From positions 22,764,891 to 22,828,890 of the forward strand of contig JAKSZU010000025.1 in NCBI GenBank assembly GCA_026018925.1: 64,000 nt of DNA, in the 5' to 3' direction. The DNA comes from Tupaia tana. Its lineage: Eukaryota; Chordata; Mammalia; Scandentia; Tupaiidae. The position numbers and the translations under genes were made by a program. Position 1 is the stretch's first letter. Every line of letters begins with the position of its first letter. The notes under the pieces were generated by a model. That model did no database searches and was not told the DNA's origin. It worked only from the letters and a program-made list of their open reading frames with translations. This document shows positions 1 to 64,000 of the stretch, piece by piece.

Positions 1-290
1 ATGTTGTCTGACATCTGGAGAGACTCAGCGGTACCACTGGCTTGTCCCTAAATCACTGGACTGCTCACTGAACTGGCTGCCAGGCCACCTTTTCCAGACA
101 GGAGAAGGGGAAAAACTTACTTGTGAAAAATAAGAGAGAGAGAGAGAGTTCTTCTTGGCTAGGCTGAGGCCTCCTTTGGAGATGGGCCATAGTAAACAGA
201 GAAGATTTATAACACCGAGGACACCCTGAATGGAGGATAAAACTGACTTCCAGGGGATCTGTGGGGCCGTGTGGGGGAGCAGAGGCTTTG
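1..290. other. Unique sequence
   Basis: I see no gene, RNA or recognisable repeat here apart from a short GA run near 130-150. The open frames are short and show no known domain. Confidence 0.4.
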
Positions 291-294
291 TCGT

Positions 295-405
295 GGGCCC
301 GTGGTGGGAACTCAGACAACCCCTGCACCTCTCTGTGCCTCAGCTTCTTCACCTGTAAGAGGGGCTGGTGGATGTTGGGTAATGACTATATCTCACAAAA
401 CGGAA
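295..405 (+). repeat. MIR SINE relic
   Basis: The stretch CTCTGTGCCTCAGCTTCTTC followed by ACCTGTAAG matches the conserved MIR core (CTCAGTTTCCTCATCTGTAAAATGGG). It is an old, diverged eutherian tRNA-SINE relic. Confidence 0.6.
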
Positions 406-1200
406 AAAGTAAAATAAGATTGTATATACAATCGGTTATAAAAACTGCTCCAACAGTTGGCCAAAATGGTTAACTATAATAAAAATATGACTGTCTATAG
501 AACTTATCTGATTATAACCATACGTTGTCGAGTCCTCAAAACATACAATGTATTCCCAGTTCATGGAAATCTTCAAAGGGTGGCAATGAAAAGAAAGTTG
601 CATTACTTCGGCGTCCAAATTAGCTGGCAATCCATTTTATGCTGTCATTTAGCATTAGCCAGGGCCGACTCAATTTTTTTCTCTAGAAAGTTAGATGGAG
701 CATGCAAACACGAAGGCACCACCTGGCCTCCTGGGTGAAAAACAGAATGTGCTGAGTCTTCACGCAGGATGAGGAGATCAAAGCCCAGGTGGGCCGCTTG
801 CTCTGTGGCTCGGGTGCCAGCTGGTATCGTTTCCGCATTTCCCTCGGTCAGCGTTGCTCAACTTCCACTCTTTCCATCATCAGAAAATATTTTTAGTCCC
901 TTTCATTACAGGAAATCTTTGGCATTGTTCTCAGGGCTGGTCAGATGGGGGAACATGAGTTTTCCATGTCAGTACGCCTGTAAAGAAGTAGCCAACGCAT
1001 CGTTAGAGCCTGCGGGCCTATCCACTCTCATCTGACACTGCGTATCACACTGGGTCACTGCAGCGGACCAGCGAACAGGGATGACAAGTTATTTGCTAGG
1101 GTTAGCATGGCTCAGCTGTCAACCAGGGAGCTGGCTTCCTGGGATCATTTCCTTCAGCCCCTACAGCGAGGGACCAGCTCTTTCACTGTGTTAAGGCTTA
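406..1200. other. Unique sequence, nothing recognised
   Basis: Short overlapping open frames occur on both strands without domains or splice-site context. I assign no feature. Confidence 0.4.
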
Positions 1201-1204
1201 CCGC

Positions 1205-1475
1205 CCTCGTCCCAGGATGTGTGTCACAAACTCAGGTAGTGCTTGCTCTGCGTTAGGCGCTTCCTAAGGGTTTTCAATGTGTTAATCACGAGATTTTCCC
1301 AGCAACCTTAGGAGGTCAAGTTTTAAAGCCTTTTTTTTTCAGATGGTGAAATGAGAGGGAGAGGTGGAATTGTTTCCCCTAAGGTTGTACACTAGGTGGT
1401 TCTGAGGAGTAATGAGTTAATGACGGTGGCCTGGGACATGGAATATGTTCTCCAAGCGTTTATTAAGTAAATGTG
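1205..1475 (-). repeat. MIR SINE relic, antisense
   Basis: A MIR layout is readable on the minus strand: a GCGTTAGGCGCTTCC block, then AGCAACCTTAGGAGGT, then CAGATGGTGAAATGAGAG. The piece at 1410-1475 (TGGCCTGGGACATGG, TTTATTAAGTAAATG) looks like another MIR end. Confidence 0.6.
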
Positions 1476-1965
1476 CAGAGGCCAGGGCAGAGCCAGCCTG
1501 CTAAGGAGCTCCACACGCTCGCTTCAGCTGGAGGTGGGAGGCCTGGCTTCTAGCCCTGCCCTGCTTCTTCCCTGCAGTGGGATTTTGGTCCTCGAGGACC
1601 TGTGGCATCCAACTGTAGAGCACATCTGATGATTGGGTAGACCCTTCCCAGGTCACGAGGTCGCGGATTGTGTAACTCATGGCAGGAAGCCCAGTCACAG
1701 GGAATGTGGCAGAGAACTTAGCATTGACATCCAGATTTTAGGAAGAGCCTCTGGGTGGAGGCCTGTCCGTATATGCCACAGGATCGTTTTTCCTATGGAA
1801 GTCAGAAATCCATCTGATGAAAACAGGTTCATTTGAGACACCTAGAACCCTATAAGCAGAGGCAGGGATAACATCAGAGGCAGACTTCAGGGCATCCAGA
1901 GCTGAGTCACAGTGCGGGAGAATTCTGAAGTGCGATCTCACTTAGGCCTGGGGAACGTAAAGTCT
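1476..1965. other. Unique sequence, nothing recognised
   Basis: No domain-bearing frame or known repeat is seen here. Confidence 0.35.
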
Positions 1966-1967
1966 GC

Positions 1968-2233
1968 CTCTGGCCATGAGTGTCCTGGTGGTTAAGGCAG
2001 TGGACTGAATCCACTGTGTGGGCCAAGTCCCAGACCTGATGGCTGTGCGTGCATGCTCAAAATTCTAGAGGAGCAGAGAAGGGAAGGGATTGCAAATTGG
2101 CCACCACCTCCCACCCCCTAACCCCCACCCCGCCCGGGGTGTGCTTTCTCACTTTTCCTCTCTTTCATTGACTGTCTCTGGTGAGGGTATGAACGCCCCC
2201 CCCCCCCCCAAAAAAAAAAAAAGTGTGCCTCTT
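1968..2233 (+). mobile_element. tRNA-derived SINE, family A, diverged
   Basis: The head TGGTGGTTAAGGCAGTGGACT is followed by the family-A centre (CTAGAGGAGCAGAGAAGGGAAGG), a CT-rich tract ending TCTCTGGTGAGGG, and a C-run/A-run tail. Family A runs about 260 bp from a GGGACCAGC head to a GCCCTATAGCAAAAA end. Confidence 0.75.
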
Positions 2234-2387
2234 GGGAATTTGGGCAGAGCTGATTGAAATCAACAAATGTGATGGGGAAGGTGAGGAGAAGAGTAAATGA
2301 GGCAGAGCCAGCCCCCAGAGTGGATAGCTAGTCCTGGTCTTCAGCATGCAGCATTTGTTACTATCATTACCCAGGGTAGTAACTTTC

Positions 2388-2598
2388 TTTTTTTTTTTCT
2401 TAAGATTTATTTATCTGTTTAATTCCATTTGTTATTATCATTATTCTTATTTTCAATTTGACCAGAAAGAGACAGAGAGAGAGGAAAAAAAAAAAAAGGG
2501 AAAGGGAGAAAGCAAACTGCCAGGTCTGGGACTCAAACCATGGTCGGCCATGTGGGAATCCAGTGCCCTTCACCACCACATCACCTCCCAGCCTAGGA
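2388..2598 (-). mobile_element. tRNA-derived SINE, family B, antisense
   Basis: A T-rich stretch with TTTATTTATC leads into TTTGACCAGAAAGAGAC, then GGGACTCAAACCATGG and CCACATCACCTCCCAGCC, the reverse of the SINE head. Family B is the short type (about 180 bp) whose 3' end is CTGGTCAAATTAAAATAAAT. Confidence 0.8.
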
Positions 2599-2609
2599 AT
2601 AGGTCTCTC

Positions 2610-2770
2610 TCAGCCAGAGGCAGAGCAGAGATGAAATGCCCTTGTTTGGCAGATGGTTGAAGGGAGGCTTAGAGAGGTTAGCTGACTTGCCTACCTTCTC
2701 ACAACCTTGAGGTCGGGGTGTTATTTGAACTTTGGATTCTGAATCTCCAGGCCCCTTCTCAACCCTCCAT
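2610..2770 (-). repeat. MIR SINE relic, antisense
   Basis: GGCAGATGGTTGAAGGGAGG followed by AGAGAGGTTAGCTGACTTGC is the MIR core in reverse. The family-B SINE lies just upstream and may have landed in this relic. Confidence 0.55.
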
Positions 2771-3450
2771 GGGTTCAAGTGAAGTGACCTTTTCTCTTTC
2801 CCTTCTGACTTAGGAAAAATTTGTTCTCACTTCCTTCTTAAATCTGACTCTAAGATCAGCTCTTCTTGAAGTCTTCCCGTGGTGGGGGTCAATAAAGAAA
2901 ACGTCTTCCCGTTTATGTTTCCATGAGGCGAGAGGAGGTGGACTTCCACGCCACTCCCAGGAGAGAAACATACGGAAGAAACACTCCTGCCCCTTACACT
3001 CTCCTTCTTTCCTCCTAGGAAGAGAAGTGGCTTTCTAGGATTTTTCTCAGCAGGGACTCAGCAGCCTTCCATTGCTGTATTTCAGAGCAGCCTGTTCTCT
3101 GGAAACAGGCCACCTCAGCTCCCCTGTAATCAGGTTATGGTCCAAGGCTCCAGTTCACCTTCGGGAGATGGTTTGTGCCTGGGTCTTTGATCAGGGAAAC
3201 TGAGAAATCCAACAGTGTCTTAGATGCTTCCACAGTCTCCCACATGCCTGGCAGAAACGATGCTTTCCTGCTATTTCTGACACAGTTTTCTGACTTGCTC
3301 TCATTTGGAGCAGGGTATACTACATTTCTTCCCTGAAAACACTTGTTCCTTACATCCTCTGTCCCCATATTCTGTGAGAGTTGTCTACTACACCCACCTG
3401 GCTGCTCTATCTCAGACTCCTTGGTCTCCTCCTCCCACACTTTACTTTGA
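2771..3450. other. Unique sequence, nothing recognised
   Basis: A minus-strand open frame of 117 codons (3135-3488) runs into the neighbouring SINE tail and has no recognisable domain, so I do not call it a gene. Confidence 0.35.
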
Positions 3451-3452
3451 CT

Positions 3453-3662
3453 TTTTTTTTTTTTATTAATTATTTTACTTAACCTCATTTATTTATTTTA
3501 TTTTAAGTTGACCAGAGAGGGAAAGAGTGAGTGAGAGAGAGCAAGAGGTGGGTGGAGAAAGAGGGAAAATGAGAAAGCAAGCTACCAGATCTGGGACTTG
3601 AACCACGGTCAGCCATGTGTGGGAGTCCAGCACCCTTGACCACCATGCCACCTGCCGGCCCC
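3453..3662 (-). mobile_element. SINE family B, antisense, with target duplication
   Basis: Direct repeats of CTTTACTTTGACTTTT flank the insert (about 3438 and 3662). It starts with a T-run, then ATTTTAAGTTGACCAGAGAG, and ends CCATGCCACCTGCCGGCCCC, the reversed head. Clean flanking repeats indicate L1-type retroposition. Confidence 0.85.
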
Positions 3663-3819
3663 TTTACTTTGACTTTTGAAATCTGTCTTGTGTTGCCTTA
3701 TTTACTCATTTGCTATTTGCCTATGAAACATTAATTGGTAAAATTGGTAGTGTGTATAAACATTAAGGATCAAATATTGCCTAATGTATGTAACATGAAA
3801 AAACAGTGAAACATTATTT

Positions 3820-4072
3820 AAGGACCAGCAAGTAATATAGTGCTTAAGACGCTGGATCCCACATGGCCAACTCTGCAGTTCCAGTTCTGGACCTGAAGCT
3901 TGAAAAACATACCAGGTATGATTGCACACATGCCCAAAATCTCAGGAGGAGATGGAGGAGAAGGGATTGTGGCATGGCCATCCCACCAGGGGGTGTTTTC
4001 TCACTTTCCCTCTCTCTCTGTCTCTCCAGCAAGTGCACATGCCCTACAGCAAAATATCTAGAAAAAAATATT
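3820..4072 (+). mobile_element. SINE family A
   Basis: Head GGACCAGCAAGTAATATAGTG, centre CAGGAGGAGATGGAGGAGAA, CT-rich tract, then GTGCACATGCCCTACAGCAA and an A-rich end. Confidence 0.85.
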
Positions 4073-4159
4073 AAAGATCCTGTTTTTTTAAAATAGAAGT
4101 CTGTCTTGGATTACATTTTCTTTTCTGTGTATACATCCTGTCTTGGTGACCTTGCTAAT

Positions 4160-4510
4160 CTATTAAGAATTATCTAAATGTCGATCCTTTTCCATACCTT
4201 CCTTTCCCTCACTGACCTCTCCCACACTCACCAGACTCATAGCTACCTGCCTGGTTGACAACTCCTTCTGTATGCCCGATGAATTTAGTATGTCTACAAG
4301 AGAATACTCAAATTTTCATTCCCTCTACCAGCTCATCTCAGTCTCTCCAACTTGATATAAGACATGACTATCTATCTTGTTGCTCAGGTAAAAAGCTGGG
4401 TGTTCTCTTCGATTTCACTCTATCTTCCTTAAACTCCTTGTCAAATTAATCAAGAAGTTTTGCGAATTACTTCCAAATCCAAGTATTTTTCTTCTCTTCA
4501 CGTCTTATAA
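4160..4510 (+). mobile_element. L2 LINE fragment (3' part)
   Basis: GTTGCTCAGGTAAAAAGCTG and GTGTTCTCTTCGATTTCACT match the L2 3' coding region, where a TLGVxxDS-like stretch is expected. It is an ancient, diverged LINE relic interrupted by the MER5A copy that follows. Confidence 0.65.
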
Positions 4511-4698
4511 CAATGGTTTTCAAATATTAGTGTGCATCAGAATAATCTGGGAGGCCAGTTAAAACCAAATTGCAGGGCCTCACCCTCAGACTTTCAGATT
4601 CAGTAAGTTCAGGGTGAGAAATGAAATTTGTATTTCTAATGAAGTTCGCAAAAGATGTTGATGCTGGTGATCATGTTACATGCTTTGAGGACCACTGT
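4511..4698 (+). mobile_element. MER5A, non-autonomous hAT-Charlie transposon
   Basis: This is a nearly full-length copy of about 188 bp. It carries TAGTGTGCATCAGAATAATC, TCAGATTCAGTAAGTTCAGG and the end GAGGACCACTG, which mirrors the start. MER5A is an old eutherian-wide element. Confidence 0.9.
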
Positions 4699-4769
4699 CC
4701 TATATAATTAGCCTATCAAGTTTTCCGTGTCTCTTTACCTGAATTGCTACAATAGTCTTATAATTAAGA

Positions 4770-5027
4770 TCCATATATATTTTTAGAAATTTTCTATAGA
4801 ATGAGCACACTTGTTGGAGAGAGGCAGACAGAGAAAGAGACACACAGAGAGAAAACACTGCCCTCCCCAGTGGAGGGACAGTCATGTTGTACTCCCCTCT
4901 CTTCCATTCTCCATGGATGGGAGATTTTGTGCATATACACATGCAGCCTACATATTTTTCATTTTCTTGAACCTGGCAAGTTGGCACATGGGATCCAGCT
5001 GCTTTAACCACCATTCTACTAAGATTC
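4770..5027 (-). mobile_element. SINE family A, antisense, old copy
   Basis: GCACACTTGTTGGAGAGAGG, the reversed CT tract, and GGCACATGGGATCCAGC with TTTAACCACC (reversed head) identify a diverged copy. Confidence 0.7.
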
Positions 5028-5131
5028 GTATTTTTACCCTCACTCAATTTCATTGACTGAAATTGTGTTTTCTGACTTCCTAGCTCTTTCAAAAACATTC
5101 TTCATATATTTGTAGACATTTCAGCCTTGAG

Positions 5132-5404
5132 GGACCAGCAGTTAGCATAGTAGCTATGTCACTGGACTCCCATGTAGTTGACCATGGTTTGAGTCCCAGA
5201 CCTGGTGGCTTAAACTCACACTGGGTGCGTGTGTGTGCGTGCCCAAGATCCTGAGAGGAGAATGGAGAAGGGATTGCGGTGTAGCCATCCCCCCTGGGGG
5301 GTGATTTCTCGCTTACTCTCTCTCTCTCTGTCTGTCTGTCTTTCTGGTGAGTGCACAAACCCTACAGCAAAAACCTCTCCCCTCCCCCCCCCCCAAAAAA
5401 AAGA
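5132..5404 (+). mobile_element. SINE family A with target duplication
   Basis: ATTTCAGCCTTGAG occurs immediately before the head (about 5118) and after the A-run (about 5405). Head GGGACCAGCAGTTAGCATAG, centre CTGAGAGGAGAATGGAGAAG, end CCCTACAGCAAAAACCTCTC. Confidence 0.9.
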
Positions 5405-5419
5405 AATTTCAGCCTTGAG

Positions 5420-5925
5420 AAATTCACTTTCTGAAGTTAGAACCTAGAAAACCCAAATTTCCCAGCTTTCTTTGCAACTAGGATACAAGCTGGTGATACA
5501 GGCTCTGTTCCTTTGCATGGTTTGAGAGACTGATTCAGTGGTGACCAACTTGAAGAAGGAAAATAAGGGGAAAATTATTTTGGGGGGACAATAGCAGAGG
5601 CAACAGGCTTTGGGGGTGGCTAAATTAGAATTATACACAAGGAGGTATCATGAATGGGCATCAGTAGTGGGATTTCCTTCTTGCTGTTGTAGGGTGTTTT
5701 AGGGATTATCTGTGAACTCTTGACCCTGACTCTTGTTTTTCAGGACCTTCAGCAAATATGAGCTGTCCAATATAATTTCAAGATTAGTTTCTTTCTGCTA
5801 AATTAGCCAGAGTCAACTTTGTTATTTGCAACCAAGAACTCTGAGTGGTACCTCCTTTTTTGGAATTCATTCTCTGCACAGTGGAGCTCACACACTTATC
5901 TGATTTGATTATGCTTGAGTGCAGA
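5420..5925. other. Unique sequence, nothing recognised
   Basis: No recognisable gene or repeat is seen between the SINE and the L2 relic. Confidence 0.35.
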
Positions 5926-5929
5926 CTGC

Positions 5930-6335
5930 CTTCTTGCCTTAGCTCACAAAGCCCTCCAGGACCTAACGTCTTCCTGCTGCTCTCCTCTCATTTGGGAACT
6001 CTCCTCCTTGCCCGCTTTGGCAGAGCCTTGTTCATTTCCTTAAACATGCCAAGTTCATGCCCATATTAAGATCTTTTTACCTGCTGTTGCTTCTGCCTGG
6101 AGCATCCTCCCTTTGGATTTTCACACTGCTGACCTTTTTCTGATTTGTCATTCAGAGCTCAGATTTCTCAGTTTAAATGACACCTCTGCAGAGAACTCTT
6201 TCCCAGCTACTATCACTGTAGTTTGGTCTTTTACAGAGCACTAGTTACTATTTAGTATTTTTCTTCTGTATAGATTTGTTTATTGTGTGTGCCCTTTTAC
6301 CCCCTAGAAGATTAACTCCATAAAAACAGACATAG
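5930..6335 (+). mobile_element. L2 LINE, 3' end
   Basis: The ordered blocks CACAAAGCCCTCCAGGACCT, CTGCTGTTGCTTCTGCCTGG, TTTAAATGACACCTCTGCAG and TTTACAGAGCACTAGTTAC follow the L2 3' consensus in order. Confidence 0.85.
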
Positions 6336-6621
6336 TGTTTGCAAATATTTTCTCCCAGTCTGTTGGTTGTCCTTCCATGTTATTAATGATGTCTTGTGAT
6401 GTACAGAGTTTCTAAGTTTGAAGAAGTCCAATTAATCAATTTTAAAAATAAATCATACATATAGTATCACAGTTATAAAATCTTTGCCTAACATGAAGTC
6501 TTGAAGATTTTCTTATGCTGTCTTCTAAATGATTTACTGTTTTAGCTCATACATTTAAGCCTATAAACAAGGTGAGTGGAATTTTATGTATAGTGAGAGG
6601 TAATGTTCTAAATTCATTTAT

Positions 6622-6816
6622 TCTTTCTTCCTCCCTCCCTCCCTCCTTCCCTCTTCCCTCCCTCTTCCTCTCTTTTCCCTCCCTCCCTCCCTCCCTCCCC
6701 CTTCCTTCCTTCCTTCCTTTTCCTTCTCCTTTCTCTCTTCTCTTCTCTTTTTCTCTTCTCTTCTCTTCTCTTCTCTTCTCTTCTCTTCTCTTCTCTTCTC
6801 TTCTCTTTCTTCCATG
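6622..6816. repeat. Pure polypyrimidine tract (CCTT/CTTTT/TCTTC)n
   Basis: About 195 bp is almost entirely C and T, moving from CCTCC blocks to TTCC blocks to (TTCTC)n. It joins the 3' end of the antisense family-C SINE, so it probably grew from that element's purine-rich tail. Open frames across it are low-complexity artefacts. Confidence 0.9.
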
Positions 6817-7035
6817 AGTGAAAGAGGAAGAGAGAGAGAGAACTCACAACAGGGTTCCTATCTCACAACAGGATTCCTATATCTCAATCTACCCCTAGCC
6901 TCAGCCAGTTCTGAATCGTGGACATGGATTTGATCTTCATTCTCAGGGAAGTCTCTGCATGTAAACCCAGAATCTTCTCATGGATTAGCCTTGCAGAACA
7001 TCACATTTTATCACTGTGCACTGTCTGGCCCCTAG
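6805..7035 (-). mobile_element. SINE family C, antisense
   Basis: CTTTCTTCCATGAGTGAAAG starts the reversed 3' end. TCAGGGAAGTCTCTGCATG and GGATTAGCCTTGCAGAACAT with CTGTCTGGCCCC form the reversed head. Family C differs from A and B; its sense end reads CTCTCTCACTCATGGAA. Confidence 0.75.
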
Positions 7036-7445
7036 GTTCATTTCTTTGCTTGTGGATATCCAATTGACCCAGCATCGCTTGTTAAAAGAGCTATGCTTTC
7101 CCTAGTAAATTGTGTTGACACCTTTGTTGAAAACCAATTGATTATAAATTTAAGAATACATATAAAGATTTATTTATTTATGGACTCTCAATTCTGTTCA
7201 ATTGAGTCTATGTCTATTTAATGTTTTGGTTTCATGTAACTTTTCTGTTTAATCCTTCTAGAATTTATATTGGCTCATGGTATCAGTTTAGGATCTTTTA
7301 GGGACTTTTTTCCCCCCTCAAAATGACTAGTAAATATCCTAGCATTGTTCATGAAATAATTATTTTCTTCTCCATTGATTTGATACATTTACTAATTATT
7401 AAAAGATGTCTTTATAAAGCCTTTCTCCTTATTATTCTGACTCAT

Positions 7446-8038
7446 CCTGTTTCTTCCCACCCAGTATTTTAGAAGCCCTCAATCCTGTCTTATTCAACAA
7501 AATGACAAAAAGGATCCCTGCCTCAAAGAGCTTATGTTAGCATATATGAAATATACTGATGTATTAGAACAATAAACACACAACAGATATTTGCATTGGA
7601 TCTCAAAAAGGGCCAGAGCATTTGTGGGCCAGTAACTGAAAGGAAGGGATTCTCAGGAGAATTTCATGTTTACTCTGGGTGGGATGGTGGACATTTAATC
7701 TTAAAGTAACACAGCCCCAGCTCAGAGTGTTTTTACCTGTTTGTCTGACACTATCTTAATCTGCTGGTAGTTGTGGGATTTTTAAATACCAAATGATTAT
7801 GAAATTCTGTGGAAGACTCCACCTACTCCAACAGAGTTTAAAAGTTCAACATTTTTCTCAATGAAAACACCGAAGACATAGTTGTGAAATTTCCAGAAAA
7901 CCTAAGGCTAGGAGGAGCAGCTTGTATGACAGGTGATCCCAAGGAAGGTCAAATGATAATGACAGAGTGGGAATACTACTGAGACCAGGAAGATGAAATG
8001 AAACTTAGACCATTGCCTTCTTTCTTTTCTTTTCTTTT
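7446..8038. other. Mostly unique sequence with a possible old repeat
   Basis: AGGATCCCTGCCTCAAAGAG followed by GAACAATAAACACACAAC resembles a widespread old mammalian repeat whose family I cannot name. Nothing else is recognised. Confidence 0.3.
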
Positions 8039-8039
8039 T

Positions 8040-8326
8040 CTTTTTTTTAAGGGATTTTTGCCTTAGGATGTGTGTGCTCATTAGAGAGAGAGAGACAGAC
8101 AGACAGACACAGTGAGAGGAAAAGTGAGAAATCACTTCCCCCCTCCCCATCATGAGGGATGATCATGCCACAATTCCTTCTCCTCCTTTCTCTTCCCAGG
8201 ATCTTGGGTACACACGCACATGCACCAAGTGTGATTTTCAAGCCACCTGGTCCAGGACTTGAACCATGGTTGGTCAAGTGGTGGGAGACCAGTGACATAA
8301 ACTCTATGCCATCTGCTGGTCCCAAA
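8040..8326 (-). mobile_element. SINE family A, antisense
   Basis: It opens with a T-run and GGGATTTTTGCCTTAGGATG (reversed 3' end), carries TCCTTCTCCTCCTTTCTCTT in the centre, and ends CCATCTGCTGGTCCC. Confidence 0.88.
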
Positions 8327-8404
8327 CCATTCATTTTGACTCAAAAAAAAGGGAAAGAGGGAAAGAAGAAAAAGTTAATGGCAAGGTGAGAGAGGCTTGG
8401 TAAA

Positions 8405-8592
8405 AAACTATCTGAAGTTTTAGCTGCCTAAAAACTTTGCTTTTGTAGCACTTGTCTCTTTAATTCTTCTGGAATTTATATTGGTTCATAGTATTATTTG
8501 AGGGCCCAAGTGGAATTTTTTTCTCTTCACGATTGCTAATGAATATTCCAGCATCTGGTTTTACTGACTTTCACTGGTTCTTTTAGCAAGGA
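8405..8592 (-). mobile_element. L1 fragment, antisense
   Basis: TCTTCTGGAATTTATATTGG parallels the block near 7255, followed by weaker similarity through CAGCATCTGGTTTTACTG. It is a short relic of the same ORF2 region. Confidence 0.55.
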
Positions 8593-8842
8593 ACAGTGGC
8601 AAATGTTAAAGACACAATGAAAGAGTTAAGGAATCGTAGGGATAGAAGGGAGACTGCAGCCATTTCAAGGCTGTCCAGTCTGGTCACCCAGGCCACTCGA
8701 TGGAATTGCTTCTTACGTGGAGTTAGGTCAAAGGCAATAACAACAACAGCACAAAAGAAAACATTTCCAGAAACTCAAGGTCCAGATTTGCCTAGTCATT
8801 AAGTACTGAGCCATGGGTGGCTTAGCCAAAGAATGAACTTAC
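8593..8842. other. Unique sequence, nothing recognised
   Basis: A 68-codon plus-strand frame crosses it without any recognised domain. Confidence 0.3.
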
Positions 8843-8843
8843 T

Positions 8844-9115
8844 TTTTTTTTTTTTTTTTGAGAGTTTTTTTTGCTATAGAGCGTGTGAGCTCACCAGAAA
8901 GAGAGAGACAGAGAGATAAAAAGCGAGAAATCACCCCCCCTCCCCCAGGAGGGATGGCCATGCTGCAATCCCTTCTCCTCCATTCTCCTCTTGGGATCTT
9001 GGGCATGCACACACATGTGCCCGGCGTGAGTTTAAGCCACCAGATCCAGGACTTGAACCGCGGTCGACTACATGGGAGTTCAATGACATAGCCATTACGT
9101 TAACTGCTGGTTCCC
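8844..9115 (-). mobile_element. SINE family A, antisense, with target duplication
   Basis: AGAATGAACTTACTTT is present on both sides (about 8831 and 9117). T-run, TTTTTTGCTATAGAGCGTG, GGGATCTTGGGCATGCAC, then TAACTGCTGGTTCCC. Confidence 0.9.
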
Positions 9116-9131
9116 AGAATGAACTTACTTT

Positions 9132-9550
9132 ATGCATTTCAATTCTGGCTATCCTTTTCCTGGCATTTAGAAAGAATAAGGGGTGGATAGAAATAAATCA
9201 AGGAATTTCTTTCCTCTTCCTCTCTCTCCCCCTCTATAAAAAATTTACAGTAAATAAGTAAACTGGTGATTTTATTAAAATCTTGAGTTGCATTTTTGCA
9301 ACACATTGATGCCTGTATAGAAGTGATTTGTATTAAAAATTCAAACTACATGAGAACTTTGTGGCCACCTTGTACACTCAAAGATGGTTTTCATTTCGTA
9401 TATACTGTTTTGTAACTTTTTGAAATTTAATGCATATGAAAAAGTTTATAAATTAATTAAATGTTTCTATAATAGTGGCTTTTGATCTTAACAGTAAACT
9501 AGTTTTTAATGTTAACTCTTTTTCTTTTATTCTATTATTTTAAAATTAAA
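9132..9550. other. AT-rich unique sequence
   Basis: No gene or known repeat is recognised. Confidence 0.3.
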
Positions 9551-9559
9551 TTAAATTTT

Positions 9560-9825
9560 AAATTTTGTTACAGAGCATATGTGCTTGCCAGAGAGAAAGA
9601 GACAGAGATAAAGAGAGAGAGGGAAAGTGAGAAATCACCCGGGGGTGGGGAGGAGTAGAATTGCCACATTACAATCCCTTCTTCTGCATCTCCTCTTAGA
9701 ATTTTGGGCATGCACACGCACGTGCCTGGCATATTTTCCAAGCCACTGGGTCCAGGACTCGAACCACACAGTTGGCCATGTGGGAGCTAGTTGCCTTTAC
9801 CACCAGATCACTACCTGGACCTTAA
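9560..9825 (-). mobile_element. SINE family A, antisense
   Basis: TTACAGAGCATATGTGCTTG, the reversed CT tract (AGAGAAAGAGACAGAG) and GGGTCCAGGACTCGAACC mark it. The head is diverged. Confidence 0.8.
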
Positions 9826-9834
9826 TGTGAAGTC

Positions 9835-10260
9835 CTAATGGTCATCTATTGCTGTGTAATAAACCACTTTAAGCTTAGTGGCTTATCGAATAACAATGGT
9901 TCAGTTCATGATTCTGCAGTTTCTATAGGCCCAGCAAAGAAAAGCCATCTCTGTTACCCCTGGTATTGACTGTGGTGACTTGACAGGGGCTATAGGGGCA
10001 ATTTTCAAGGTGGCCTTGCCATAGGTCACCAAGGGTGCTGGAAGTCATTCACTGGAAAGATTTGGCGTTGATCTTTTGTGCAATGGGGAACTGCTGGAAG
10101 ATTTTGAGCACAGAAGTGACATAATACACCTTACATGTTAGCAGGGTTATCTTGGCTGCAGTGTTGAGACAAATCAAAGAGGGGTGAGGTGTCAAAGATG
10201 GTAGCAGGGAGACTAGTTAGGAAGTTTTCGGCAACCCAAGTGAGACATAATAATGGTGGC
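9835..10260 (+). repeat. Ancient medium-reiteration repeats
   Basis: TCTATTGCTGTGTAATAAAC followed by CTTAGTGGCTTA belongs to a widespread old eutherian repeat also seen at about 52905 and 56520. The second half (TTTTGAGCACAGAAGTGACA, AGGGAGACTAGTTAGGAAG) matches another common old repeat. I cannot name either subfamily safely. Confidence 0.5.
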
Positions 10261-10308
10261 AGCAAGAGAGATGAGAACACATGACTGTATTTATATTAAT
10301 ATTCATTT

Positions 10309-10452
10309 GGGGACCAGCAAGTAGTGTGGTGATTAAAGGCGCTAGACTTACACATGGCTGACCATGGTTCAAGTCCCAGACCTGGTGACATGCTTTCTCA
10401 TTTTCTCTCTCTCTGGTGAGTGCATGTGCCCTATAGCAAATTTAAAAATAGT
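10309..10452 (+). mobile_element. SINE, short A' form
   Basis: The full head (GGGGACCAGCAAGTAGTGTG to AGACCTGGTGACATG) runs straight into CTTTCTCATTTTC and ends GTGCATGTGCCCTATAGCAA. The ~110-bp centre of family A is missing. Confidence 0.8.
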
Positions 10453-10559
10453 GATGATAATACATAAAATTAAATAATTCTTTAATAAATTCATCTGTGC
10501 CTTCTACTTATTTGATGGCATTATTATGTTATACAAAGTTAATTTGAGTGTAAGGTTTT

Positions 10560-10751
10560 TTTTTATTTCAAATAATTATTTATTTAATTTTATTTATTCA
10601 CTTATTTGTTTTAATTTGACCAGAAAGAGATAGAGAAGAGTGAGTGAGAGAGAGAAAGTGAGAAAGCAAGCCACCAGGTCCGGTACTTGAACCGTGGTTG
10701 GCCATGTGGGAGTATCCAGCACCTTAACCACCATGCCACCTGCTGGTCCCC
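10560..10751 (-). mobile_element. SINE family B, antisense, with target duplication
   Basis: GAGTGTAAGGTTTT flanks both ends (about 10547 and 10753). TTAATTTGACCAGAAAGAGA and GCCACCTGCTGGTCCCC are the reversed tail and head. Confidence 0.9.
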
Positions 10752-10765
10752 TGAGTGTAAGGTTT

Positions 10766-11084
10766 TGAGGTAGTCATCAATGGACAAATGTTTCTGATAT
10801 GCCTGTTCTCCATCCTGTGCTCTCGTAGGGCAGGGACTGGGTACTCACGAAGAATCGGTAGGTTTGACCTGAACAGTTAGTTTAGGTGATGTCTGAGCAC
10901 TTACTTGCCTGTGTCCTCTGATAACGGATGACATGTGTGAATACTCTGCAGTTTATATTCCTACATATGAAATTATGAACTAGGTATTTGGTCTTAGTCC
11001 TCTTTTCCTAGGATACAACTCCTATAGTCCTTGGAATCTTCAAAGCAGTGAGTCTTTTTTTCTTTTTCCCACGAAAATGAACTC
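10766..11084. other. Unique sequence, nothing recognised
   Basis: No recognisable element is seen. Confidence 0.3.
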
Positions 11085-11180
11085 ATATATATGTGTGTAA
11101 ATATATATACACACACACACGGATATTAAATAAATATGTATGTATACATATATATGTGGGTGTATGTGTGTGTGTATATA

Positions 11181-11221
<41 letters not shown>

Positions 11222-11239
11222 TGTGTGTGTGTGTGTGTA
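11085..11239. repeat. (TG)n/(CA)n/(TA)n microsatellite
   Basis: Alternating TATA, CACA and long TGTG runs occupy about 155 bp. Open frames across it are dipeptide artefacts. Confidence 0.95.
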
Positions 11240-11284
11240 ATAGAGATTTTTGCTATAGGGCATGTGCACTTGTTGGAGAGATTC
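11240..11284 (-). mobile_element. SINE family A 3'-end stub, antisense
   Basis: Only AGAGATTTTTGCTATAGGGC and GTGCACTTGTTGGAGAGA remain, about 45 bp of the element's 3' end. It abuts the TG tract on one side and L1 on the other. Confidence 0.75.
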
Positions 11285-11635
11285 CCTCCCTCCCACCTCA
11301 CACTGTCCATCCTCCTCCCAATTATCTCTAGTATCCACAGTTGCTCTCCATGTTTTTATACCTTCCAATCTTTCAGTTTCTGTCATAGAGTGCAGACATT
11401 CAGTGTATATTAAGGGGAGACATACAGTGCCTCTCTTTCATAATCTGGCTCGTTTCACTTAGCATTAAATCTAACATATTTATCCACTTACTACCAAACG
11501 CCAGGGTCTCATTGTCTTTTTAATGGCTGAATGTATTCCATTATGTATATGTGCCACACTTTTTCAATTCATTCATCTGTTCTTGGACATTTGGGTTGAT
11601 TCCATGTCTTAGCAATTGTGAAGTGGTGTGTCTTT
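11285..11635 (-). mobile_element. L1 3' UTR and ORF2 end, antisense
   Basis: TGGCTGAATGTATTCCATTA, TTCATTCATCTGTTCTTGGA and ATCTGGCTCGTTTCACTTAG match the 3' end of L1 in reverse. The first ~90 bp (TCTCTAGTATCCACAGTTGC, ATACCTTCCAATCTTTCA) aligns with the L1 3' UTR inside the composite element at 60653-60704, which identifies that part as L1-derived. Confidence 0.85.
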
Positions 11636-11734
11636 TAGTGTATTATGAGTTGACTGATGGCTTGTAGCTACCGGGTAGTTTCAGGATGGCAACAGGTCAG
11701 AAGAAGGACTAAGGCAGAGTTAGAGGTTGGGACT

Positions 11735-11978
11735 TTTTTTTAAAAAGGTTTTTGCTTATAATGATGCCTTGCTGGAGAGAGAAAAAGACAGTGGGAAATC
11801 ACCCACCAGGGAGGATGGCCATGACACAATCCCTTCTTCTCCATTCTCTTCCTGGGATCTTCGGCATGCACGCACATGCACCTGGCGTGATTTTTAAGCC
11901 ACTGGGCCCAGGATTGAACTGCAGTCAGGCATGTGGGAGTACAGTGACATAACCACTACACTATCTGCTGACCACAAT
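11735..11978 (-). mobile_element. SINE family A inside the MLT2-like LTR
   Basis: TTTTTGCTTATAATGATGCC, GAGAGAAAAAGACAGTGGG, TGGCATGCACGCACATGCAC-like centre and TATCTGCTGACC reversed head. Similar bases (GGTTGGGACTTTT and GGTGGGAACTTTT) flank it. Confidence 0.85.
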
Positions 11979-12497
11979 GGTGGGAACTTTTAGCCCCATC
12001 CTGCCACCTTCAGGGAAGGGAGAGGGCCTGAAGGTTAAGTTGATCGCCAATGGCCAATGATTTAGTCCATCACAGCTGTGTAATGAAGCTCCATAACCCC
12101 CAAAGGGCAGGGTTTGGAGAGCTCTGGGGTAGCTGATCACAGGGAAGTTCCTGGAGAGTGATTAGCTGAGCGAGCATGGCAGCTCTGACCCCATGCTGCG
12201 CTTCTTGCTCTGTGCATCTTTATCTGTATCCTTTGTGATAGCCTTTACAATCAACCAGGAAGGGTAGGAGAAGTGTTTCCCAGGGTTCTGCAAGTCACTC
12301 TAGCAAATTAATGAAACCTGGGGAGGGGGTTGTAAGAATCCCCATTTGCCTGTTGGTCAGCAGCACAGATAAGACAACTTGGGTCTTATGGATGAGGTTC
12401 AAGATGTCGGGAGCAGTCTTGTGGGGCTGAGCAGTCACCCTGTGGGGGATCTAACTCTGACGCTCCAGGGAGATAATGTCGGAATTGAGCTGGGAGA

Positions 12498-12770
12498 GGG
12501 GGCAGCAGATGGCATAGTACTTACATTGCTGGACTTCTACATGGCCAACCATGGTTCAAGTCCTGGACCCAGTGGCTTGAAAATCATGCTCTGTGTGTGT
12601 ATGTGTGTGTGTACCCAAGATTCCAGATGGAGAATGGAGAAGTGTGGCCATTCCTCTGGGGAGTAATCTCCCACTTTTTCTCTCCCTGGCCCTGACTCTG
12701 GCTCTCTCCAGTGAGCACATACACCCAATGGTAGAAACCTCCAACCACCCCCCCAAGAAAAACAAACAGA
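12498..12770 (+). mobile_element. SINE family A inside the MLT2-like LTR
   Basis: GCAGCAGATGGCATAGTACT head, TTCAAGTCCTGGACC B box region, GAGAATGGAGAAGTG centre, CT tract, GTGAGCACATACACCC and a C/A tail. LTR-like sequence resumes downstream (GAGCTGAATT). Confidence 0.85.
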
Positions 12771-12805
12771 ATGGAGCTGAATTAGAAGATGCCCGCTGGC
12801 TCTGC

Positions 12806-13510
12806 TGTGGGATCTGGAGACCTGGATGATTCTGTCGGGTGGAGGGCAGCCCCCACAGCCTGGATATTTTGTGTTGGGACAACCTGGGAGATTTGAGTTC
12901 GTTATTCCATATTCACAGACCCTGCTGAAGCCAACCGGGAGCCTCCTGCCCCACCTAGACTGTGTGAAATTGGGCAGAATCCATATCTGCACGAGCCTGG
13001 GAGCTGCCGCCCTGTCTTCACCAGCTGCCCGGAGAGGTTCACCTTGGGGGTTGAGCTCAGCTGCCTCCCAGCAGCCTCCGCTCTGCCTGGAGCACTGCAG
13101 GCCGAGGTTCCCAGGACTAAGCCCGATTCTTGGAGGCCCAGAGTGCTGGCATATCATGCTGGGCCTCGTTTGGCTTTCTTCTTCTTTTCCCTTTTTCTCC
13201 CTTCGGGGAGCCCCCGAGTCGTGCAGCTGTTACATCAGCCTGCTGTCCCGGCTGCCAGATGAGCAGAACAAAAGATGCGACTTGGTAACGACTCACATCT
13301 GTACTTCTCAAAAGCAAACAGAACAGATGCCCTTAGCAACGGGGCTCTCAGGCTCAGGGCAGGGGAAATGTACCCCGAAGGGGGAAGTTTCCCTTCGAAG
13401 AGCTGACGGGGCCACTTAGCAATGGCAAGGAACTTTGAGAAACAGAACATTAAACTTTGATGAACTGCAAAGCCTCAGAGGCTTATGCTGCGAGTCAACA
13501 GGGATGTTCT
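12806..13510. other. Unique sequence with long but unsupported open frames
   Basis: Plus-strand (12826-13419) and minus-strand (12537-13157) frames of about 200 codons overlap here. The minus one runs through SINE sequence, and neither shows a known domain, so I read them as chance in GC-balanced DNA. No repeat is recognised, so this may be conserved single-copy DNA. Confidence 0.4.
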
Positions 13511-13513
13511 AAT

Positions 13514-13525
13514 CTATATAAACAC
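13514..13525 (+). promoter_or_regulatory. Possible TATA-like motif
   Basis: CTATATAAAC occurs in unique DNA between 12.8 and 13.9 kb. It is a sequence match only, with no linked transcript evidence and no CpG island. Confidence 0.12.
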
Positions 13526-13926
13526 TCGGCATGCAGATTCCACAGCCCTAGGCCTTATTTGGATGGGGATTTCGATGGCCTCTCTCCTGCAGAGGCAGGA
13601 AGGGCTGCTGCGGCTTTCTTAGGAACTTGGGGGTAGGGAGCACTCCTCGGGCTTCCCTGGCATTGCCGGGTCCTATCCCGGGCCTGTGCTGCAACCTAAC
13701 CTTTCCGGGTTCCTCACTCACAGCTTCTGCCCCACTCTCAGGGGGCCTCCAATGCCTGAAAGTGCCTGCCCTGACCTTGAAGGTCTTCAGCCCGGAGCCC
13801 AGCACTGGGACACAGTCTGGAGTTGGCATGGTAACACACACACATTAACTGTGAGTGCAAGCTCATAATTTTACAGAGGGCACACACACACACACACACT
13901 CCAAAGTCTCTTCTTTTTCCATTCTC
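13526..13926. other. Unique sequence with short CA repeats
   Basis: Two short (AC)n runs at about 13832 and 13882. Otherwise nothing is recognised. Confidence 0.35.
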
Positions 13927-14215
13927 AGGAGCTCCCCCTTACCCACAGGTGTATGTCCCAAGACCCCCTGGGGGTGCCTGAAACCACAGTTGGTATTGAA
14001 CTCAATGTATGCTATGTTTTTCTCCTATACGTGCATACCTATGGTTAAGTTTAGCTTATAAATTAGTCCCCGTAAGAGATGCACAGCAATAACAATAAAA
14101 TAGAACGATCATCATGTTATACTGTAATAAAAATTACGCACATGTGGTCTCTCTCTTGCTGTCAAAATATGTTATTGGACCATAATCACTTTTTTCCTTT
14201 CCTTTTATTCTCTTT
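13927..14215 (-). mobile_element. Tigger DNA transposon, end fragment, antisense
   Basis: TCCCCCTTACCCACAGG, CCAAGACCCCCTGGGGGTGC, CATACCTATGGTTAAGTTTA and GTGGTCTCTCTCTTGCTGTC follow the 3' end of Tigger1-type elements in reverse. The opposite end may be the fragment at about 15900, with SINEs and other DNA between. Confidence 0.8.
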
Positions 14216-14282
14216 AAATACTTATTGTGATTTATGATTTACTTATAATCATTGCACATCTTTCTAGGGTACAGACTGGTCT

Positions 14283-14467
14283 TTTTTTTAAAAAAAATAT
14301 TTTACTTAATTTTATTTATTCATTCATTTATTTTAATTTGGCCAGATAGAGACATACAGAGAGAGAAGGAAAGTGAGGAAGCAAGCCACCCTGTCTGGCA
14401 CTCAAACCGTGGTCAGCCATGTGAGAGTGTCCAGTACCTCACCCACCATGCCACCTGCTAGTCCCCC
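14283..14467 (-). mobile_element. SINE family B, antisense
   Basis: TTTTAATTTGGCCAGATAGA, GGCACTCAAACCGTGGTC, CCATGCCACCTGCTAGTCCCC. Confidence 0.88.
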
Positions 14468-14544
14468 AGGAGGGTCTTTAAAAGCATGTGCATAGTGTAT
14501 AATAAATAAATCAAGGAAATAAACACATTTACCATCTTCAACTT

Positions 14545-14799
14545 CTTTTTTTTTTTAAGAGAGATTTTTGCTATAGGGTGTGTGTACTTGCCAGAAAGAC
14601 AGAGAGACAGAAAGTGAGAGAGCACCCCCGTGTAGGGTTGGCCGTGCCGCAATCCCTTCTCCTCCATTCTCCTCTTGGGATTTTGGGCATGCATGCACAC
14701 AATCCTGGTGAGTTTCAAGTCCCTGGGTCTGGGACTTGAACCACAGTCGGCCATGTGGAAGTCCAGTGATGTAACCATTATGCCATCTGCTGGTCCCCC
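14545..14799 (-). mobile_element. SINE family A, antisense, with target duplication
   Basis: CCATCTTCAAC flanks both ends (about 14532 and 14798). AGAGATTTTTGCTATAGGGT, TCCTCCATTCTCCTCTTGGG and CATCTGCTGGTCCCC mark it. Confidence 0.9.
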
Positions 14800-14906
14800 A
14801 TCTTCAACATTTAACATTATGTTATAAACATTTAAACCCACTGCAATGGTTATTATGCAAGTATGCACTGAATTGTCTATGATGTTCTTTACTGTGAGGC
14901 ACAGTT

Positions 14907-15189
14907 CTGGGACCAGCAGATTGCAGCTGTTATGTTGTTGGACTCCCATGTAGTCGACCACAGTTCAAATCCTGGACCCAGCAGCTTGAAACTCACATCA
15001 AGCGTGAGTTTCCGAGTGCGTGCATGCCCAAAATCCTGAGAGGAGATAGGAGGAGAATGGAAGAGAAGGGATTTTGGCATGGCCATCCCCCCTGGGCAGT
15101 GATTTCTCACTTCCTGTCTCTCTGTCTCTCTTTCTGTCTCTCTGGGGAGTGCATGCCCCCTGTAGCAAAAATCTCTCAAAAAATCCCCA
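14907..15189 (+). mobile_element. SINE family A with target duplication
   Basis: CTGTGAGGCACAGTTC precedes and CTGTGAGGTATAGTTC follows. Head GGGACCAGCAGATTGCAGC, centre CTGAGAGGAGATAGGAGG, end TGTAGCAAAAATCTCTC. Confidence 0.9.
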
Positions 15190-15206
15190 AAACTGTGAGG
15201 TATAGT

Positions 15207-15899
15207 TCAAAAGAAAAACATATTGATTAAAAATCAGACAACAAACAATCTCTTAAATGAACAAAGATAATCTTAACATAGCCATTGAAAGAAGAGTTTG
15301 TAACTTCCATGTGGAAGACTATGGAACCTAAGAGTTTATAATCAGAAAAAAAAAAAAAATCTGTTTGTATCAATCGTTGGTCCAGTTAGAGACAGGTAAA
15401 ATTGTACCTAACAGTAGCTCATTAGGAAGAGATATAAAAAGGAACTTCCACTCACACACTGTGAGTTCTTGCAAGACCACAGTACTGTACTGAGCATAAA
15501 GAAATAAGTCCTCCAAAAAGCCAACATCAAATGAAATTGGAACGGATGTTTAAAAGCGAAGACATGGTAAAGCCAGCGACTGGATGATTTTTAGGTTTCA
15601 CAGAATTCTTGATTTTAGACTTTGTGAAAATTCATTAGAAAGAAAGACTCAGCTATGGCATTCTGAGCTTTTTCTTTATTATCTAGCTCTATACAATGAG
15701 TCACGGTTATAATAAATACATGCACTGAAACCTGAGGAGACAACTGCCTATCAAATCATTGTTGGATTTGTATTTAAACCTGCTTGTGTGTAAAACAGTT
15801 GAATCTACATTTAGACCTAACCTTGACTGTTATTAATAGTATGTGTGGGCTTAGCCTTGTTTTCTAGGTGTTTTGTGTTCTCTTTAGCTTTCTTGGTAT
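15207..15899. other. AT-rich sequence, nothing clearly recognised
   Basis: An A-run lies at about 15347. Parts could be Tigger interior because Tigger ends flank the region, but I cannot show it. Confidence 0.3.
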
Positions 15900-15986
15900 A
15901 GTAGTCCCTTAAGTAATATAGTCACTTATTTTTAGACTACAGTTGACTGTGGGTAACTGAAACTGCGGAAAGCAAACCTTCAGATA
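15900..15986 (-). mobile_element. Tigger DNA transposon, opposite end fragment
   Basis: GACTACAGTTGACTGTGGGT and AACTGAAACTGCGGAAAGC are the reversed 5' end of Tigger1-type elements (GACCGCGGTTGACCGCGGGT). A GT microsatellite begins directly after it. Confidence 0.8.

Positions 15987-16024
<38 letters not shown>
15987..16024. repeat. (GT)n microsatellite
   Basis: About 19 uninterrupted TG units. Confidence 0.97.
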
Positions 16025-16026
<2 letters not shown>

Positions 16027-16095
16027 GATGTTAAGATAATTCTTACAACAACCCCAAGAGGTAGGTAGAAACATTGACCTTGCTGTTGTTGTTTT

Positions 16096-16346
16096 TTGAG
16101 AGGTTTTGGAGATAGGGCGCATATGCACCAGAAAGACAGAGAGAGACAGAGACAGAAAGTGAGAAATGACTCCCCCAGGGGGGATGGCCACGCTGCAGTC
16201 CCTTCTCCTCCATTCTCCTCTCGGTATCTTGGGCATGCACGCACACAGGCCCGGCATGAGTTTAAGCCACTGGGTCTGGGACTCGAACCATGGTCGACTA
16301 CATGGGAGTTCAGCAACATAGCCATTACACTAACTGCTGGTCCCTT
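16096..16346 (-). mobile_element. SINE family A, antisense
   Basis: GAGAGGTTTTGGAGATAGGG, GGGGGGATGGCCACGCTGCA, GGTATCTTGGGCATGCACGC, TAACTGCTGGTCCC. Confidence 0.9.
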
Positions 16347-16384
16347 GGCAGCCCTTTTGTAACCATGAATGGAGTCAGTCTGAG

Positions 16385-16570
16385 AACAGAATCAATGCAT
16401 GAAGGAAGGCCAATGCAAGAAAGAGAGACACCCAGCCCTGACCTCATCCTCTGAGCATTTGAACCGAACTGTAGACTCTTCAGTTACGTGTGCTCATAAA
16501 ATCTCATCTTGCTGATGTCAGCTTGGGGGCAAGTTTACTATTGCTTGTAACCCAAAGAATCCTAATGGAT
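16385..16570 (+). repeat. Possible LTR-type relic
   Basis: TTCAGTTACGTGTGCTCATA and TTGCTTGTAACCCAAAGAAT resemble the 3' part of an old MaLR-like LTR. Assignment is weak. Confidence 0.3.
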
Positions 16571-16724
16571 ATATTAAGGCCCCAGTTAACATGTGGTTCA
16601 CGCCCTACTCTGGACTGTTCCTGGGCCATTAAGGAGGCCCCTGTCTGTGCTGGGGAGAGCAGTGGCAGTCTGGGAAATGTGAACCAAGGCTGTGGGTACA
16701 GTATGAGCCAATGCTTGTGTGACA

Positions 16725-16850
16725 TTTACCAAGGACTGCTTCAAAGGCTTCCAGCCATATTGGTTCATTTATGTGACTGTGTTTTGAAAGTTGAAGCTGG
16801 AGGCATGGAGAAGTTGGGAAACAGAAGTGAGATCCCACAGCTCCCACACC
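16725..16850 (-). repeat. MIR relic, antisense (weak)
   Basis: TTGAAGCTGGAGGCATGGAG and GAAGTGAGATCCCACAGC have the order of a reversed MIR core. Confidence 0.4.
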
Positions 16851-16981
16851 GAGGGGCAGTGGTGCTGGGTCCCAATGTGGGGCCCAGCCTGGGTACCCCT
16901 TGATATACTGCCGCCTTGTGTGAGGCTCCCGGTGGGCTCGGGGGACCCAGGGCACTCAGTCTTTCTTTAAAATGAATTCTT

Positions 16982-17066
16982 GCTTTCTTTTCTTTTTTCT
17001 TTTCTTTTCTTTCTTTTTTTATTTATTTTATTTTTATTTATTTTATTTTATTTTATTTTATTTTTG
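16982..17066. repeat. T-rich low-complexity tract (TTTTA)n
   Basis: TTTCTTTTC units pass into TTTATTTTA units. It joins the antisense SINE end at about 17066 and is likely its grown A-rich tail. Confidence 0.85.
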
Positions 17067-17290
17067 CTAGAGAAGCATGTGCATGAACTATAGTGAGTCA
17101 GGTAGGGAGGGAGGGTGAGAAAGCATCCCCCCCATGTCCTTTCCTGCGTCTCTCCCTCCTCTGGGGATTTTGGGCACGCATGCACACGTGCCCAGTGTGT
17201 TTTTCAAGATGTGATCTGCCACTTGCACTGCAGAGTCACCCACGTGGGATCCAGCGGCTTAAACCACTGTGCCCCGGGTCGGTCTGACAT
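17066..17290 (-). mobile_element. SINE family A, antisense, old copy
   Basis: TTGCTAGAGAAGCATGTGC, GGGGATTTTGGGCACGCATG, CACGTGGGATCCAGCGGCTT and AAACCACTGTGCC identify the reversed element. Confidence 0.7.
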
Positions 17291-18700
17291 GATCTTCTTT
17301 GACTTTAAAAATAAAACACCGAAGCCCTAGTGAAGGCTCAGGGGCCTTCGGTTAGGAAATTCCAAAGCACCCACGCAGAGGTAAGACCTTCTTTCTCGGG
17401 CTTTCCCTCCCACCCACTGACTGACTCACGCACTGCGAGGAGCAGAACAGAGCCTAGGGGGCCCTACCCGTGGAGTGCCAGGCCACACACCTGTCACTGT
17501 CCCTGGCTGTCTCTCCAGAGCCTGGAGGAGGCCACCGAGCCCTCTCCAGCTGGCTGGCCGGCCCCACTCCTGGAGGACGTGGCCCGGTGGCTGGCCCTGC
17601 TCAGGTACTCAGCGTCCCGGGGCAGGAGGGCGAGGGCTGGCTCGCATTCCCTTCTGCATCTCCTGCTGGTGGCCTGGCACACAGTAGGTGCTAAGAGCTG
17701 GCTGCCCTCCCCATGGAACCTCAGCTCCCATTATCCCCAGGAAGCAGGCCCTGCTTCCCGTGCAGCGCAACCAGCCGTGTGCTGGGCACTGGCCAAGCAC
17801 TTTATACGAATTTGTTCCTCAAAACAGCCTCGCAGGGGAGGGACGATGGCTACTCCCTTTCCCAGATGGGGAAACTGAATCACCAAGAGGTTCTTAGAGG
17901 GCCACAACTGCATGTGCTGGGCTGGAGGCTGGGGCCGGGCTCTGCCCTTCCTGGGCTCACCCCTCGGCTGGTGCTGGGTCCCCGTCCGTCTCTGGGGACT
18001 GCAGTGCTGGCGAGTGCCCGGCTGCCCGAGGTCGGACTGACCTTCGTTGACTGTTACCCCGTCGCCGCCCCACCCAGGCCTGCCTCCCTCCCTCCTCTTA
18101 GGCTCAGAGCTGCCTCTGGTGGCCCTAATTATCCCCATCTTCTCACCTGGCACTCGAGGAGTCCCCCAGCCTCACTCTTGTCCAGTCCCGCTCCCAGGAG
18201 GGGCTGAACTTTTGTGCCATTTCTCGCAGGTTGGTGATGGGCTCTCAGTCCTCACCCGTCTTGTCCTTCGGGGCAGCATTGGGGCACAGAGGAGCCAGAG
18301 ACCGAAGGTCAAGCTTACAGCCTGCTGGCCTGCGTCTGTGACCCATCACGGGGCTGCAGAGGGACCACGAACACGAAGTGGCCCCCACCCCCGGCTCTGG
18401 GGCTCCTTCCGAACATGCTGGGCAGACACCCCAGGATTCCAGAGCCTTGATCCCTGCCCAGCTGGGGGTGGTGGGGAGCAGAGCTTGATCATCTGTGGGA
18501 GGAGGGCGAGGAGAGACCCTTGACCTGTCCAGATGACCCTGGAACTTACTCCGGCCCCCAGCTCTGAGCTGCCCGGATGGGCTTCTTTCCAGGGCAGCTA
18601 TACAGCAGGCAGATCTGAGGGCTTCACACTCACAGCCTCTGTTTTCTTCCCTCCTCTGCCATTTTCCGAGTGTGGGAGAGGCCCCCGGCCTGAGCAGCAG
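17291..18700. other. GC-richer unique region
   Basis: Base composition rises relative to its flanks, and overlapping frames of 130-180 codons occur on both strands (for example 17330-17878 and 17713-18207). They cross a MIR relic and have no recognised domain. Single-copy DNA with possible exonic or regulatory content cannot be excluded. Confidence 0.4.
17775..17920 (-). repeat. MIR SINE relic, antisense
   Basis: GTGTGCTGGGCACTGGCCAA, CTTTATACGAATTTGTTCCT, CAGATGGGGAAACTGAATCA and CCAAGAGGTT follow the reversed MIR consensus closely. Confidence 0.85.
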
Positions 18701-19551
18701 GGAGATCTATTAGCAGGGTGCGCTGAGTAAAGGACAAAACCCAACTCAGACGGGCTCCAATAGTGGAAGACATTTACTCGCTCACATGTCCACGTAACCA
18801 ACGGCTCTGGTTGGAATGCTAGCAGGTAAGGTTTGCTCCAGCAACTAACCGAGCCCAGCAAGGCCCTTTTTCTCTCTTTCTGCCTCTCCTGGTGTGGGTT
18901 TCATCCCGAGGTCTCCTGGGGGGGTTCCCCGGCAGGGCCAGGCTCTCACCTCATGAGAGCAAAGAGCCATGACGGTCAGACCTCACTGTCTTCTGGGGGA
19001 AGATGTTCTTCTGTAGCTCCTACATTGATTTGAGAAATTGCACGCTCCTCAGCCCACACCGAAGTATCTGCTCTTCCCTAAGCTAGTCACTGCGCTCAGG
19101 AGGAAGGTTTATTTGCTAATTGGGCCCCTGTCCCTGGAGTGGGTAGGGTCAGTCCCACCCACCACACAGGGCTGAATCCCACGGATGAGATCAGGGTGCC
19201 ACTGGCAAGAGAAAGGACACATCTGTCCCTGGGTGACCCGTAGGTCTTGCGGCAGCCCCAGGGGACAGTGATGCCCAGCAGTGAGCTGAGGGCAGTGGCG
19301 CTCCCGTAACGGCAGCTTCTCTGTACACAGGTTCGGTTTCTGATAGCCGTGCTGGGGGACAGCCTCCTGGGGTGCTGTCACTTCCTGTGTCGTCATGCCT
19401 GACCCGTGTCCCGTGCCTGCGTCACTCACCTCCTCCATCTGGTCGTGGAGAGGTTTTATCATCTCACGTCGTCACAGGAGGCTGAGTACAGACAGTGAGG
19501 TGTTTGAGCGCGAGCACATGCACATGACTTCGACCACGGCACACTGGTCTA
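18701..19551. other. Unique sequence, nothing firmly recognised
   Basis: AACCCAACTCAGACGGGCTC and TTTACTCGCTCACATG near 18740 hint at an old repeat. The minus-strand frame at 19109-19462 has no known domain. Confidence 0.3.
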
Positions 19552-19628
19552 TTCGGCTGTCCCCAAAGTCGCCAAGCGTGTTTACAAAGAAAAACAGAAA
19601 ATACTTCATGGCTTTTCTGATGACCCAA
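19552..19628. mobile_element. 77-bp palindromic mariner-type MITE, diverged copy
   Basis: The right end CTTTTCTGATGACCCAA mirrors a weaker left end TTCGGCTGTCCCCAAAG around a centre with AAAGAAAAACAGAAAAT. It has the same length and centre as the copy at 55800-55876. TTGGGTCATC-type ends recall mariner terminal repeats (TTGGGTTGTCC class). Confidence 0.65.
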
Positions 19629-19641
19629 CTGTTATTTTCTT

Positions 19642-20163
19642 TTTGAAATAGACCCCAGATTAGTTTCTTTAGGGCGTAGGTTCCATAGCTCAGGCTCCTT
19701 TCCATCGGTTCTCACACCGCGGCCTCTCTGGGTGGAGCAGCTGGCGCTTCAGTTGAACCCAGGTACCTTTCTCTGTGGCTTTCTTCTTTTTCTGGTCATT
19801 TTCCTTCACACGTTTTAGGAAGCTGTCTCTGCTCTTAGAATGGTTAACATGCTCAATACGCACATTCATTCTCTTGCCAAGAATCTTTCTCTTACCTCGT
19901 TTGCGTACCACAGTGCCAACAGCATGCTGGTAACCTTGTAGACTCTTCCGGTTTTGCTGTGATAACATTCGTGGGCATTCCTCAATGTCTACGACATCCC
20001 CTTTCCAGTAGATTTGTATGTATGTTGCCCAAGGAACCATTACATGTTTTCTGAAAGGTCTAGAGAACATACATCGGGTGCTTCTCCTCTTTCCCTTTGT
20101 GTTCGTCATTTTGATTAATTACTGGAAGATGGTGGTTCTGGCCAAAAAAAAAAAAAAAAAAAG
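19642..20163 (-). pseudogene. RPL21: RPL21 processed pseudogene, body inverted relative to its poly(A)
   Basis: The minus-strand frame from 20109 begins [20 protein letters not shown], matching ribosomal protein L21 of the large subunit, and later shows [20 protein letters not shown]. The 5' UTR (CATCTTCCAGTAATT, 20110-20143) is kept. A gap with frame change removes roughly a dozen residues near codon 47, and the C-terminus is scrambled with the normal stop lost, so it cannot encode a working protein. There are no introns. A 20-base A-run (20144-20163) on the plus strand lies beside the 5' UTR, not the 3' end. CCAA(C/T)TGTTATTTTCTT flanks both sides (19625-19641, 20164-20180). This is the signature of twin-primed L1 retroposition with an inverted cDNA body. 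Identity is near certain; the twin-priming mechanism is inferred. Confidence 0.92.
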
Positions 20164-20280
20164 CCAATTGTTATTTTCTTACTGTGCCAAATTTTTAAAT
20201 TAAAATGTAAAAGTTTCTTATTTATGTCTTCTGAGAGAGAGAAGAGAGAGAAAGAAAGAGACCCTCTTCAAAGGGTTCTT

Positions 20281-20553
20281 TTTTTTTTTTTAAATGTTTT
20301 TTAATTTTAGAGAGATTTTTGCTATAGGGCTTGTGTGCTCACTATAGAGACAGACAGGAGAGAGAAAGTGAGAAATCACCCCCCAGGGGGGATGGCCACA
20401 CTGCAATCCCTTCTCCTCCATTCTCCTCTCGAGATCTTGGGCATGCACGTATACATGCCCGGCGTGAGTTCTAAGCCACTGGTTCTAGGACTTGAACCAG
20501 ATGACTACGTGGGAGTCCAGTGACGTAACCATTATGCCATCTGCCAGTCCCCC
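20281..20553 (-). mobile_element. SINE family A, antisense, with target duplication
   Basis: TCAAAGGGTTCTT at 20268-20280 and 20554-20566. AGAGATTTTTGCTATAGGGC, GATGGCCACACTGCAATCCC, CATCTGCCAGTCCC. Confidence 0.92.
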
Positions 20554-20566
20554 TCAAAGGGTTCTT

Positions 20567-20885
20567 GATGTGTGCTCTCCCTATAGGTTTCAGCCAGCCC
20601 TCAGCCACGGGCGTGCGTGTACTGGCAGGTGGGGCTGCCTTCGAGGGCTGTTTTCCTGCGGCACCATCCTCTGACTCCAACGTAGGAATCAGTTTATCAT
20701 AGGCTTGTATGGGAAGCTACATAGGACAAGAGGGTTCCATGCTATCTTTGCTTTTAGGCGTCCACTGGAGACCTTGGAACTTACCCTGGGGAGGGGGGGC
20801 GTACAGCACACATTTTCCAAAGCTCTCTCCAAAAAGCCACTCTGCTTTCCTTCATTAGATACTCAAGAAAAGCTGTTATCAACTA
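20567..20885. other. Unique sequence, nothing recognised
   Basis: No repeat or gene is identified. Confidence 0.3.
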
Positions 20886-21025
20886 CAACGCCAACCCTGT
20901 GTGTTGTTTTCTGTTTTACAAGCAACACAAGGCGGCTTGGGGAGGCACAGTGACTTGTTCAAGGCCACCACAGGCATTTGGAAGGGCCTGTGCTTGAACC
21001 CACACTCCTCTCTGTCACACTCTGG
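20886..21025 (-). repeat. MIR relic, antisense
   Basis: TCTGTTTTACAAGCAACACA, GGGGAGGCACAGTGACTTGT and CAAGGCCACCACAGGC are the reversed MIR core. Confidence 0.75.
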
Positions 21026-21570
21026 TGGGCTGTGCTCAGCTGGCTGAGTGCAGTGATCTTACTGGTCAGTGCGACCAGCTGCTCTCCTGAAGATGGATTT
21101 GTTAAGAGCGTGAGAGATGATCAGGGTCCAAGACCGATAGTTCCGATGCAGTGGGAAAAGCTGGGTGAGGACCACGTGCATTGCAGGTCAAGGGTAGGGA
21201 CGCTCCCCCCGATTCCGTGAGCTGCAGAGGCTGGAACTGCGGAGGGAAAAGATCCCGGGGGCTTTGAAGGAGAGAATTCCAAAGCCCGTGCCTTTTCTAG
21301 ACACACTGGCCTTGGCTGGCTGACCCTCCCAGCCCTCCGACCTCCCTTCCGTGCTGACTTCTCCCCTACCTGCTCCTGGGGGACAGTGCAACTTGTTACC
21401 CTGACACTGAGACCTTTGAAAGCAGGGCTTTGTCTTCCACCTCTCCCTGCCGTTTCTCAGGTTCCTGCTGGACACACAGGCTGTTGACGTCTAATTTCGT
21501 CTGGCTCTGGAAGTGACTCTTGAAGATATTTACATGGTACGAAGAGAGGTTTTGGGGTCCCAAGCTCTTA
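21026..21570. other. Unique sequence, nothing recognised
   Basis: A minus-strand frame at 21188-21475 has no known domain. Confidence 0.3.
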
Positions 21571-21574
21571 GCGT

Positions 21575-21770
21575 TGCATTTCAGGATCACCTCTTGCAGG
21601 CTGTGTGACCTTGAGCAAATAAGTGACTTTGGATTTCTGAGCTGTGTCGTCTATTACACGGGTGAACAGTAGTCCCAGCCCAGGGTTCCAGGAGTAGGTG
21701 ACTATTAAAAGTGTGACTATTAAGGCAGTGTCTGGCACACAACACCTAGTCAAACAGTGAGGTACCTGAC
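21575..21770 (+). repeat. MIR relic
   Basis: CAGGCTGTGTGACCTTGAGC, AAATAAGTGACTTTGG and GGCAGTGTCTGGCACACAAC follow MIR order. Confidence 0.8.
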
Positions 21771-21849
21771 AGTGGTGTTGAAGAAGATGGAGATGCTATT
21801 TCTAAGTGCCCGTTATGACTGATTTTTCTCTTTTGTCTAAGTAATCTAT

Positions 21850-22088
21850 TTTTTTTTTTTTTTGGTTCAAGTTTCTTTCTTTCATGAATGAGAGAGACAG
21901 AGAGGCGGTGAGACAGAGAGACAGTATCTCTGACAGGAACCTGATGCCAGGATCCACCCCAGCTCCAGCTAGCCCTGCTCATGGGCCCACGTGCTCTCAG
22001 CATACTGAGTGGGGTCTGCAGACACAAACCTGGAGCCTTTCCATGCGGGTCAGTGTCACACAGTGTCACATTACCTCTGGGCCCCCTT
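21850..22088 (-). mobile_element. SINE family C, antisense
   Basis: T-run, TTCTTTCATGAATGAGAGAG, AGTGGGGTCTGCAGACAC, GGAGCCTTTCCATGCGGGTC and CTCTGGGCCCC. Confidence 0.8.
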
Positions 22089-22187
22089 CCAGTCTCTCTG
22101 CCCCTTATCTCAGCTTTGCTGCCCGGAAAGGACAGGGCCAAGAAGTGCAATGTGCAGGCAGGGGCTGGCGGCAGAAAATCGGAGTCC

Positions 22188-22426
22188 GGGGTCAGGCCGC
22201 GCTGCAGCGGAAAAGCATGATATTCCGCGAGGCTGACCCGCCTGGGAAGGTTCCGGGTTCACGCCCAGAGCCTCCCTGAGTACGCCGGGCACACATGTGT
22301 TCACGACCAGCAGCCGGCTGAGGCTGGGAGCGGATTGGGGCATCGAGACCCTCGGTTAGGTGTGTGTCTTTTTCTCTTTTTCTCTCTCTCAGAAGAAATA
22401 AGTAAACTTAAAAAAAAAAAAAAAAG
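22188..22426 (+). mobile_element. SINE family C, younger CpG-rich copy
   Basis: Head GGGGTCAGGCCGCGCTGCAG, then GAGGCTGACCCGCCTGGGAA, CCTCCCTGAGTACGCCGGGC, CT-rich tract and an A-run. It is head-to-head with the antisense copy just upstream, and its retained CpGs suggest a more recent insertion. Confidence 0.8.
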
Positions 22427-22444
22427 GAAAGAAAATGGACATCC

Positions 22445-22640
22445 AAAGCCAGTTCTGCTACTTCCTAAATGAACGGCATAGTGAGTCTCGAACTCTGAGT
22501 CCCTGTTTTATTATTTATAAAATGGGGTCGTGCAAACACAGTCACTTTTTAAGGTTGTAGTGAGGGTCAGATGATCAGATGGATGTGGAAACTGGGTTAT
22601 CCAAACTTGGGTAGTGTTCGTCACTGTTGGGGTTGGCTTG
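22445..22640 (+). repeat. MIR relic
   Basis: CCAGTTCTGCTACTTCCTAA, TTTATAAAATGGGGTCGTGC and TTGTAGTGAGGGTCAGATGA. Confidence 0.75.
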
Positions 22641-23720
22641 TGCATGCGCAAGAGATGACTCAGCCATAGGACATCTGGGTCATGTAAAGGTCACCTAAAG
22701 GTTGGCACCTTGTGGCCTCAAGGTGGAGCCGAGCTCAGGTGTGACCTAGGGTGGGAAAGACGTGGGAAGGTTCAGGAAGCTGCTGGGAATGGAACCCCAG
22801 GGACAGGTCGCTCAAGACTTTTCTGCTACAAAGGGAGGGCGAGTTTCCAATGCCAGTAATAAAACCCACCTACTGTAAAAAGGACTCCGGAATATGGAAA
22901 TGGGTCTTCTGGTTGAGAAAGAAGTGTTCGGGGTGTAAAGTGCAGCTCAAAATCTTTGCTTCTAAAGCCCATGGGGTCAAATCAGTCAGTCCTCTGAGAT
23001 TACAGCCACCAAAGGCCCAGCGTTCTTTGGAATATGTCATGAGGCAGAGAAGGTAGAGGGTGGGGTGAGGGAAGAAGGCCAGGGTGGCTCCCAGCTGCAC
23101 AGCCAAGGATTAGGCCCCCCCAGAAGCGTCTAACCTGCCCTCTTGAGCAGGTAGTACCATGCAGAGGAGCAGATGCTGGAGCAGCTTAGGAAAGAACAGG
23201 AGGGCACAGCTCAGGGTGGGTGCGTCCATTAAATTAGGTTTAAGGTGCAAGTGATGTAAACAAGATGAATACCTGCCTCATGCGTGTTCTTCCTGAGCTT
23301 CTCGAACTGGAATCCTTGAGAGTCTGTAGGAATACAGATGGAGGATATGGATTCTCAGTAAGAATATCTCACTTTGTATTTTCATATTGACGGTGACTTC
23401 AGTCGGTCTGTGGAAGCACACTCTGGGTTATCGGAGTTAATGACCTTCCAACATTCTTTTCCCTGGCAGGTACCCACAGAAGGAATCCATCCTACACGGT
23501 GACCCAGTTTCCATACCCTGATATTCACGCACAGATTGGAGTGACAGGCGGCCTGCAGCCATGCCAGTTGTGGAATACAGAAGACTCCGAGCCAACTGGC
23601 CGGTAGCTCTGAGCCTCCCAAGTGTCACCACCCCACTTCCTGATAGTCTGGGTGGCTCCTTGGAAATGCCCTAAACACTCCAGTGTAAACCAGTACAGGG
23701 AGGGGAAGGAGCTGTATTAC
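22641..23720. other. Unique sequence, nothing recognised
   Basis: A plus-strand frame of 101 codons (22751-23056) lacks a known domain. No known repeat is recognised. Confidence 0.35.
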
Positions 23721-23721
23721 T

Positions 23722-24105
23722 TTCCAGTGACTGCTGGAACCAATGACAGACGGAGTGGTCTGAAGCAACAGAAATATATTCTCTGTCGGTTCTGGAGGTC
23801 AAACATCAGTTTCACTGAGTCAAAGCCAAGGTGACAACAGGGCCGTGCTTCTGTCTGCATCAAATTCCCTCTCCCTTCTCTTGTGAGAACATTTATTATT
23901 GTACTTCGGGCTCATGGGGATAATCCAATAGAATCCTCCATCCCAACACCCTTAATTTAATCCCATCTGCAAAGACCCTTTTGTTCCTTAGAGAGTGACA
24001 TTTCCATGTTACAGAGATTGGGCCCTGATCTCACTGGGGAGCTGTTATTTCACTTATTTCAGCGGGGTTTCCGGGTCCTGCCTCAGGAGTAGGACTGGTC
24101 ATTCC
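23722..24105 (-). mobile_element. MaLR (MLT1-like) solo LTR fossil, antisense
   Basis: TCTGGAGGTCAAACATCAG, TTCTCTTGTGAGAACATTTA, GATAATCCAATAGAATCC, TTTAATCCCATCTGCAAAGA and GAGATTGGGCCC keep the reversed MLT1/MST order. No internal region is attached. Confidence 0.65.
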
Positions 24106-24194
24106 TGGGTGTACGTGTTCATGAAGTGATCTGCTGAATATATATGCATTCTGACACCTGGCAATACTTGATGTTTTCTTTTCAACATCCTTTT

Positions 24195-24353
24195 TTCCCC
24201 CTAGGAATTATTTATTTTATTTATTATTATTATTTTTAATTGGACCAGAGACAGACAGAGAAAGTAAAGAGAAAGCAAGCTGCTGGGTCTGGGACTTGAA
24301 CCGTGGTTGACTCTGTGAGAATCCAGCACCTTAACCACAATGTCACTTGTCCC
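24195..24353 (-). mobile_element. SINE family B, antisense
   Basis: TTTTTAATTGGACCAGAGAC, GGGTCTGGGACTTGAACC and TCACTTGTCCCC. Confidence 0.82.
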
Positions 24354-25040
24354 CATCCCTCTAAGTGCTTGTTTCAACCCACTAAACTGGTCTCATGGTC
24401 GTCTCCTGGGACATGACCCAGTTAAAAAAAAAAAAAAAAAGCACCGCAAGCACCTTGTCACCTAGTGACCTAGTACCGTGCCAGGTCCCACGGCCCCTGT
24501 TTCTGTCTCTATCACAGTGGACTAAACCTTAACTCCTGCAGCTAACGAGAAGAGAACAGAGGCGGCCTTGCTGTGTACGGGGCTGTTGACGACAAGCAAA
24601 GGCCAGCTGGCGGGTTGAACAAATGCAGGCAGTGGCTGGGACAGCAGGGAAATGTGGGTGAATTGGGGCCTCAGGTGGCATGAGATGTCATAGGCACCCC
24701 AAATTCTGAAGAGACCCATTCCACAGTCCCATTCCAGGCCAAAATTTAATTTCAGCCATTTAAAACAGCATCGTCTGCCACACTGAATTCTTACTGTTAA
24801 AATTTGGTAATGTTGTTTGCACTTCATTTGTAAGATTATTTTGGTTTATAAATCATACAAGGGCTGTCCCCTGAGGAGCTTTAAAAAGCCTGGTTGTATA
24901 TTTGCGCATTTTAAGATGATCGGACACAAAGAAACAGAATTTATATCAACCCTGGATGGTGACGACATAGAATCCTCAAGAAATTTTTTCTGCTCTGACC
25001 ATTCTAAGAGTAGGAGGAGTCATCATTCAAGGCATTGGTC
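24354..25040. other. Unique sequence with an 18-base A-run
   Basis: The A-run at about 24424 has no visible element or target duplication. Nothing else is recognised. Confidence 0.35.
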
Positions 25041-25041
25041 T

Positions 25042-25305
25042 GGGGACCAGCAGGTGGCCTAATGGTTATGTCACTGGGCTCCCATATGGCCGACTGTGGT
25101 TCGAGTCTGGGACCTGGTGGCTTCAATCTCATACTAGGTGCCTGTATGTACATGCCCAAAATCCTGAGGGGAGACTGGAGGAGAAGGGATAGTGGTGTGG
25201 CCATCTCCCCGAGGGACAATTTCTCACTTTCTATCTCTTTGTCTCTCCCACGAGTGTACATGCCCTATAGCAAAATTCTCTCTCTTCAAAAAATAAGAGA
25301 AAAGA
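25042..25305 (+). mobile_element. SINE family A
   Basis: Head GGGGACCAGCAGGTGGCCTA, GGTTCGAGTCTGGGACC B-box region, CTGAGGGGAGACTGGAGG, end GCCCTATAGCAAAATTCTCT. Confidence 0.9.
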
Positions 25306-25770
25306 AACACCGGTCTGTTGTGGGGAGGGCAATGAGATTTGTGGGTGTGAAAGTACAGAGAAAACAAGAAAAAGAAAGAGCAGGGACAGCGCTAGGAATT
25401 GGCATTGCTGCTGTTTCGGCAGACGGTCTTGAGCTTGAAGAAGTAAGGACAAATCCAGGCCGAACACCTGAGGAGCAGCTCCTGCCACAGGCTTCTAACG
25501 ATGTCCCCCCAACAGAAGCTGTCCCAACTAGGTGGCTGGGCTTGGAGTCCAGTAAGAAAACAACATGAAGGACAAGATGGAGGCTTTGTCTCCAGTTATT
25601 CATAGTTAGATTTAACTGCTCCCTTGGAAGATGGGTGGGCAGGCAAACACTCACCTCTGTGTTCTACCCATTGAGGTGAGGTACGCGGGGCCTGACTTAC
25701 CTGTTCACAGTGTAAGTGTGCGTGTTGAGGCACCTACAACCTGTAGATTGGCTTCTGTTCCTTGAAAATA
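25306..25770. other. Unique sequence, nothing recognised
   Basis: A plus-strand frame (25035-25568) begins inside the SINE and is not a gene by that fact. Confidence 0.35.
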
Positions 25771-25775
25771 ATTCC

Positions 25776-26022
25776 TCTGGGGGCCAGATGATGGCACAGC
25801 AGTAACTCCATGCTCTGGGAGGCTGACCCCTGATGGGAAGGTTCTGGGCTTGCATCTGAAGACCTCCCTGAGTTTGCTGGGCACACGTGTGCCCGTGATC
25901 TGAGGCCACTGCAGCTGCAGGTGGACAGCTGCATGAGAAGTCCTTGCTGGAGGTGCTGACCCTTTATCTCTCTGTTTCTCTCACTCATGGAAAAAAGAAA
26001 GAAATGCAATCTAAAAATATAA
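25776..26022 (+). mobile_element. SINE family C
   Basis: Head GGGGGCCAGATGATGGCACA, CTCCCTGAGTTTGCTGGGCA, GACCCTTTATCTCTCTG and CTCTCACTCATGG followed by an A-rich tail. Confidence 0.85.
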
Positions 26023-26091
26023 TCCTTCCTTTGCCTCCAACATTAAAGAAAACAAAATACATTCAGGTGATGTCCAACTCCATCCCCAAAA

Positions 26092-26356
26092 GATTTTTTT
26101 AAAGAGGTTTTTGACTTAGGTTCACTCACTTGCTGGACAGAGAGAGACACAGAGACAGTGAGAGGGAAAACGAGAAATCACCTGCTGAGGGGATGGCCAT
26201 GCCCCAGTCCCTTCTCCTCCATTCTCCTCCCAGGATCTTGGGCACTCATGCACATGCACCTGGCATGACTTTCAAGCCACCAGTTCTGGAACTCGAACCA
26301 TGGTCGGCCATGTGAGAGTCCGGTGATGTAATTGCTATATCATCTGCTGGCCCCAG
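26092..26356 (-). mobile_element. SINE family A, antisense
   Basis: AAGAGGTTTTTGACTTAGG, GGGGATGGCCATGCCCCAG, AGGATCTTGGGCACTCATGC and CATCTGCTGGCCCC. Confidence 0.88.
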
Positions 26357-26463
26357 AAAGACCTCCTTGAGACCACTGTCTTGAGGTGAGACAGGGAATC
26401 GCCGTGCCTAAGTGGGCTGTGTTGCATTCCATATTCTTATTCCTCAAGAGCTTCGATGGGAGA

Positions 26464-26797
26464 CTGTAGTTGACTGTTGAATAACATGGTTGTTTGAACT
26501 ACACGGGTTCACTTACACGTGTATTTTTTTCAATAGATACAATGGAAAATACAGTACTGTAAATGCATTTTCTGTTCCTTATGATTTTCTCAGTGACATC
26601 TTTTCTCTAGCCTACATTATTGTCAGAATATAGTATGTGGTACCTGTAACATAGAATATATGTTTATCAACTGTTTATGTCATTAGTAAGACTTCTGATC
26701 AACCACAGGCTATTTGTTAAGTCTCTTGGGGAGTCAGAACTCATATGTGGATTTTTAATTGTCTAACCCTTGCTTTGTTCAAGGATGAACTGTACAC
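26464..26797. mobile_element. Non-autonomous Tigger-type DNA transposon (MER2/MER44-like)
   Basis: About 334 bp. Ends are mirror-related: GTTGACTGTTGAATAACATG with ACTACACGGGTTCACTTACA at the left and TTGTTCAAGGATGAACTGTA at the right. The interior has TACAGTACTGTAAATGCATT. Confidence 0.75.
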
Positions 26798-26884
26798 TCA
26801 TTTGGGTATTGATAGTAACAGACTTACAATACCACCATCATATGCATAATTTAAAAGTCAGAAGGGACAGAAATTCATAAGAAC

Positions 26885-27000
26885 TCAACCTCTTAGTTTT
26901 TCAGAAAATGAGGTCCCCAAAGGCAAGTTACTTAAGGTCACCCAACATGTGTGATGGAGTGAAGACCAGAACCCCGAGAGTTCTGAATTTCAGCTCAGGG
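26885..27000 (-). repeat. MIR relic, antisense
   Basis: AAAATGAGGTCCCCAAAGGC, AAGTTACTTAAGGTCACCC and GACCAGAACCCCGAG. Confidence 0.7.
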
Positions 27001-27224
27001 CTCTTTCCACGTCAACTTTATCCCCATTTTACTTAATCTCCGTATTTTAGAAAATGCCCATTTTATTAAGCAGAAGCACAACGGCAATGTGTGCTCACGT
27101 GGAAGGACCTTGGAGTACATATATTCATGTACAGAAGTTTGGATACAGGTATTCTTAGGTCCCTTTAAAATGAACCACAACAGGGTAGGATAGGGAAACA
27201 GAACCCCTACTGGAGGTCCCGAAC
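27001..27224. other. Unique sequence
   Basis: Nothing is recognised. Confidence 0.3.
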
Positions 27225-27345
27225 TGGCCCTTGGTAAATAAGTGATTATTTTCTTCCTTGTCTTCTCAGAGCCTCCATTCCCTTATCTGTAAAGTGAGAA
27301 TGACAACACTTGACTTCCTCCTCTGACGAAGATGAAGATGCATTG
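27225..27345 (+). repeat. MIR relic
   Basis: CTCAGAGCCTCCATTCCCTT and ATCTGTAAAGTGAGAATGAC. Confidence 0.7.
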
Positions 27346-27429
27346 AGGTATTAGGACTTTGTGTGAATCATTGAAGACATTTGCAGACATCATCTCACAA
27401 GATGCCATTGGAACCATCTGGGCTAACCA

Positions 27430-27660
27430 AGCAGTCCTGACTGAAGGGATCGCCTGGGCTCCAATTCACTTAGCACGTGCGATTTCAGGCAGAGCAACCT
27501 CACTAACCCCTCTGCGTCTCCATTTCCTCATGTGTCAAATAGGGACAACAATGGTGCCTACCTTCCAGAGCTTCTGTGATGACAGTGTGACTTAATTCCT
27601 GTGAACTACTGCTTGGCACGTACGAAGTACTCAGTGTTTGCTGTTATTATTATATCCTTG
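27430..27660 (+). repeat. MIR relic
   Basis: CTCTGCGTCTCCATTTCCTC, ATGTGTCAAATAGGGACAAC, GCCTACCTTCCAGAGCTTCT and CTTGGCACGTACGAAGTACT run in MIR order. Confidence 0.8.
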
Positions 27661-28372
27661 CAAATTTGCAGATGATAGCACACTTTTCGTTGTCATAGAT
27701 GGTAGTGTTTATGATGGTGTTTGCACAATACTTTTGATGTCAGCAAGCGTTAGTGCCTCTGGAAACCGTAGCTGGCACCGCCACACCTCTCCGGGGAATC
27801 CTCGTATGCTCAGCACTGAAACAGGAATGGCAAAGCTACCTTCCAGAGCCAAACTGGCACCTTGGCACACCTGCTGCCCCTTGCCCAAGACGAGTGGAGC
27901 CTCCCACACATGAGGCGGAACTGGTATTTGCACTGGCCTGGCTGCTGCTGTTGTCTGAAAAGCTACAGCGCCCCAGGGCATGCCACCTCTTACGGGGATC
28001 CTGGCAGAGCTCACAAGTCAAACAGGATCAGGGTGGGGTCCGAGTTGGCCCAGAGAACTCACTGGCACTTGTTCCTGTGAGGTGGGGACAGGGAGTGCCC
28101 CAGATGAGTCAGAGGGTGGCATGTTTCCCTCTGAGATGCTGCCTAAAATGCCTCCGAGGCACCCGGTCAAGAGGCAATGAGAACATGGGGTGGCAGGAAG
28201 GCCAGGAGGCCAGCCCCTGGAGGATCACTGCCATTTCTTTCACACGTGGTTCTCTCTGCTCTACCTACCTGCTGGGGGAAACCTACTCCAGCCCGTGGGA
28301 AGCCTCTCTGGGCTGTACCAGACGGGCTCGGGGCTCGGTGTTTATGCGTCACAGGAGCACATCACAGGTTTT
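27661..28372. other. Unique sequence; a long frame here is not supported
   Basis: The plus-strand frame at 27753-28898 (381 codons) continues straight through both nested SINEs, so its length is chance. No domain is visible in the unique half. Confidence 0.45.
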
Positions 28373-28922
28373 TATTTTATTTTTTTTTTTTTACAGGTTT
28401 TTGCCATACGGCGCGTGCATTCACCAGACAGAGAGAGACAGAGAGACAGAAAGCAAAAAATCAAGCCCCCCAGGGGGCATGGCCACATCGCAATCCCTTT
28501 TCCTCCATTCTCTTCTCGGGATCTTGGGCACACACGCACATGCACACGCACCCGGTGTGAGTTTTTTTTCTTTTTTTGGTAGAGGTTTTTGCTATAGGGC
28601 GCGTGCGCTCGCCAGGCAGACAGAGAGACAGAGAGACAGAAAGCGAGAAATCACCCCCCGGGGGGATGGCCACGATGCAATCCCCTCTACTCCATTCTCC
28701 TCTCGGGATCTTGGGCACACACGCACATGCGCCCGGCGTGAGTTTCAGCCACCGGGTCCGGGACTCGAACCACAGTTGACTACGTGGGAGTCCAGCGACA
28801 TAGCCATTACGCTAACCGCTGGTCCCGCCCGGTGTGTTTTAAGCCACCGGGTTCGGGACGTGAACCATGGCCGACTACATGGGAGTCCAGCGACATAGCC
28901 ATTATGCTAATTGCTGGTCCCA
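28373..28922 (-). mobile_element. SINE family A, outer copy of a SINE-in-SINE nest
   Basis: AGCACATCACAG flanks the pair (about 28356 and 28921). The outer copy is read at 28373-28572 (TTTTTGCCATACGGCGCGTG) and 28828-28922 (ACATGGGAGTCCAGCGACAT, TTGCTGGTCCC) and is split by a second copy. Confidence 0.9.
28563..28826 (-). mobile_element. SINE family A, inner young copy
   Basis: CCCGGTGTG lies on both sides (about 28551 and 28828). TTTTTGCTATAGGGCGCGTG, GACTCGAACCACAGTTGACT and TAACCGCTGGTCCC. Many CpGs remain, fitting a recent insertion. Confidence 0.9.
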
Positions 28923-28939
28923 GCACATCACAGTTTTTA

Positions 28940-29690
28940 CTGGTATGTGGTCAGGACATGCCGTGTAGGATACCTACCAGCAGGATTTTCTCCCGCCCTG
29001 CCCATGGGCCCTGTCAAAAGAGTGAGTGTAGGAGGGCAGGTTTCTACCATGAGATTCTGCTTCCCAAGTGGATCAAGGGAGCGGACCTCCAGATAGTTAG
29101 TGACTTGTGATGTGGTCAGGTCACGTCGGAGTCTCGCTGTGAAGGATGAGAATTGGGAATGACACCAGCAGTGAGCAGTGGAAACCGAAGCTGAAGGTCA
29201 TGGCGTGCAGGAAGATGTGATAAAGTAGGTGCTGGGTCATGCAGTCTGGGCCCCCCTCAAGCAATGATGGATTTGTTCCTGCTAGCAAGCAGCCCTTGTG
29301 CCAGCTCTCTTTGGGAACTCTCTGTTAAAGAAAATCATCCTATCCAGGGTCTTGTACCTGTCTCAGGGCAGCCTGTCTGCCCTAGAGTGCCGTCTCAGCT
29401 TCCGAGTAACCTGTAGTTAGAGCCTTCATCCAAACTGGGGGGACCATCCCTTCCTGTGTGGGCAGGACAGAGTCCCTCTTTAAGACAGAACTACCCTATC
29501 AGCTCAGTCAATGAAATCCATAAAGACTGTCCCACATGGCGTCTGGCCCCAGGTGTCCAAGCAACTGCACCTCCTTTATTACTCTGTTCCCACAACGAAC
29601 CCTCTACTTACTTGCAATGGCTCGGGTGGGTTTCTTATCCTTGCCATTAAAAGCACCTAACTAGCATTTCTGCATTATTGGGGGATTTGG
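28940..29690. other. Unique sequence, nothing recognised
   Basis: Small open frames without domains. Confidence 0.35.
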
Positions 29691-30340
29691 TTGTTGACCA
29701 CGAAAACCAGCTCAGGTTATCTTAAGGGAAATAAAAAAACTTGTTGAAACACTGTCAGAAATCTTCCAAATCACAGTAAAACTATAGGACAGAGTTGGAG
29801 AATGGGCAGGAGCCAGAGGGCCGAGCATCAGTGTGACCTACCACCCACAGCAGGGTGACTGTCACCTACAGACATATCCAAGTTCCTTAGAGCACAATCA
29901 AGATGTTTCAGGTTCTTATAACCCAATGCAGCTTAATGGGAATCCTACTGGCTTTCGTTACTGGGCACTCCAAAGACAGAGTGAGTGTCAGATGCTGTTT
30001 GACTTAAGGTTCAAACAATATGACCAGGATCCCTTGCCTATCAGATATGGCTTGACTGTAGCCCTTGATATTACGAGGTCTCTTTCTTTGCCCCTATCTC
30101 TTGGCTCTGTTTATCTCTTGTGATCTATTTTATCCTTAACTGGGCTATGTGCTCTGAAAGTGTGGCTACTGGAAGACCAGGGTCTGCATCCTTCTGGCTA
30201 ATACTTCATAAATGTGCCCAAATATCAGATTTCAGAAGCAATTCCGATTGGCTTTGCTTGGGTCAAAGTTTATGCCGGAATCAATCATTATGTCTAGGAG
30301 AAGAAAATATCTGATTGGCTAGCGAGGAAGTTCTGGGTTA
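29691..30340. repeat. Possible old medium-reiteration repeat
   Basis: AAAACCAGCTCAGGTTATCT, CCCCTATCTCTTGGCTCTGT and GATTGGCTTTGCTTGGGTCA have the layout of a common old eutherian repeat (with GATTGGCT blocks), but I cannot assign a family. Confidence 0.3.
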
Positions 30341-30531
30341 ACAATGGCATATGTTTCTCTCATTTAATGAAAATGGGAGTGGTTTTATTACCTAAAAAGG
30401 AAAAGGGGAGCACAGGAAATAAAAACAAACAAAAAAATAAGTGTTCATTCGAGGGGTCTTGGGGTTCTCGTGGGTTGTTTTCATTGTTTCTGGGTGTGTG
30501 ATGTTACACATATTTGTTCTTTCTTCTTTCT
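30341..30531. other. Unique sequence
   Basis: Nothing is recognised. Confidence 0.25.
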
Positions 30532-31073
30532 TCCTTTTTTTTTTTTTTTTTTTTTTTTTTAATGCCAGAGTGGGGGACCAGCAGTTGGCATAATGGCTAT
30601 GTCACTGGACTCCCATGTAGTTGACTGCCGTTCGAGTCCTGAACCAGGTGGCTTAAACTCATGCCGGGCATGTGTGTGTGCATGCCCAAGATCCCGAGAG
30701 GAGAATGGAAGAGAAGGGATTGTGGTGTGGCCATCCCTCCCGGGGAGTGGTTTCTCGCTTTCTATCTCTCTCTCTCTCTCTCGTGAGCACACATGCCCTT
30801 TTATGGAGAGAGCAAAAACCTCTCCAAAAAAAAAAAAAAAAAACAAAGCCAGAGAGTATGTGCTTGCTAGAGGGAGAGAGAGAGAGAGAAAACATCCTTC
30901 CTGTGGGGAATGCTTACTCTGCAATTCTCCTCTACTTTTTCCTCATTTCAGGATTTTGAATACCCACACACATGCTCCTAGCATGTTTTTCAAGCTGCAG
31001 AGTCTGGGACTTGAACCTTGCTGTTGGCCACATGGGATCCAACTGCTTTAACCATCAGGCCATGGACTGGCTT
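30532..31073 (-). mobile_element. SINE family A, old outer copy, antisense, split by a younger SINE
   Basis: The T-run at 30536-30561 and AATGCCAGAGTG belong to the outer tail. Its body resumes at about 30846 (GCCAGAGAGTATGTGCTTG, TCAGGATTTTGAATACCC, GGGACTTGAACCTTGCTG). Confidence 0.75.
30574..30843 (+). mobile_element. SINE family A, inner copy, sense
   Basis: Head GGGGGACCAGCAGTTGGCAT, GGTTCGAGTTC-like B box region, GAGAGGAGAATGGAAGAGAA, CT tract and A-run. Flanks AATGCCAGAGTG and AAAGCCAGAGAG look like a target duplication inside the older SINE. Confidence 0.88.
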
Positions 31074-31075
31074 TG

Positions 31076-32065
31076 TATAACATGCATTTTAGGGCTGATG
31101 TAAATCCCTATTTTTCCCATTTGGATACTACTTGATTATTGTTTGAATCATTACTATTCCAAGTTCACCCTCCCCTGCCTCACACAATGTTAGTGAACTT
31201 TGAATAATTATTTTTTCTTTTGTTTCATTTTAGTCAAGACTGTGGTTTACAAACTTTAAGTGTCTGGTTAAATGCTGAGCAAGGCAACATCTTGAATTCG
31301 CAGACTGTAAAAAGATGGCACGTGCAGCAGTGGATGAAGGGTGACATGAAGAGTTAGGCAGTGTGGGTGGGAGGCTCTGTCCTCCTGCTTCTTGGCTGAT
31401 CATGAGCAACTTGTGTCATGTCTTTGAGACTGAGTGCACGGGTCTTAAAACGGGGGTAAGATTGACTCTCATAATTGTTTGGAAGATTAAATCTCTCTTG
31501 CCAGGTGATTCTGTTCTGAGCTCTCAGTTATGTGGGCTCAAACTTGTCTCTGTCTCTTTGGCTCTCAAGGTCTTGACAGCTCACAGAGGAGCATTTGGAG
31601 AGAGAACATTTTCTGATGAAGTCAAATGCAGAGGTGGAAACGCAGGGCAGCCAACTGGCTTCAGATCCATCACATTATCAGATCACATCTTTGCTTATGC
31701 CCATAAGCTTGATGCTTCGGGTAAGTGCTTGGAATCTATCATTTTCTGCACATTTTGAAAGGGCTCCCAGGAGAAAGTCAATCATCTTGTTAAATTGCTG
31801 CTTCATGACTACCCGCTCTGAAGACGGTAGATGGATTTTCCCATTTCTTAAGAAATAAAAGTATGTTCATTCATCTCAATGTCATCACACAGGGACTAGA
31901 GAAGGTATCTGGGGCTTCTCAGGAATTCTGACATTCTTGCTCTTAACCACCGTACCCTTGACAGGCCCCCATCCACCCATGTCTTTATGGTCTCATCTAT
32001 AAAGTCGGGATAATGATCTTGAGTAGCTTATCCACTTAGGAAGTTGATATATGCCTGTAAGAGAC
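31076..32065. other. Unique sequence; weak MIR trace
   Basis: GTCTTAAAACGGGGGTAAG near 31440 may be a MIR core. The frames at 31363-31758 and 31595-31858 have no known domain. Confidence 0.3.
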
Positions 32066-32069
32066 AGTG

Positions 32070-32320
32070 GGGGGTGGGCAGCTGTGGTGTGGTAGTTAAG
32101 GTGGCAGGATCCCACATGGCCAACTGAGTGATTTGAGTTCTGGGCCACACAGCTTGCCAAACACACTGGGCCCATGTGCATGTGTGCCCTGAGAGGAGAG
32201 AGCAACAGAGGAGAAGGATTACGATGTGTTCCGTCTCCATGGGGGTGTTTTCTCACTTTCTCTCTCTTCCTGACGAGTGCACATGCTGTCTGGCAAAATT
32301 AAAAACAAAGCCAAACAAAA
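32070..32320 (+). mobile_element. SINE family A-like, diverged
   Basis: GGCAGCTGTGGTGTGGTAGT head, TCCCACATGGCCAACTGAGT, CGAGTGCACATGCTGTCTGG end and an A-rich tail. Confidence 0.75.
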
Positions 32321-32815
32321 GACAATTTGGTGGGCTAGAATGTTCAAACACTATGATGTCAACAGTAAGCGCCTACGATTAGGACAAAGGCAAACAGGTC
32401 TGAGATTTCCCAGGATGCATGAAAGGCCAGAGCATTTACGTGGTTCAGTACCATGGGATGGTCAAGACAGAAAGGATGGACTCTGTCTCTGAAGGGAGGA
32501 CAGAGGCACAGGTGGGACTGTTTCCTGTCTGGGTGTACTACCAGACACTCTTCTAGGCTGTGAAGAACAAAGACTTCTTCATTCACCTAAGATGATGGGG
32601 TTTACTGTAGGGGAGCTTAGCTATTAAAAAGACATGGAAAGCCAACATCAGCTGAAGAACCCCCTCGGCGGAGATCTGGAAGGTTGTTCAGGACATTTCA
32701 GGTCCCAGCGACACCTGCTGTGGTTTGTTTCTCTCTGGTGACTCCATTTTCTTCTGTGCTGCAGCTACGTGACTGGGTTCACATCTGTTCATCCTGCTGA
32801 CTTTTTATTATGGTT
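32321..32815. other. Unique sequence, nothing recognised
   Basis: No feature is supported. Confidence 0.3.
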
Positions 32816-33062
32816 ATTCATCCATTGCTTCCATGAGTAAGAGAGATGTGGGGGGGGGGGGGGAGAGAGAAAGAGAAAGCTCAGACTCATCAGGGTCTTG
32901 ATGCCACAATCCACTATCAGCTTCAGCCAGCCCCAGATGCTGAGAACACATGTTCCGATTGTGTTCAGGGAGGCCTCAGGATGTGAACATGGAACCTTCC
33001 TATGTGGGTCAGCCTTGCAGGGTGTGGCATTTTACCATCACTCCACCATCCAGCTCTTCCTA
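32816..33062 (-). mobile_element. SINE family C, antisense
   Basis: CATTGCTTCCATGAGTAAGA, a G-run, CAGCTTCAGCCAGCCCCAGA, GGGTCAGCCTTGCAGGGTGT and CACCATCCAGCTC. Confidence 0.82.
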
Positions 33063-33500
33063 CTAACTTTTTTTTCTCTCTGTTTTCTGCATGGTATCAC
33101 AGTTCTTGCTCACACATAGCTTCTGCTTGGTGTTGTCTGCTTACTGGCATCTCTTGTGGCTTCTTAGCATCTCTTAAATACTACTTCTTCTAACTACTCT
33201 CTATCGGGCTCAAATTCGAACTTTTCCTGGAAGAGAACCTGCCTGTAAAGTAGATGCCTTGGTCTTCAGTAAAAGCCCTATTCGATGATCTGAAACCAGA
33301 AGGGTGGAGTTCTAAGATTCAACATACGGCGTTTCATGTATAAAATGTATGAAGGGAAGGGTCTGTGTAACTCTCAGGCATTTAAAGGCCTCATGCCATG
33401 TTCAGTATGAAAATATATTTATTAAGTATCTGTTTTGTATCACAAAAGAGTTGAGCCTGTTTCACTGATAACGCTGCTGTGAAATAGAAGATGACATAAA
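33063..33500. other. Unique sequence, nothing recognised
   Basis: No feature is supported. Confidence 0.3.
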
Positions 33501-33503
33501 TTG

Positions 33504-33733
33504 GGACCAGCAGATGGCGTAATGGTTATGTTGCTGAACGGTTCGAGTCCTGGACCTGGTGGCTTAAAACTTAACACCACGCACATGTGCATGTGTGGCC
33601 AAAATCCTGAGAGGAGAATGAAGGAGAAAGGATTGAAGTGTGGCCATCCCTTCCGGGGGAGTGATTTCTCACTCTCTGTCTCTCTGGTGAGTGCACACAA
33701 CCTATAGCAAAAAATCTCTCTTAAAAAAAAAAG
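33504..33733 (+). mobile_element. SINE family A
   Basis: Head GGGACCAGCAGATGGCGTAA, GGTTCGAGTCCTGGACC, CTGAGAGGAGAATGAAGGAG, end CAACCTATAGCAAAAAATCT. The bases between anticodon-arm and B box are shortened. Confidence 0.88.
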
Positions 33734-34320
33734 GTGACATAAACTGTATAAGAAGTGCTAAAATGTTTGGTGGAAATTCAAGGAGAAAGCTGATTTCCAC
33801 TAGAGAGTCCAAAAGGTATCATGAGCGAAGTATAGTCAAAGCATCAAAGGATGGACAGCACGTTGATAGAAAGGAAGGAGGAGGATTGTGGGGTCTAGGT
33901 GAGGAGAGTAGTGCAGAGAAAAATATAGGCATGGGCAGTTTAGGGGAATTGATGACTCATCCAGTCAGAGTAGGTCAGAGACTTTCCTAGCTAAAGCTGA
34001 AAAATGTAAATGCCAAGCTAGAATCTGAGCTTTATTTATTGGGTTGGCTGTGGAGGAGTCATTAAAGATTTGTAGTCTGGTCAGTGAAGGGGTTGTAATT
34101 GCTCATAGGAAGAGTCTTATGACAGCTGGGTATATAATGGGCTGGGAGGGAGATGGTGGAAGACAAGCAGGTTATTATTGGCATTCTAGGGTGTGTCAGA
34201 GGAAACGAGATGACACAATGGATGTGAAATACTGTCAGAGAAGAAAATATGGTTACCAAGAGTTTACTCTGTGCAGTCTTGGGCTGGGGTTTTCCTTACT
34301 GGATTTTTCTTTTCTTTTCT
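33734..34320. repeat. Unique DNA with an old medium-reiteration repeat
   Basis: GGGGAATTGATGACTCATCC, CTGAGCTTTATTTATTGGGT and GAGTCATTAAAGATTTG resemble the common old repeat also suspected at about 10050. The family is not named. Confidence 0.3.
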
Positions 34321-34321
34321 T

Positions 34322-34592
34322 TACTTTTTTTTTTCCCCTGGGTTTTTGCCATAGAGCACATGTGCTTGCTGGAGAGGAGAAAGAGACAGAGAGAGGGAAG
34401 ATGAGAAATCACCTCCCACCAGGGGGGATGGCCATGCCACAATTCCTTCTCCTCTATTCTCTTTTTGAGATTTTGGGTATACCCACATATGCACCTGGAG
34501 TATGTTTCAAGGCACTGGGTCTAGGACTTGAACCTCAGTCAGACATGTGGGAATTCAGCCTCCTTAAATACCAGGCCACCTGCTGGTCCCCC
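34322..34592 (-). mobile_element. SINE family A, antisense
   Basis: GGTTTTTGCCATAGAGCACA, GGGGGGATGGCCATGCCACA, GGACTTGAACCTCAGTCAG and CCACCTGCTGGTCCCC. Confidence 0.9.
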
Positions 34593-34928
34593 TTACAAGA
34601 CTTTATTTCATCTACAATGATATTATAGAGTAGGTATTGTAGTCTTATTTACAGATTATGAGACTGAGATTCATTGAATACAATAACCTGCTGAAGGTCT
34701 GAGATTCAATGAAGACTGAGATTCAATGAATGCAATGACCTTGTGCCCAGATCTGGGGGACTCCAAAAGCCACACTTTTCTGACTATGCTGGGCTGCCTC
34801 CTACAGGGACTGGAAATTGACTTAATTGGGGGCAGGGTAGAGAGCAGTGTCAAAGAGATCTTCAGGTTTTCAAGAGTGAGTGATGAGAATGGCCGTGATG
34901 TGGATGAAATGGGGAAGTCAGAAAAAGA
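34593..34928. other. Unique sequence with a duplicated stretch
   Basis: GACTGAGATTCATTGAATAC and GACTGAGATTCAATGAATGC form a ~20-bp imperfect direct repeat at about 34664 and 34713. Nothing else is recognised. Confidence 0.35.
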
Positions 34929-34930
34929 AA

Positions 34931-35112
34931 TACCATGGGCCAGCAGGTGGTGTGGTGGCTAAGGTGCTGGACTCCCACATGACCAACTGTGGTTCAATTC
35001 CTAGACCTGGTGGCTTAGTTTCTCTGTCTGTCTCTCTCTCTCCCCTCTCTCTGGTGAGCACATATGCCCTATAGCATACTTTAAAAATAAATAAAATAAA
35101 ATAAAATAAGAT
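34931..35112 (+). mobile_element. SINE, short A' form
   Basis: Head GGGCCAGCAGGTGGTGTGGT, CCTGGTGGCTTAGTTTCTC, then GTGAGCACATATGCCCTATA and an (AAATA)n tail. The family-A centre is missing. Confidence 0.85.
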
Positions 35113-35295
35113 CAAAAGGTTAAAATAAAAAGGGCTATCTTTTTCTTGGAAGTTGGGGGTTTGGAAGGAAATGTTGGAAGCTGAGTGGGTTATGAAATGA
35201 TTTTGACCTTCCCTTGAAGTGAAATACATGAGCAAATTTAAATAGCAGTGGAGACTGGAGACATAAAGAGGTCAGAAGACTCAGTATTACTGGGG

Positions 35296-35484
35296 GAACC
35301 AGCAGGTGGTGTGGTAGTTAAGGTGCTGGACACTCCCACATGGCTGACCATGGTTCAAGTCCCTGATCTGGAAGCTTGCTTTCTCACGTTCCCTTTCTCT
35401 CTCTGTGTGTGTCTCTCTCTGGTCAAATAAAATAAATTAATGAATAAATAAAATTAAATAAAATGATTCTTAAAAAAAAAAAAA
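35296..35484 (+). mobile_element. SINE family B with target duplication
   Basis: AGAAGACTCAGTATTACT lies before (about 35274) and after (about 35486). Head GGAACCAGCAGGTGGTGTGG, tail CTGGTCAAATAAAATAAATT. Confidence 0.92.
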
Positions 35485-35502
35485 GAAGACTCAGTATTAC
35501 TA

Positions 35503-36170
35503 AAATGGGCCAATCAATCACTCCATCTATTGTCTTGAGTGGCACGAATGGCTACTTTGTTCCTTGGGCCCCTGCCGTGTTGCCCTGCACCCTGAATGAT
35601 CTTCCACCCCTGCCTGCTGGTATTAAACAATGCCAGCACCTGCCTGGTCTACCCACTCTGCTAGAGGAGAGCTGTATCCACAGCCCTGCTGAGGTGACAG
35701 CCACACCATCCTACCCGCTTAGTCAAAGTTGGCTGGAGAGTAACCACACCATGGATCAACCAGCAACCTAGCCCTCACCTGGTTGGGTGACTAATGCTGA
35801 AAGTTAACCTTTCTTTCCCACAGAGATTACCCAGTTCTTCCCACAACTATACACCTTGTAGACCTGTGTCTAATTCTCCCAACATATGCACTAAGAGTGT
35901 TTCAATGCCACGGCTGAGTCTTTATGAATCCTTCTGCCACTCTGTCTTCCAGGTTCAACATCATATCTGACACACTATAGGCAATCAGCAAATATATGGA
36001 TGAATGTATATTTGAACCCTAGCAGTGGACATGGCTTGGGCTCAGACAATGGTGCATATGCATATAGCCGTTGTTTGTACTTGGGCTGCAGTGCTAAATA
36101 ATTTGTTTTGTTATCGGCAGTTATGTCCTCATCAGTCTCCACTAATAATATTATGAAAGCTAATAACATT
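35503..36170. other. Unique sequence, nothing recognised
   Basis: A plus-strand 102-codon frame (35463-35771) starts in the SINE tail and has no domain. Confidence 0.35.
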
Positions 36171-36255
36171 AGGCACTTTTCTGAGTATTTTCTGTGTGTT
36201 GACATTACTCCTTTGTAGCAATAACCAGACATTAGATACTCTTTGTAACGCTTTT

Positions 36256-36434
36256 CTTTTTAATAATTATTTTTATTTAACTTTATTTATTTATTTTAAT
36301 TTGACCAGAGAGGGAAAAAGTGAAAAAGAGAGAGGGGGAAAGTGAGAGAGCAAGCCACCAGGTCTGGGACTTGAACTGTGGTCAGCCATGTGGGAGTCCA
36401 GTGCCATTAACCACCATGTCACCTGCTGGCCCCC
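36256..36434 (-). mobile_element. SINE family B, antisense, inside a MIR
   Basis: ATTTTAATTTGACCAGAGAG, TGGGACTTGAACTGTGGTC and CACCTGCTGGCCCCC. Confidence 0.9.
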
Positions 36435-36496
36435 ATCATTCTGTTTTATAGGATGAGTAAACTTACACAGAAAGGTAATTCATTTGCCCAAGGGTT

Positions 36497-36546
36497 AAAA
36501 AGTCAATGAAGTGAAAAAAAAAAAAAAAAAAAAAGTCAATGAAGTG
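36497..36546. mobile_element. Poly(A)-only insertion between target duplications
   Basis: AAAAGTCAATGAAGTG occurs at 36498-36513 and again at 36531-36546 with only As between. This looks like an L1-type insertion cut short within its tail. A slippage duplication is the alternative. Confidence 0.8.
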
Positions 36547-36560
36547 GAGGAGCCCAGCTT

Positions 36561-37050
36561 TTCCATTAGTCTGAACTTTAAAGATTTATACTGCACTGCC
36601 CTTGTGGAGCGGATGTAAACTCCATGAAGTCGGTCAGTTATTCCGATGCTTGTTGCCTGGAAAGTGGTCAGCTCACAGATGCAATGTCGAGTTGAAATGT
36701 CTCACACAACTTGGCCAACATGGCTGTCAGCTGTCACATTGTGTATTACGTGATACGTGTGCGGGAAGGTCCTGGTTGTGTTAGGTATAGTAATAATTTG
36801 GATAAAATCGTAGATGATTGTTAGAATTCAGGGTTTCAGGAATATATAAAGTAAGATATCTGGGGGCCCGAACGACCAAGGCAGGATGCCTGGGCTACTC
36901 CGATCTGAGTAGAGTGTTTGTGATCAGAGATGTGTAGAGGATGGGGAGAGGGCAGTCACTGTCCAGGGTGGTCTCCTTGGCACATCCGTCCCTTCATTTT
37001 GGAAGCCCACCATGCTCTGTGGTAGATAGTCCTTCACTTAAAGAAATAAA
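36561..37050. other. Unique sequence, nothing recognised
   Basis: No feature is supported. Confidence 0.3.
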
Positions 37051-37054
37051 CTTC

Positions 37055-37190
37055 TGGGGACTGGCAGGTGGTATGGTAGTTAAGGCCCTGGACTCCCACA
37101 TAGTCAACCATGGTTCAAGTCCTGGACCTGGCGGCTTGAAACTCATGCTGGGCATGTGTGTGTATATGTTCAAACCAGTTGCATGATTAC
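37055..37190 (+). mobile_element. SINE family A, 3'-truncated
   Basis: Head GGGGACTGGCAGGTGGTATG through CTCATGCTGGGCATGTGTG is present, but the CT tract and tail are absent. The loss of the 3' end implies later deletion. Confidence 0.85.
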
Positions 37191-38042
37191 ACACCAGCTA
37201 CCCTGGGGGACTTCTAGAAACCATGGGGAGGACTTAAGGGTGGAGAAGGCCAAGGGTCCTACAGTAGCATACTGAAAAAAAGAGATGGAAATAGTGCATG
37301 AACTGCTGTCCTCCAGCCGATGCGCCCTGAGCTGCAGCTTACAGTTAAGAGCAGGTGAAGCTTTCTTGCCCCCATTTTTCACGGCATACCTGGCTTTCCA
37401 TGGAATGAGGACAAGCAGCAGGCGGCGGCGATAGCAAGGTCTTCTGACAGCATCCCTGCCTGCTCATCAGCCTGGCAAGCTCTCAGCCCATTGCTGCCGG
37501 TTGCTGTCTCCACACGAGGCAGTCTGTGAGAGTGTGCCAGCGTGGGTGGGTGTGTGCCGTCAGCGCTGATAGCACGAACAGGAATCCTGGGATGGCTAAT
37601 TCTATTGAACGAGAACTTGATGAAAATTTGGATTCTTAAAGGAAATGCTAATTTAGGTACGCTTTTATTTCAACAATTCAATTCATGGAGCCTGTTTATT
37701 TTAAGCAGGACGTTAAAAAGGGACCCTCTGTATCTTTCAGAAGCCTGAAAATCCGAGAACTGTTCAGTGTTCCTAATCGGGGCCCAGTACAGTTCCATCT
37801 GAAGGAAAAGTCTGCACCACCCATGCAGAAATACTATGAAATTACAAAGCTCCTTCTAGTAGCGTTAGTCCTTCAGCCATATCTGAGCTATAGAGAAGAA
37901 AGTGGTGAGGCATTCAGTGGAGATTAAGAATTTTGGGGGGTGAATCATGTATGTGTGTGGGGGGGAGACTGGACATTTGTGTGCCTACTTCGTGGGGGTG
38001 GGAAAGGAGTGTTTCTTTCACCTTAAGTCAAGGGAGAAGGGC
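37191..38042. other. Unique sequence, nothing recognised
   Basis: Open frames at 37542-37927 carry no known domain. Confidence 0.35.
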
Positions 38043-38229
38043 TTTTTTTTTTTATAATTATTTACTTTATTTATTCATTTATTTAATTTTTAATTTGACC
38101 AGAGAGAGACGGAAGTTGAGAGTGAGAGAGAAGGAAGTGAGGAAGCAAGCCACCAGATTCAGTATTTGAACCCTGGTTGGCTATGTGGGAGTGTCCAGCA
38201 CCTTAACCACCACGCCACCTGCTGGTCCC
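38043..38229 (-). mobile_element. SINE family B, antisense, with target duplication
   Basis: GGAGAAGGGCTTTT occurs on both sides (about 38031 and 38230). TTTTTAATTTGACCAGAGAG and CCACGCCACCTGCTGGTCCC. Confidence 0.92.
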
Positions 38230-38244
38230 AGGAGAAGGGCTTTT

Positions 38245-38718
38245 GAGAGCTGATTGCAGGGAATGGGCAAGTTCTCAAGCGTAGTGATGTAGCGTCTGGC
38301 CTATGAGGCACACAAGAGTCTGAAGGCCAGAGGCTACACTGGCCAGCTTCTTCCTGACCACGGAGTGAAGACAGATGGTGGTTTCTCAAGAAGCTGCGTA
38401 GATGGTGTTGGTGAATCTCTCAGATGTGGCCCCAGAAGAGAAGCTGGCCTGGAACCGCCTTCCAAGGGAACTAGACTAACAACTTTCTAGTGGGGATGGG
38501 TGTTCTCCCTTGTGATGGAGAATGTGGAGTGGCTTTGGTGCCACTTCAAGTTGGTTTGGGCAGCTGTGGCAACATGGGTGGCAGAACCACAGGTGGGTCC
38601 TAGCTATAAGAGTAAGGTCTTGTCAACATGGCTGGATAAAAAGGAGCCTGAGTGGAGGAGCTAAAGAGAATCTTTCAGGGCTATATTAGTCAAAGGACTT
38701 TTTAAAAAAGGCATTCAC
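38245..38718. other. Unique sequence, nothing recognised
   Basis: No feature is supported. Confidence 0.3.
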
Positions 38719-38719
38719 A

Positions 38720-38965
38720 GGACTGTTTCTGTGGCTTAGTGGTTAAGGGTGCTGGATCCCCTATGGCTGGCCGCGGTTCAAGCCCAGGTCTTAGCGGCTT
38801 GAAACACATGCTGGTTGCATGTGCTTGTGTGACCAAAATCCCAAAGGAAGGGAGAAATGGAGGAGAAGGGATCGAGATGTGTCTACACTCCATCATGAAG
38901 GGCTTTGTCCCTCTCCCTCCCCCTCTCTCTGGTGAGTACATGTGCCCCATAACAAAGTTAAAAGA
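38720..38965 (+). mobile_element. SINE family A-like
   Basis: Head GGACTGTTTCTGTGGCTTAG, GCCGCGGTTCAAGCCCAGG, GGAGAAATGGAGGAGAAGGG, end GTGAGTACATGTGCCCCATA. Confidence 0.8.
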
Positions 38966-39790
38966 GGAGAGAGAGGGCGAGAAGCTCACATTCAACGTTG
39001 TGATTTTCAGGAGTAAGTTGTGATGGAGTATCTGATTTGCTTCCCAACACTTGTGTAAGTCTGTGCCACACTGCCTTGAACGGATGGCAATTTGGGATGT
39101 GAAGGGTTTGAAGTGATGACCTGAGGTTCGTACCTTGGGGGAGTGGTACAACTCTTGTGGAAAGTAGACTGTAAGGTGGAAGATGCAGAAAAAAGTAGAA
39201 GCAGAAGCTGTAGAAGATTAGAGGAAACATGAGTCTGTATCCCCTCCAAGGTGCTTTAAGTATGTTGGGAGGAATGACGAATTTACTAGGGCATGTGGGA
39301 TGGGCATTTGAGCCAATTTTTACCGTGCTCTTAAGGACCAGTTGACCATAGTAACATGAAAAACTTGGGGTTATCCAGAACTGATCCTTCCCTTTGCTCC
39401 AGAGACTCAGTTTCCTTTTCTAGAGACTTTGCAGTTCATCCAGTCTTGACCTTCATTTCTAAGCCTCTCTCGCTTAACATGGAAGTTCATTTCTCCTCTT
39501 CTCTGACCTTGGCTCCATTTTCTGGCTTCTGCTTCTCTCTCTTCTTCACAACTCATCAGTTTAGAAATGGTGTCCTAGGTAAAAATTTCCCTTTGGTTAA
39601 TCAGCTCTCAGAAGCACCCTTCAGTTTCTCGTTCCATCTTCACACCTCATTTGGTCTATTCCAGGACCAATCATCCTAGGTTGCACAGTGGGAAGGAACT
39701 GGAGTTTTTGTAGATGTAAGGGAAAAAGTGCTTTGATCAGAGTTTAGCCATAGAAAGCAGACATGTGCTAGCTGGTTTACAGCAGAAAGG
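38966..39790. other. Unique sequence, nothing recognised
   Basis: A plus-strand 107-codon frame (39356-39679) is Ser/Phe-rich without a domain. Confidence 0.35.
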
Positions 39791-39794
39791 GATT

Positions 39795-40040
39795 TATTTT
39801 ATTTTACTGATAGGGTGTGTGCACTCACTGGAGAGAGATAGAGAGAGGGAAAGTTAGAAATCACCCTCCTAGGGGGGATGGACATACCACCATCCCTTCT
39901 CCTTCATTCTCTTCTTAGGATATTGAGCACACATGCACAAGGGCCAAGTGTCATTTCAAGCTGCCAGGTCCAGGACTTGAACTGTGGTTGACCATATGAG
40001 GGTCTAGTGCCTTAACCACCACACAACCCGTTAACCCCCA
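39795..40040 (-). mobile_element. SINE family A, antisense
   Basis: TGATAGGGTGTGTGCACTCA, GGGGGATGGACATACCACC and GGACTTGAACTGTGGTTGAC. CAGAAAGG-type flanks suggest a target duplication. Confidence 0.85.
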
Positions 40041-41640
40041 GAAAGGAATTCATTAATGAGGTAGTCAGTGGTTTGCAGAATATTTGAAAGGTTTAGTTTA
40101 TAGATACAACTCTCAAAGCTATAGTACAAAACAGGGACACCAAGGTAGCTACTAAATCATCCATAATCATGAGCGTCTCCTCAGATTTGGAAGCTTCTGC
40201 TATAGTTGCTGGCTCTAGAAGCATCCCATCCATGTCACCATTGGAAGGCAGTCCAAACAGGACACAGAGGATACGCACATGATCAGGAAGCCCCTGCTAC
40301 TTTCTATCACAAGAAATTGTCATGCCTCCTACAATTTATACTTGCAAAGTGGTTGACTTGAATACTGCACTAGCTTCTCCACAAAGGTGGTGACTGGATA
40401 CTGGGGCCTTGCTAATTCTCCCATGGTAGAGCTGGCCTCCAGAAACAAGAGGAGCAAAAATATGGCACTCATCTCACCATTCACCTCAAATCTTTCCCTA
40501 GTGATTTTAATTAGTGGAATCCAAATGATGTAGGGAACTCTAGCTGCAAGGGAGCCTGGGAAATAACTGTTTAACTTCCCGACCTATGCTGTATAGGCAA
40601 GCACATAAGAAGGTGGCTGAAAGGGATGTGCTTTAGTCAATCATGTTTGACACAGAGGGCTCACTTTGCTCATCAGTGGCTTTCAGAAGCCCTTTCTTTA
40701 AATATATTTACTGCCCACCTCTTTGGAATGAAGAATGGTCCCATTTAGCTCAGGGAAGGATGACTTAATCAGACTATTTACCACATAATATCATATTGAA
40801 ATTATCTATTGTTATTCATCCTCGATTGTACAGTAGCTTCTTCTGATGTGTGGATACACTGTAATTTAGCAATGGCTTAGGGTAGATAAAGACCATTCCA
40901 TCACTAAACCATCGCGTAGGTTTGTTTGCAGCCCACACTATAGATGGTATGATACTCACTTTGTAGATCTCTTCTGGGACAATACAAAAGGCAGAAAAAA
41001 GTGAACCTCTTTTTTTTTTTTTTTTCTCCTACGAAATTAAAAGAATCAGAAAGTCAACTTATTTTCTTCACCATATTTTAATTATCTTCATCACTCTTGC
41101 AACTTGAAACAACATGCACTATCTTTTCTCTCTTTTTTTCCCTTCCAATCTTGGAGTGTTTTCCAGTATGTCCAGCTGGTTCCAGTCATTAGTAGACTCT
41201 TCCCAAGATAGCCCAGTTCTATGAAACAGGAAATACTGGAAAGCTCAATAAAAAATAGACATTTCTGGCTTAGTTTTGCCAGAGTTTGATAAGCATCCAC
41301 TTTTTTTTTCCAGATTGAGCTTCTGAATCTCTTGAAAATCACCCTTTGCAATTAGTAAGCCAACAGCCTGCAGGGAGGGAAAAATCACACGTCTTCTGGT
41401 TGATCCTTGGAAAAAACGTCAGCCTTTTCTCTGCCAGGTTTACCAATTTACACATGTTCCAAAGTTGAGGCCAACTAGTTGAAACTGGAAAGATGATTTT
41501 TAATAATGGAACAATCCAAAGGTGAAAATTATTTGGATTATTCCAATACCAAATTCAATTTTATTTATTCCTACTGCGGGTCACAGAAAATATGTGAATT
41601 ATTAAAAATGACAGGAATTGAGCTTCAAAAATATGGTTTA
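40041..41640. other. Unique DNA with an old repeat trace
   Basis: AACTCTAGCTGCAAGGGAGC and CTGGGAAATAACTG near 40540 resemble a common old eutherian repeat. A T-run at 41010 has no element attached. Minus-strand frames (40093-40278, 41091-41351) have no known domain. Confidence 0.35.
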
Positions 41641-41654
41641 AAATTGGTAATGAG

Positions 41655-41920
41655 GGGAACCAGCAGTTAGCGTAATGGCTATGTCGCTGGACTCCCACGT
41701 AGTCGACCGCGGTTCGCGTCTCGGACCCGGTGGCTTACAACTCACGCCGGGCGCGTGTGCGTGCGTGCCCAAGATCCCGAGAGGAGAATGGAGGAGAAGG
41801 GATTGCGGCGTGACCATCCCCCCTGGGGGGTGATTTCTCGCTTTCTGTCTCTATGTCTCTCTCTGTCTGTCTGGCGAGCGCACGTGCCCTATAGCAAAAA
41901 ACCTCTCCAAAAAAAAAAAA
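41655..41920 (+). mobile_element. SINE family A, young copy 1
   Basis: AAATTGGTAATGA flanks it (41641 and about 41920). The pol III A box TAGCGTAATGG fits TRGYNNANNGG exactly; the B box GGTTCGCGTCT deviates at one position from GGTTCGANNC. CpGs are mostly intact, and it differs from the copy at 48255 by only about six positions. Confidence 0.95.
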
Positions 41921-41933
41921 AATTGGTAATGAA

Positions 41934-42325
41934 AACCATTGATTGAATATAGCCTCAGAGAATTTATATTTAGAAGGCAACTTCTGGGTCCCAGCATTCC
42001 TGATAGATTATCTTCAGTTATCTTGGGTAAGTGGGTGTTACTGTAAATATGGCTTAGTTTCTCATCCAATGTTAGAAAAGTTCTTGGCATAATCTCTTTC
42101 ACTTTCACATGTATACCCACATGCTATATCATGAATAGAGAAAAAACAAATGACAAGGTTCTACTGAATAAACAAATATTTAAACAAAGTAAAAGAAGAA
42201 AAATTCTTGGCATGAGACAAGGGTGCATTTTTCTAGAGAAAGGCATCAACATGTATTATGTCCCTTCATAAGGATTTGCTGTTGACTCCAGTTGTGGGGC
42301 TATTTATGTGAACTTGTATAAGTCT
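41934..42325. other. Unique sequence, nothing recognised
   Basis: No feature is supported. Confidence 0.3.
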
Positions 42326-42327
42326 TT

Positions 42328-42592
42328 TATGAGTTTTTTTTTTTCCTAGAGGGCATGTGCACTCACTAGAGAGAGAGAGAGAGACGGGGAGAGAAAAAAA
42401 GCACCCTCCTCAGGGTGTGGTCACACCATAGTCCCTTCTCCTCCAGGTCTCCCTTCTTTTGAGATTTTGGGCATGCGCACTCATGCACCTGGCCTGTTTC
42501 CCAAGCCACCAGGTCTGGGACTTGAACTGCAGAGTCAGTCATGAGGGATCTGGATGTCTTAACTACTAGGCTATAGAACCAACCCACTCCTT
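42328..42592 (-). mobile_element. SINE family A, antisense, older
   Basis: TTTCCTAGAGGGCATGTGCA, GAGATTTTGGGCATGCGCAC, GGGACTTGAACTGCAGAGTC. Confidence 0.78.
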
Positions 42593-44680
42593 TTTTATTC
42601 TCTGAGCATCATCTATATGTCATTCAACGTTCTCTGTTCTCACCAGCCTGTTGCTTAAAAACAGCTGCATTTAAGGATGATAAAGCACATTCCACCAATT
42701 CTTACTCTATCTAGTCAGTTGACTGTTCTTCATATGTTTACGGGAGTCTCAGGATTGCCTTGCATTAACTCCCACACACGCCACTTAGCTGCCATTGCCT
42801 CCCACAGGGAGTACCCTCCTCTCTTCAGTTTTTGATGGACACTTTTCCTATCTCCTGGCTAGCACTGGGCAGTGCTGTATCCTGATGAGCACCTCTTCTA
42901 CAATCCAGGTTTATCCTAGGGTGGCCATCAGTACCCTCCATGCCTCGAGGCATCAAAGTTATAAGGCGATTTGTAATCAAATCAGGATGAGAATGCCTTA
43001 TTCTACATATTAGTTATGCTTTTGGTTACAGTTCAATAGAAAACTCAATATGATTTGGCTCAAACAAGTGGAATTTATTATTTATTTATTAGACAATAAA
43101 GTAGATGTGCAAAGATAAGAAAGCATATATGTACTAGTGAGAATTAGGTGAGGGTAGAAGAAAGATAACAGCGGCCTAAGTGAACTTTGTTTTCTCTCTC
43201 CTACATGCAAGGCCAGGAGTTCTAACGTAATAGTGCTCAATAAAATATGGAGAAACTTGCATCTTTCAGGTTCCTTCTAGCTCACTATTCTGACATTTTC
43301 TAAAGAAGCATCACACTGTCCTCATGAATTAAAACAGTAGCTAGAGCTCCAGCCATTTATACTCCCAGCTTCAGGAAAATGAAGGGGATGAAGAAGATGT
43401 CCATGAACATGGTGTCACATAAGAAAGATTCCTAGAAGTTGCTCCATGACATTCCTGCTTATATTCTATCAGCCAGAGCTTAGTCACATGAACATACTCA
43501 TCCACAAAGAAAAGAGGTCTTTGCTCTGAGTGACCGGGTCGGCCACGTCAGGGGCTCTTATACATAGAAAATGGGGAAAATAGATTTAAAAGTGATCGTT
43601 TCTGCCCAGTGCCTTCTAGGTTGATGAACTCCAGGAGCTTCAATTCTGTTTTCCTTTGATTTTCTTGGCTTCGTTTGCTGTGTTTTAGCTTTTCTCTAAT
43701 CTGATAACAAACAAGTTAGGCAGTTCCAAAACATGCCCACCATGGCAATGTCCAGAGAGAAGAAGTTGCTTCTGGACATTTTCCTAAAGGAATGTGGGAG
43801 AATTTTCTGCCCCAAATAAAGCTAATTTGAGTCTCTTGCACACTTTTGAGTCAACCAAGGGCAAGAAGGAGGAGATTTCTCTGAGACCCATCAGGCTCAC
43901 CCTAGACGGGGATGGGGCCAGTTTTCCCAGAGTAAGCTTCCTTGTCAAACGGGAAGAATGGATAACTGAAAAGAGTTGAGGTTATGTTAGGGAAGAGGAA
44001 AGAAAGAGAAGAAATGTTTAACAGGGTATACTCTAGTCTGTGTTAAGGAGAGGCAGTACTAAAGCCTGCTGCTGATGGCCCATGGGCTTACACAGGTTTT
44101 AGAGAAACGACTCTTTATGAAGTTTTTGTTCGCTTGTTTTGTTTGCTTTAATATTCATCGTTGCCATTGCTTTTCACATCCTCTTATTTTAGGACCCAGA
44201 TATGAATACTAATAAGTGGACACCAGGATACCAATGGTAAACATCACACTGTAATGACACCAGACCGTGGTACTTGCAAATAGACAACTGATGGGCATAT
44301 TCCACAGTGTGTGGAAAAACAGACAGAGCTCAGATTCAAGATAGACTTTACACTGCATATAAAGCAGAACAGGAATCACCCATTTCAAAAGGTTGATATT
44401 GAAACGATATATATGGCCTTTGATTATAAGTTATCACTTTTTCATGCCATCAAATCCCTAGAGAAATGTGCATAGCATGTGATAGTAAATAATGCACAGT
44501 GTCAGTGTTTTGGTGTTGGATTGAACAAGGTAGCAAGGTAGATGGTTCGTATACAGTAGGCGTGCTAGAACTGTGAGCTCTCCTCCTGCAGAGGCTCCTA
44601 ATGTCATAGGTTACAGGTACTCCAGAGGCATTTTGACACCTGAAGTCTATTGTATAGCTAACATCAAGACCAAATTCATG
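42593..44680. other. Mostly unique DNA with an old repeat at about 43040-43520
   Basis: GGCTCAAACAAGTGGAATTT, GTAGCTAGAGCTCCAGCCAT, GAAGTTGCTCCATGACATTC and GAGCTTAGTCACATGAACAT run in the order of a widespread old eutherian repeat I cannot name. The remainder shows nothing. Confidence 0.4.
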
Positions 44681-44683
44681 TTA

Positions 44684-44863
44684 AAAAATTATCTATTAAT
44701 TTAATTTATTTACTATTAGTATTATTTTTAAGATTTTGACCAAAGAGAGACAGAGAGAGAAAGAAGGATATTGAAAAAACAAGCTATCAGGTTGGGGCTT
44801 GAACCATGGTCAACCATGTGGAAATCTAGCATCCCAACCACCACACCACCTGCTGGCCCCAAA
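44684..44863 (-). mobile_element. SINE family B, antisense
   Basis: TTTTAAGATTTTGACCAAAG, GGGGCTTGAACCATGGTC and CCACACCACCTGCTGGCCCC. Confidence 0.88.
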
Positions 44864-46035
44864 ATTCATTTGTTTACTACTTCCAAACTCATGTTGAAAC
44901 TCTTAGGATGACAATTTCTTTCTTTCCCTTTTTCCCTGGGAGAGGAATGAATTCAACAGTAAAAGAAAGAACATTCTTTCATTGTCATTCAGTGGGAAGA
45001 AGTTCTGTGGAGGTTGCAGACATGAATAGTTGAATCTAATGCGGTGAGTATTTAACGGTATGGAAACTCAGTAGTTCTGGGTAAGTTGGTTTGACATTTG
45101 CAGTAGTTGTTGAATGAAATGTTATTTTAATGAAAAAGAGGCCATTATTAGCAAATGCAATTTAACTATATGAAGTCATAAAAATTTGCATTTTATTATC
45201 GCTCTTGTAAGGACTTTAAGAGAAGATATGGTGGGAATTATGGGTCCTTTTCTTCTTCTTAGATACTTTACAGTATTTTCAGACAAGCATGTTTATTTCC
45301 TGGGTTGTTTAGACTTTGTCTAATCATATGACTTTAGAATATTTTCAGTGTTTTATTTTATTTTTTTGAGCAGTAGTTGTCCTATAGGTATTTCATACAT
45401 TGGTTGTAGTGTGTACTCTTAGGCTAAAGGCCCTGCTATGTAGGTTTATTTACTGGCTCACATACAGCATTGATGTGTGTCCCGTCAAGTTGTACTGAAT
45501 AACTCTCCCGGAGCAATGTGACAGAGCTGCCTCATCTGACAGAGTCGTTACCATATCTCTATTCTCCAGGAAGACACTTGTAGTCAGTCATTTCATACTT
45601 TGTCTCTTTCAAGGGCTGGTTGGAACATGGACCCTCTCTCTCCTCCAGCTTTATTTAATGGTGTCTCCCTGCACCCAACTCTGGGCTCTGGTCCTAGGCT
45701 CAATCTTGGAAGACTCATCTCCCTATAGAGTTAACCAGAATGACAAAAAACTTACAAGCCAGAATTTTCCTACCGGGATAATGGCTAGTGTTTTACGAAG
45801 TGCTTTTACTCAGAGGAATAATCTTAGTTCTGCATTCCTTTAGCTTCTAGTGCTGAATTTCCCATTTGCTCTCCCACTGGCATTTGTGAACATTGTTTTA
45901 TAGTGGAAACCAAAACAGAGAAGGTCTGTTCTCACGGTGCTAGCATGTTCAGAAAAGAGCCAGAACAGAATCTAGTAAATAAGAAAGTAAACTATGGCGA
46001 TAAGGTCAGAAAATGAAAGTGCTGTAAGAAGATGA
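44864..46035. other. Unique sequence, nothing recognised
   Basis: AT-rich; no supported gene or repeat. Confidence 0.3.
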
Positions 46036-46037
46036 AA

Positions 46038-46135
46038 CAAGGGACCAGCAGAAGGTGTAGTGGTTACTTTGCTGGACTCCCCCATGGTTGACCATGGTTG
46101 GAGTCCCAGACCCAGTGCCTTAAAACTCATGCCTG

Positions 46136-46171
<36 letters not shown>

Positions 46172-46335
46172 CCAAGATTCCGAGAGGAGAATGGGAGAGG
46201 AGAAAGGATTGTAGTGTGGCCATCCTCTCTGGGGAAAGGGAGGTGATTTCTCACTTTCTATTTCTCCATCTCTCTCTGTCTCTCCAGTGAGCACATGTGC
46301 CCTATAGCAAAAATCATTCTAAAAAAAAAAAAGAA
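46038..46335 (+). mobile_element. SINE family A with expanded GT run
   Basis: Head GGGACCAGCAGAAGGTGTAG, an internal (TG)n run at about 46138-46170, CCGAGAGGAGAATGGGAG and end GCCCTATAGCAAAAATCATT. The GT run grew from the element's own GTGTGCGTG segment. Confidence 0.9.
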
Positions 46336-47615
46336 AGGAAAAAGGAAAAAGAAAATGAAAAAAGGTAGGGTGGCATGAAGGCCATATGAGATGGAGTGCT
46401 CAGGAAGGCCTCCCCAGAGGACATGACATTTGCTTTGAGACCTGGTAGAAGGTGTTTTACCACTTGAATTATAGTTATTAATTTTAATTTCCTATTCTAG
46501 ATACTATACTCCTTAAGGAGTATAGAATCCTCCAGAACTTATAACATGTGCTGCCTTCTACTTGGGAGGTGTGCAATCAACAGTTAAGCGAATGATAATG
46601 GTCTCATACTGATCTACAGAACCTGAGAACTAAAAATTATTAACTTTATTTTACAGAGCAGTGAAATCACTTGGTTAAGATAGTGAGTGGAGGCTCAAAC
46701 CCATGCCATTATGCTAATCTTTCTGGAAGCCCATAGGTAGTTTTTCAGAGGAATGTGGATGCAATTTTAGGTAGGGGAATTCAAGCCTTTTGAAATTATG
46801 GAAATGCCAGTTTAAAAATGGGGAACACCACTACAGGATCAAGAAGTTGGCAGTTCTGTGCTCTGACTATCAGGAAATGATGGTTTAGGTGGGTGCAGAA
46901 CAGAAGGGGGGAACTGTATCTGGCCCACCGCTAGCTATGTTAAGTCTCTGGGTGGAGAGTTGCTTTAGATAATGGACAGAAAGGGTTTAGAAGTTTGCTT
47001 GTTGGTGTGCCCCTTTCATACCTTGCCTGTTGGTACTGGACTTCCCTGTAAAGCCAGTGAGCAGAAGAGATGTGACTCAGGCCCAGTCAGCTGCTGGGCG
47101 TCTGGAGAAGGAGACCGTAGTGGTGCCTAGCCAGAGCAGGGAGGAAGTGAAGGGTTAATGCTTTTCCCATAGGCTGGACTGTCTCTGTGCACCCCAAGCA
47201 CTCATAGTAAGGGTTTTAAGATTCGCTGCCCCTTGTTTGGATTGCACACTTGCTTGATAACTTGGTTCTCCATGTAACTGCCTCTAGGAAGAAAACGAGT
47301 TGTTCATGTTGACATAGGTATTCCATCATGCTTGGTGAAAGTTCTATGTCTTACTACAAAACAATAAATTGGCCAGTTTGTAAAAAGAAGAAGGAGAAGA
47401 GTAAGAATAATAATGAGAAGAAATGTTTGCTATCTATTTCTATTATCTAGACTCTAGAGCCCAGCACTTTTCATGGAGTAGTACCAGGAAGTGAAGTGGA
47501 CATTTAAGACATAAATGAAGAAAACTCTTCAGTTATCTGGTTTACCTTGATATTACTTCAGTACTCTTCGGTGACTTTTATTGGGCTTTATCTTTGGTAT
47601 TTATCTTTTAACCTA
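46336..47615. other. Mostly unique DNA with a MIR trace
   Basis: TTTTACAGAGCAGTGAAATC and GAGTGGAGGCTCAAACCC at about 46650 fit a reversed MIR core. The rest is unrecognised. Confidence 0.4.
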
Positions 47616-47619
47616 AGGG

Positions 47620-47898
47620 GGTGCATTAGTTAAGGATCTCCAGAGAAACAGAACTGACTTGAGAAAACTACTTAAGAGTTCTCACTTACTTGGTCTTTTG
47701 TTGGATTCAGACCTTCAGTGGATTGGATGAGGCCTACCCTCACTGGGGATGGCAACCTGCTCTACTCGGTTTACAGATTTAAATGTTAGTGTCTCCTAGA
47801 AACACCCTCACAGACATACTCACATAATAGTGTTTAACCAGATATCTGGGTACCCTGTGGCCTAGTCAAGTTGACATATAATGTTAACCACACAGATG
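47620..47898 (-). mobile_element. Old LTR-type fossil, antisense
   Basis: GATCTCCAGAGAAACAGAAC, CAGTGGATTGGATGAGGCCT, GATTTAAATGTTAGTGTCTC and GTCAAGTTGACATATAATGT match a widespread old eutherian LTR-class repeat in reverse. Subfamily not assigned; no coding part is attached. Confidence 0.6.
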
Positions 47899-48004
47899 AA
47901 AACTATGTTTATGTAGGAACTCATTCCCACTTGGAAGATTAGTGTGAAACACTGGATAAGGAAAATGCATGAAGTTTTATCTTACAGATACAGAATGATG
48001 TTGG

Positions 48005-48238
48005 GAAGGCCAACCTGTAGTGCAGTGGTTAAACACTGTGGAGGGAACTGCAATGTGAACCCTGGCCACAGTGGCTCCAAAAACACATTGAGTGTGTGTG
48101 TGCGTGTCCACCCAGGATCCTGATGGGATGGAGGAATGGATGGAGAGGGATGTGGTGTGACCAGGCCACACAGGAGGGCGTTCTCTTTCTCTCTCTTGCT
48201 CACACATATATGCCTAAACATACATGCCCTTTGGCATC
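48005..48238 (+). mobile_element. SINE family A-like, diverged
   Basis: GGCCAACCTGTAGTGCAGTG head, CAGGATCCTGATGGGATGG centre, CATGCCCTTTGGCATC end. The young SINE at 48255 follows directly. Confidence 0.7.
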
Positions 48239-48254
48239 AAAGAAAGAGAATAGT

Positions 48255-48526
48255 GGGAACCAGCAGTTAGCGTAATGGCTATGTCGCTGGACTCCCACGT
48301 AGTCGACCGCGGTTCGCGTCTCGGACCCGGTGGCTTACAGCTCACGCCGGGCGCGTGTGCGTGCGTGCCCAAGATCCCGAGAGGATAATGGAGGAGAAGG
48401 GATTGCGGCGTGACCATCCCCCCTGGGGGGTGATTTCTCGCTTTCTGTCTCTATGTCTTTCTCTGTCTGTCTGGCGAGCGCACGTGCCCTGTAGCAAAAA
48501 TCTCTCCAAAAAAAAAAAAAAAAAAA
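48255..48526 (+). mobile_element. SINE family A, young copy 2
   Basis: AAGAAAGAGAATAG flanks it (48240 and about 48525). It is almost identical to the copy at 41655, sharing the unusual GGTTCGCGTCTCGG and TTGCGGCGTGACC variants, so both came from one recent source. Confidence 0.95.
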
Positions 48527-48540
48527 GAAAGAGAATAGAA

Positions 48541-48935
48541 TGAAACAGAGCAGCTTGTATCAAAGAGCAAGGCATTGTGGGAAAGCACAGGAAAGAAGCA
48601 GGAGAAGGCTGTCGAATGTTTACAGTCTTTTGAGTGCGAGGGTATGGGGATTCAAGAACACACTCAGCATTCATCTAGATGGAGCATGCCTGGTGCCGTT
48701 TCCTTGTGTGAATGTGAATGATGCTCTCATGAGAAAAGCCACATACCAAAGAAGGAAGTGAGCATTAGGAGTGGGCCACAAGGGGTCTAGTGACATCATT
48801 TTGGGAAAAGTTTTCTTACAAGTTTAGAGAAGTCTTGTGCAGTGAACACAGGATGAAATTACAAAGATCTTATGGCGTGAATACAAATAATGGTATTTGT
48901 ATTTATTTGAGACTGTACACTCATAAATTTCTTAA
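48541..48935. other. Unique sequence, nothing recognised
   Basis: No feature is supported. Confidence 0.3.
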
Positions 48936-48937
48936 AT

Positions 48938-49065
48938 AATGCACTTTCTCACGTTCCTTCTCTCTCTTGCTCTCTCTGTCTACGTCTCTCTCTCTGTCTC
49001 TCTCTGGTGAGCACATGAAGCCTGCAGAAAATTAAATAATGATAATAATAATTGTAATTATAAAT
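48938..49065 (+). mobile_element. SINE 3' fragment (A'/B type)
   Basis: GCACTTTCTCACGTTCC, a long CT tract and CTCTGGTGAGCACATGAAGC remain with an AT-rich tail; the tRNA head is missing. Confidence 0.75.
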
Positions 49066-49349
49066 AAAATTTAATGAATAATTCTTTTATAGAAAAGGAA
49101 ACTGGGTCCAGCCTGGTGACACAGAATAGAGTAAATTGAACTGCAGTGCTGGAAGCCACGTGGCTAAGCTCAGATTCAGGTTCCTGAGTCATTCTAAGCC
49201 CTTGAGCTTGTGCACAAGATCCCAAGGAACTAGAGGGTTTGGAAAAGGGACCCCAGCAGTACAAGACCCTGTCAAGGGTGCTTATCTCACTCTTTTGTGT
49301 GTATAAATGCTCTCTATCATGAAGTTAAAAAAAAAGGAGGAAACAATAC

Positions 49350-49672
49350 CTTTATGATGTCATGATAGGGTCTTTGGATTAATTAAATTATCAGGGTATG
49401 GCCACCATGACTGATTCCTGGTTGATCTATCAGGAGAGGGAATGAAATCAGAACAGATACATACATGAACACACAGAGACACATGCTTCTGTTCTTTCTT
49501 GATGTGATATCCACATGGCCCTGGGGTCCTACCAACAGGAAAACCCTTCCTGGATTTGGTTCCTGGACCTTGGACCTTCAAGCCATGAGCTGAATAAACC
49601 TCTATCCTCTTAAGTTACCCAGTCTCAGGTATTTTCTATTTTTATCAGCAAAACTGGAAGAGAATAGAGTGA
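49350..49672 (+). mobile_element. MaLR (MST/THE1-like) solo LTR fossil
   Basis: TCATGATAGGGTCTTTGGAT, CTTGATGTGATATCCACATG, GACCTTGGACCTTCAAGCC, AGCTGAATAAACCTCTATCC and GTTACCCAGTCTCAGG keep the LTR order. Confidence 0.75.
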
Positions 49673-49769
49673 CTTTCCTCAAGTCATTTTCAACTCTGTA
49701 GTCCTGTCTGATGACAGTCACAACAGGTATCAGTATTAAAAATTATTTTATTTGTTTTGTTAGCTGTCG

Positions 49770-49902
49770 TGGTGATAGTTTACCTTTCCTTTGAGAATAT
49801 AAGCATGTTGGTAACAGAGAGTCTGACTGTAGTATTGTTTAGCACCTAGGAGAGGTTTGGCATGTCGAAAGCATTAAGTGCTTGATAAGTATTTGTTGAA
49901 TC
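49770..49902 (+). repeat. L2/MIR-type 3' end relic
   Basis: TAAGTGCTTGATAAGTATTT and GTTGAATCAAA resemble the shared L2/MIR 3' end. Confidence 0.5.
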
Positions 49903-50127
49903 AAAAGAAAGAACAAATTAATATATATAAGTGCAAAAGTAATAAAGCAGATATGTGGATGTGGATGCACATTAAGGAGAAGGTCTGCAATAATAATAAC
50001 AATAGTAATGACTACTATAAAAATGTCACATATGACCAGTTAAGGTATGGTATTCATTCTCATCTTGTGTCCCATGAAATAAAACTTGATTCTGCCACAT
50101 CCACCCACCACCAAAAACATTAATTTC

Positions 50128-50420
50128 AGGGTCAGCAGATGGCATAATGGTTATGTTACTGGACTCACACATGGCTGATTGCAGTTCGAGTCCTGGACCT
50201 GGTAGCATGAAACTCACGCTGGGTGTGTGTGTATGTGCCCAAAATTCCAAGAGGAGATTGTTGGAGAAGGGATTGAGTCATGGCCATCCCCTCTGCAGGG
50301 GCGAGGGGGGGCGGGGGTGAGAGGGGTGAGGAGGCAATTTCTCACTTTCTGTCTCTCTGTCTCTCTGGCAAGTGCACATGCCCAGTTGCAAACAAACAAA
50401 CAAACAAACAAAAAACTTTC
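50128..50420 (+). mobile_element. SINE family A
   Basis: Head GGGTCAGCAGATGGCATAAT, GCAGTTCGAGTCCTGGACC, a G-rich insert at about 50300, CT tract, and an (AAAC)n tail. Confidence 0.88.
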
Positions 50421-50455
50421 TAAAACAATTTAATTTCACAAAGCAAGAAGTGGTA

Positions 50456-50618
50456 AATATAACAATGTGTGCCAGGCTCATTATAAGCCCTTTAATGTAT
50501 TAACACATTTAATTCTTACAAGAATCTTATGAGGTAGGTGCTATTATTATCTGTTTTACAGATAAGGAAACCAAAGTATGGAGATGTTAGATAAGTCACA
50601 CAAGTCGCACAGAGCAAT
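50456..50618 (-). repeat. MIR relic, antisense
   Basis: TTATGAGGTAGGTGCTATTA, TTATCTGTTTTACAGATAAG and GAAACCAAAGTATGGAG are a clear reversed MIR core. Confidence 0.88.
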
Positions 50619-50948
50619 GTCACATGATCACTGGTGCATGGGGGCCAAGAGCTGAAATGAGGCACTCTGGTCCCATAACTATGCTCCTAACCACACCAGG
50701 AAGGAAAAAGCTAGAGAAGACGTTGGAGAGGAGCGATGGGAACCCTCAATCACTCGGCACAAGGCACAATGGTAGAAATCCCCATGAAGCATCTCAGTTC
50801 TTCCTGTGATGTTTCTTTCCAGCTGCTCTGGTCCTCCCCACCCCACGCCAACCCCAGGCAATGCACCTGCAGCTGGACACGCTCTTTTAATTTGCACACT
50901 CCCAGTCATTATGTCATTCAGAGTGGATGTTCAAAGGCTCCTCCTTTT
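50619..50948. other. Unique sequence, nothing recognised
   Basis: No feature is supported. Confidence 0.3.
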
Positions 50949-50961
50949 TAAAACCAGTGGG

Positions 50962-51216
50962 ATGTGTCAGTGAGGTAGCATGGTGCTAAGGCAGCTGGAT
51001 CTCTCATAGCTGAGTGTGTAGTTTGAGTCTGGAGCAGTGGCTTTAAAGACATGCTGGGCATGTGTGGGTGTGTCCTCCAAATCCTGAGAGGAGAATAGAG
51101 GAGAAGGGATTGAGGCATGGTCATTCCCATGGTGGGGGGGAGTGTGATTTCTCACTTTTTCTCTGTCTTTCTGGTGAGCATATGCACCTTGTAGCAAAAA
51201 ACAAAGCAGAACAAAA
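50962..51216 (+). mobile_element. SINE family A-like with target duplication
   Basis: AAACCAGTGGG lies before (about 50950) and after (about 51217). GTGAGGTAGCATGGTGCTAA, CTGAGAGGAGAATAGAGGAG, GTAGCAAAAAACAAAG. Confidence 0.85.
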
Positions 51217-51229
51217 AACCAGTGGGGAA

Positions 51230-52904
51230 TGATAAGTTCTTTTCCTGCCAGAAATTTATTTTTTCTCCTGTCATATCACACTAGTACCATTGACGTTAAT
51301 GTTTTAGGATTTGGGGTGGCAGTTTTGAGAGGTATAAAAATATTTATCTTTCTAGTTTACTTTTTTTCTCAAAAAAAAAAAAATCCAAAAGCATGGCACT
51401 ATGGATTAAATAAATTTCCTGACTATAGGAAAGCTGCTTACTCTCTGGGTTGGTCCCTAATTATACCGGGGAACAAGAGCATTCTATAGAGTAAGGATCA
51501 AAGTGTAAATGAGAAATAGAAAAGAAAGAAGCCTATACAGAAGCAATATATGCAAATAGAAAAATAAAAAAGTCCTCGAAAACGCTGATGCCTGGGAGGA
51601 GGGGCACTGAAGTTCTCGGGGTCTGCTCCATGTTTGTGCTACACAGTAAGTGATAGACGTTCATCTCTTCCACAGCGGACGTTGAGAAACACTTATCCTA
51701 CTAAGATGTAAGATGTCCTTGGTATTGTCCCACCCCAACACTTTCCTTTGTGTTTCGTGGCCTCACTTACCCTTGATCCAGCCCACGGAACTGTCTGCTC
51801 TAGATATGACCCAGAGAAGGTCTTAGCGTGTCAACCCTGGAGGCCAGCATGACCTGCTGAGGGCTTCTGAGGGCTCCTGCAGGCTCAAGAGGGACTTGAC
51901 AACTTGTTGAATACCTTATTTCACATTCCCACTTGGAGAATATGGGCTAGGAATTATGGTAGTGTGCGGACTGTAAGTGATGGCATTGAGCTGCAAGTCT
52001 TTTGCTTAGTAAGTCGGGTAATTTAGCCCATATATACACTCAAGATCTCTGGGAGACAATTATTAATAGAACAGTGCTTAATAATCACATGCAGAAAACT
52101 TGGAGAACAAATGCACTCTTACAGCCTGTTAACACTGAAAGGCCTCCAGTGTAACCCCCTTTCTGAGTGGCTAGGAGCTGAGGTGTGAAGTCGACTATGC
52201 TGACTTTCTGTCACTAGCTGATGGCAAAATAAAATCAGTATATCCTAACACCATGTGATGCCACGGTTATACAAGCCTGGTTTCAACCAGCTTTCCAGCA
52301 GAGCCATGTGGACTTCACGTAACAGCTGAAACCACACTTCAGTCTGAAGATGGCCATCTGTAAAAAGCCAAGCCAACCTCGAGCTAGCTTGGACAGCTTC
52401 AACGCTCACAGAATCCTTTCCATGACCCCATGGCCTCATTTACCAAATGTCTTTTTGAGACACTTGGTTACCAGAGATGTCTGGACCGTTGTTTCCTCTC
52501 ATTTTTACTGTCTGTGACTAAGTAACATTTCCTGGCTAGAAATTTCTTTAACCCCCTGTAATTCAGCTTCTATTTCCAGCACTTTGCTAAAGTAGCTTTG
52601 GCTAAGGTCAACAACGATTTCACATTACCAAAGATAATAGTCAACTCCCACAGTTCCTTTGCTTTCTAGAGCTGGCTGTTGGATGAGATACTGTTAGCCT
52701 TTTTCTCTGATTAGAGGTAGTCCTCCTTTGCTTTCAGGGAGGTTACTTCTTGATCTTTCTGTCTCTTTGAACATTCTTCTCAGCGTCTTTTGGGAGCCTA
52801 AAATTCTAACTACCTGCAATTCTTGTTCTTCCCAGAGTTCTTGTTTTATTGTTTTATCTGCTTTTTCAGAGATTTCCCCACCAATTTAAGAGCTCGATTT
52901 TTAT
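51230..52904. other. Long unique stretch, nothing recognised
   Basis: About 1.7 kb without SINEs, unusual for this window. There is an A-run near 51371. No frame longer than 86 codons has any recognisable motif. Confidence 0.4.
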
Positions 52905-53345
52905 CTGTTTTGGTTACACGTTGCTACAACAAACCACCTGAAACTTAGTGGTTAAAAGAGAAACAAATGATTAACTCCACAACTCTGTGGATTAACTAGA
53001 TGGTTCCTTTTTTTGTTGTATGGGCTAGGGTTCTGAGAAGGTCAGTTGTTCAAAATGGCCTTGCACACATGACTGGAAATCGGTGCTGGCCGCTGACTGG
53101 GTGCTCCCTAGGCTGACAATTGAGGGTCAATATCCTGTACACAGTCCTCTCCTTGTGACTATTTTGAGATTCCTTACAAGTGGTGACTTCCAAAGGGTGG
53201 AGGTGGGAGCTGCCAGTTCTCTTAAGACAGAGATTCAAAAGTCCTAGATGCCACTTCCACTGCATCGTATTGGTCAAAGCAAAATGACAGCTCAGGGGAA
53301 ATAAACTGAATCTCTTGACTGGGGGAGTGGTGTTTGCATGCAAGA
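52905..53345 (+). repeat. Ancient medium-reiteration repeat
   Basis: GTTGCTACAACAAACCACCT, AAACTTAGTGGTTAAAAG, ATTGGTCAAAGCAAAATGAC and AATAAACTGAATCTCTTGAC are the ordered blocks of the family also at 9835 and 56520. Confidence 0.6.
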
Positions 53346-53556
53346 TGGGACAGAATTGATGGTGGACATAGTTGGAGATTATTTACCATGTTTGACCTCT
53401 GGCTGTAATGATTGCCAATACTCCCACATGCAAAATACACTCACCCCTCTTTTGAAATTCTCATCCTGTTACGGAATCAGCTCACAGTCTAGGAGGTCAT
53501 CATTTCGGGCGAGAACAAATGAAGATGCAGTAGCTTCGGTCTGCCCCTTGAATATA

Positions 53557-54078
53557 GTTGTCTCTCCTCATCTACAGTTCAGCTTCCTGCGGTTTCTGTG
53601 ACCTGTGGTCAACCATAGTCCAAAAACACGAAATGGAAAATTCGAGGAATAAACAAAGTGTCTATTTAAAATTGTGCACAATGTTGAATAAGATAGTGAA
53701 ATTTTGTGCCTTCCTTCTCCATTCCGCCCCAGATGTGAATCATCCCTTTGTCCAGCGAATCCACCCTGTATGCCCTGCACACCCATTTGTCAATGATCAG
53801 ATTGTCTGCTGCTGTGTTGCTGTGCTTATATTCAAGTATACCTTATTTTACCTACTAATGGCCCAGAAGTGCAGTAGTGATGATGCCAGTGTATGATTAT
53901 ATTATTTTATTTTATTTTTAGTTATTGCTGTTAATCTCTTACTATGCCTAATTTATAAGTTCAACTTTGTCATAGGTATGTATGTATAGGGAAAAGCATA
54001 GCATATATAGAGTTTGGTATCATCCATGATCTTAGGTCTCCACTGGGGATCTTGGAACACATCCCTGCTCTACTACTG
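53557..54078 (+). mobile_element. Tigger1-derived non-autonomous DNA transposon (MER6-like)
   Basis: The left side has CCTGCGGTTTCTGTGACC, GAATCATCCCTTTGTCCAGC and GCTTATATTCAAGTATACC; the right side has GTTAATCTCTTACTATGCCT and TCATAGGTATGTATGTATAG. Between them lies the transposase start (MAQKCSSDDAS at 53859, compare MAPKRKSSDAG in Tigger), after which most of the ORF is deleted. Confidence 0.85.
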
Positions 54079-54318
54079 TGTAGCTTTTCAACTGTGGTTT
54101 CTTGAGTGAGAAGATCTATGGAACAAACAGGCAAGTGATCTTACGAGCTGACAACAAAAAGAGACATAATAAAGCGATGAATGGTTCTGCTAAAAAAGGG
54201 AGAGAACAGGAAGTACATAAACCACTGTTTCAACAGTTCTGAAATAGAACCAGGCGCACAGGACCGTTTTCCCTGGCTCCAGGGACAGAGAACGTTCCTT
54301 AATTAAGAGTTCATTTCC

Positions 54319-54582
54319 AGGGCCAGCCAGGTTGTGTGGTGGTTAAGGTGGTTGGATTCCCACATGGCCAACTGCATGGTTGCATTCCTGAAGTCAGTGG
54401 CTTGAAAAAACACACTGTGCATGTGTATGTATATGTGCCCGGAATCCCCAGAGGAGCATGGAGAGGATGGATTATGGGGTGATCATTCCCCTTGGGAGTA
54501 CTTTCTCACTTTCTCTCTCTCTCCCTCTCCAGTGGGCACACATGCCCTACAGTACACGCACACACACATGCACACACACATG
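54319..54582 (+). mobile_element. SINE family A-like with target duplication
   Basis: GAGTTCATTT flanks it (about 54308 and 54582). GGCCAGCCAGGTTGTGTGGT head, GAGGAGCATGGAGAGGATGG centre, CACATGCCCTACAGTAC and a (CACA)n tail. Confidence 0.88.
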
Positions 54583-54730
54583 AGTTCATTTTATTTCCAC
54601 TCCTTGTGAGTGGTTTTCCATGGCTCTTGGCTCTTCCCTTTGGAATCATGGCTTCATCTGCTGACTTGTCTTTCCTTTCCTATAAGACATGCCGTGCGTT
54701 GTAGCTGAGTAGCTTTCCATGTCCTATTAA
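54583..54730. other. Unique sequence
   Basis: Nothing is recognised. Confidence 0.25.
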
Positions 54731-54734
54731 TTTT

Positions 54735-54870
54735 TTTGTTTTGGTTGTGATAATGTGTATGGTCATGTCCTTATCTTGACTGATATGCACTGTATTTGTG
54801 CTGGGAAAAGCCATGTTGTACACTGTAAAGATGTATAGTGATTAAATGTAAATAATAGTAAAAATAACTA
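54735..54870 (+). mobile_element. L1 3' UTR end fragment
   Basis: TCTTGACTGATATGCACTG, TGCTGGGAAAAGCCATGTTG and TACACTGTAAAGATGT align with the minus strand of the composite element at about 60470-60550. It ends in an A-rich tail with TAATAGTAAAAATAAC. Confidence 0.7.
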
Positions 54871-55230
54871 CAAATGAACCCTTGATCTGTTTTTTACCTT
54901 GAGGCTATGTTTTCTTAGAAGTCTCTGGATTTTATTTATTTATTTCTGCCCTGTGGTCATTTTTTTAAGAATCTTTTTGCTTGCCAGAGAATCTGCAAAT
55001 ACAAAATCGTTTAAAAATCTCCCATTGGCATGTCTTACGTTGGAAATGTTGCCTCTGAATTCTGCTCGAAAGCTGAACAGTCCTCTCTTAAGTTCATTTT
55101 GTTCCTCCTGTGCTTTATCATTGACAGATAAAATAAACTGCTATGCTGCCTAAAAATCTTAGAGCCACACATGGATTAGATAATCTCCTTATTTTTCCTG
55201 TTGTTATAGGCAAAATTTCACTAATTATTC
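54871..55230. other. Unique AT-rich sequence
   Basis: No supported feature. Confidence 0.3.
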
Positions 55231-55234
55231 TGCG

Positions 55235-55680
55235 AGTATATAACTCATGTCTCTGTTAAGTGTTTAATTAAATTTGGCCTAAAGCTGCCTCCATACTTTG
55301 ATTCCCTCCATAGCGAATCACAACCTATGTAAACAAACTGCTCCTTAACAAAGAGGATACTCTACTAACAAATAACTGAGTCTTAGTCAATCCCAGCAGC
55401 CACACTTCAACTAATAGTGGGCTATCAACTGATCAGACCATGTCCATATAAGGCAAATGCCTCAGCACACACTGCCCAAATAGGGCAAATGCCCAGATGT
55501 AACCAGTCAAGCTGTGTCTGCAAGGCTCATTTTTCCTCTGTCTATAAAAACTGCCTGTCCCCATAACTGGGTGGAATTTCCAAACCTCTCCTGGTTCTGA
55601 GTACTCCTGATTCATGAACCATTTTTTCTTCCTCAAATAAACTCCTAAATTTTATTGGTCTAATGTTTTCCTTTTAATAT
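55235..55680 (+). mobile_element. ERV-class solo LTR fossil
   Basis: CTGCCTCCATACTTTGATTC, ACAAACTGCTCCTTAACAAA, CCAGTCAAGCTGTGTCTGCA, TCTATAAAAACTGCCTGTCC and the polyadenylation-like CAAATAAACTCCTAAATTTT give a promoter-to-poly(A) order typical of an LTR. No internal part is attached. Confidence 0.65.
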
Positions 55681-55799
55681 CCCTTATTCTATAATCCCTG
55701 GTGGAAATTTCCTCAATGCCCTTTCAGGCTTTATATTTCTTTCAAGCCCTCTCAGCTTCTGCCTGCTACCAAATTCTAAAGCTAATGTCATTTATATTC

Positions 55800-55876
55800 T
55801 TGAGTCATCAGAAAAGTCATGATACATTTTTGCTTAGAAAAACAGAAAAATACGTCATGAGTTTTCCGATGACCCA
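55800..55876. mobile_element. 77-bp palindromic mariner-type MITE
   Basis: The left arm TTGAGTCATCAGAAAAGTCA and right arm GAGTTTTCCGATGACCCA are inverted repeats about 30 bp long around a GCTTAGAAAAACAG loop. Same length and loop as the copy at 19552. Compare primate MADE1, an 80-bp mariner MITE of like design. Confidence 0.75.
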
Positions 55877-55884
55877 GTGGATTT

Positions 55885-56505
55885 TTGTTATAGCAGCACT
55901 CCACTATCTGAGACGTGGTAATTTACAAAGAATAGAAATTTGTTTCTTACAGTTCTGGAGGCTGGAAGTCCAAGATCAAGGCACAGGCAGGTTCAGTGTC
56001 TGATAAGTGTTGCTCTCTGCTTCTAAGATGGCACTTTGTTACTGAGTCCTCATATAGCAGAGACAGAAGGGCAAAAGAGGATGAATACTATGTCCTCACA
56101 TGGCAGAAGAGGGAAAGAGCAAAATGGCATAACTAGGTCCCAGCAGCCCTTTTATAATATTGACAATCCCATTCCTTTTATATTTTTTCAACACATGGTA
56201 TGTGAGCTATGGGGTGGGGGGCAGGGAAGTGAGAAATCATCTCCCAAGGAGCATGGCCATGATGAAATTCCTTCTCCTCCGTTCTCCTCTTTGGATTTTG
56301 AGCATGCACATACATGGGCCTGGTGTTATTTTCAAGCCATCAAGTCTCGGACCTGAACTGTTGTCAGCCATGTGAGAGTCCAGCATCTTAGCTACCATGC
56401 CAGTACTTTCCCCAATAACACCATCCTTAATCACCTCCTTAATACTATCTTCACTTCTTAATACTATCACATTGGTGATTAAGTTTCAATATATACAATA
56501 AGGGT
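55885..56505 (-). mobile_element. MaLR (MST/MLT1-like) solo LTR fossil, antisense, carrying a SINE
   Basis: TCTTACAGTTCTGGAGGCTG, GAAGTCCAAGATCAAGGC, TGTCCTCACATGGCAGAAGA and ACATTGGTGATTAAGTTTCA run in reversed LTR order. A family-A SINE lies inside at about 56200-56412. Confidence 0.8.
56200..56412 (-). mobile_element. SINE family A, 3'-shortened, inside the LTR fossil
   Basis: GGGAAGTGAGAAATCATC, TTCTCCTCCGTTCTCCTCTT, GGACCTGAACTGTTGTCAGC. Confidence 0.78.
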
Positions 56506-56514
56506 AACACATTG

Positions 56515-56880
56515 AGACTGTGGTGAATTCTGTTTCTATTGCTGTTTAGTAGATAATTTAAAACTAGTGGCTTAAAACAACAACAGCCATTCATTATCTT
56601 GATTCTGTAGGTTTATATCTTGGACTTCCTCAGAGCATGGAGACTATATGCCATGCTAGGTACCAAGAGGAAGTAACTAAAATTGATCTTTCTCCTTAAA
56701 GATTGAGCACAGAGGTCTCAGAATATTTCTTCCACCATGGTCTAACAGTGAAAATATTTACAAGTTCAGATGAGATTCAACGGGAGGAGAAATAAACTCT
56801 ATCTCTGGAGAGGGAAGCAGCTTGTACAAACTGGGAGGGAAGAAACGGATGGTCATTTTTGTAACTAGCTGTTATAACCT
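56515..56880 (+). repeat. Ancient medium-reiteration repeat
   Basis: TTCTATTGCTGTTTAGTAGA, ACTAGTGGCTTAAAACAACA and GGAGAAATAAACTCTATCTC match the family at 9835 and 52905. Confidence 0.6.
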
Positions 56881-57204
56881 CTAGCCAATAAGCATTACAT
56901 TTATATTTCACCTCTGTCATCACTCCCTTGGTTTTGAACTGATATATTTTACTTTCTGTGGCCTGTTTTCACATGCATCTAATATAGAGTGTGCCCTAAC
57001 CTAAACTCATGACCTTCCTTCTTAGACCTGTTTCTTACCCTACATTATTTATTTCAGAAGATAACAACCACTCAGGGCAGAAACTGGGTTTCATCCTGGC
57101 TTCTCAAATCTGTCACCTCTCCTGCTCTGCATATGCACATAGTCTGACCAATAGTAACCCTACTATTTCTGAAATATGTTCCCTTTTTTCCCCATTTCTA
57201 TTGC

Positions 57205-57592
57205 TATAGGCTGAAAGTTTTTGTCTCCCATCTCCGGCACTCTCCACTCAGCCCCTACCAATTTAGATGTTGAAATCCCAAACACCACTGTGAATGTATT
57301 AGGAAATGGGACTTTGGGAGGCAATTAGGTCATAAAGGAAGAGTTCTTAAGAATGGGATAAGTGCCCTGGTACAATAGTCTGGAGACAGACACTTCATCC
57401 CTCCGGCCATGTGAAAACAGCAAAACATTGGTTATCTATGACCCAGGAAGCAGGCCTTCCCCAGATATCAGATGTGCCTTGACCTTGGACTTCACAGCCT
57501 CCAGAACTGTAAGAAATAAATTTCTGTTGCTTATAAGCCACCAGTATAAAGTGTTTCATTGTAGCAGCTTGGATGGAGTAAGACACTATTGC
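57205..57592 (+). mobile_element. MLT1-like solo LTR fossil inside L2
   Basis: TTAGATGTTGAAATCCCAAA, TGGGACTTTGGGAGGCAATT, AGGTCATAAAGGAAGAGTTC, GACCTTGGACTTCACAGCCT and AGAAATAAATTTCTGTTGCT give a near-complete LTR order. Old MaLR member; no internal region. Confidence 0.85.
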
Positions 57593-57984
57593 ACCAATTC
57601 AGGGTCCTGTCATGATCTCACAGCTGGGTCATTATGGTAGTCTCCTAAACGGTCTGCATGTCTCCAGTTTAATCGCTGTGGTGAAATGAAGTGTGGATTG
57701 GGACTAATTTAGCCACAATAGAAGAGGAAAAAAGAAAAAGAAAAAAATCTTAGCCAGGTATGTATTAAAATTCCTAGGCAGATGGTGTCATTTAATTTGT
57801 GGAAGGAAAAAACTATGTAAATAACTATAATTTATGTTTAGACTAATAGATTGACTTGCAGTAAAAAGAAAATTCCAGTTCCAAGACAAATACTTTGACC
57901 TAACCAATTTCTGACATAAAGCCTCTCTATAAAGAACTCCTGGGGAAGACAGATGAACTTGCCTCCCACCTAGCCTAAAAAGTA

Positions 57985-58215
57985 AAAGAAATTGGATCAG
58001 CTATGGTAGTGCAGTTGGTTGGGCACTGCTACATGATACTGAAGTCATATGGGAGCTCTGAGTTTTGATCCTGGATTGACCTGAATGCACTGGGTAAACC
58101 ACATGAACCTGTCATCCTGAGAGGCTGAGAGAAGGATCACCATGTGGCAAGACCCTGGTGAGAATAACTTTTTCTCTAAGGAAAGAAAGAAAATAAACTT
58201 AAAAAAAATTATCCA
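57985..58215 (+). mobile_element. SINE, divergent type D
   Basis: GGATCAGCTATGGTAGTGCA, GGGCACTGCTACATGATACT, GGTCCTGGATTG-like B region and an AAGAAAGAAAATAAA tail. It has the size and tail of the local SINEs but a different head. Confidence 0.5.
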
Positions 58216-58675
58216 ATGACAGTGCTAAAATGACCTTTCTAAAATTATAGTATTTCTTTGCTTAAAATTCTCCAGCGACCACCAGATTCCTTGACTGGGG
58301 CCACAAAACCACATCTGTTTGGACCCTCATGTGTTCGTTCAACAAAAGTGTACTGAATGCCATTCATGTTAGATTATCCTTTCCTCCTCATGCTTTATAC
58401 TACTCTTACCCTAAACTGCCTGCTGTTCCTTCACACACACCTCATCTTATTCCCCTTGCCTAGTTCAGCTTCCATCTGCTTCTAACTCATCACTCTCCAC
58501 TCCCCAAGATTCCGTTTAGAAACCATCTCCTACAGCCCAGTCCCTGGGCTGGACTGAATGTTTCACCAACACCCTGCACATATCCATCATCTTTTGTCCA
58601 CGTATCATTGCATTATTGTTTATGTACATCTCTTTGTAACCTGCTTGAGAGAAGAAATCACATCTTTGGAGATAA

Positions 58676-58930
58676 TGGTCTAGCAGGTGGCATGGAGGTT
58701 AAGGTGGCTGGATCCTACGTGGATGGATGACTGCGTGGCTGGAGTCCTGGGTCCAGTGGTTTGAAAATCATGCAGGGTGCGTGTGTTTGCATGCCCAAAA
58801 TCCCAAGAGGAGAATGGAAGAGAGGGGAATACAGTGTAGCTGTAAAAGTGATTTCTCACTTTTTTTTTCCTGTCTCCCTGGTAAGTGCATGTGCCCTATA
58901 ACAAACTAAAATAAATAATAAAAAATAAAA
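58676..58930 (+). mobile_element. SINE family A-like
   Basis: TAGCAGGTGGCATGGAGGTT head, CCAAGAGGAGAATGGAAGAG centre, GTGCATGTGCCCTATAACAA end and an A-rich tail. Confidence 0.82.
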
Positions 58931-58989
58931 GAGCTATTATAAAATAATACAGGGCTATATAGCCCGTACTCTGGAGATCTGTGGTTTGA

Positions 58990-59262
58990 GTTTACTTTCT
59001 ATCTCTCCTTATTGTCTGGATGATTCCAGAAAGGTTACATATTTTTTTGGTGCCTTATTTCTGCATCCTTAAAGTAGATATACTAATAATAGGTAAACAT
59101 TTACCACGTACCTTTGTTTGGGAGATGAAGTACATTTAAACAGTGCTGGCACCTGGCAAGAGGACAGCGAATGAGCTATTTTATAATTGTTTGGTATGAT
59201 GATGCTTCACCCAGCACAGAACTCAATACTTAATAAATATTTGTTGAATTCTTTCTTTTTTC
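58990..59262 (+). repeat. MIR/L2-type relics
   Basis: GGTGCCTTATTTCTGCATCC, GCTGGCACCTGGCAAGAGGA and TTAATAAATATTTGTTGAAT fit MIR- or L2-type ends. Confidence 0.45.
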
Positions 59263-60000
59263 ATTTTTAATTTAGAGTGCAACTTTCCATTCTTTTACTG
59301 ATTCCACAATTTTCTTTTTAAGTCACAGGTTGTCTTTAACCTTTGAAAAGCGGGATTTCCCCTACCAGTTCCCTCTTTCACACACACCCTCTTTGACCTG
59401 AGGTCAGCTGCAGAAGTAAATGAGATCCAAAGATACTGCTCTTTGCTGTCTCTATGCATTGGGCACTGTCTCCTTGGTGGACAGCAAAGGTTCTTTCCCC
59501 TTGCCAGTCAGATAGAGTTATTTATTATATCTATCAGTTGCTACTACTTCCTCATCAGCCCACATCCTGAGCACAACAGATGGGGGAATTCTTCACATAC
59601 CCCAAGGAGTCTCAAAGGCAAATAGTCAAATTTGAATGCTTAATTGCCAATCATGATTCAGAGAAAATGCAGCACTGAAAAAGCATGAGAGTCCTTCACC
59701 ATAGAAATAGCTTTCTTATGAGGAAGGGTGTGTCCCCTAAGAGCTAGAGCCAACCAAGAGCCAGAAATAGTGAGTTTGCATCTTAGCTATGCTTCTGGTT
59801 TCCTGTATAAAAATAAGATGAAGCTAACTACATTTGTATCTTAATCCCTGCCCACATCACTGCTCCCATTTCAGGGGCCGTGTCACTATTCCTTTATTTT
59901 GAGAACCTGTTTGTAACATCTGTAAGAGCCCAAAAGGAGAGAGCTGGGAGCTCCTGCTGGGAGCTCAGCATATGAAAGGAGGCTGGTAGTCTAAAAAATA
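59263..60000. other. Unique sequence, nothing recognised
   Basis: No supported gene or repeat. Confidence 0.3.
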
Positions 60001-60100
60001 AAAATGCCCTGTACTACTTCTTTGCACAGTGGTGAAGGTACTGGACTCGCACATAGCAGACCACAGTTAGAGTCCTGGGCTCGGAGGCTTGACAATCACG

Positions 60101-60117
60101 CTGGACACATGATTTTT
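60101..60117. repeat. Target-site duplication, left
   Basis: CTGGACACATGATTTTT, repeated exactly at 62090-62106. The unoccupied site would read TTTTT/AA, the classic L1 endonuclease target. Confidence 0.92.
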
Positions 60118-60138
60118 TTTTTTTTTTTTTTTTTTATT

Positions 60139-60705
60139 TTCTGTATTTTTATTTATTTTATTTTATTTATTTATTTATTTTTTATTTTATTTTTCTCAGA
60201 TTAATTAAATTCATTTTACATAAAGTTCCCATTATGATGTATACAATATACATATATGTATATAGTTTTCAACAGAGAACTCTACTTTTTTTGGTGTTGA
60301 CTGATTCCTCCTTTTGCCCCCCACGCCCTCTTTCTACCACCCTCTCCTGACCACCCACTCCCCTCCCTTACAGGCTCCGGCATCCACATTTATCCTTTCC
60401 GCTATCATATCATCGGATCTTTCTCCTTCTGCCAGAGTGCCGATAATGTTATCATTTTTTTTTTCATTGGACATCTTTACAGTGTACAGCATGGTCCCTT
60501 CCAGCATGAGTATAGTTAACATTAGCCAAGACAATGATACCCCCACATACATCATCTTCAACAGACCACCCTTCACCCCTGTGTCCATCAAACGTGATGA
60601 TCGTTCCCTGAACCGCCCTCCATCATTCATTCCCATTACCTCTCCCGTGCTGTCTCCAGCATCCGCAGTTGCCATCCCTGCGACCATACCCTCCAGATCT
60701 TTCAT
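60139..60705 (-). mobile_element. L1 3' UTR portion of the composite
   Basis: TCTCCAGCATCCGCAGTTGC and ATACCCTCCAGATCTTTCA (60653-60704) align with the antisense L1 at 11325-11375. ACATCTTTACAGTGTACAGC (60471) aligns with the L1 end at 54819. The minus strand has a GGGAGGGGAGTGGG purine run, typical of L1 3' UTRs. Confidence 0.8.
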
Positions 60706-60738
60706 CCTTTTTTTTTTTTTTTTTTTTCCTTTTTCAAT
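60706..60738 (-). repeat. A-rich junction inside the composite
   Basis: A run of about 20 As plus flanking A-rich bases (minus strand) separates the unknown segment from the L1 3' UTR. It may be the remains of a tail from an earlier fusion. Confidence 0.75.
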
Positions 60739-61178
60739 TATGAGCTCATAAAGTTTTCCACAATAGGAAACATAGGTTCTATTCAGGGTTGGGTCAAGGG
60801 TGGGTCTCGTGCAGCTCCGCAGTTGTAGGTGAGTCTCTATGGAGTACAGTTTCAGGAACGCAGTTCTGGTAGGCAGAGACGGTTATCAGCTGATGCAGCA
60901 CAGCATCCATCCTGTGATTACCGAGGATGGTGTTGTGGGGATCTGCAGCGTGAGTCATCCTCGAGTATCTGGCTTCCTTAAGAATGGTAGAATAGTTCTT
61001 ATTTTTCCCTGAGGTAATGCAGGGCTGGTACCATCGCCTTCTCACTGCCCATAGGCAGCGAAAATCCTCCTATACCATACATTTCTCAATTGGTTTAAGA
61101 CATCCAAGGTTTCCTTCTTCTGCTTATATTTGCAAGATCTTAATCCTTGTTTTCGGCTTCAGTTTGCTGCTCGTAACC
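60739..61178 (-). other. Unrecognised ~440-bp segment of the composite
   Basis: Normal base composition and no match that I recognise to L1, LTR or host sequence. Minus-strand frame 60794-61045 (83 codons) has no known domain. It sits where SINE-R sits in SVA. It could be captured host, LTR or L1 5'-UTR sequence. Confidence 0.6.
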
Positions 61179-61739
61179 GCCGGTCACGCGCAGGCCCAGC
61201 GGTCACGGGCAGGCTCGTTGGCCACGCCTGGGCGCAGGCCCGGCAGCCATGCGCGGGCCCGGCGGCCACGCGTGGGCGCATGCCCGGCGATCACGCACAG
61301 GCCCGGCGATCACACACAGGCCCGGCGGCCACGCACGGGCACAGGCCCGGCGGCCACACACAGGACCGGCGGCCATGCTCAGACCTGGTGGCCACTCGCC
61401 AACCTGGGGGTCATGCACAGGCCCGGTGGCCACTCGCAGGCCCGGGAGCCACACGCAGGCCCGGCGTGCGCCGGCCCAGTGACCACGCTCCGGCCCGGGA
61501 GCCATGTGTAGGCGCAGGCCCGGCGGCCATGCACAGGAGCGGGCCCGGCAGCCACACTCAGACCCGGCAGCCACTCGCCAGTCTGGGGGCCATGCGTGTG
61601 CCCAGCGGCCACTCGCAGACCCAGCGGCCATGCGCTGACCCGGCGGTCACGTGTAGGCCTGACGGCCACACGTCAGCCCCAAGCGCGCGCAACCACGCTC
61701 AGGCCCGGCGGCCACGCGCGGGCCCAGCGGGCACACACC
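61179..61739 (-). repeat. GC-rich VNTR, ~19-20-bp unit
   Basis: About 27 imperfect units around GGCCACGCGCAGGCCCGGC (plus strand), some lengthened to about 26 bp. All three plus frames and several minus frames are open because stops are excluded by composition, giving frames of up to 323 codons that are not genes. Confidence 0.93.
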
Positions 61740-61925
61740 AGCCCCCGAGCACGCGAATGCGCGCGGGACCCAGCGCCACCTCCGGTTCGCCTGCCTGGTC
61801 AGAGTGCTGCCAGGCAGCGTCGGCGCCGAGCGCAGGACACACCCAGCGCCGGAGGGGCAGCAGGGGCTGGGCGGCCTCGACTGCGGAACGCGAAGCAGAG
61901 GCACCGCGTGCCCAGAGTCGGGCAG
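61740..61925 (-). other. GC-rich single-copy portion of the composite
   Basis: CpG-dense, non-repetitive. It includes a short imperfect palindrome around CCTGCCTGGTCAGAG and GCTGCCAGGCAG. It may act as promoter DNA, by position only. Confidence 0.6.
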
Positions 61926-62089
61926 CCCCGGTCCCGCGCAGGCCCAGAGGCGGGCGGCCCAGCGCGCCGGCCCCGGTCCCGCGTGCGCCCAGAGGCGGGC
62001 GGCCCCGGTCCCGCGCAGGCCCAGAGGCGAGAGGCCCAGCACGCCGGCCCCGGTCCCACACAGGCCCAGAGGCGGGCGGCCCCGGTCCC
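61926..62089 (-). repeat. Duplicated 77-bp GC module at the composite's 5' end
   Basis: Units of 45, 32, 45 and 32 bp begin at 61926, 61971, 62003 and 62048, each starting CCCCGGTCCC on the plus strand. They form two 77-bp repeats plus a 10-bp start of a third at the insertion edge. Confidence 0.9.
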
Positions 62090-62106
62090 CTGGACACATG
62101 ATTTTT
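62090..62106. repeat. Target-site duplication, right
   Basis: CTGGACACATGATTTTT, identical to 60101-60117. Confidence 0.92.
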
Positions 62107-62240
62107 AATCACTGACTGGAGGAGAAGGGATTGCAGTGTGGCTGTCCCTTCCAGGGGTATGGTTTCACATTTTCCCTCTTTGTCTCTCTCTCTCTTTGGT
62201 GTATGCACATACCCTATTGCAAAAACCTAAAAAAATAAAA

Positions 62241-62570
62241 AAGGAAAGAAAATAGGTTTCTTTGTATAATGCCAAAAAAATATGATTTGGTAATGTAAGA
62301 AAACCAATGTGATAAAATAAAATCACCCTCACACAATGACCTATATCAAAACAAAAGCAAACACAGATAGTAATACCCCTTTCCTCATCACTTAGAACAG
62401 TAGGTTTCATGCAAATTCAGCCAGGGACAGCTGGGAGTTCCTCCTTCTCCAGATATTGAGACGGTCCAATAGAATTCCAGAAATTTCAAAATGCCATCCT
62501 TCGTCTCCCACCCTAGGGAAGAGCAGCACAATTTCCCATTCCCCAGCTGGAAATCCTGCATTGGGGAGCA
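62241..62570. other. Unique sequence
   Basis: Nothing is recognised. Confidence 0.3.
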
Positions 62571-62574
62571 GGCA

Positions 62575-62815
62575 GGCCCAGCAGCTGTGGTGGCCCAGTG
62601 GTCACACAGTGCCCCATAAGGCTGGAAGCCATATGGCTGACCATGCGTTAGGTTCCTGTGTCGGCCTAAAAATATGCCAGGTGTGTGTGTGTCTGGAATT
62701 CTGGGGAGATGGAGGGCGGGGGAAAGGGGGCTACAGGAAGGAGACCTTGTTGAGGGTGGTTTATTCTCTCATAAGAAAATACAGAATAAAGAAAGTAAGT
62801 AAACAAAACCTTATA
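62575..62815 (+). mobile_element. SINE, divergent A/D type
   Basis: GCCCAGCAGCTGTGGTGGCC head, GACCATGCGTTAGGTTCC B region, GGGGAGATGGAGGGCGG centre and an AAGTAAGTAAACAAAAC tail. Confidence 0.6.
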
Positions 62816-62839
62816 CTGAGCTCCCATCTGCCCTGAAAC

Positions 62840-63157
62840 CTTTAGCTTGTTCTTTGGGTAGGCATATCCAGTAGGTATCAACTTGAGTAGCTGCTGCTCA
62901 TAAGACTGCCATTGCTGAACATCCCCTGCCTCTGCTCTTAGCAGAGTAAGCCAGAGAGATGTCTGACCCAGGCTGGTCAGTCCAAACTGACCCCTAAGTA
63001 TTTGCAGTTGTTCTGTTAATGGATACTGAATCATCCATTCCTTGCTTTTCCCAAGAATCAGCGTGTTCACTCTCCATTCGCTGGAGTAGTCCTTCTGGTA
63101 TACCTCCATGCAATCAATGACTTTTTTCTTACACGAACCAGAGATGATTTTTGTTCG
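62840..63157 (-). CDS. Candidate host exon or gene relic, protein not recognised
   Basis: A 318-bp (106-codon) minus-strand block stays open and reads like globular protein. It contains VIDCMEVYQKDYSSEWRV near its start and QQWQSYEQQLLKLIPTGYAY near its end, with balanced Leu, Trp, Tyr and charged residues. The upstream edge looks like a splice acceptor (ACTAAG then TTTTTGTCAG ending at 63158). The downstream edge, AAG followed by GTTTCA at 62839, is a weak donor. Both edges would be in the same phase. The frame stays open toward the flanking SINE. A MIR relic lies immediately upstream, as expected of intron DNA. I know no family for it. A diverged retrocopy or a chance open block are alternatives; initiation within the block is not implied. 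Confidence 0.4.
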
Positions 63158-63177
63158 CTGACAAAAATTCTTAGTTC

Positions 63178-63302
63178 TTTCATCATTTTAATCCTTAGTT
63201 TCCAATGAGGAAACTAAGGCCCTAGTAATTAAATTGCAGCTTTGTCAAAGCTCACATCACCAAGTGGTTGAATTGGAGTCCCAAAGTCATTCTTACGGTC
63301 TA
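63178..63302 (-). repeat. MIR relic, antisense
   Basis: CCAATGAGGAAACTAAGGCC, CAAAGCTCACATCACCAAGT and TTGAATTGGAGTCCCAAAG are the reversed MIR core. Confidence 0.75.
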
Positions 63303-63307
63303 TTTTC

Positions 63308-63475
63308 TCTTTTTTTAAAAAAATAATTTATGTATTTTTATCTATTATTATTTTATTTGACCAGAGAAAGACAGAGAGAGAGAGAAAGTGAGAAAGCAAG
63401 CCACCAGGTCCAGGACTCTAACTGTAGTCTGCCAGGTGGAAGTCCAACACCTTAACCACCATGCCACCTGCCGGT
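63308..63475 (-). mobile_element. SINE family B, antisense
   Basis: TTATTTGACCAGAGAAAGAC, GGTCCAGGACTCTAACTG and CCATGCCACCTGCCGG. Confidence 0.88.
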
Positions 63476-63722
63476 TTTTTCTTTTGCTTCTTAAAGTTCT
63501 TTCTTTCATGAGCAAGAGAGACATTCAGAGAGACAAGAGAAAGAGAGATAAGCATCCCATCAGGATCTTCACATCACAGTCCACTCCTAGCTTTATCCAG
63601 ACCCGGGTCATGGGCTCACGCATGCCCAGCCTACTGGGAGCTCCCTAGATGTGAACCTGGAGCCTTCCCACGTGGGTCAGCCTCTCAGGGCATGGTTTCT
63701 GCAGCACCACCCTCCAGCCCCT
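63476..63722 (-). mobile_element. SINE family C, antisense
   Basis: TTCTTTCATGAGCAAGAGAG, CATGGGCTCACGCATGCCCA, GGAGCCTTCCCACGTGGGTC and CCACCCTCCAGCCCC. It abuts the family-B copy directly. Confidence 0.88.
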
Positions 63723-64000
63723 GAAGTCATTCTTACCACAACATGTCACGATGTCTCCCATCAGCCCAGATGGTGCCAGGACAGGGACAGATGTGGGTTT
63801 CATTTAATGTATTTATCAAGAGGGAGAATTCACAAAGCCTTAGGAATCACTTAGCAGCTGTGGTCAAGTGACAGCTGACAGGCGCTATCACGCCGTGAGG
63901 ATATGATAGTCCCAAGAGAGACAGCTACGTGCTGACTCCTGTCCCAGTAACATCCAGGGCAACCACACCTATCAAGGATGGACGTGGCTAGGGTACTGTC
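63723..64000. other. Unique sequence to the window end
   Basis: Nothing is recognised. Confidence 0.3.

Follow-up and report, generated by a model that had tools for sequence, protein, structure and literature searches.

A putative composite retrotransposon with an SVA-like plan and its own VNTR, inserted in one piece into an older SINE

Introduction

Retrotransposons that are composites built around a VNTR, namely SVA, LAVA, PVA and FVA, are described as hominoid-specific (PMC4432496), and the hominoid composites carry a central, GC-rich VNTR with units of 30-50 bp, of which the 39- and 40-bp types are ancestral (PMC4432496). Titles and abstract beginnings in the open-access literature named no VNTR composite outside primates among the matches listed. 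In this study we analysed a window of 64 kb (the whole stretch of DNA under study), in which a composite element of 1,972 bp occupies positions 60118-62089, with the minus strand as its sense strand. Its sequence suggests that it resembles SVA and LAVA in plan without being a member of either group. The original prediction had called it an SVA/LAVA-like composite whose parts differ from those of SVA and LAVA; the likeness holds for the plan and fails for membership, and the difference in parts was borne out, there being no block of CT hexamers and the VNTR having a period of 19/25 bp rather than 39/40 bp. The element and its surroundings are made up as follows.

60030-62260, plus strand: host SINE broken by the insertion (outer limits approximate, set by eye)
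60101-60117, no strand: poly(A)-side copy of the target site duplication (exact 17-bp repeat)
60118-60194, minus strand: poly(A)/AAAT-rich tail of the sense strand, with 18 pure A at the very end
60195-60703, minus strand: 3′ segment, purine/G-rich, perhaps L1-like, with an A10 run at 60455-60464
60704-60733, minus strand: internal A-rich tract with A20 (60708-60727)
60734-61176, minus strand: 443-bp segment without recognised origin, with no second copy in the window
61177-61739, minus strand: GC-rich VNTR with 24 or more units, 19 bp long and in some cases 25 bp
61740-61904, minus strand: GC-rich single-copy segment of 165 bp (CpG o/e 0.92)
61905-62089, minus strand: 77-bp GC module, 2.3-2.4 copies, subdivided into 32+45 bp; 5′ terminus of the element
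62090-62106, no strand: 5′-side copy of the target site duplication (exact 17-bp repeat), with an L1 endonuclease-type site at the cut

Insertion and target site

The segment 60118-62089 is a single insertion that was copied in as one piece. Read in the sense direction, it begins with GGGACCGGGG and comprises the 77-bp GC module, 165 bp of GC-rich DNA, the VNTR, the 443-bp segment, the internal A20, a 3′ segment of about 510 bp and the poly(A) tail; the five unlike parts that had been predicted within a unit of about 1.97 kb were all recovered. As also predicted, the unit is bounded by exact 17-bp target duplications, CTGGACACATGATTTTT, at 60101-60117 and 62090-62106 (17/17 bases identical), and these two are the sole occurrences of the 12-base core, CTGGACACATGA, on both strands of the window. 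Since the T5 end of the duplication runs into the poly(A) tail, 12 of the 17 bases are unambiguous and the length is certain to within 12-17 bp. Exact 17-mer repeats are not rare in the window, and the duplication alone is thus no proof of insertion: 69 exact 17-mer pairs with a spacing of 300-6000 bp passed a complexity filter and grouped into 23 runs, one being the target duplication and two lying inside the VNTR, while the other 20 look by eye like copies of SINEs.

Stronger proof of one insertion than the target duplication is given by the empty site. When the flanks are joined across the element they make up one host SINE, both sides of which align, in the same orientation, to each of the three copies tried (at 41655, 48255 and 28564), with 72-75% identity on the left and 72-74% on the right. 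The joined flanks restore an abundant host SINE, from which it follows that the unit entered an older SINE in one piece, as had been claimed of it. The sense-strand sequence at the cut, GATT/AAAAATC, agrees with the L1 endonuclease motif TT/AAAA (PMC13174262), elsewhere given as TTTT/A (PMC5860796). A target duplication, a poly(A) tail and an L1 endonuclease-type site, all hallmarks of TPRT, are thereby present at the element, and the L1 machinery, acting in trans, is the likely mover of the composite.

The host SINE itself occurs in two copies, at 41655-41922 and 48255-48521, that are 97.8% identical and lie in CpG-rich blocks, and on these two grounds it was probably active recently. At 28375-28826 two SINE copies adjoin each other in the same orientation, with a likeness of about 82% across 190 bp. 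No tRNA was detected by ARAGORN in three copies of this SINE or in the window, Rfam gave no match in the one copy searched, and a 13-base word of the SINE was not found in the open-access literature.

The 5′ part and the VNTR

The first 913 bp of the element (61177-62089) are rich in GC and CpG. The CpG observed/expected ratio amounts to 0.82-0.92 in the GC module, the GC-rich segment and the VNTR, as against 0.48-0.55 in the 443-bp and 3′ segments and a background median of 0.23 (120 blocks of 500 bp from positions 1-60000 of the window). The duplicated 77-bp GC module of the original prediction was confirmed at 61905/61910-62089 as 2.3-2.4 copies that are 89-90% alike, with internal lags of 32 and 45. 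That the module might be part of the VNTR was considered and rejected, the VNTR profile being absent from 61740-62089. Stable folding of the 5′ end was not above chance (z -1.18; 12 of 100 shuffles fold equally well), and with seven ORFs of the GC-rich part Pfam gave no rows up to an E of 0.1.

Tandem repetition in the VNTR is strongest at a lag of 19, with an identity of 0.605, a value to be set against the 0.41 that 200 dinucleotide shuffles reached at most; the double unit (lag 38) scores 0.509, and lags 39 and 40 fall outside the 12 best. We found 24 units, spaced by 19 bp, in some cases by 25 bp and in two cases by more (34 and 46 bp), so that the predicted array stands at 61177-61739 and the predicted unit of about 20 bp gives way to units of 19 and 25 bp. 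In the plus-strand reading the majority unit is GCCCGGCGGCCACGCGCAG, to which the units have a mean identity of 0.805. There are 89 differences from the majority, 68 of them transitions, and 37 of these transitions are at the CpG positions of the unit, as expected of CpG decay. The units being decayed, the array does not look young. One stretch of 104 bp is repeated 179 bp further on with 77% likeness; higher-order units were nevertheless rejected, the observed order being no better than that obtained by shuffling the units (0.70 vs 0.71).

The 443-bp segment and the 3′ part

The segment of about 440 bp that had been predicted to be of no recognised kind was delimited as 443 bp at 60734-61176 and kept that description. 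Its comparison with L1 3′ regions was not above shuffles. A derivation from protein-coding sequence was rejected for both the 443-bp and the 3′ segment, nothing convincing having emerged in the frames tried. Pfam searches with two ORFs and five of the six 60195-61190 frames, one shortened from 332 to 284 residues, gave only two rows, both below cut-off and both taken as chance: a herpesvirus U83-type family (E 0.16, 12.6 vs 25 bits) and DUF6899 (E 0.17, 13 vs 27 bits). Two of six frames (one of them cut) and one ORF from the two segments, compared with the PDB, returned a sole row at E 0.71, and one 182-aa frame, run against a large protein set, yielded 81 word candidates, of which none reached E 0.01. 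The internal A20 is as expected where parts with tails of their own were joined, and no AATAAA or ATTAAA precedes it.

All ten AATAAA motifs of the element are located in the tail at 60118-60194, whose 18 terminal A are continued by five in the target duplication. Within the 3′ segment, a stretch of 97 bp has a diverged relative at 54749-54845 (E 8.4e-7; score 253 vs a shuffle maximum of 139), so that part of the 3′ segment appears, by sequence comparison, to come from an older repeat interspersed in this genome. The relative is a diverged repeat fragment on the plus strand, and in both sequences the alignment meets an A-rich stretch at the same point.

The original prediction had labelled this end as an L1 3′ UTR with poly(A). 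The poly(A) stands, whereas the L1 label is borderline when set against shuffles, and an L1 origin of the 3′ segment is suggestive at most. The score of the 3′ segment against the 3′-end DNA of an L1 relic at 10.9-11.7 kb was 183, compared with a maximum of 174 in 100 shuffles, and its score against another L1 relic region was reached by 3% of shuffles. Of 200 shuffles, 4.5% in the sense orientation and 5.5% in the antisense orientation reached the score obtained with an L1 3′-end probe; in the same comparison the relative at 54.7-54.9 kb was not outstanding (10%) and the first relic reached 1.5%. An ORF2 probe gave a best E of 7.5 in the element, and no L1 domain was found in Pfam for the frames and ORFs given above. 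The same probe does detect relics of L1 ORF2 elsewhere in the window, all on the minus strand, at 11697-11518 (E 1.9e-9), 7149-7027 (E 2.2e-4) and, weakly, 6426-6328 (E 0.022).

Copy number and a further retrocopy

No second copy of the composite was found within the 64-kb window. Collections of non-mammalian DNA gave no match in viral contigs (searched with one exact 33-base word of the 3′ segment), in phages (whole element) or in plasmids (443-bp part). At 19690-20118, on the minus strand, an open frame matches residues 4-131 of the 142 of ribosomal protein L21 (eL21; E 6.4e-47), with an unlike C-terminal end. It is probably a retropseudogene and, as such, a further sign of L1 activity in trans.

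Origin of the element

Three main readings may be put forward, and we rank them in the order of a composite family, an internally deleted L1 and a one-off retrocopy of a chimeric transcript. Whether the element is one copy of a non-autonomous composite retrotransposon, which would presuppose a multi-copy family, is in our judgement evenly balanced. For this reading speak the target duplication, the restored SINE, the cut site, the poly(A) tail, a VNTR above shuffles, the CpG-rich 5′ parts, the lack of a recognised ORF2 piece and the internal A20; it is weakened by the single copy seen, the decay of the VNTR, the lack of higher-order units and the lack of AATAAA or ATTAAA before the A20. The RNA of such an element would join the GC-rich, repeat-bearing 5′ part and the VNTR to unlike 3′ DNA ending in a cluster of poly(A) signals, and the GC-rich 5′ part would be a likely promoter and CpG island. 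L1 proteins would carry the RNA in trans, the endonuclease would nick the TT/AAAA site within the older host SINE, and reverse transcription starting from the poly(A) tail of the RNA would give rise to the 17-bp target duplication. The internal A20 may be the relic of an earlier 3′ end that was lengthened by fusion or 3′ transduction. A bolder and more doubtful proposal is that a non-ape lineage evolved a VNTR composite family of its own, which would share no ancestry with SVA/LAVA and would combine a GC module, a 19-bp VNTR, captured DNA and an L1-compatible 3′ end with mobilisation by L1 in trans.

An internally deleted or spliced L1 is an unlikely explanation, although it ranks next. The 913-bp GC-rich part would be the 5′ UTR of a host L1, both ORFs would have been lost, the rest would be L1 3′ UTR, and the unit would have moved in the way of a SpIRE. 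The 5′ part is indeed about the size of the human L1 5′ UTR, and the 3′ segment has its borderline similarity to L1 3′ ends (183 vs 174 against the first relic, 3% against the other, and 4.5% of shuffles with the 3′-end probe), though with that probe the antisense orientation is nearly as good (5.5% of shuffles) and the 443-bp segment does not rise above shuffles when compared with L1 3′ regions. No stretch of ORF1 or ORF2 was recognised, either with the ORF2 probe (best E 7.5) or in Pfam, where five frames of 60195-61190, one of them shortened, and one ORF from the remaining frame were searched; no donor and no acceptor matching a simple consensus was found in the unit, though a spliced product need not keep one. 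Target duplications, poly(A) tails and endonuclease sites are all known in SpIREs, but in the human SpIREs described, splicing stays within the 5′ UTR or runs from there into ORF1 (PMC5860796), so that ORF2 should remain.

It is likewise unlikely, and ranked below the deleted L1, that a chimeric or non-coding transcript was retrocopied just once to give the element. In this reading a CpG-island first exon containing the VNTR would have been joined, by splicing or fusion, to further exons and a repeat supplying the poly(A) signal, and then inserted once by L1. Only a single copy was seen in the window, which holds another apparent retrocopy (RPL21), and L1 does insert chimeras of this sort, 17 human insertions with pieces of mRNA or lncRNA fused 5′ of L1 having been reported (PMC13174262); yet the human chimeras are mostly a near full-length L1 behind other RNA (PMC13174262), unlike the element, and a 64-kb window taken at random would be more likely to catch a member of a family. 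Very improbable is an artefact of assembly or alignment, or a chance nesting of several insertions. Misassembly is common in GC-rich tandem repeats, but a single pair of target duplications encloses the entire unit, and its empty site is a SINE. A nested insertion of the inner 443-bp/A20 part was rejected too, the 7 flank bases that it shares being at the 95th percentile of 300 shuffles.

If a composite family is indeed present outside the apes, the SVA plan would have arisen there independently. Such a second origin, unrelated to the first, would show that the combination of a GC-rich VNTR with any 3′ end compatible with L1 comes about repeatedly, and would shed light on which parts of SVA matter for its mobilisation. 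As a mere deleted L1 or one-off chimera, the element would be ordinary.

Comparison with known systems

Like SpIREs, the element has a target duplication, a poly(A) tail and an endonuclease site, and in SpIREs inner sequence is lost by RNA processing (PMC5860796); those described lose sequence only from the 5′ UTR or from the 5′ UTR and ORF1 (PMC5860796), whereas the element has no recognised L1 ORF. Chimeric L1 insertions likewise join unlike RNAs in one insertion (PMC13174262), but they consist of an L1 plus an extra 5′ piece and are mostly near full-length L1 (PMC13174262), unlike the element.

Closer in organisation are the hominoid composites. LAVA too has unique DNA and a piece of L1ME behind its VNTR (PMC4432496), and PVA shows the capture of a piece of a gene. 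LAVA, PVA and FVA, all of gibbons, share with SVA a 5′ CT/Alu-like start and the VNTR; in the element the CT start is absent, the first 400 bases of the sense strand containing neither CCCTCT nor AGAGGG, and an Alu was not recognised. Two 19-base probes for Alu starts, used in place of a full Alu-like query, found no site in the window with up to four substitutions allowed; over the window Rfam gave no match at gathering scores, and within the element it listed no SRP/Alu family up to an E of 1. A match in the element to the L-myc IRES (22 bits vs a gathering score of 60; E 0.1) was sub-threshold and was taken as chance. SVA differs in having 5′ CT hexamers and units of 39/40 bp, compared with units of 19/25 bp in an element that carries no hexamers and no recognised Alu-like part, and the arrays of young SVAs are organised, while the VNTR of the element has no higher-order arrangement of units. 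What the element has in common with SVA is a GC-rich VNTR in the middle, different DNA at the 3′ end, a poly(A) tail, a target duplication and, presumably here, mobilisation by L1 in trans (PMC4432496), and by analogy such an element can work in the manner of SVA without being SVA.
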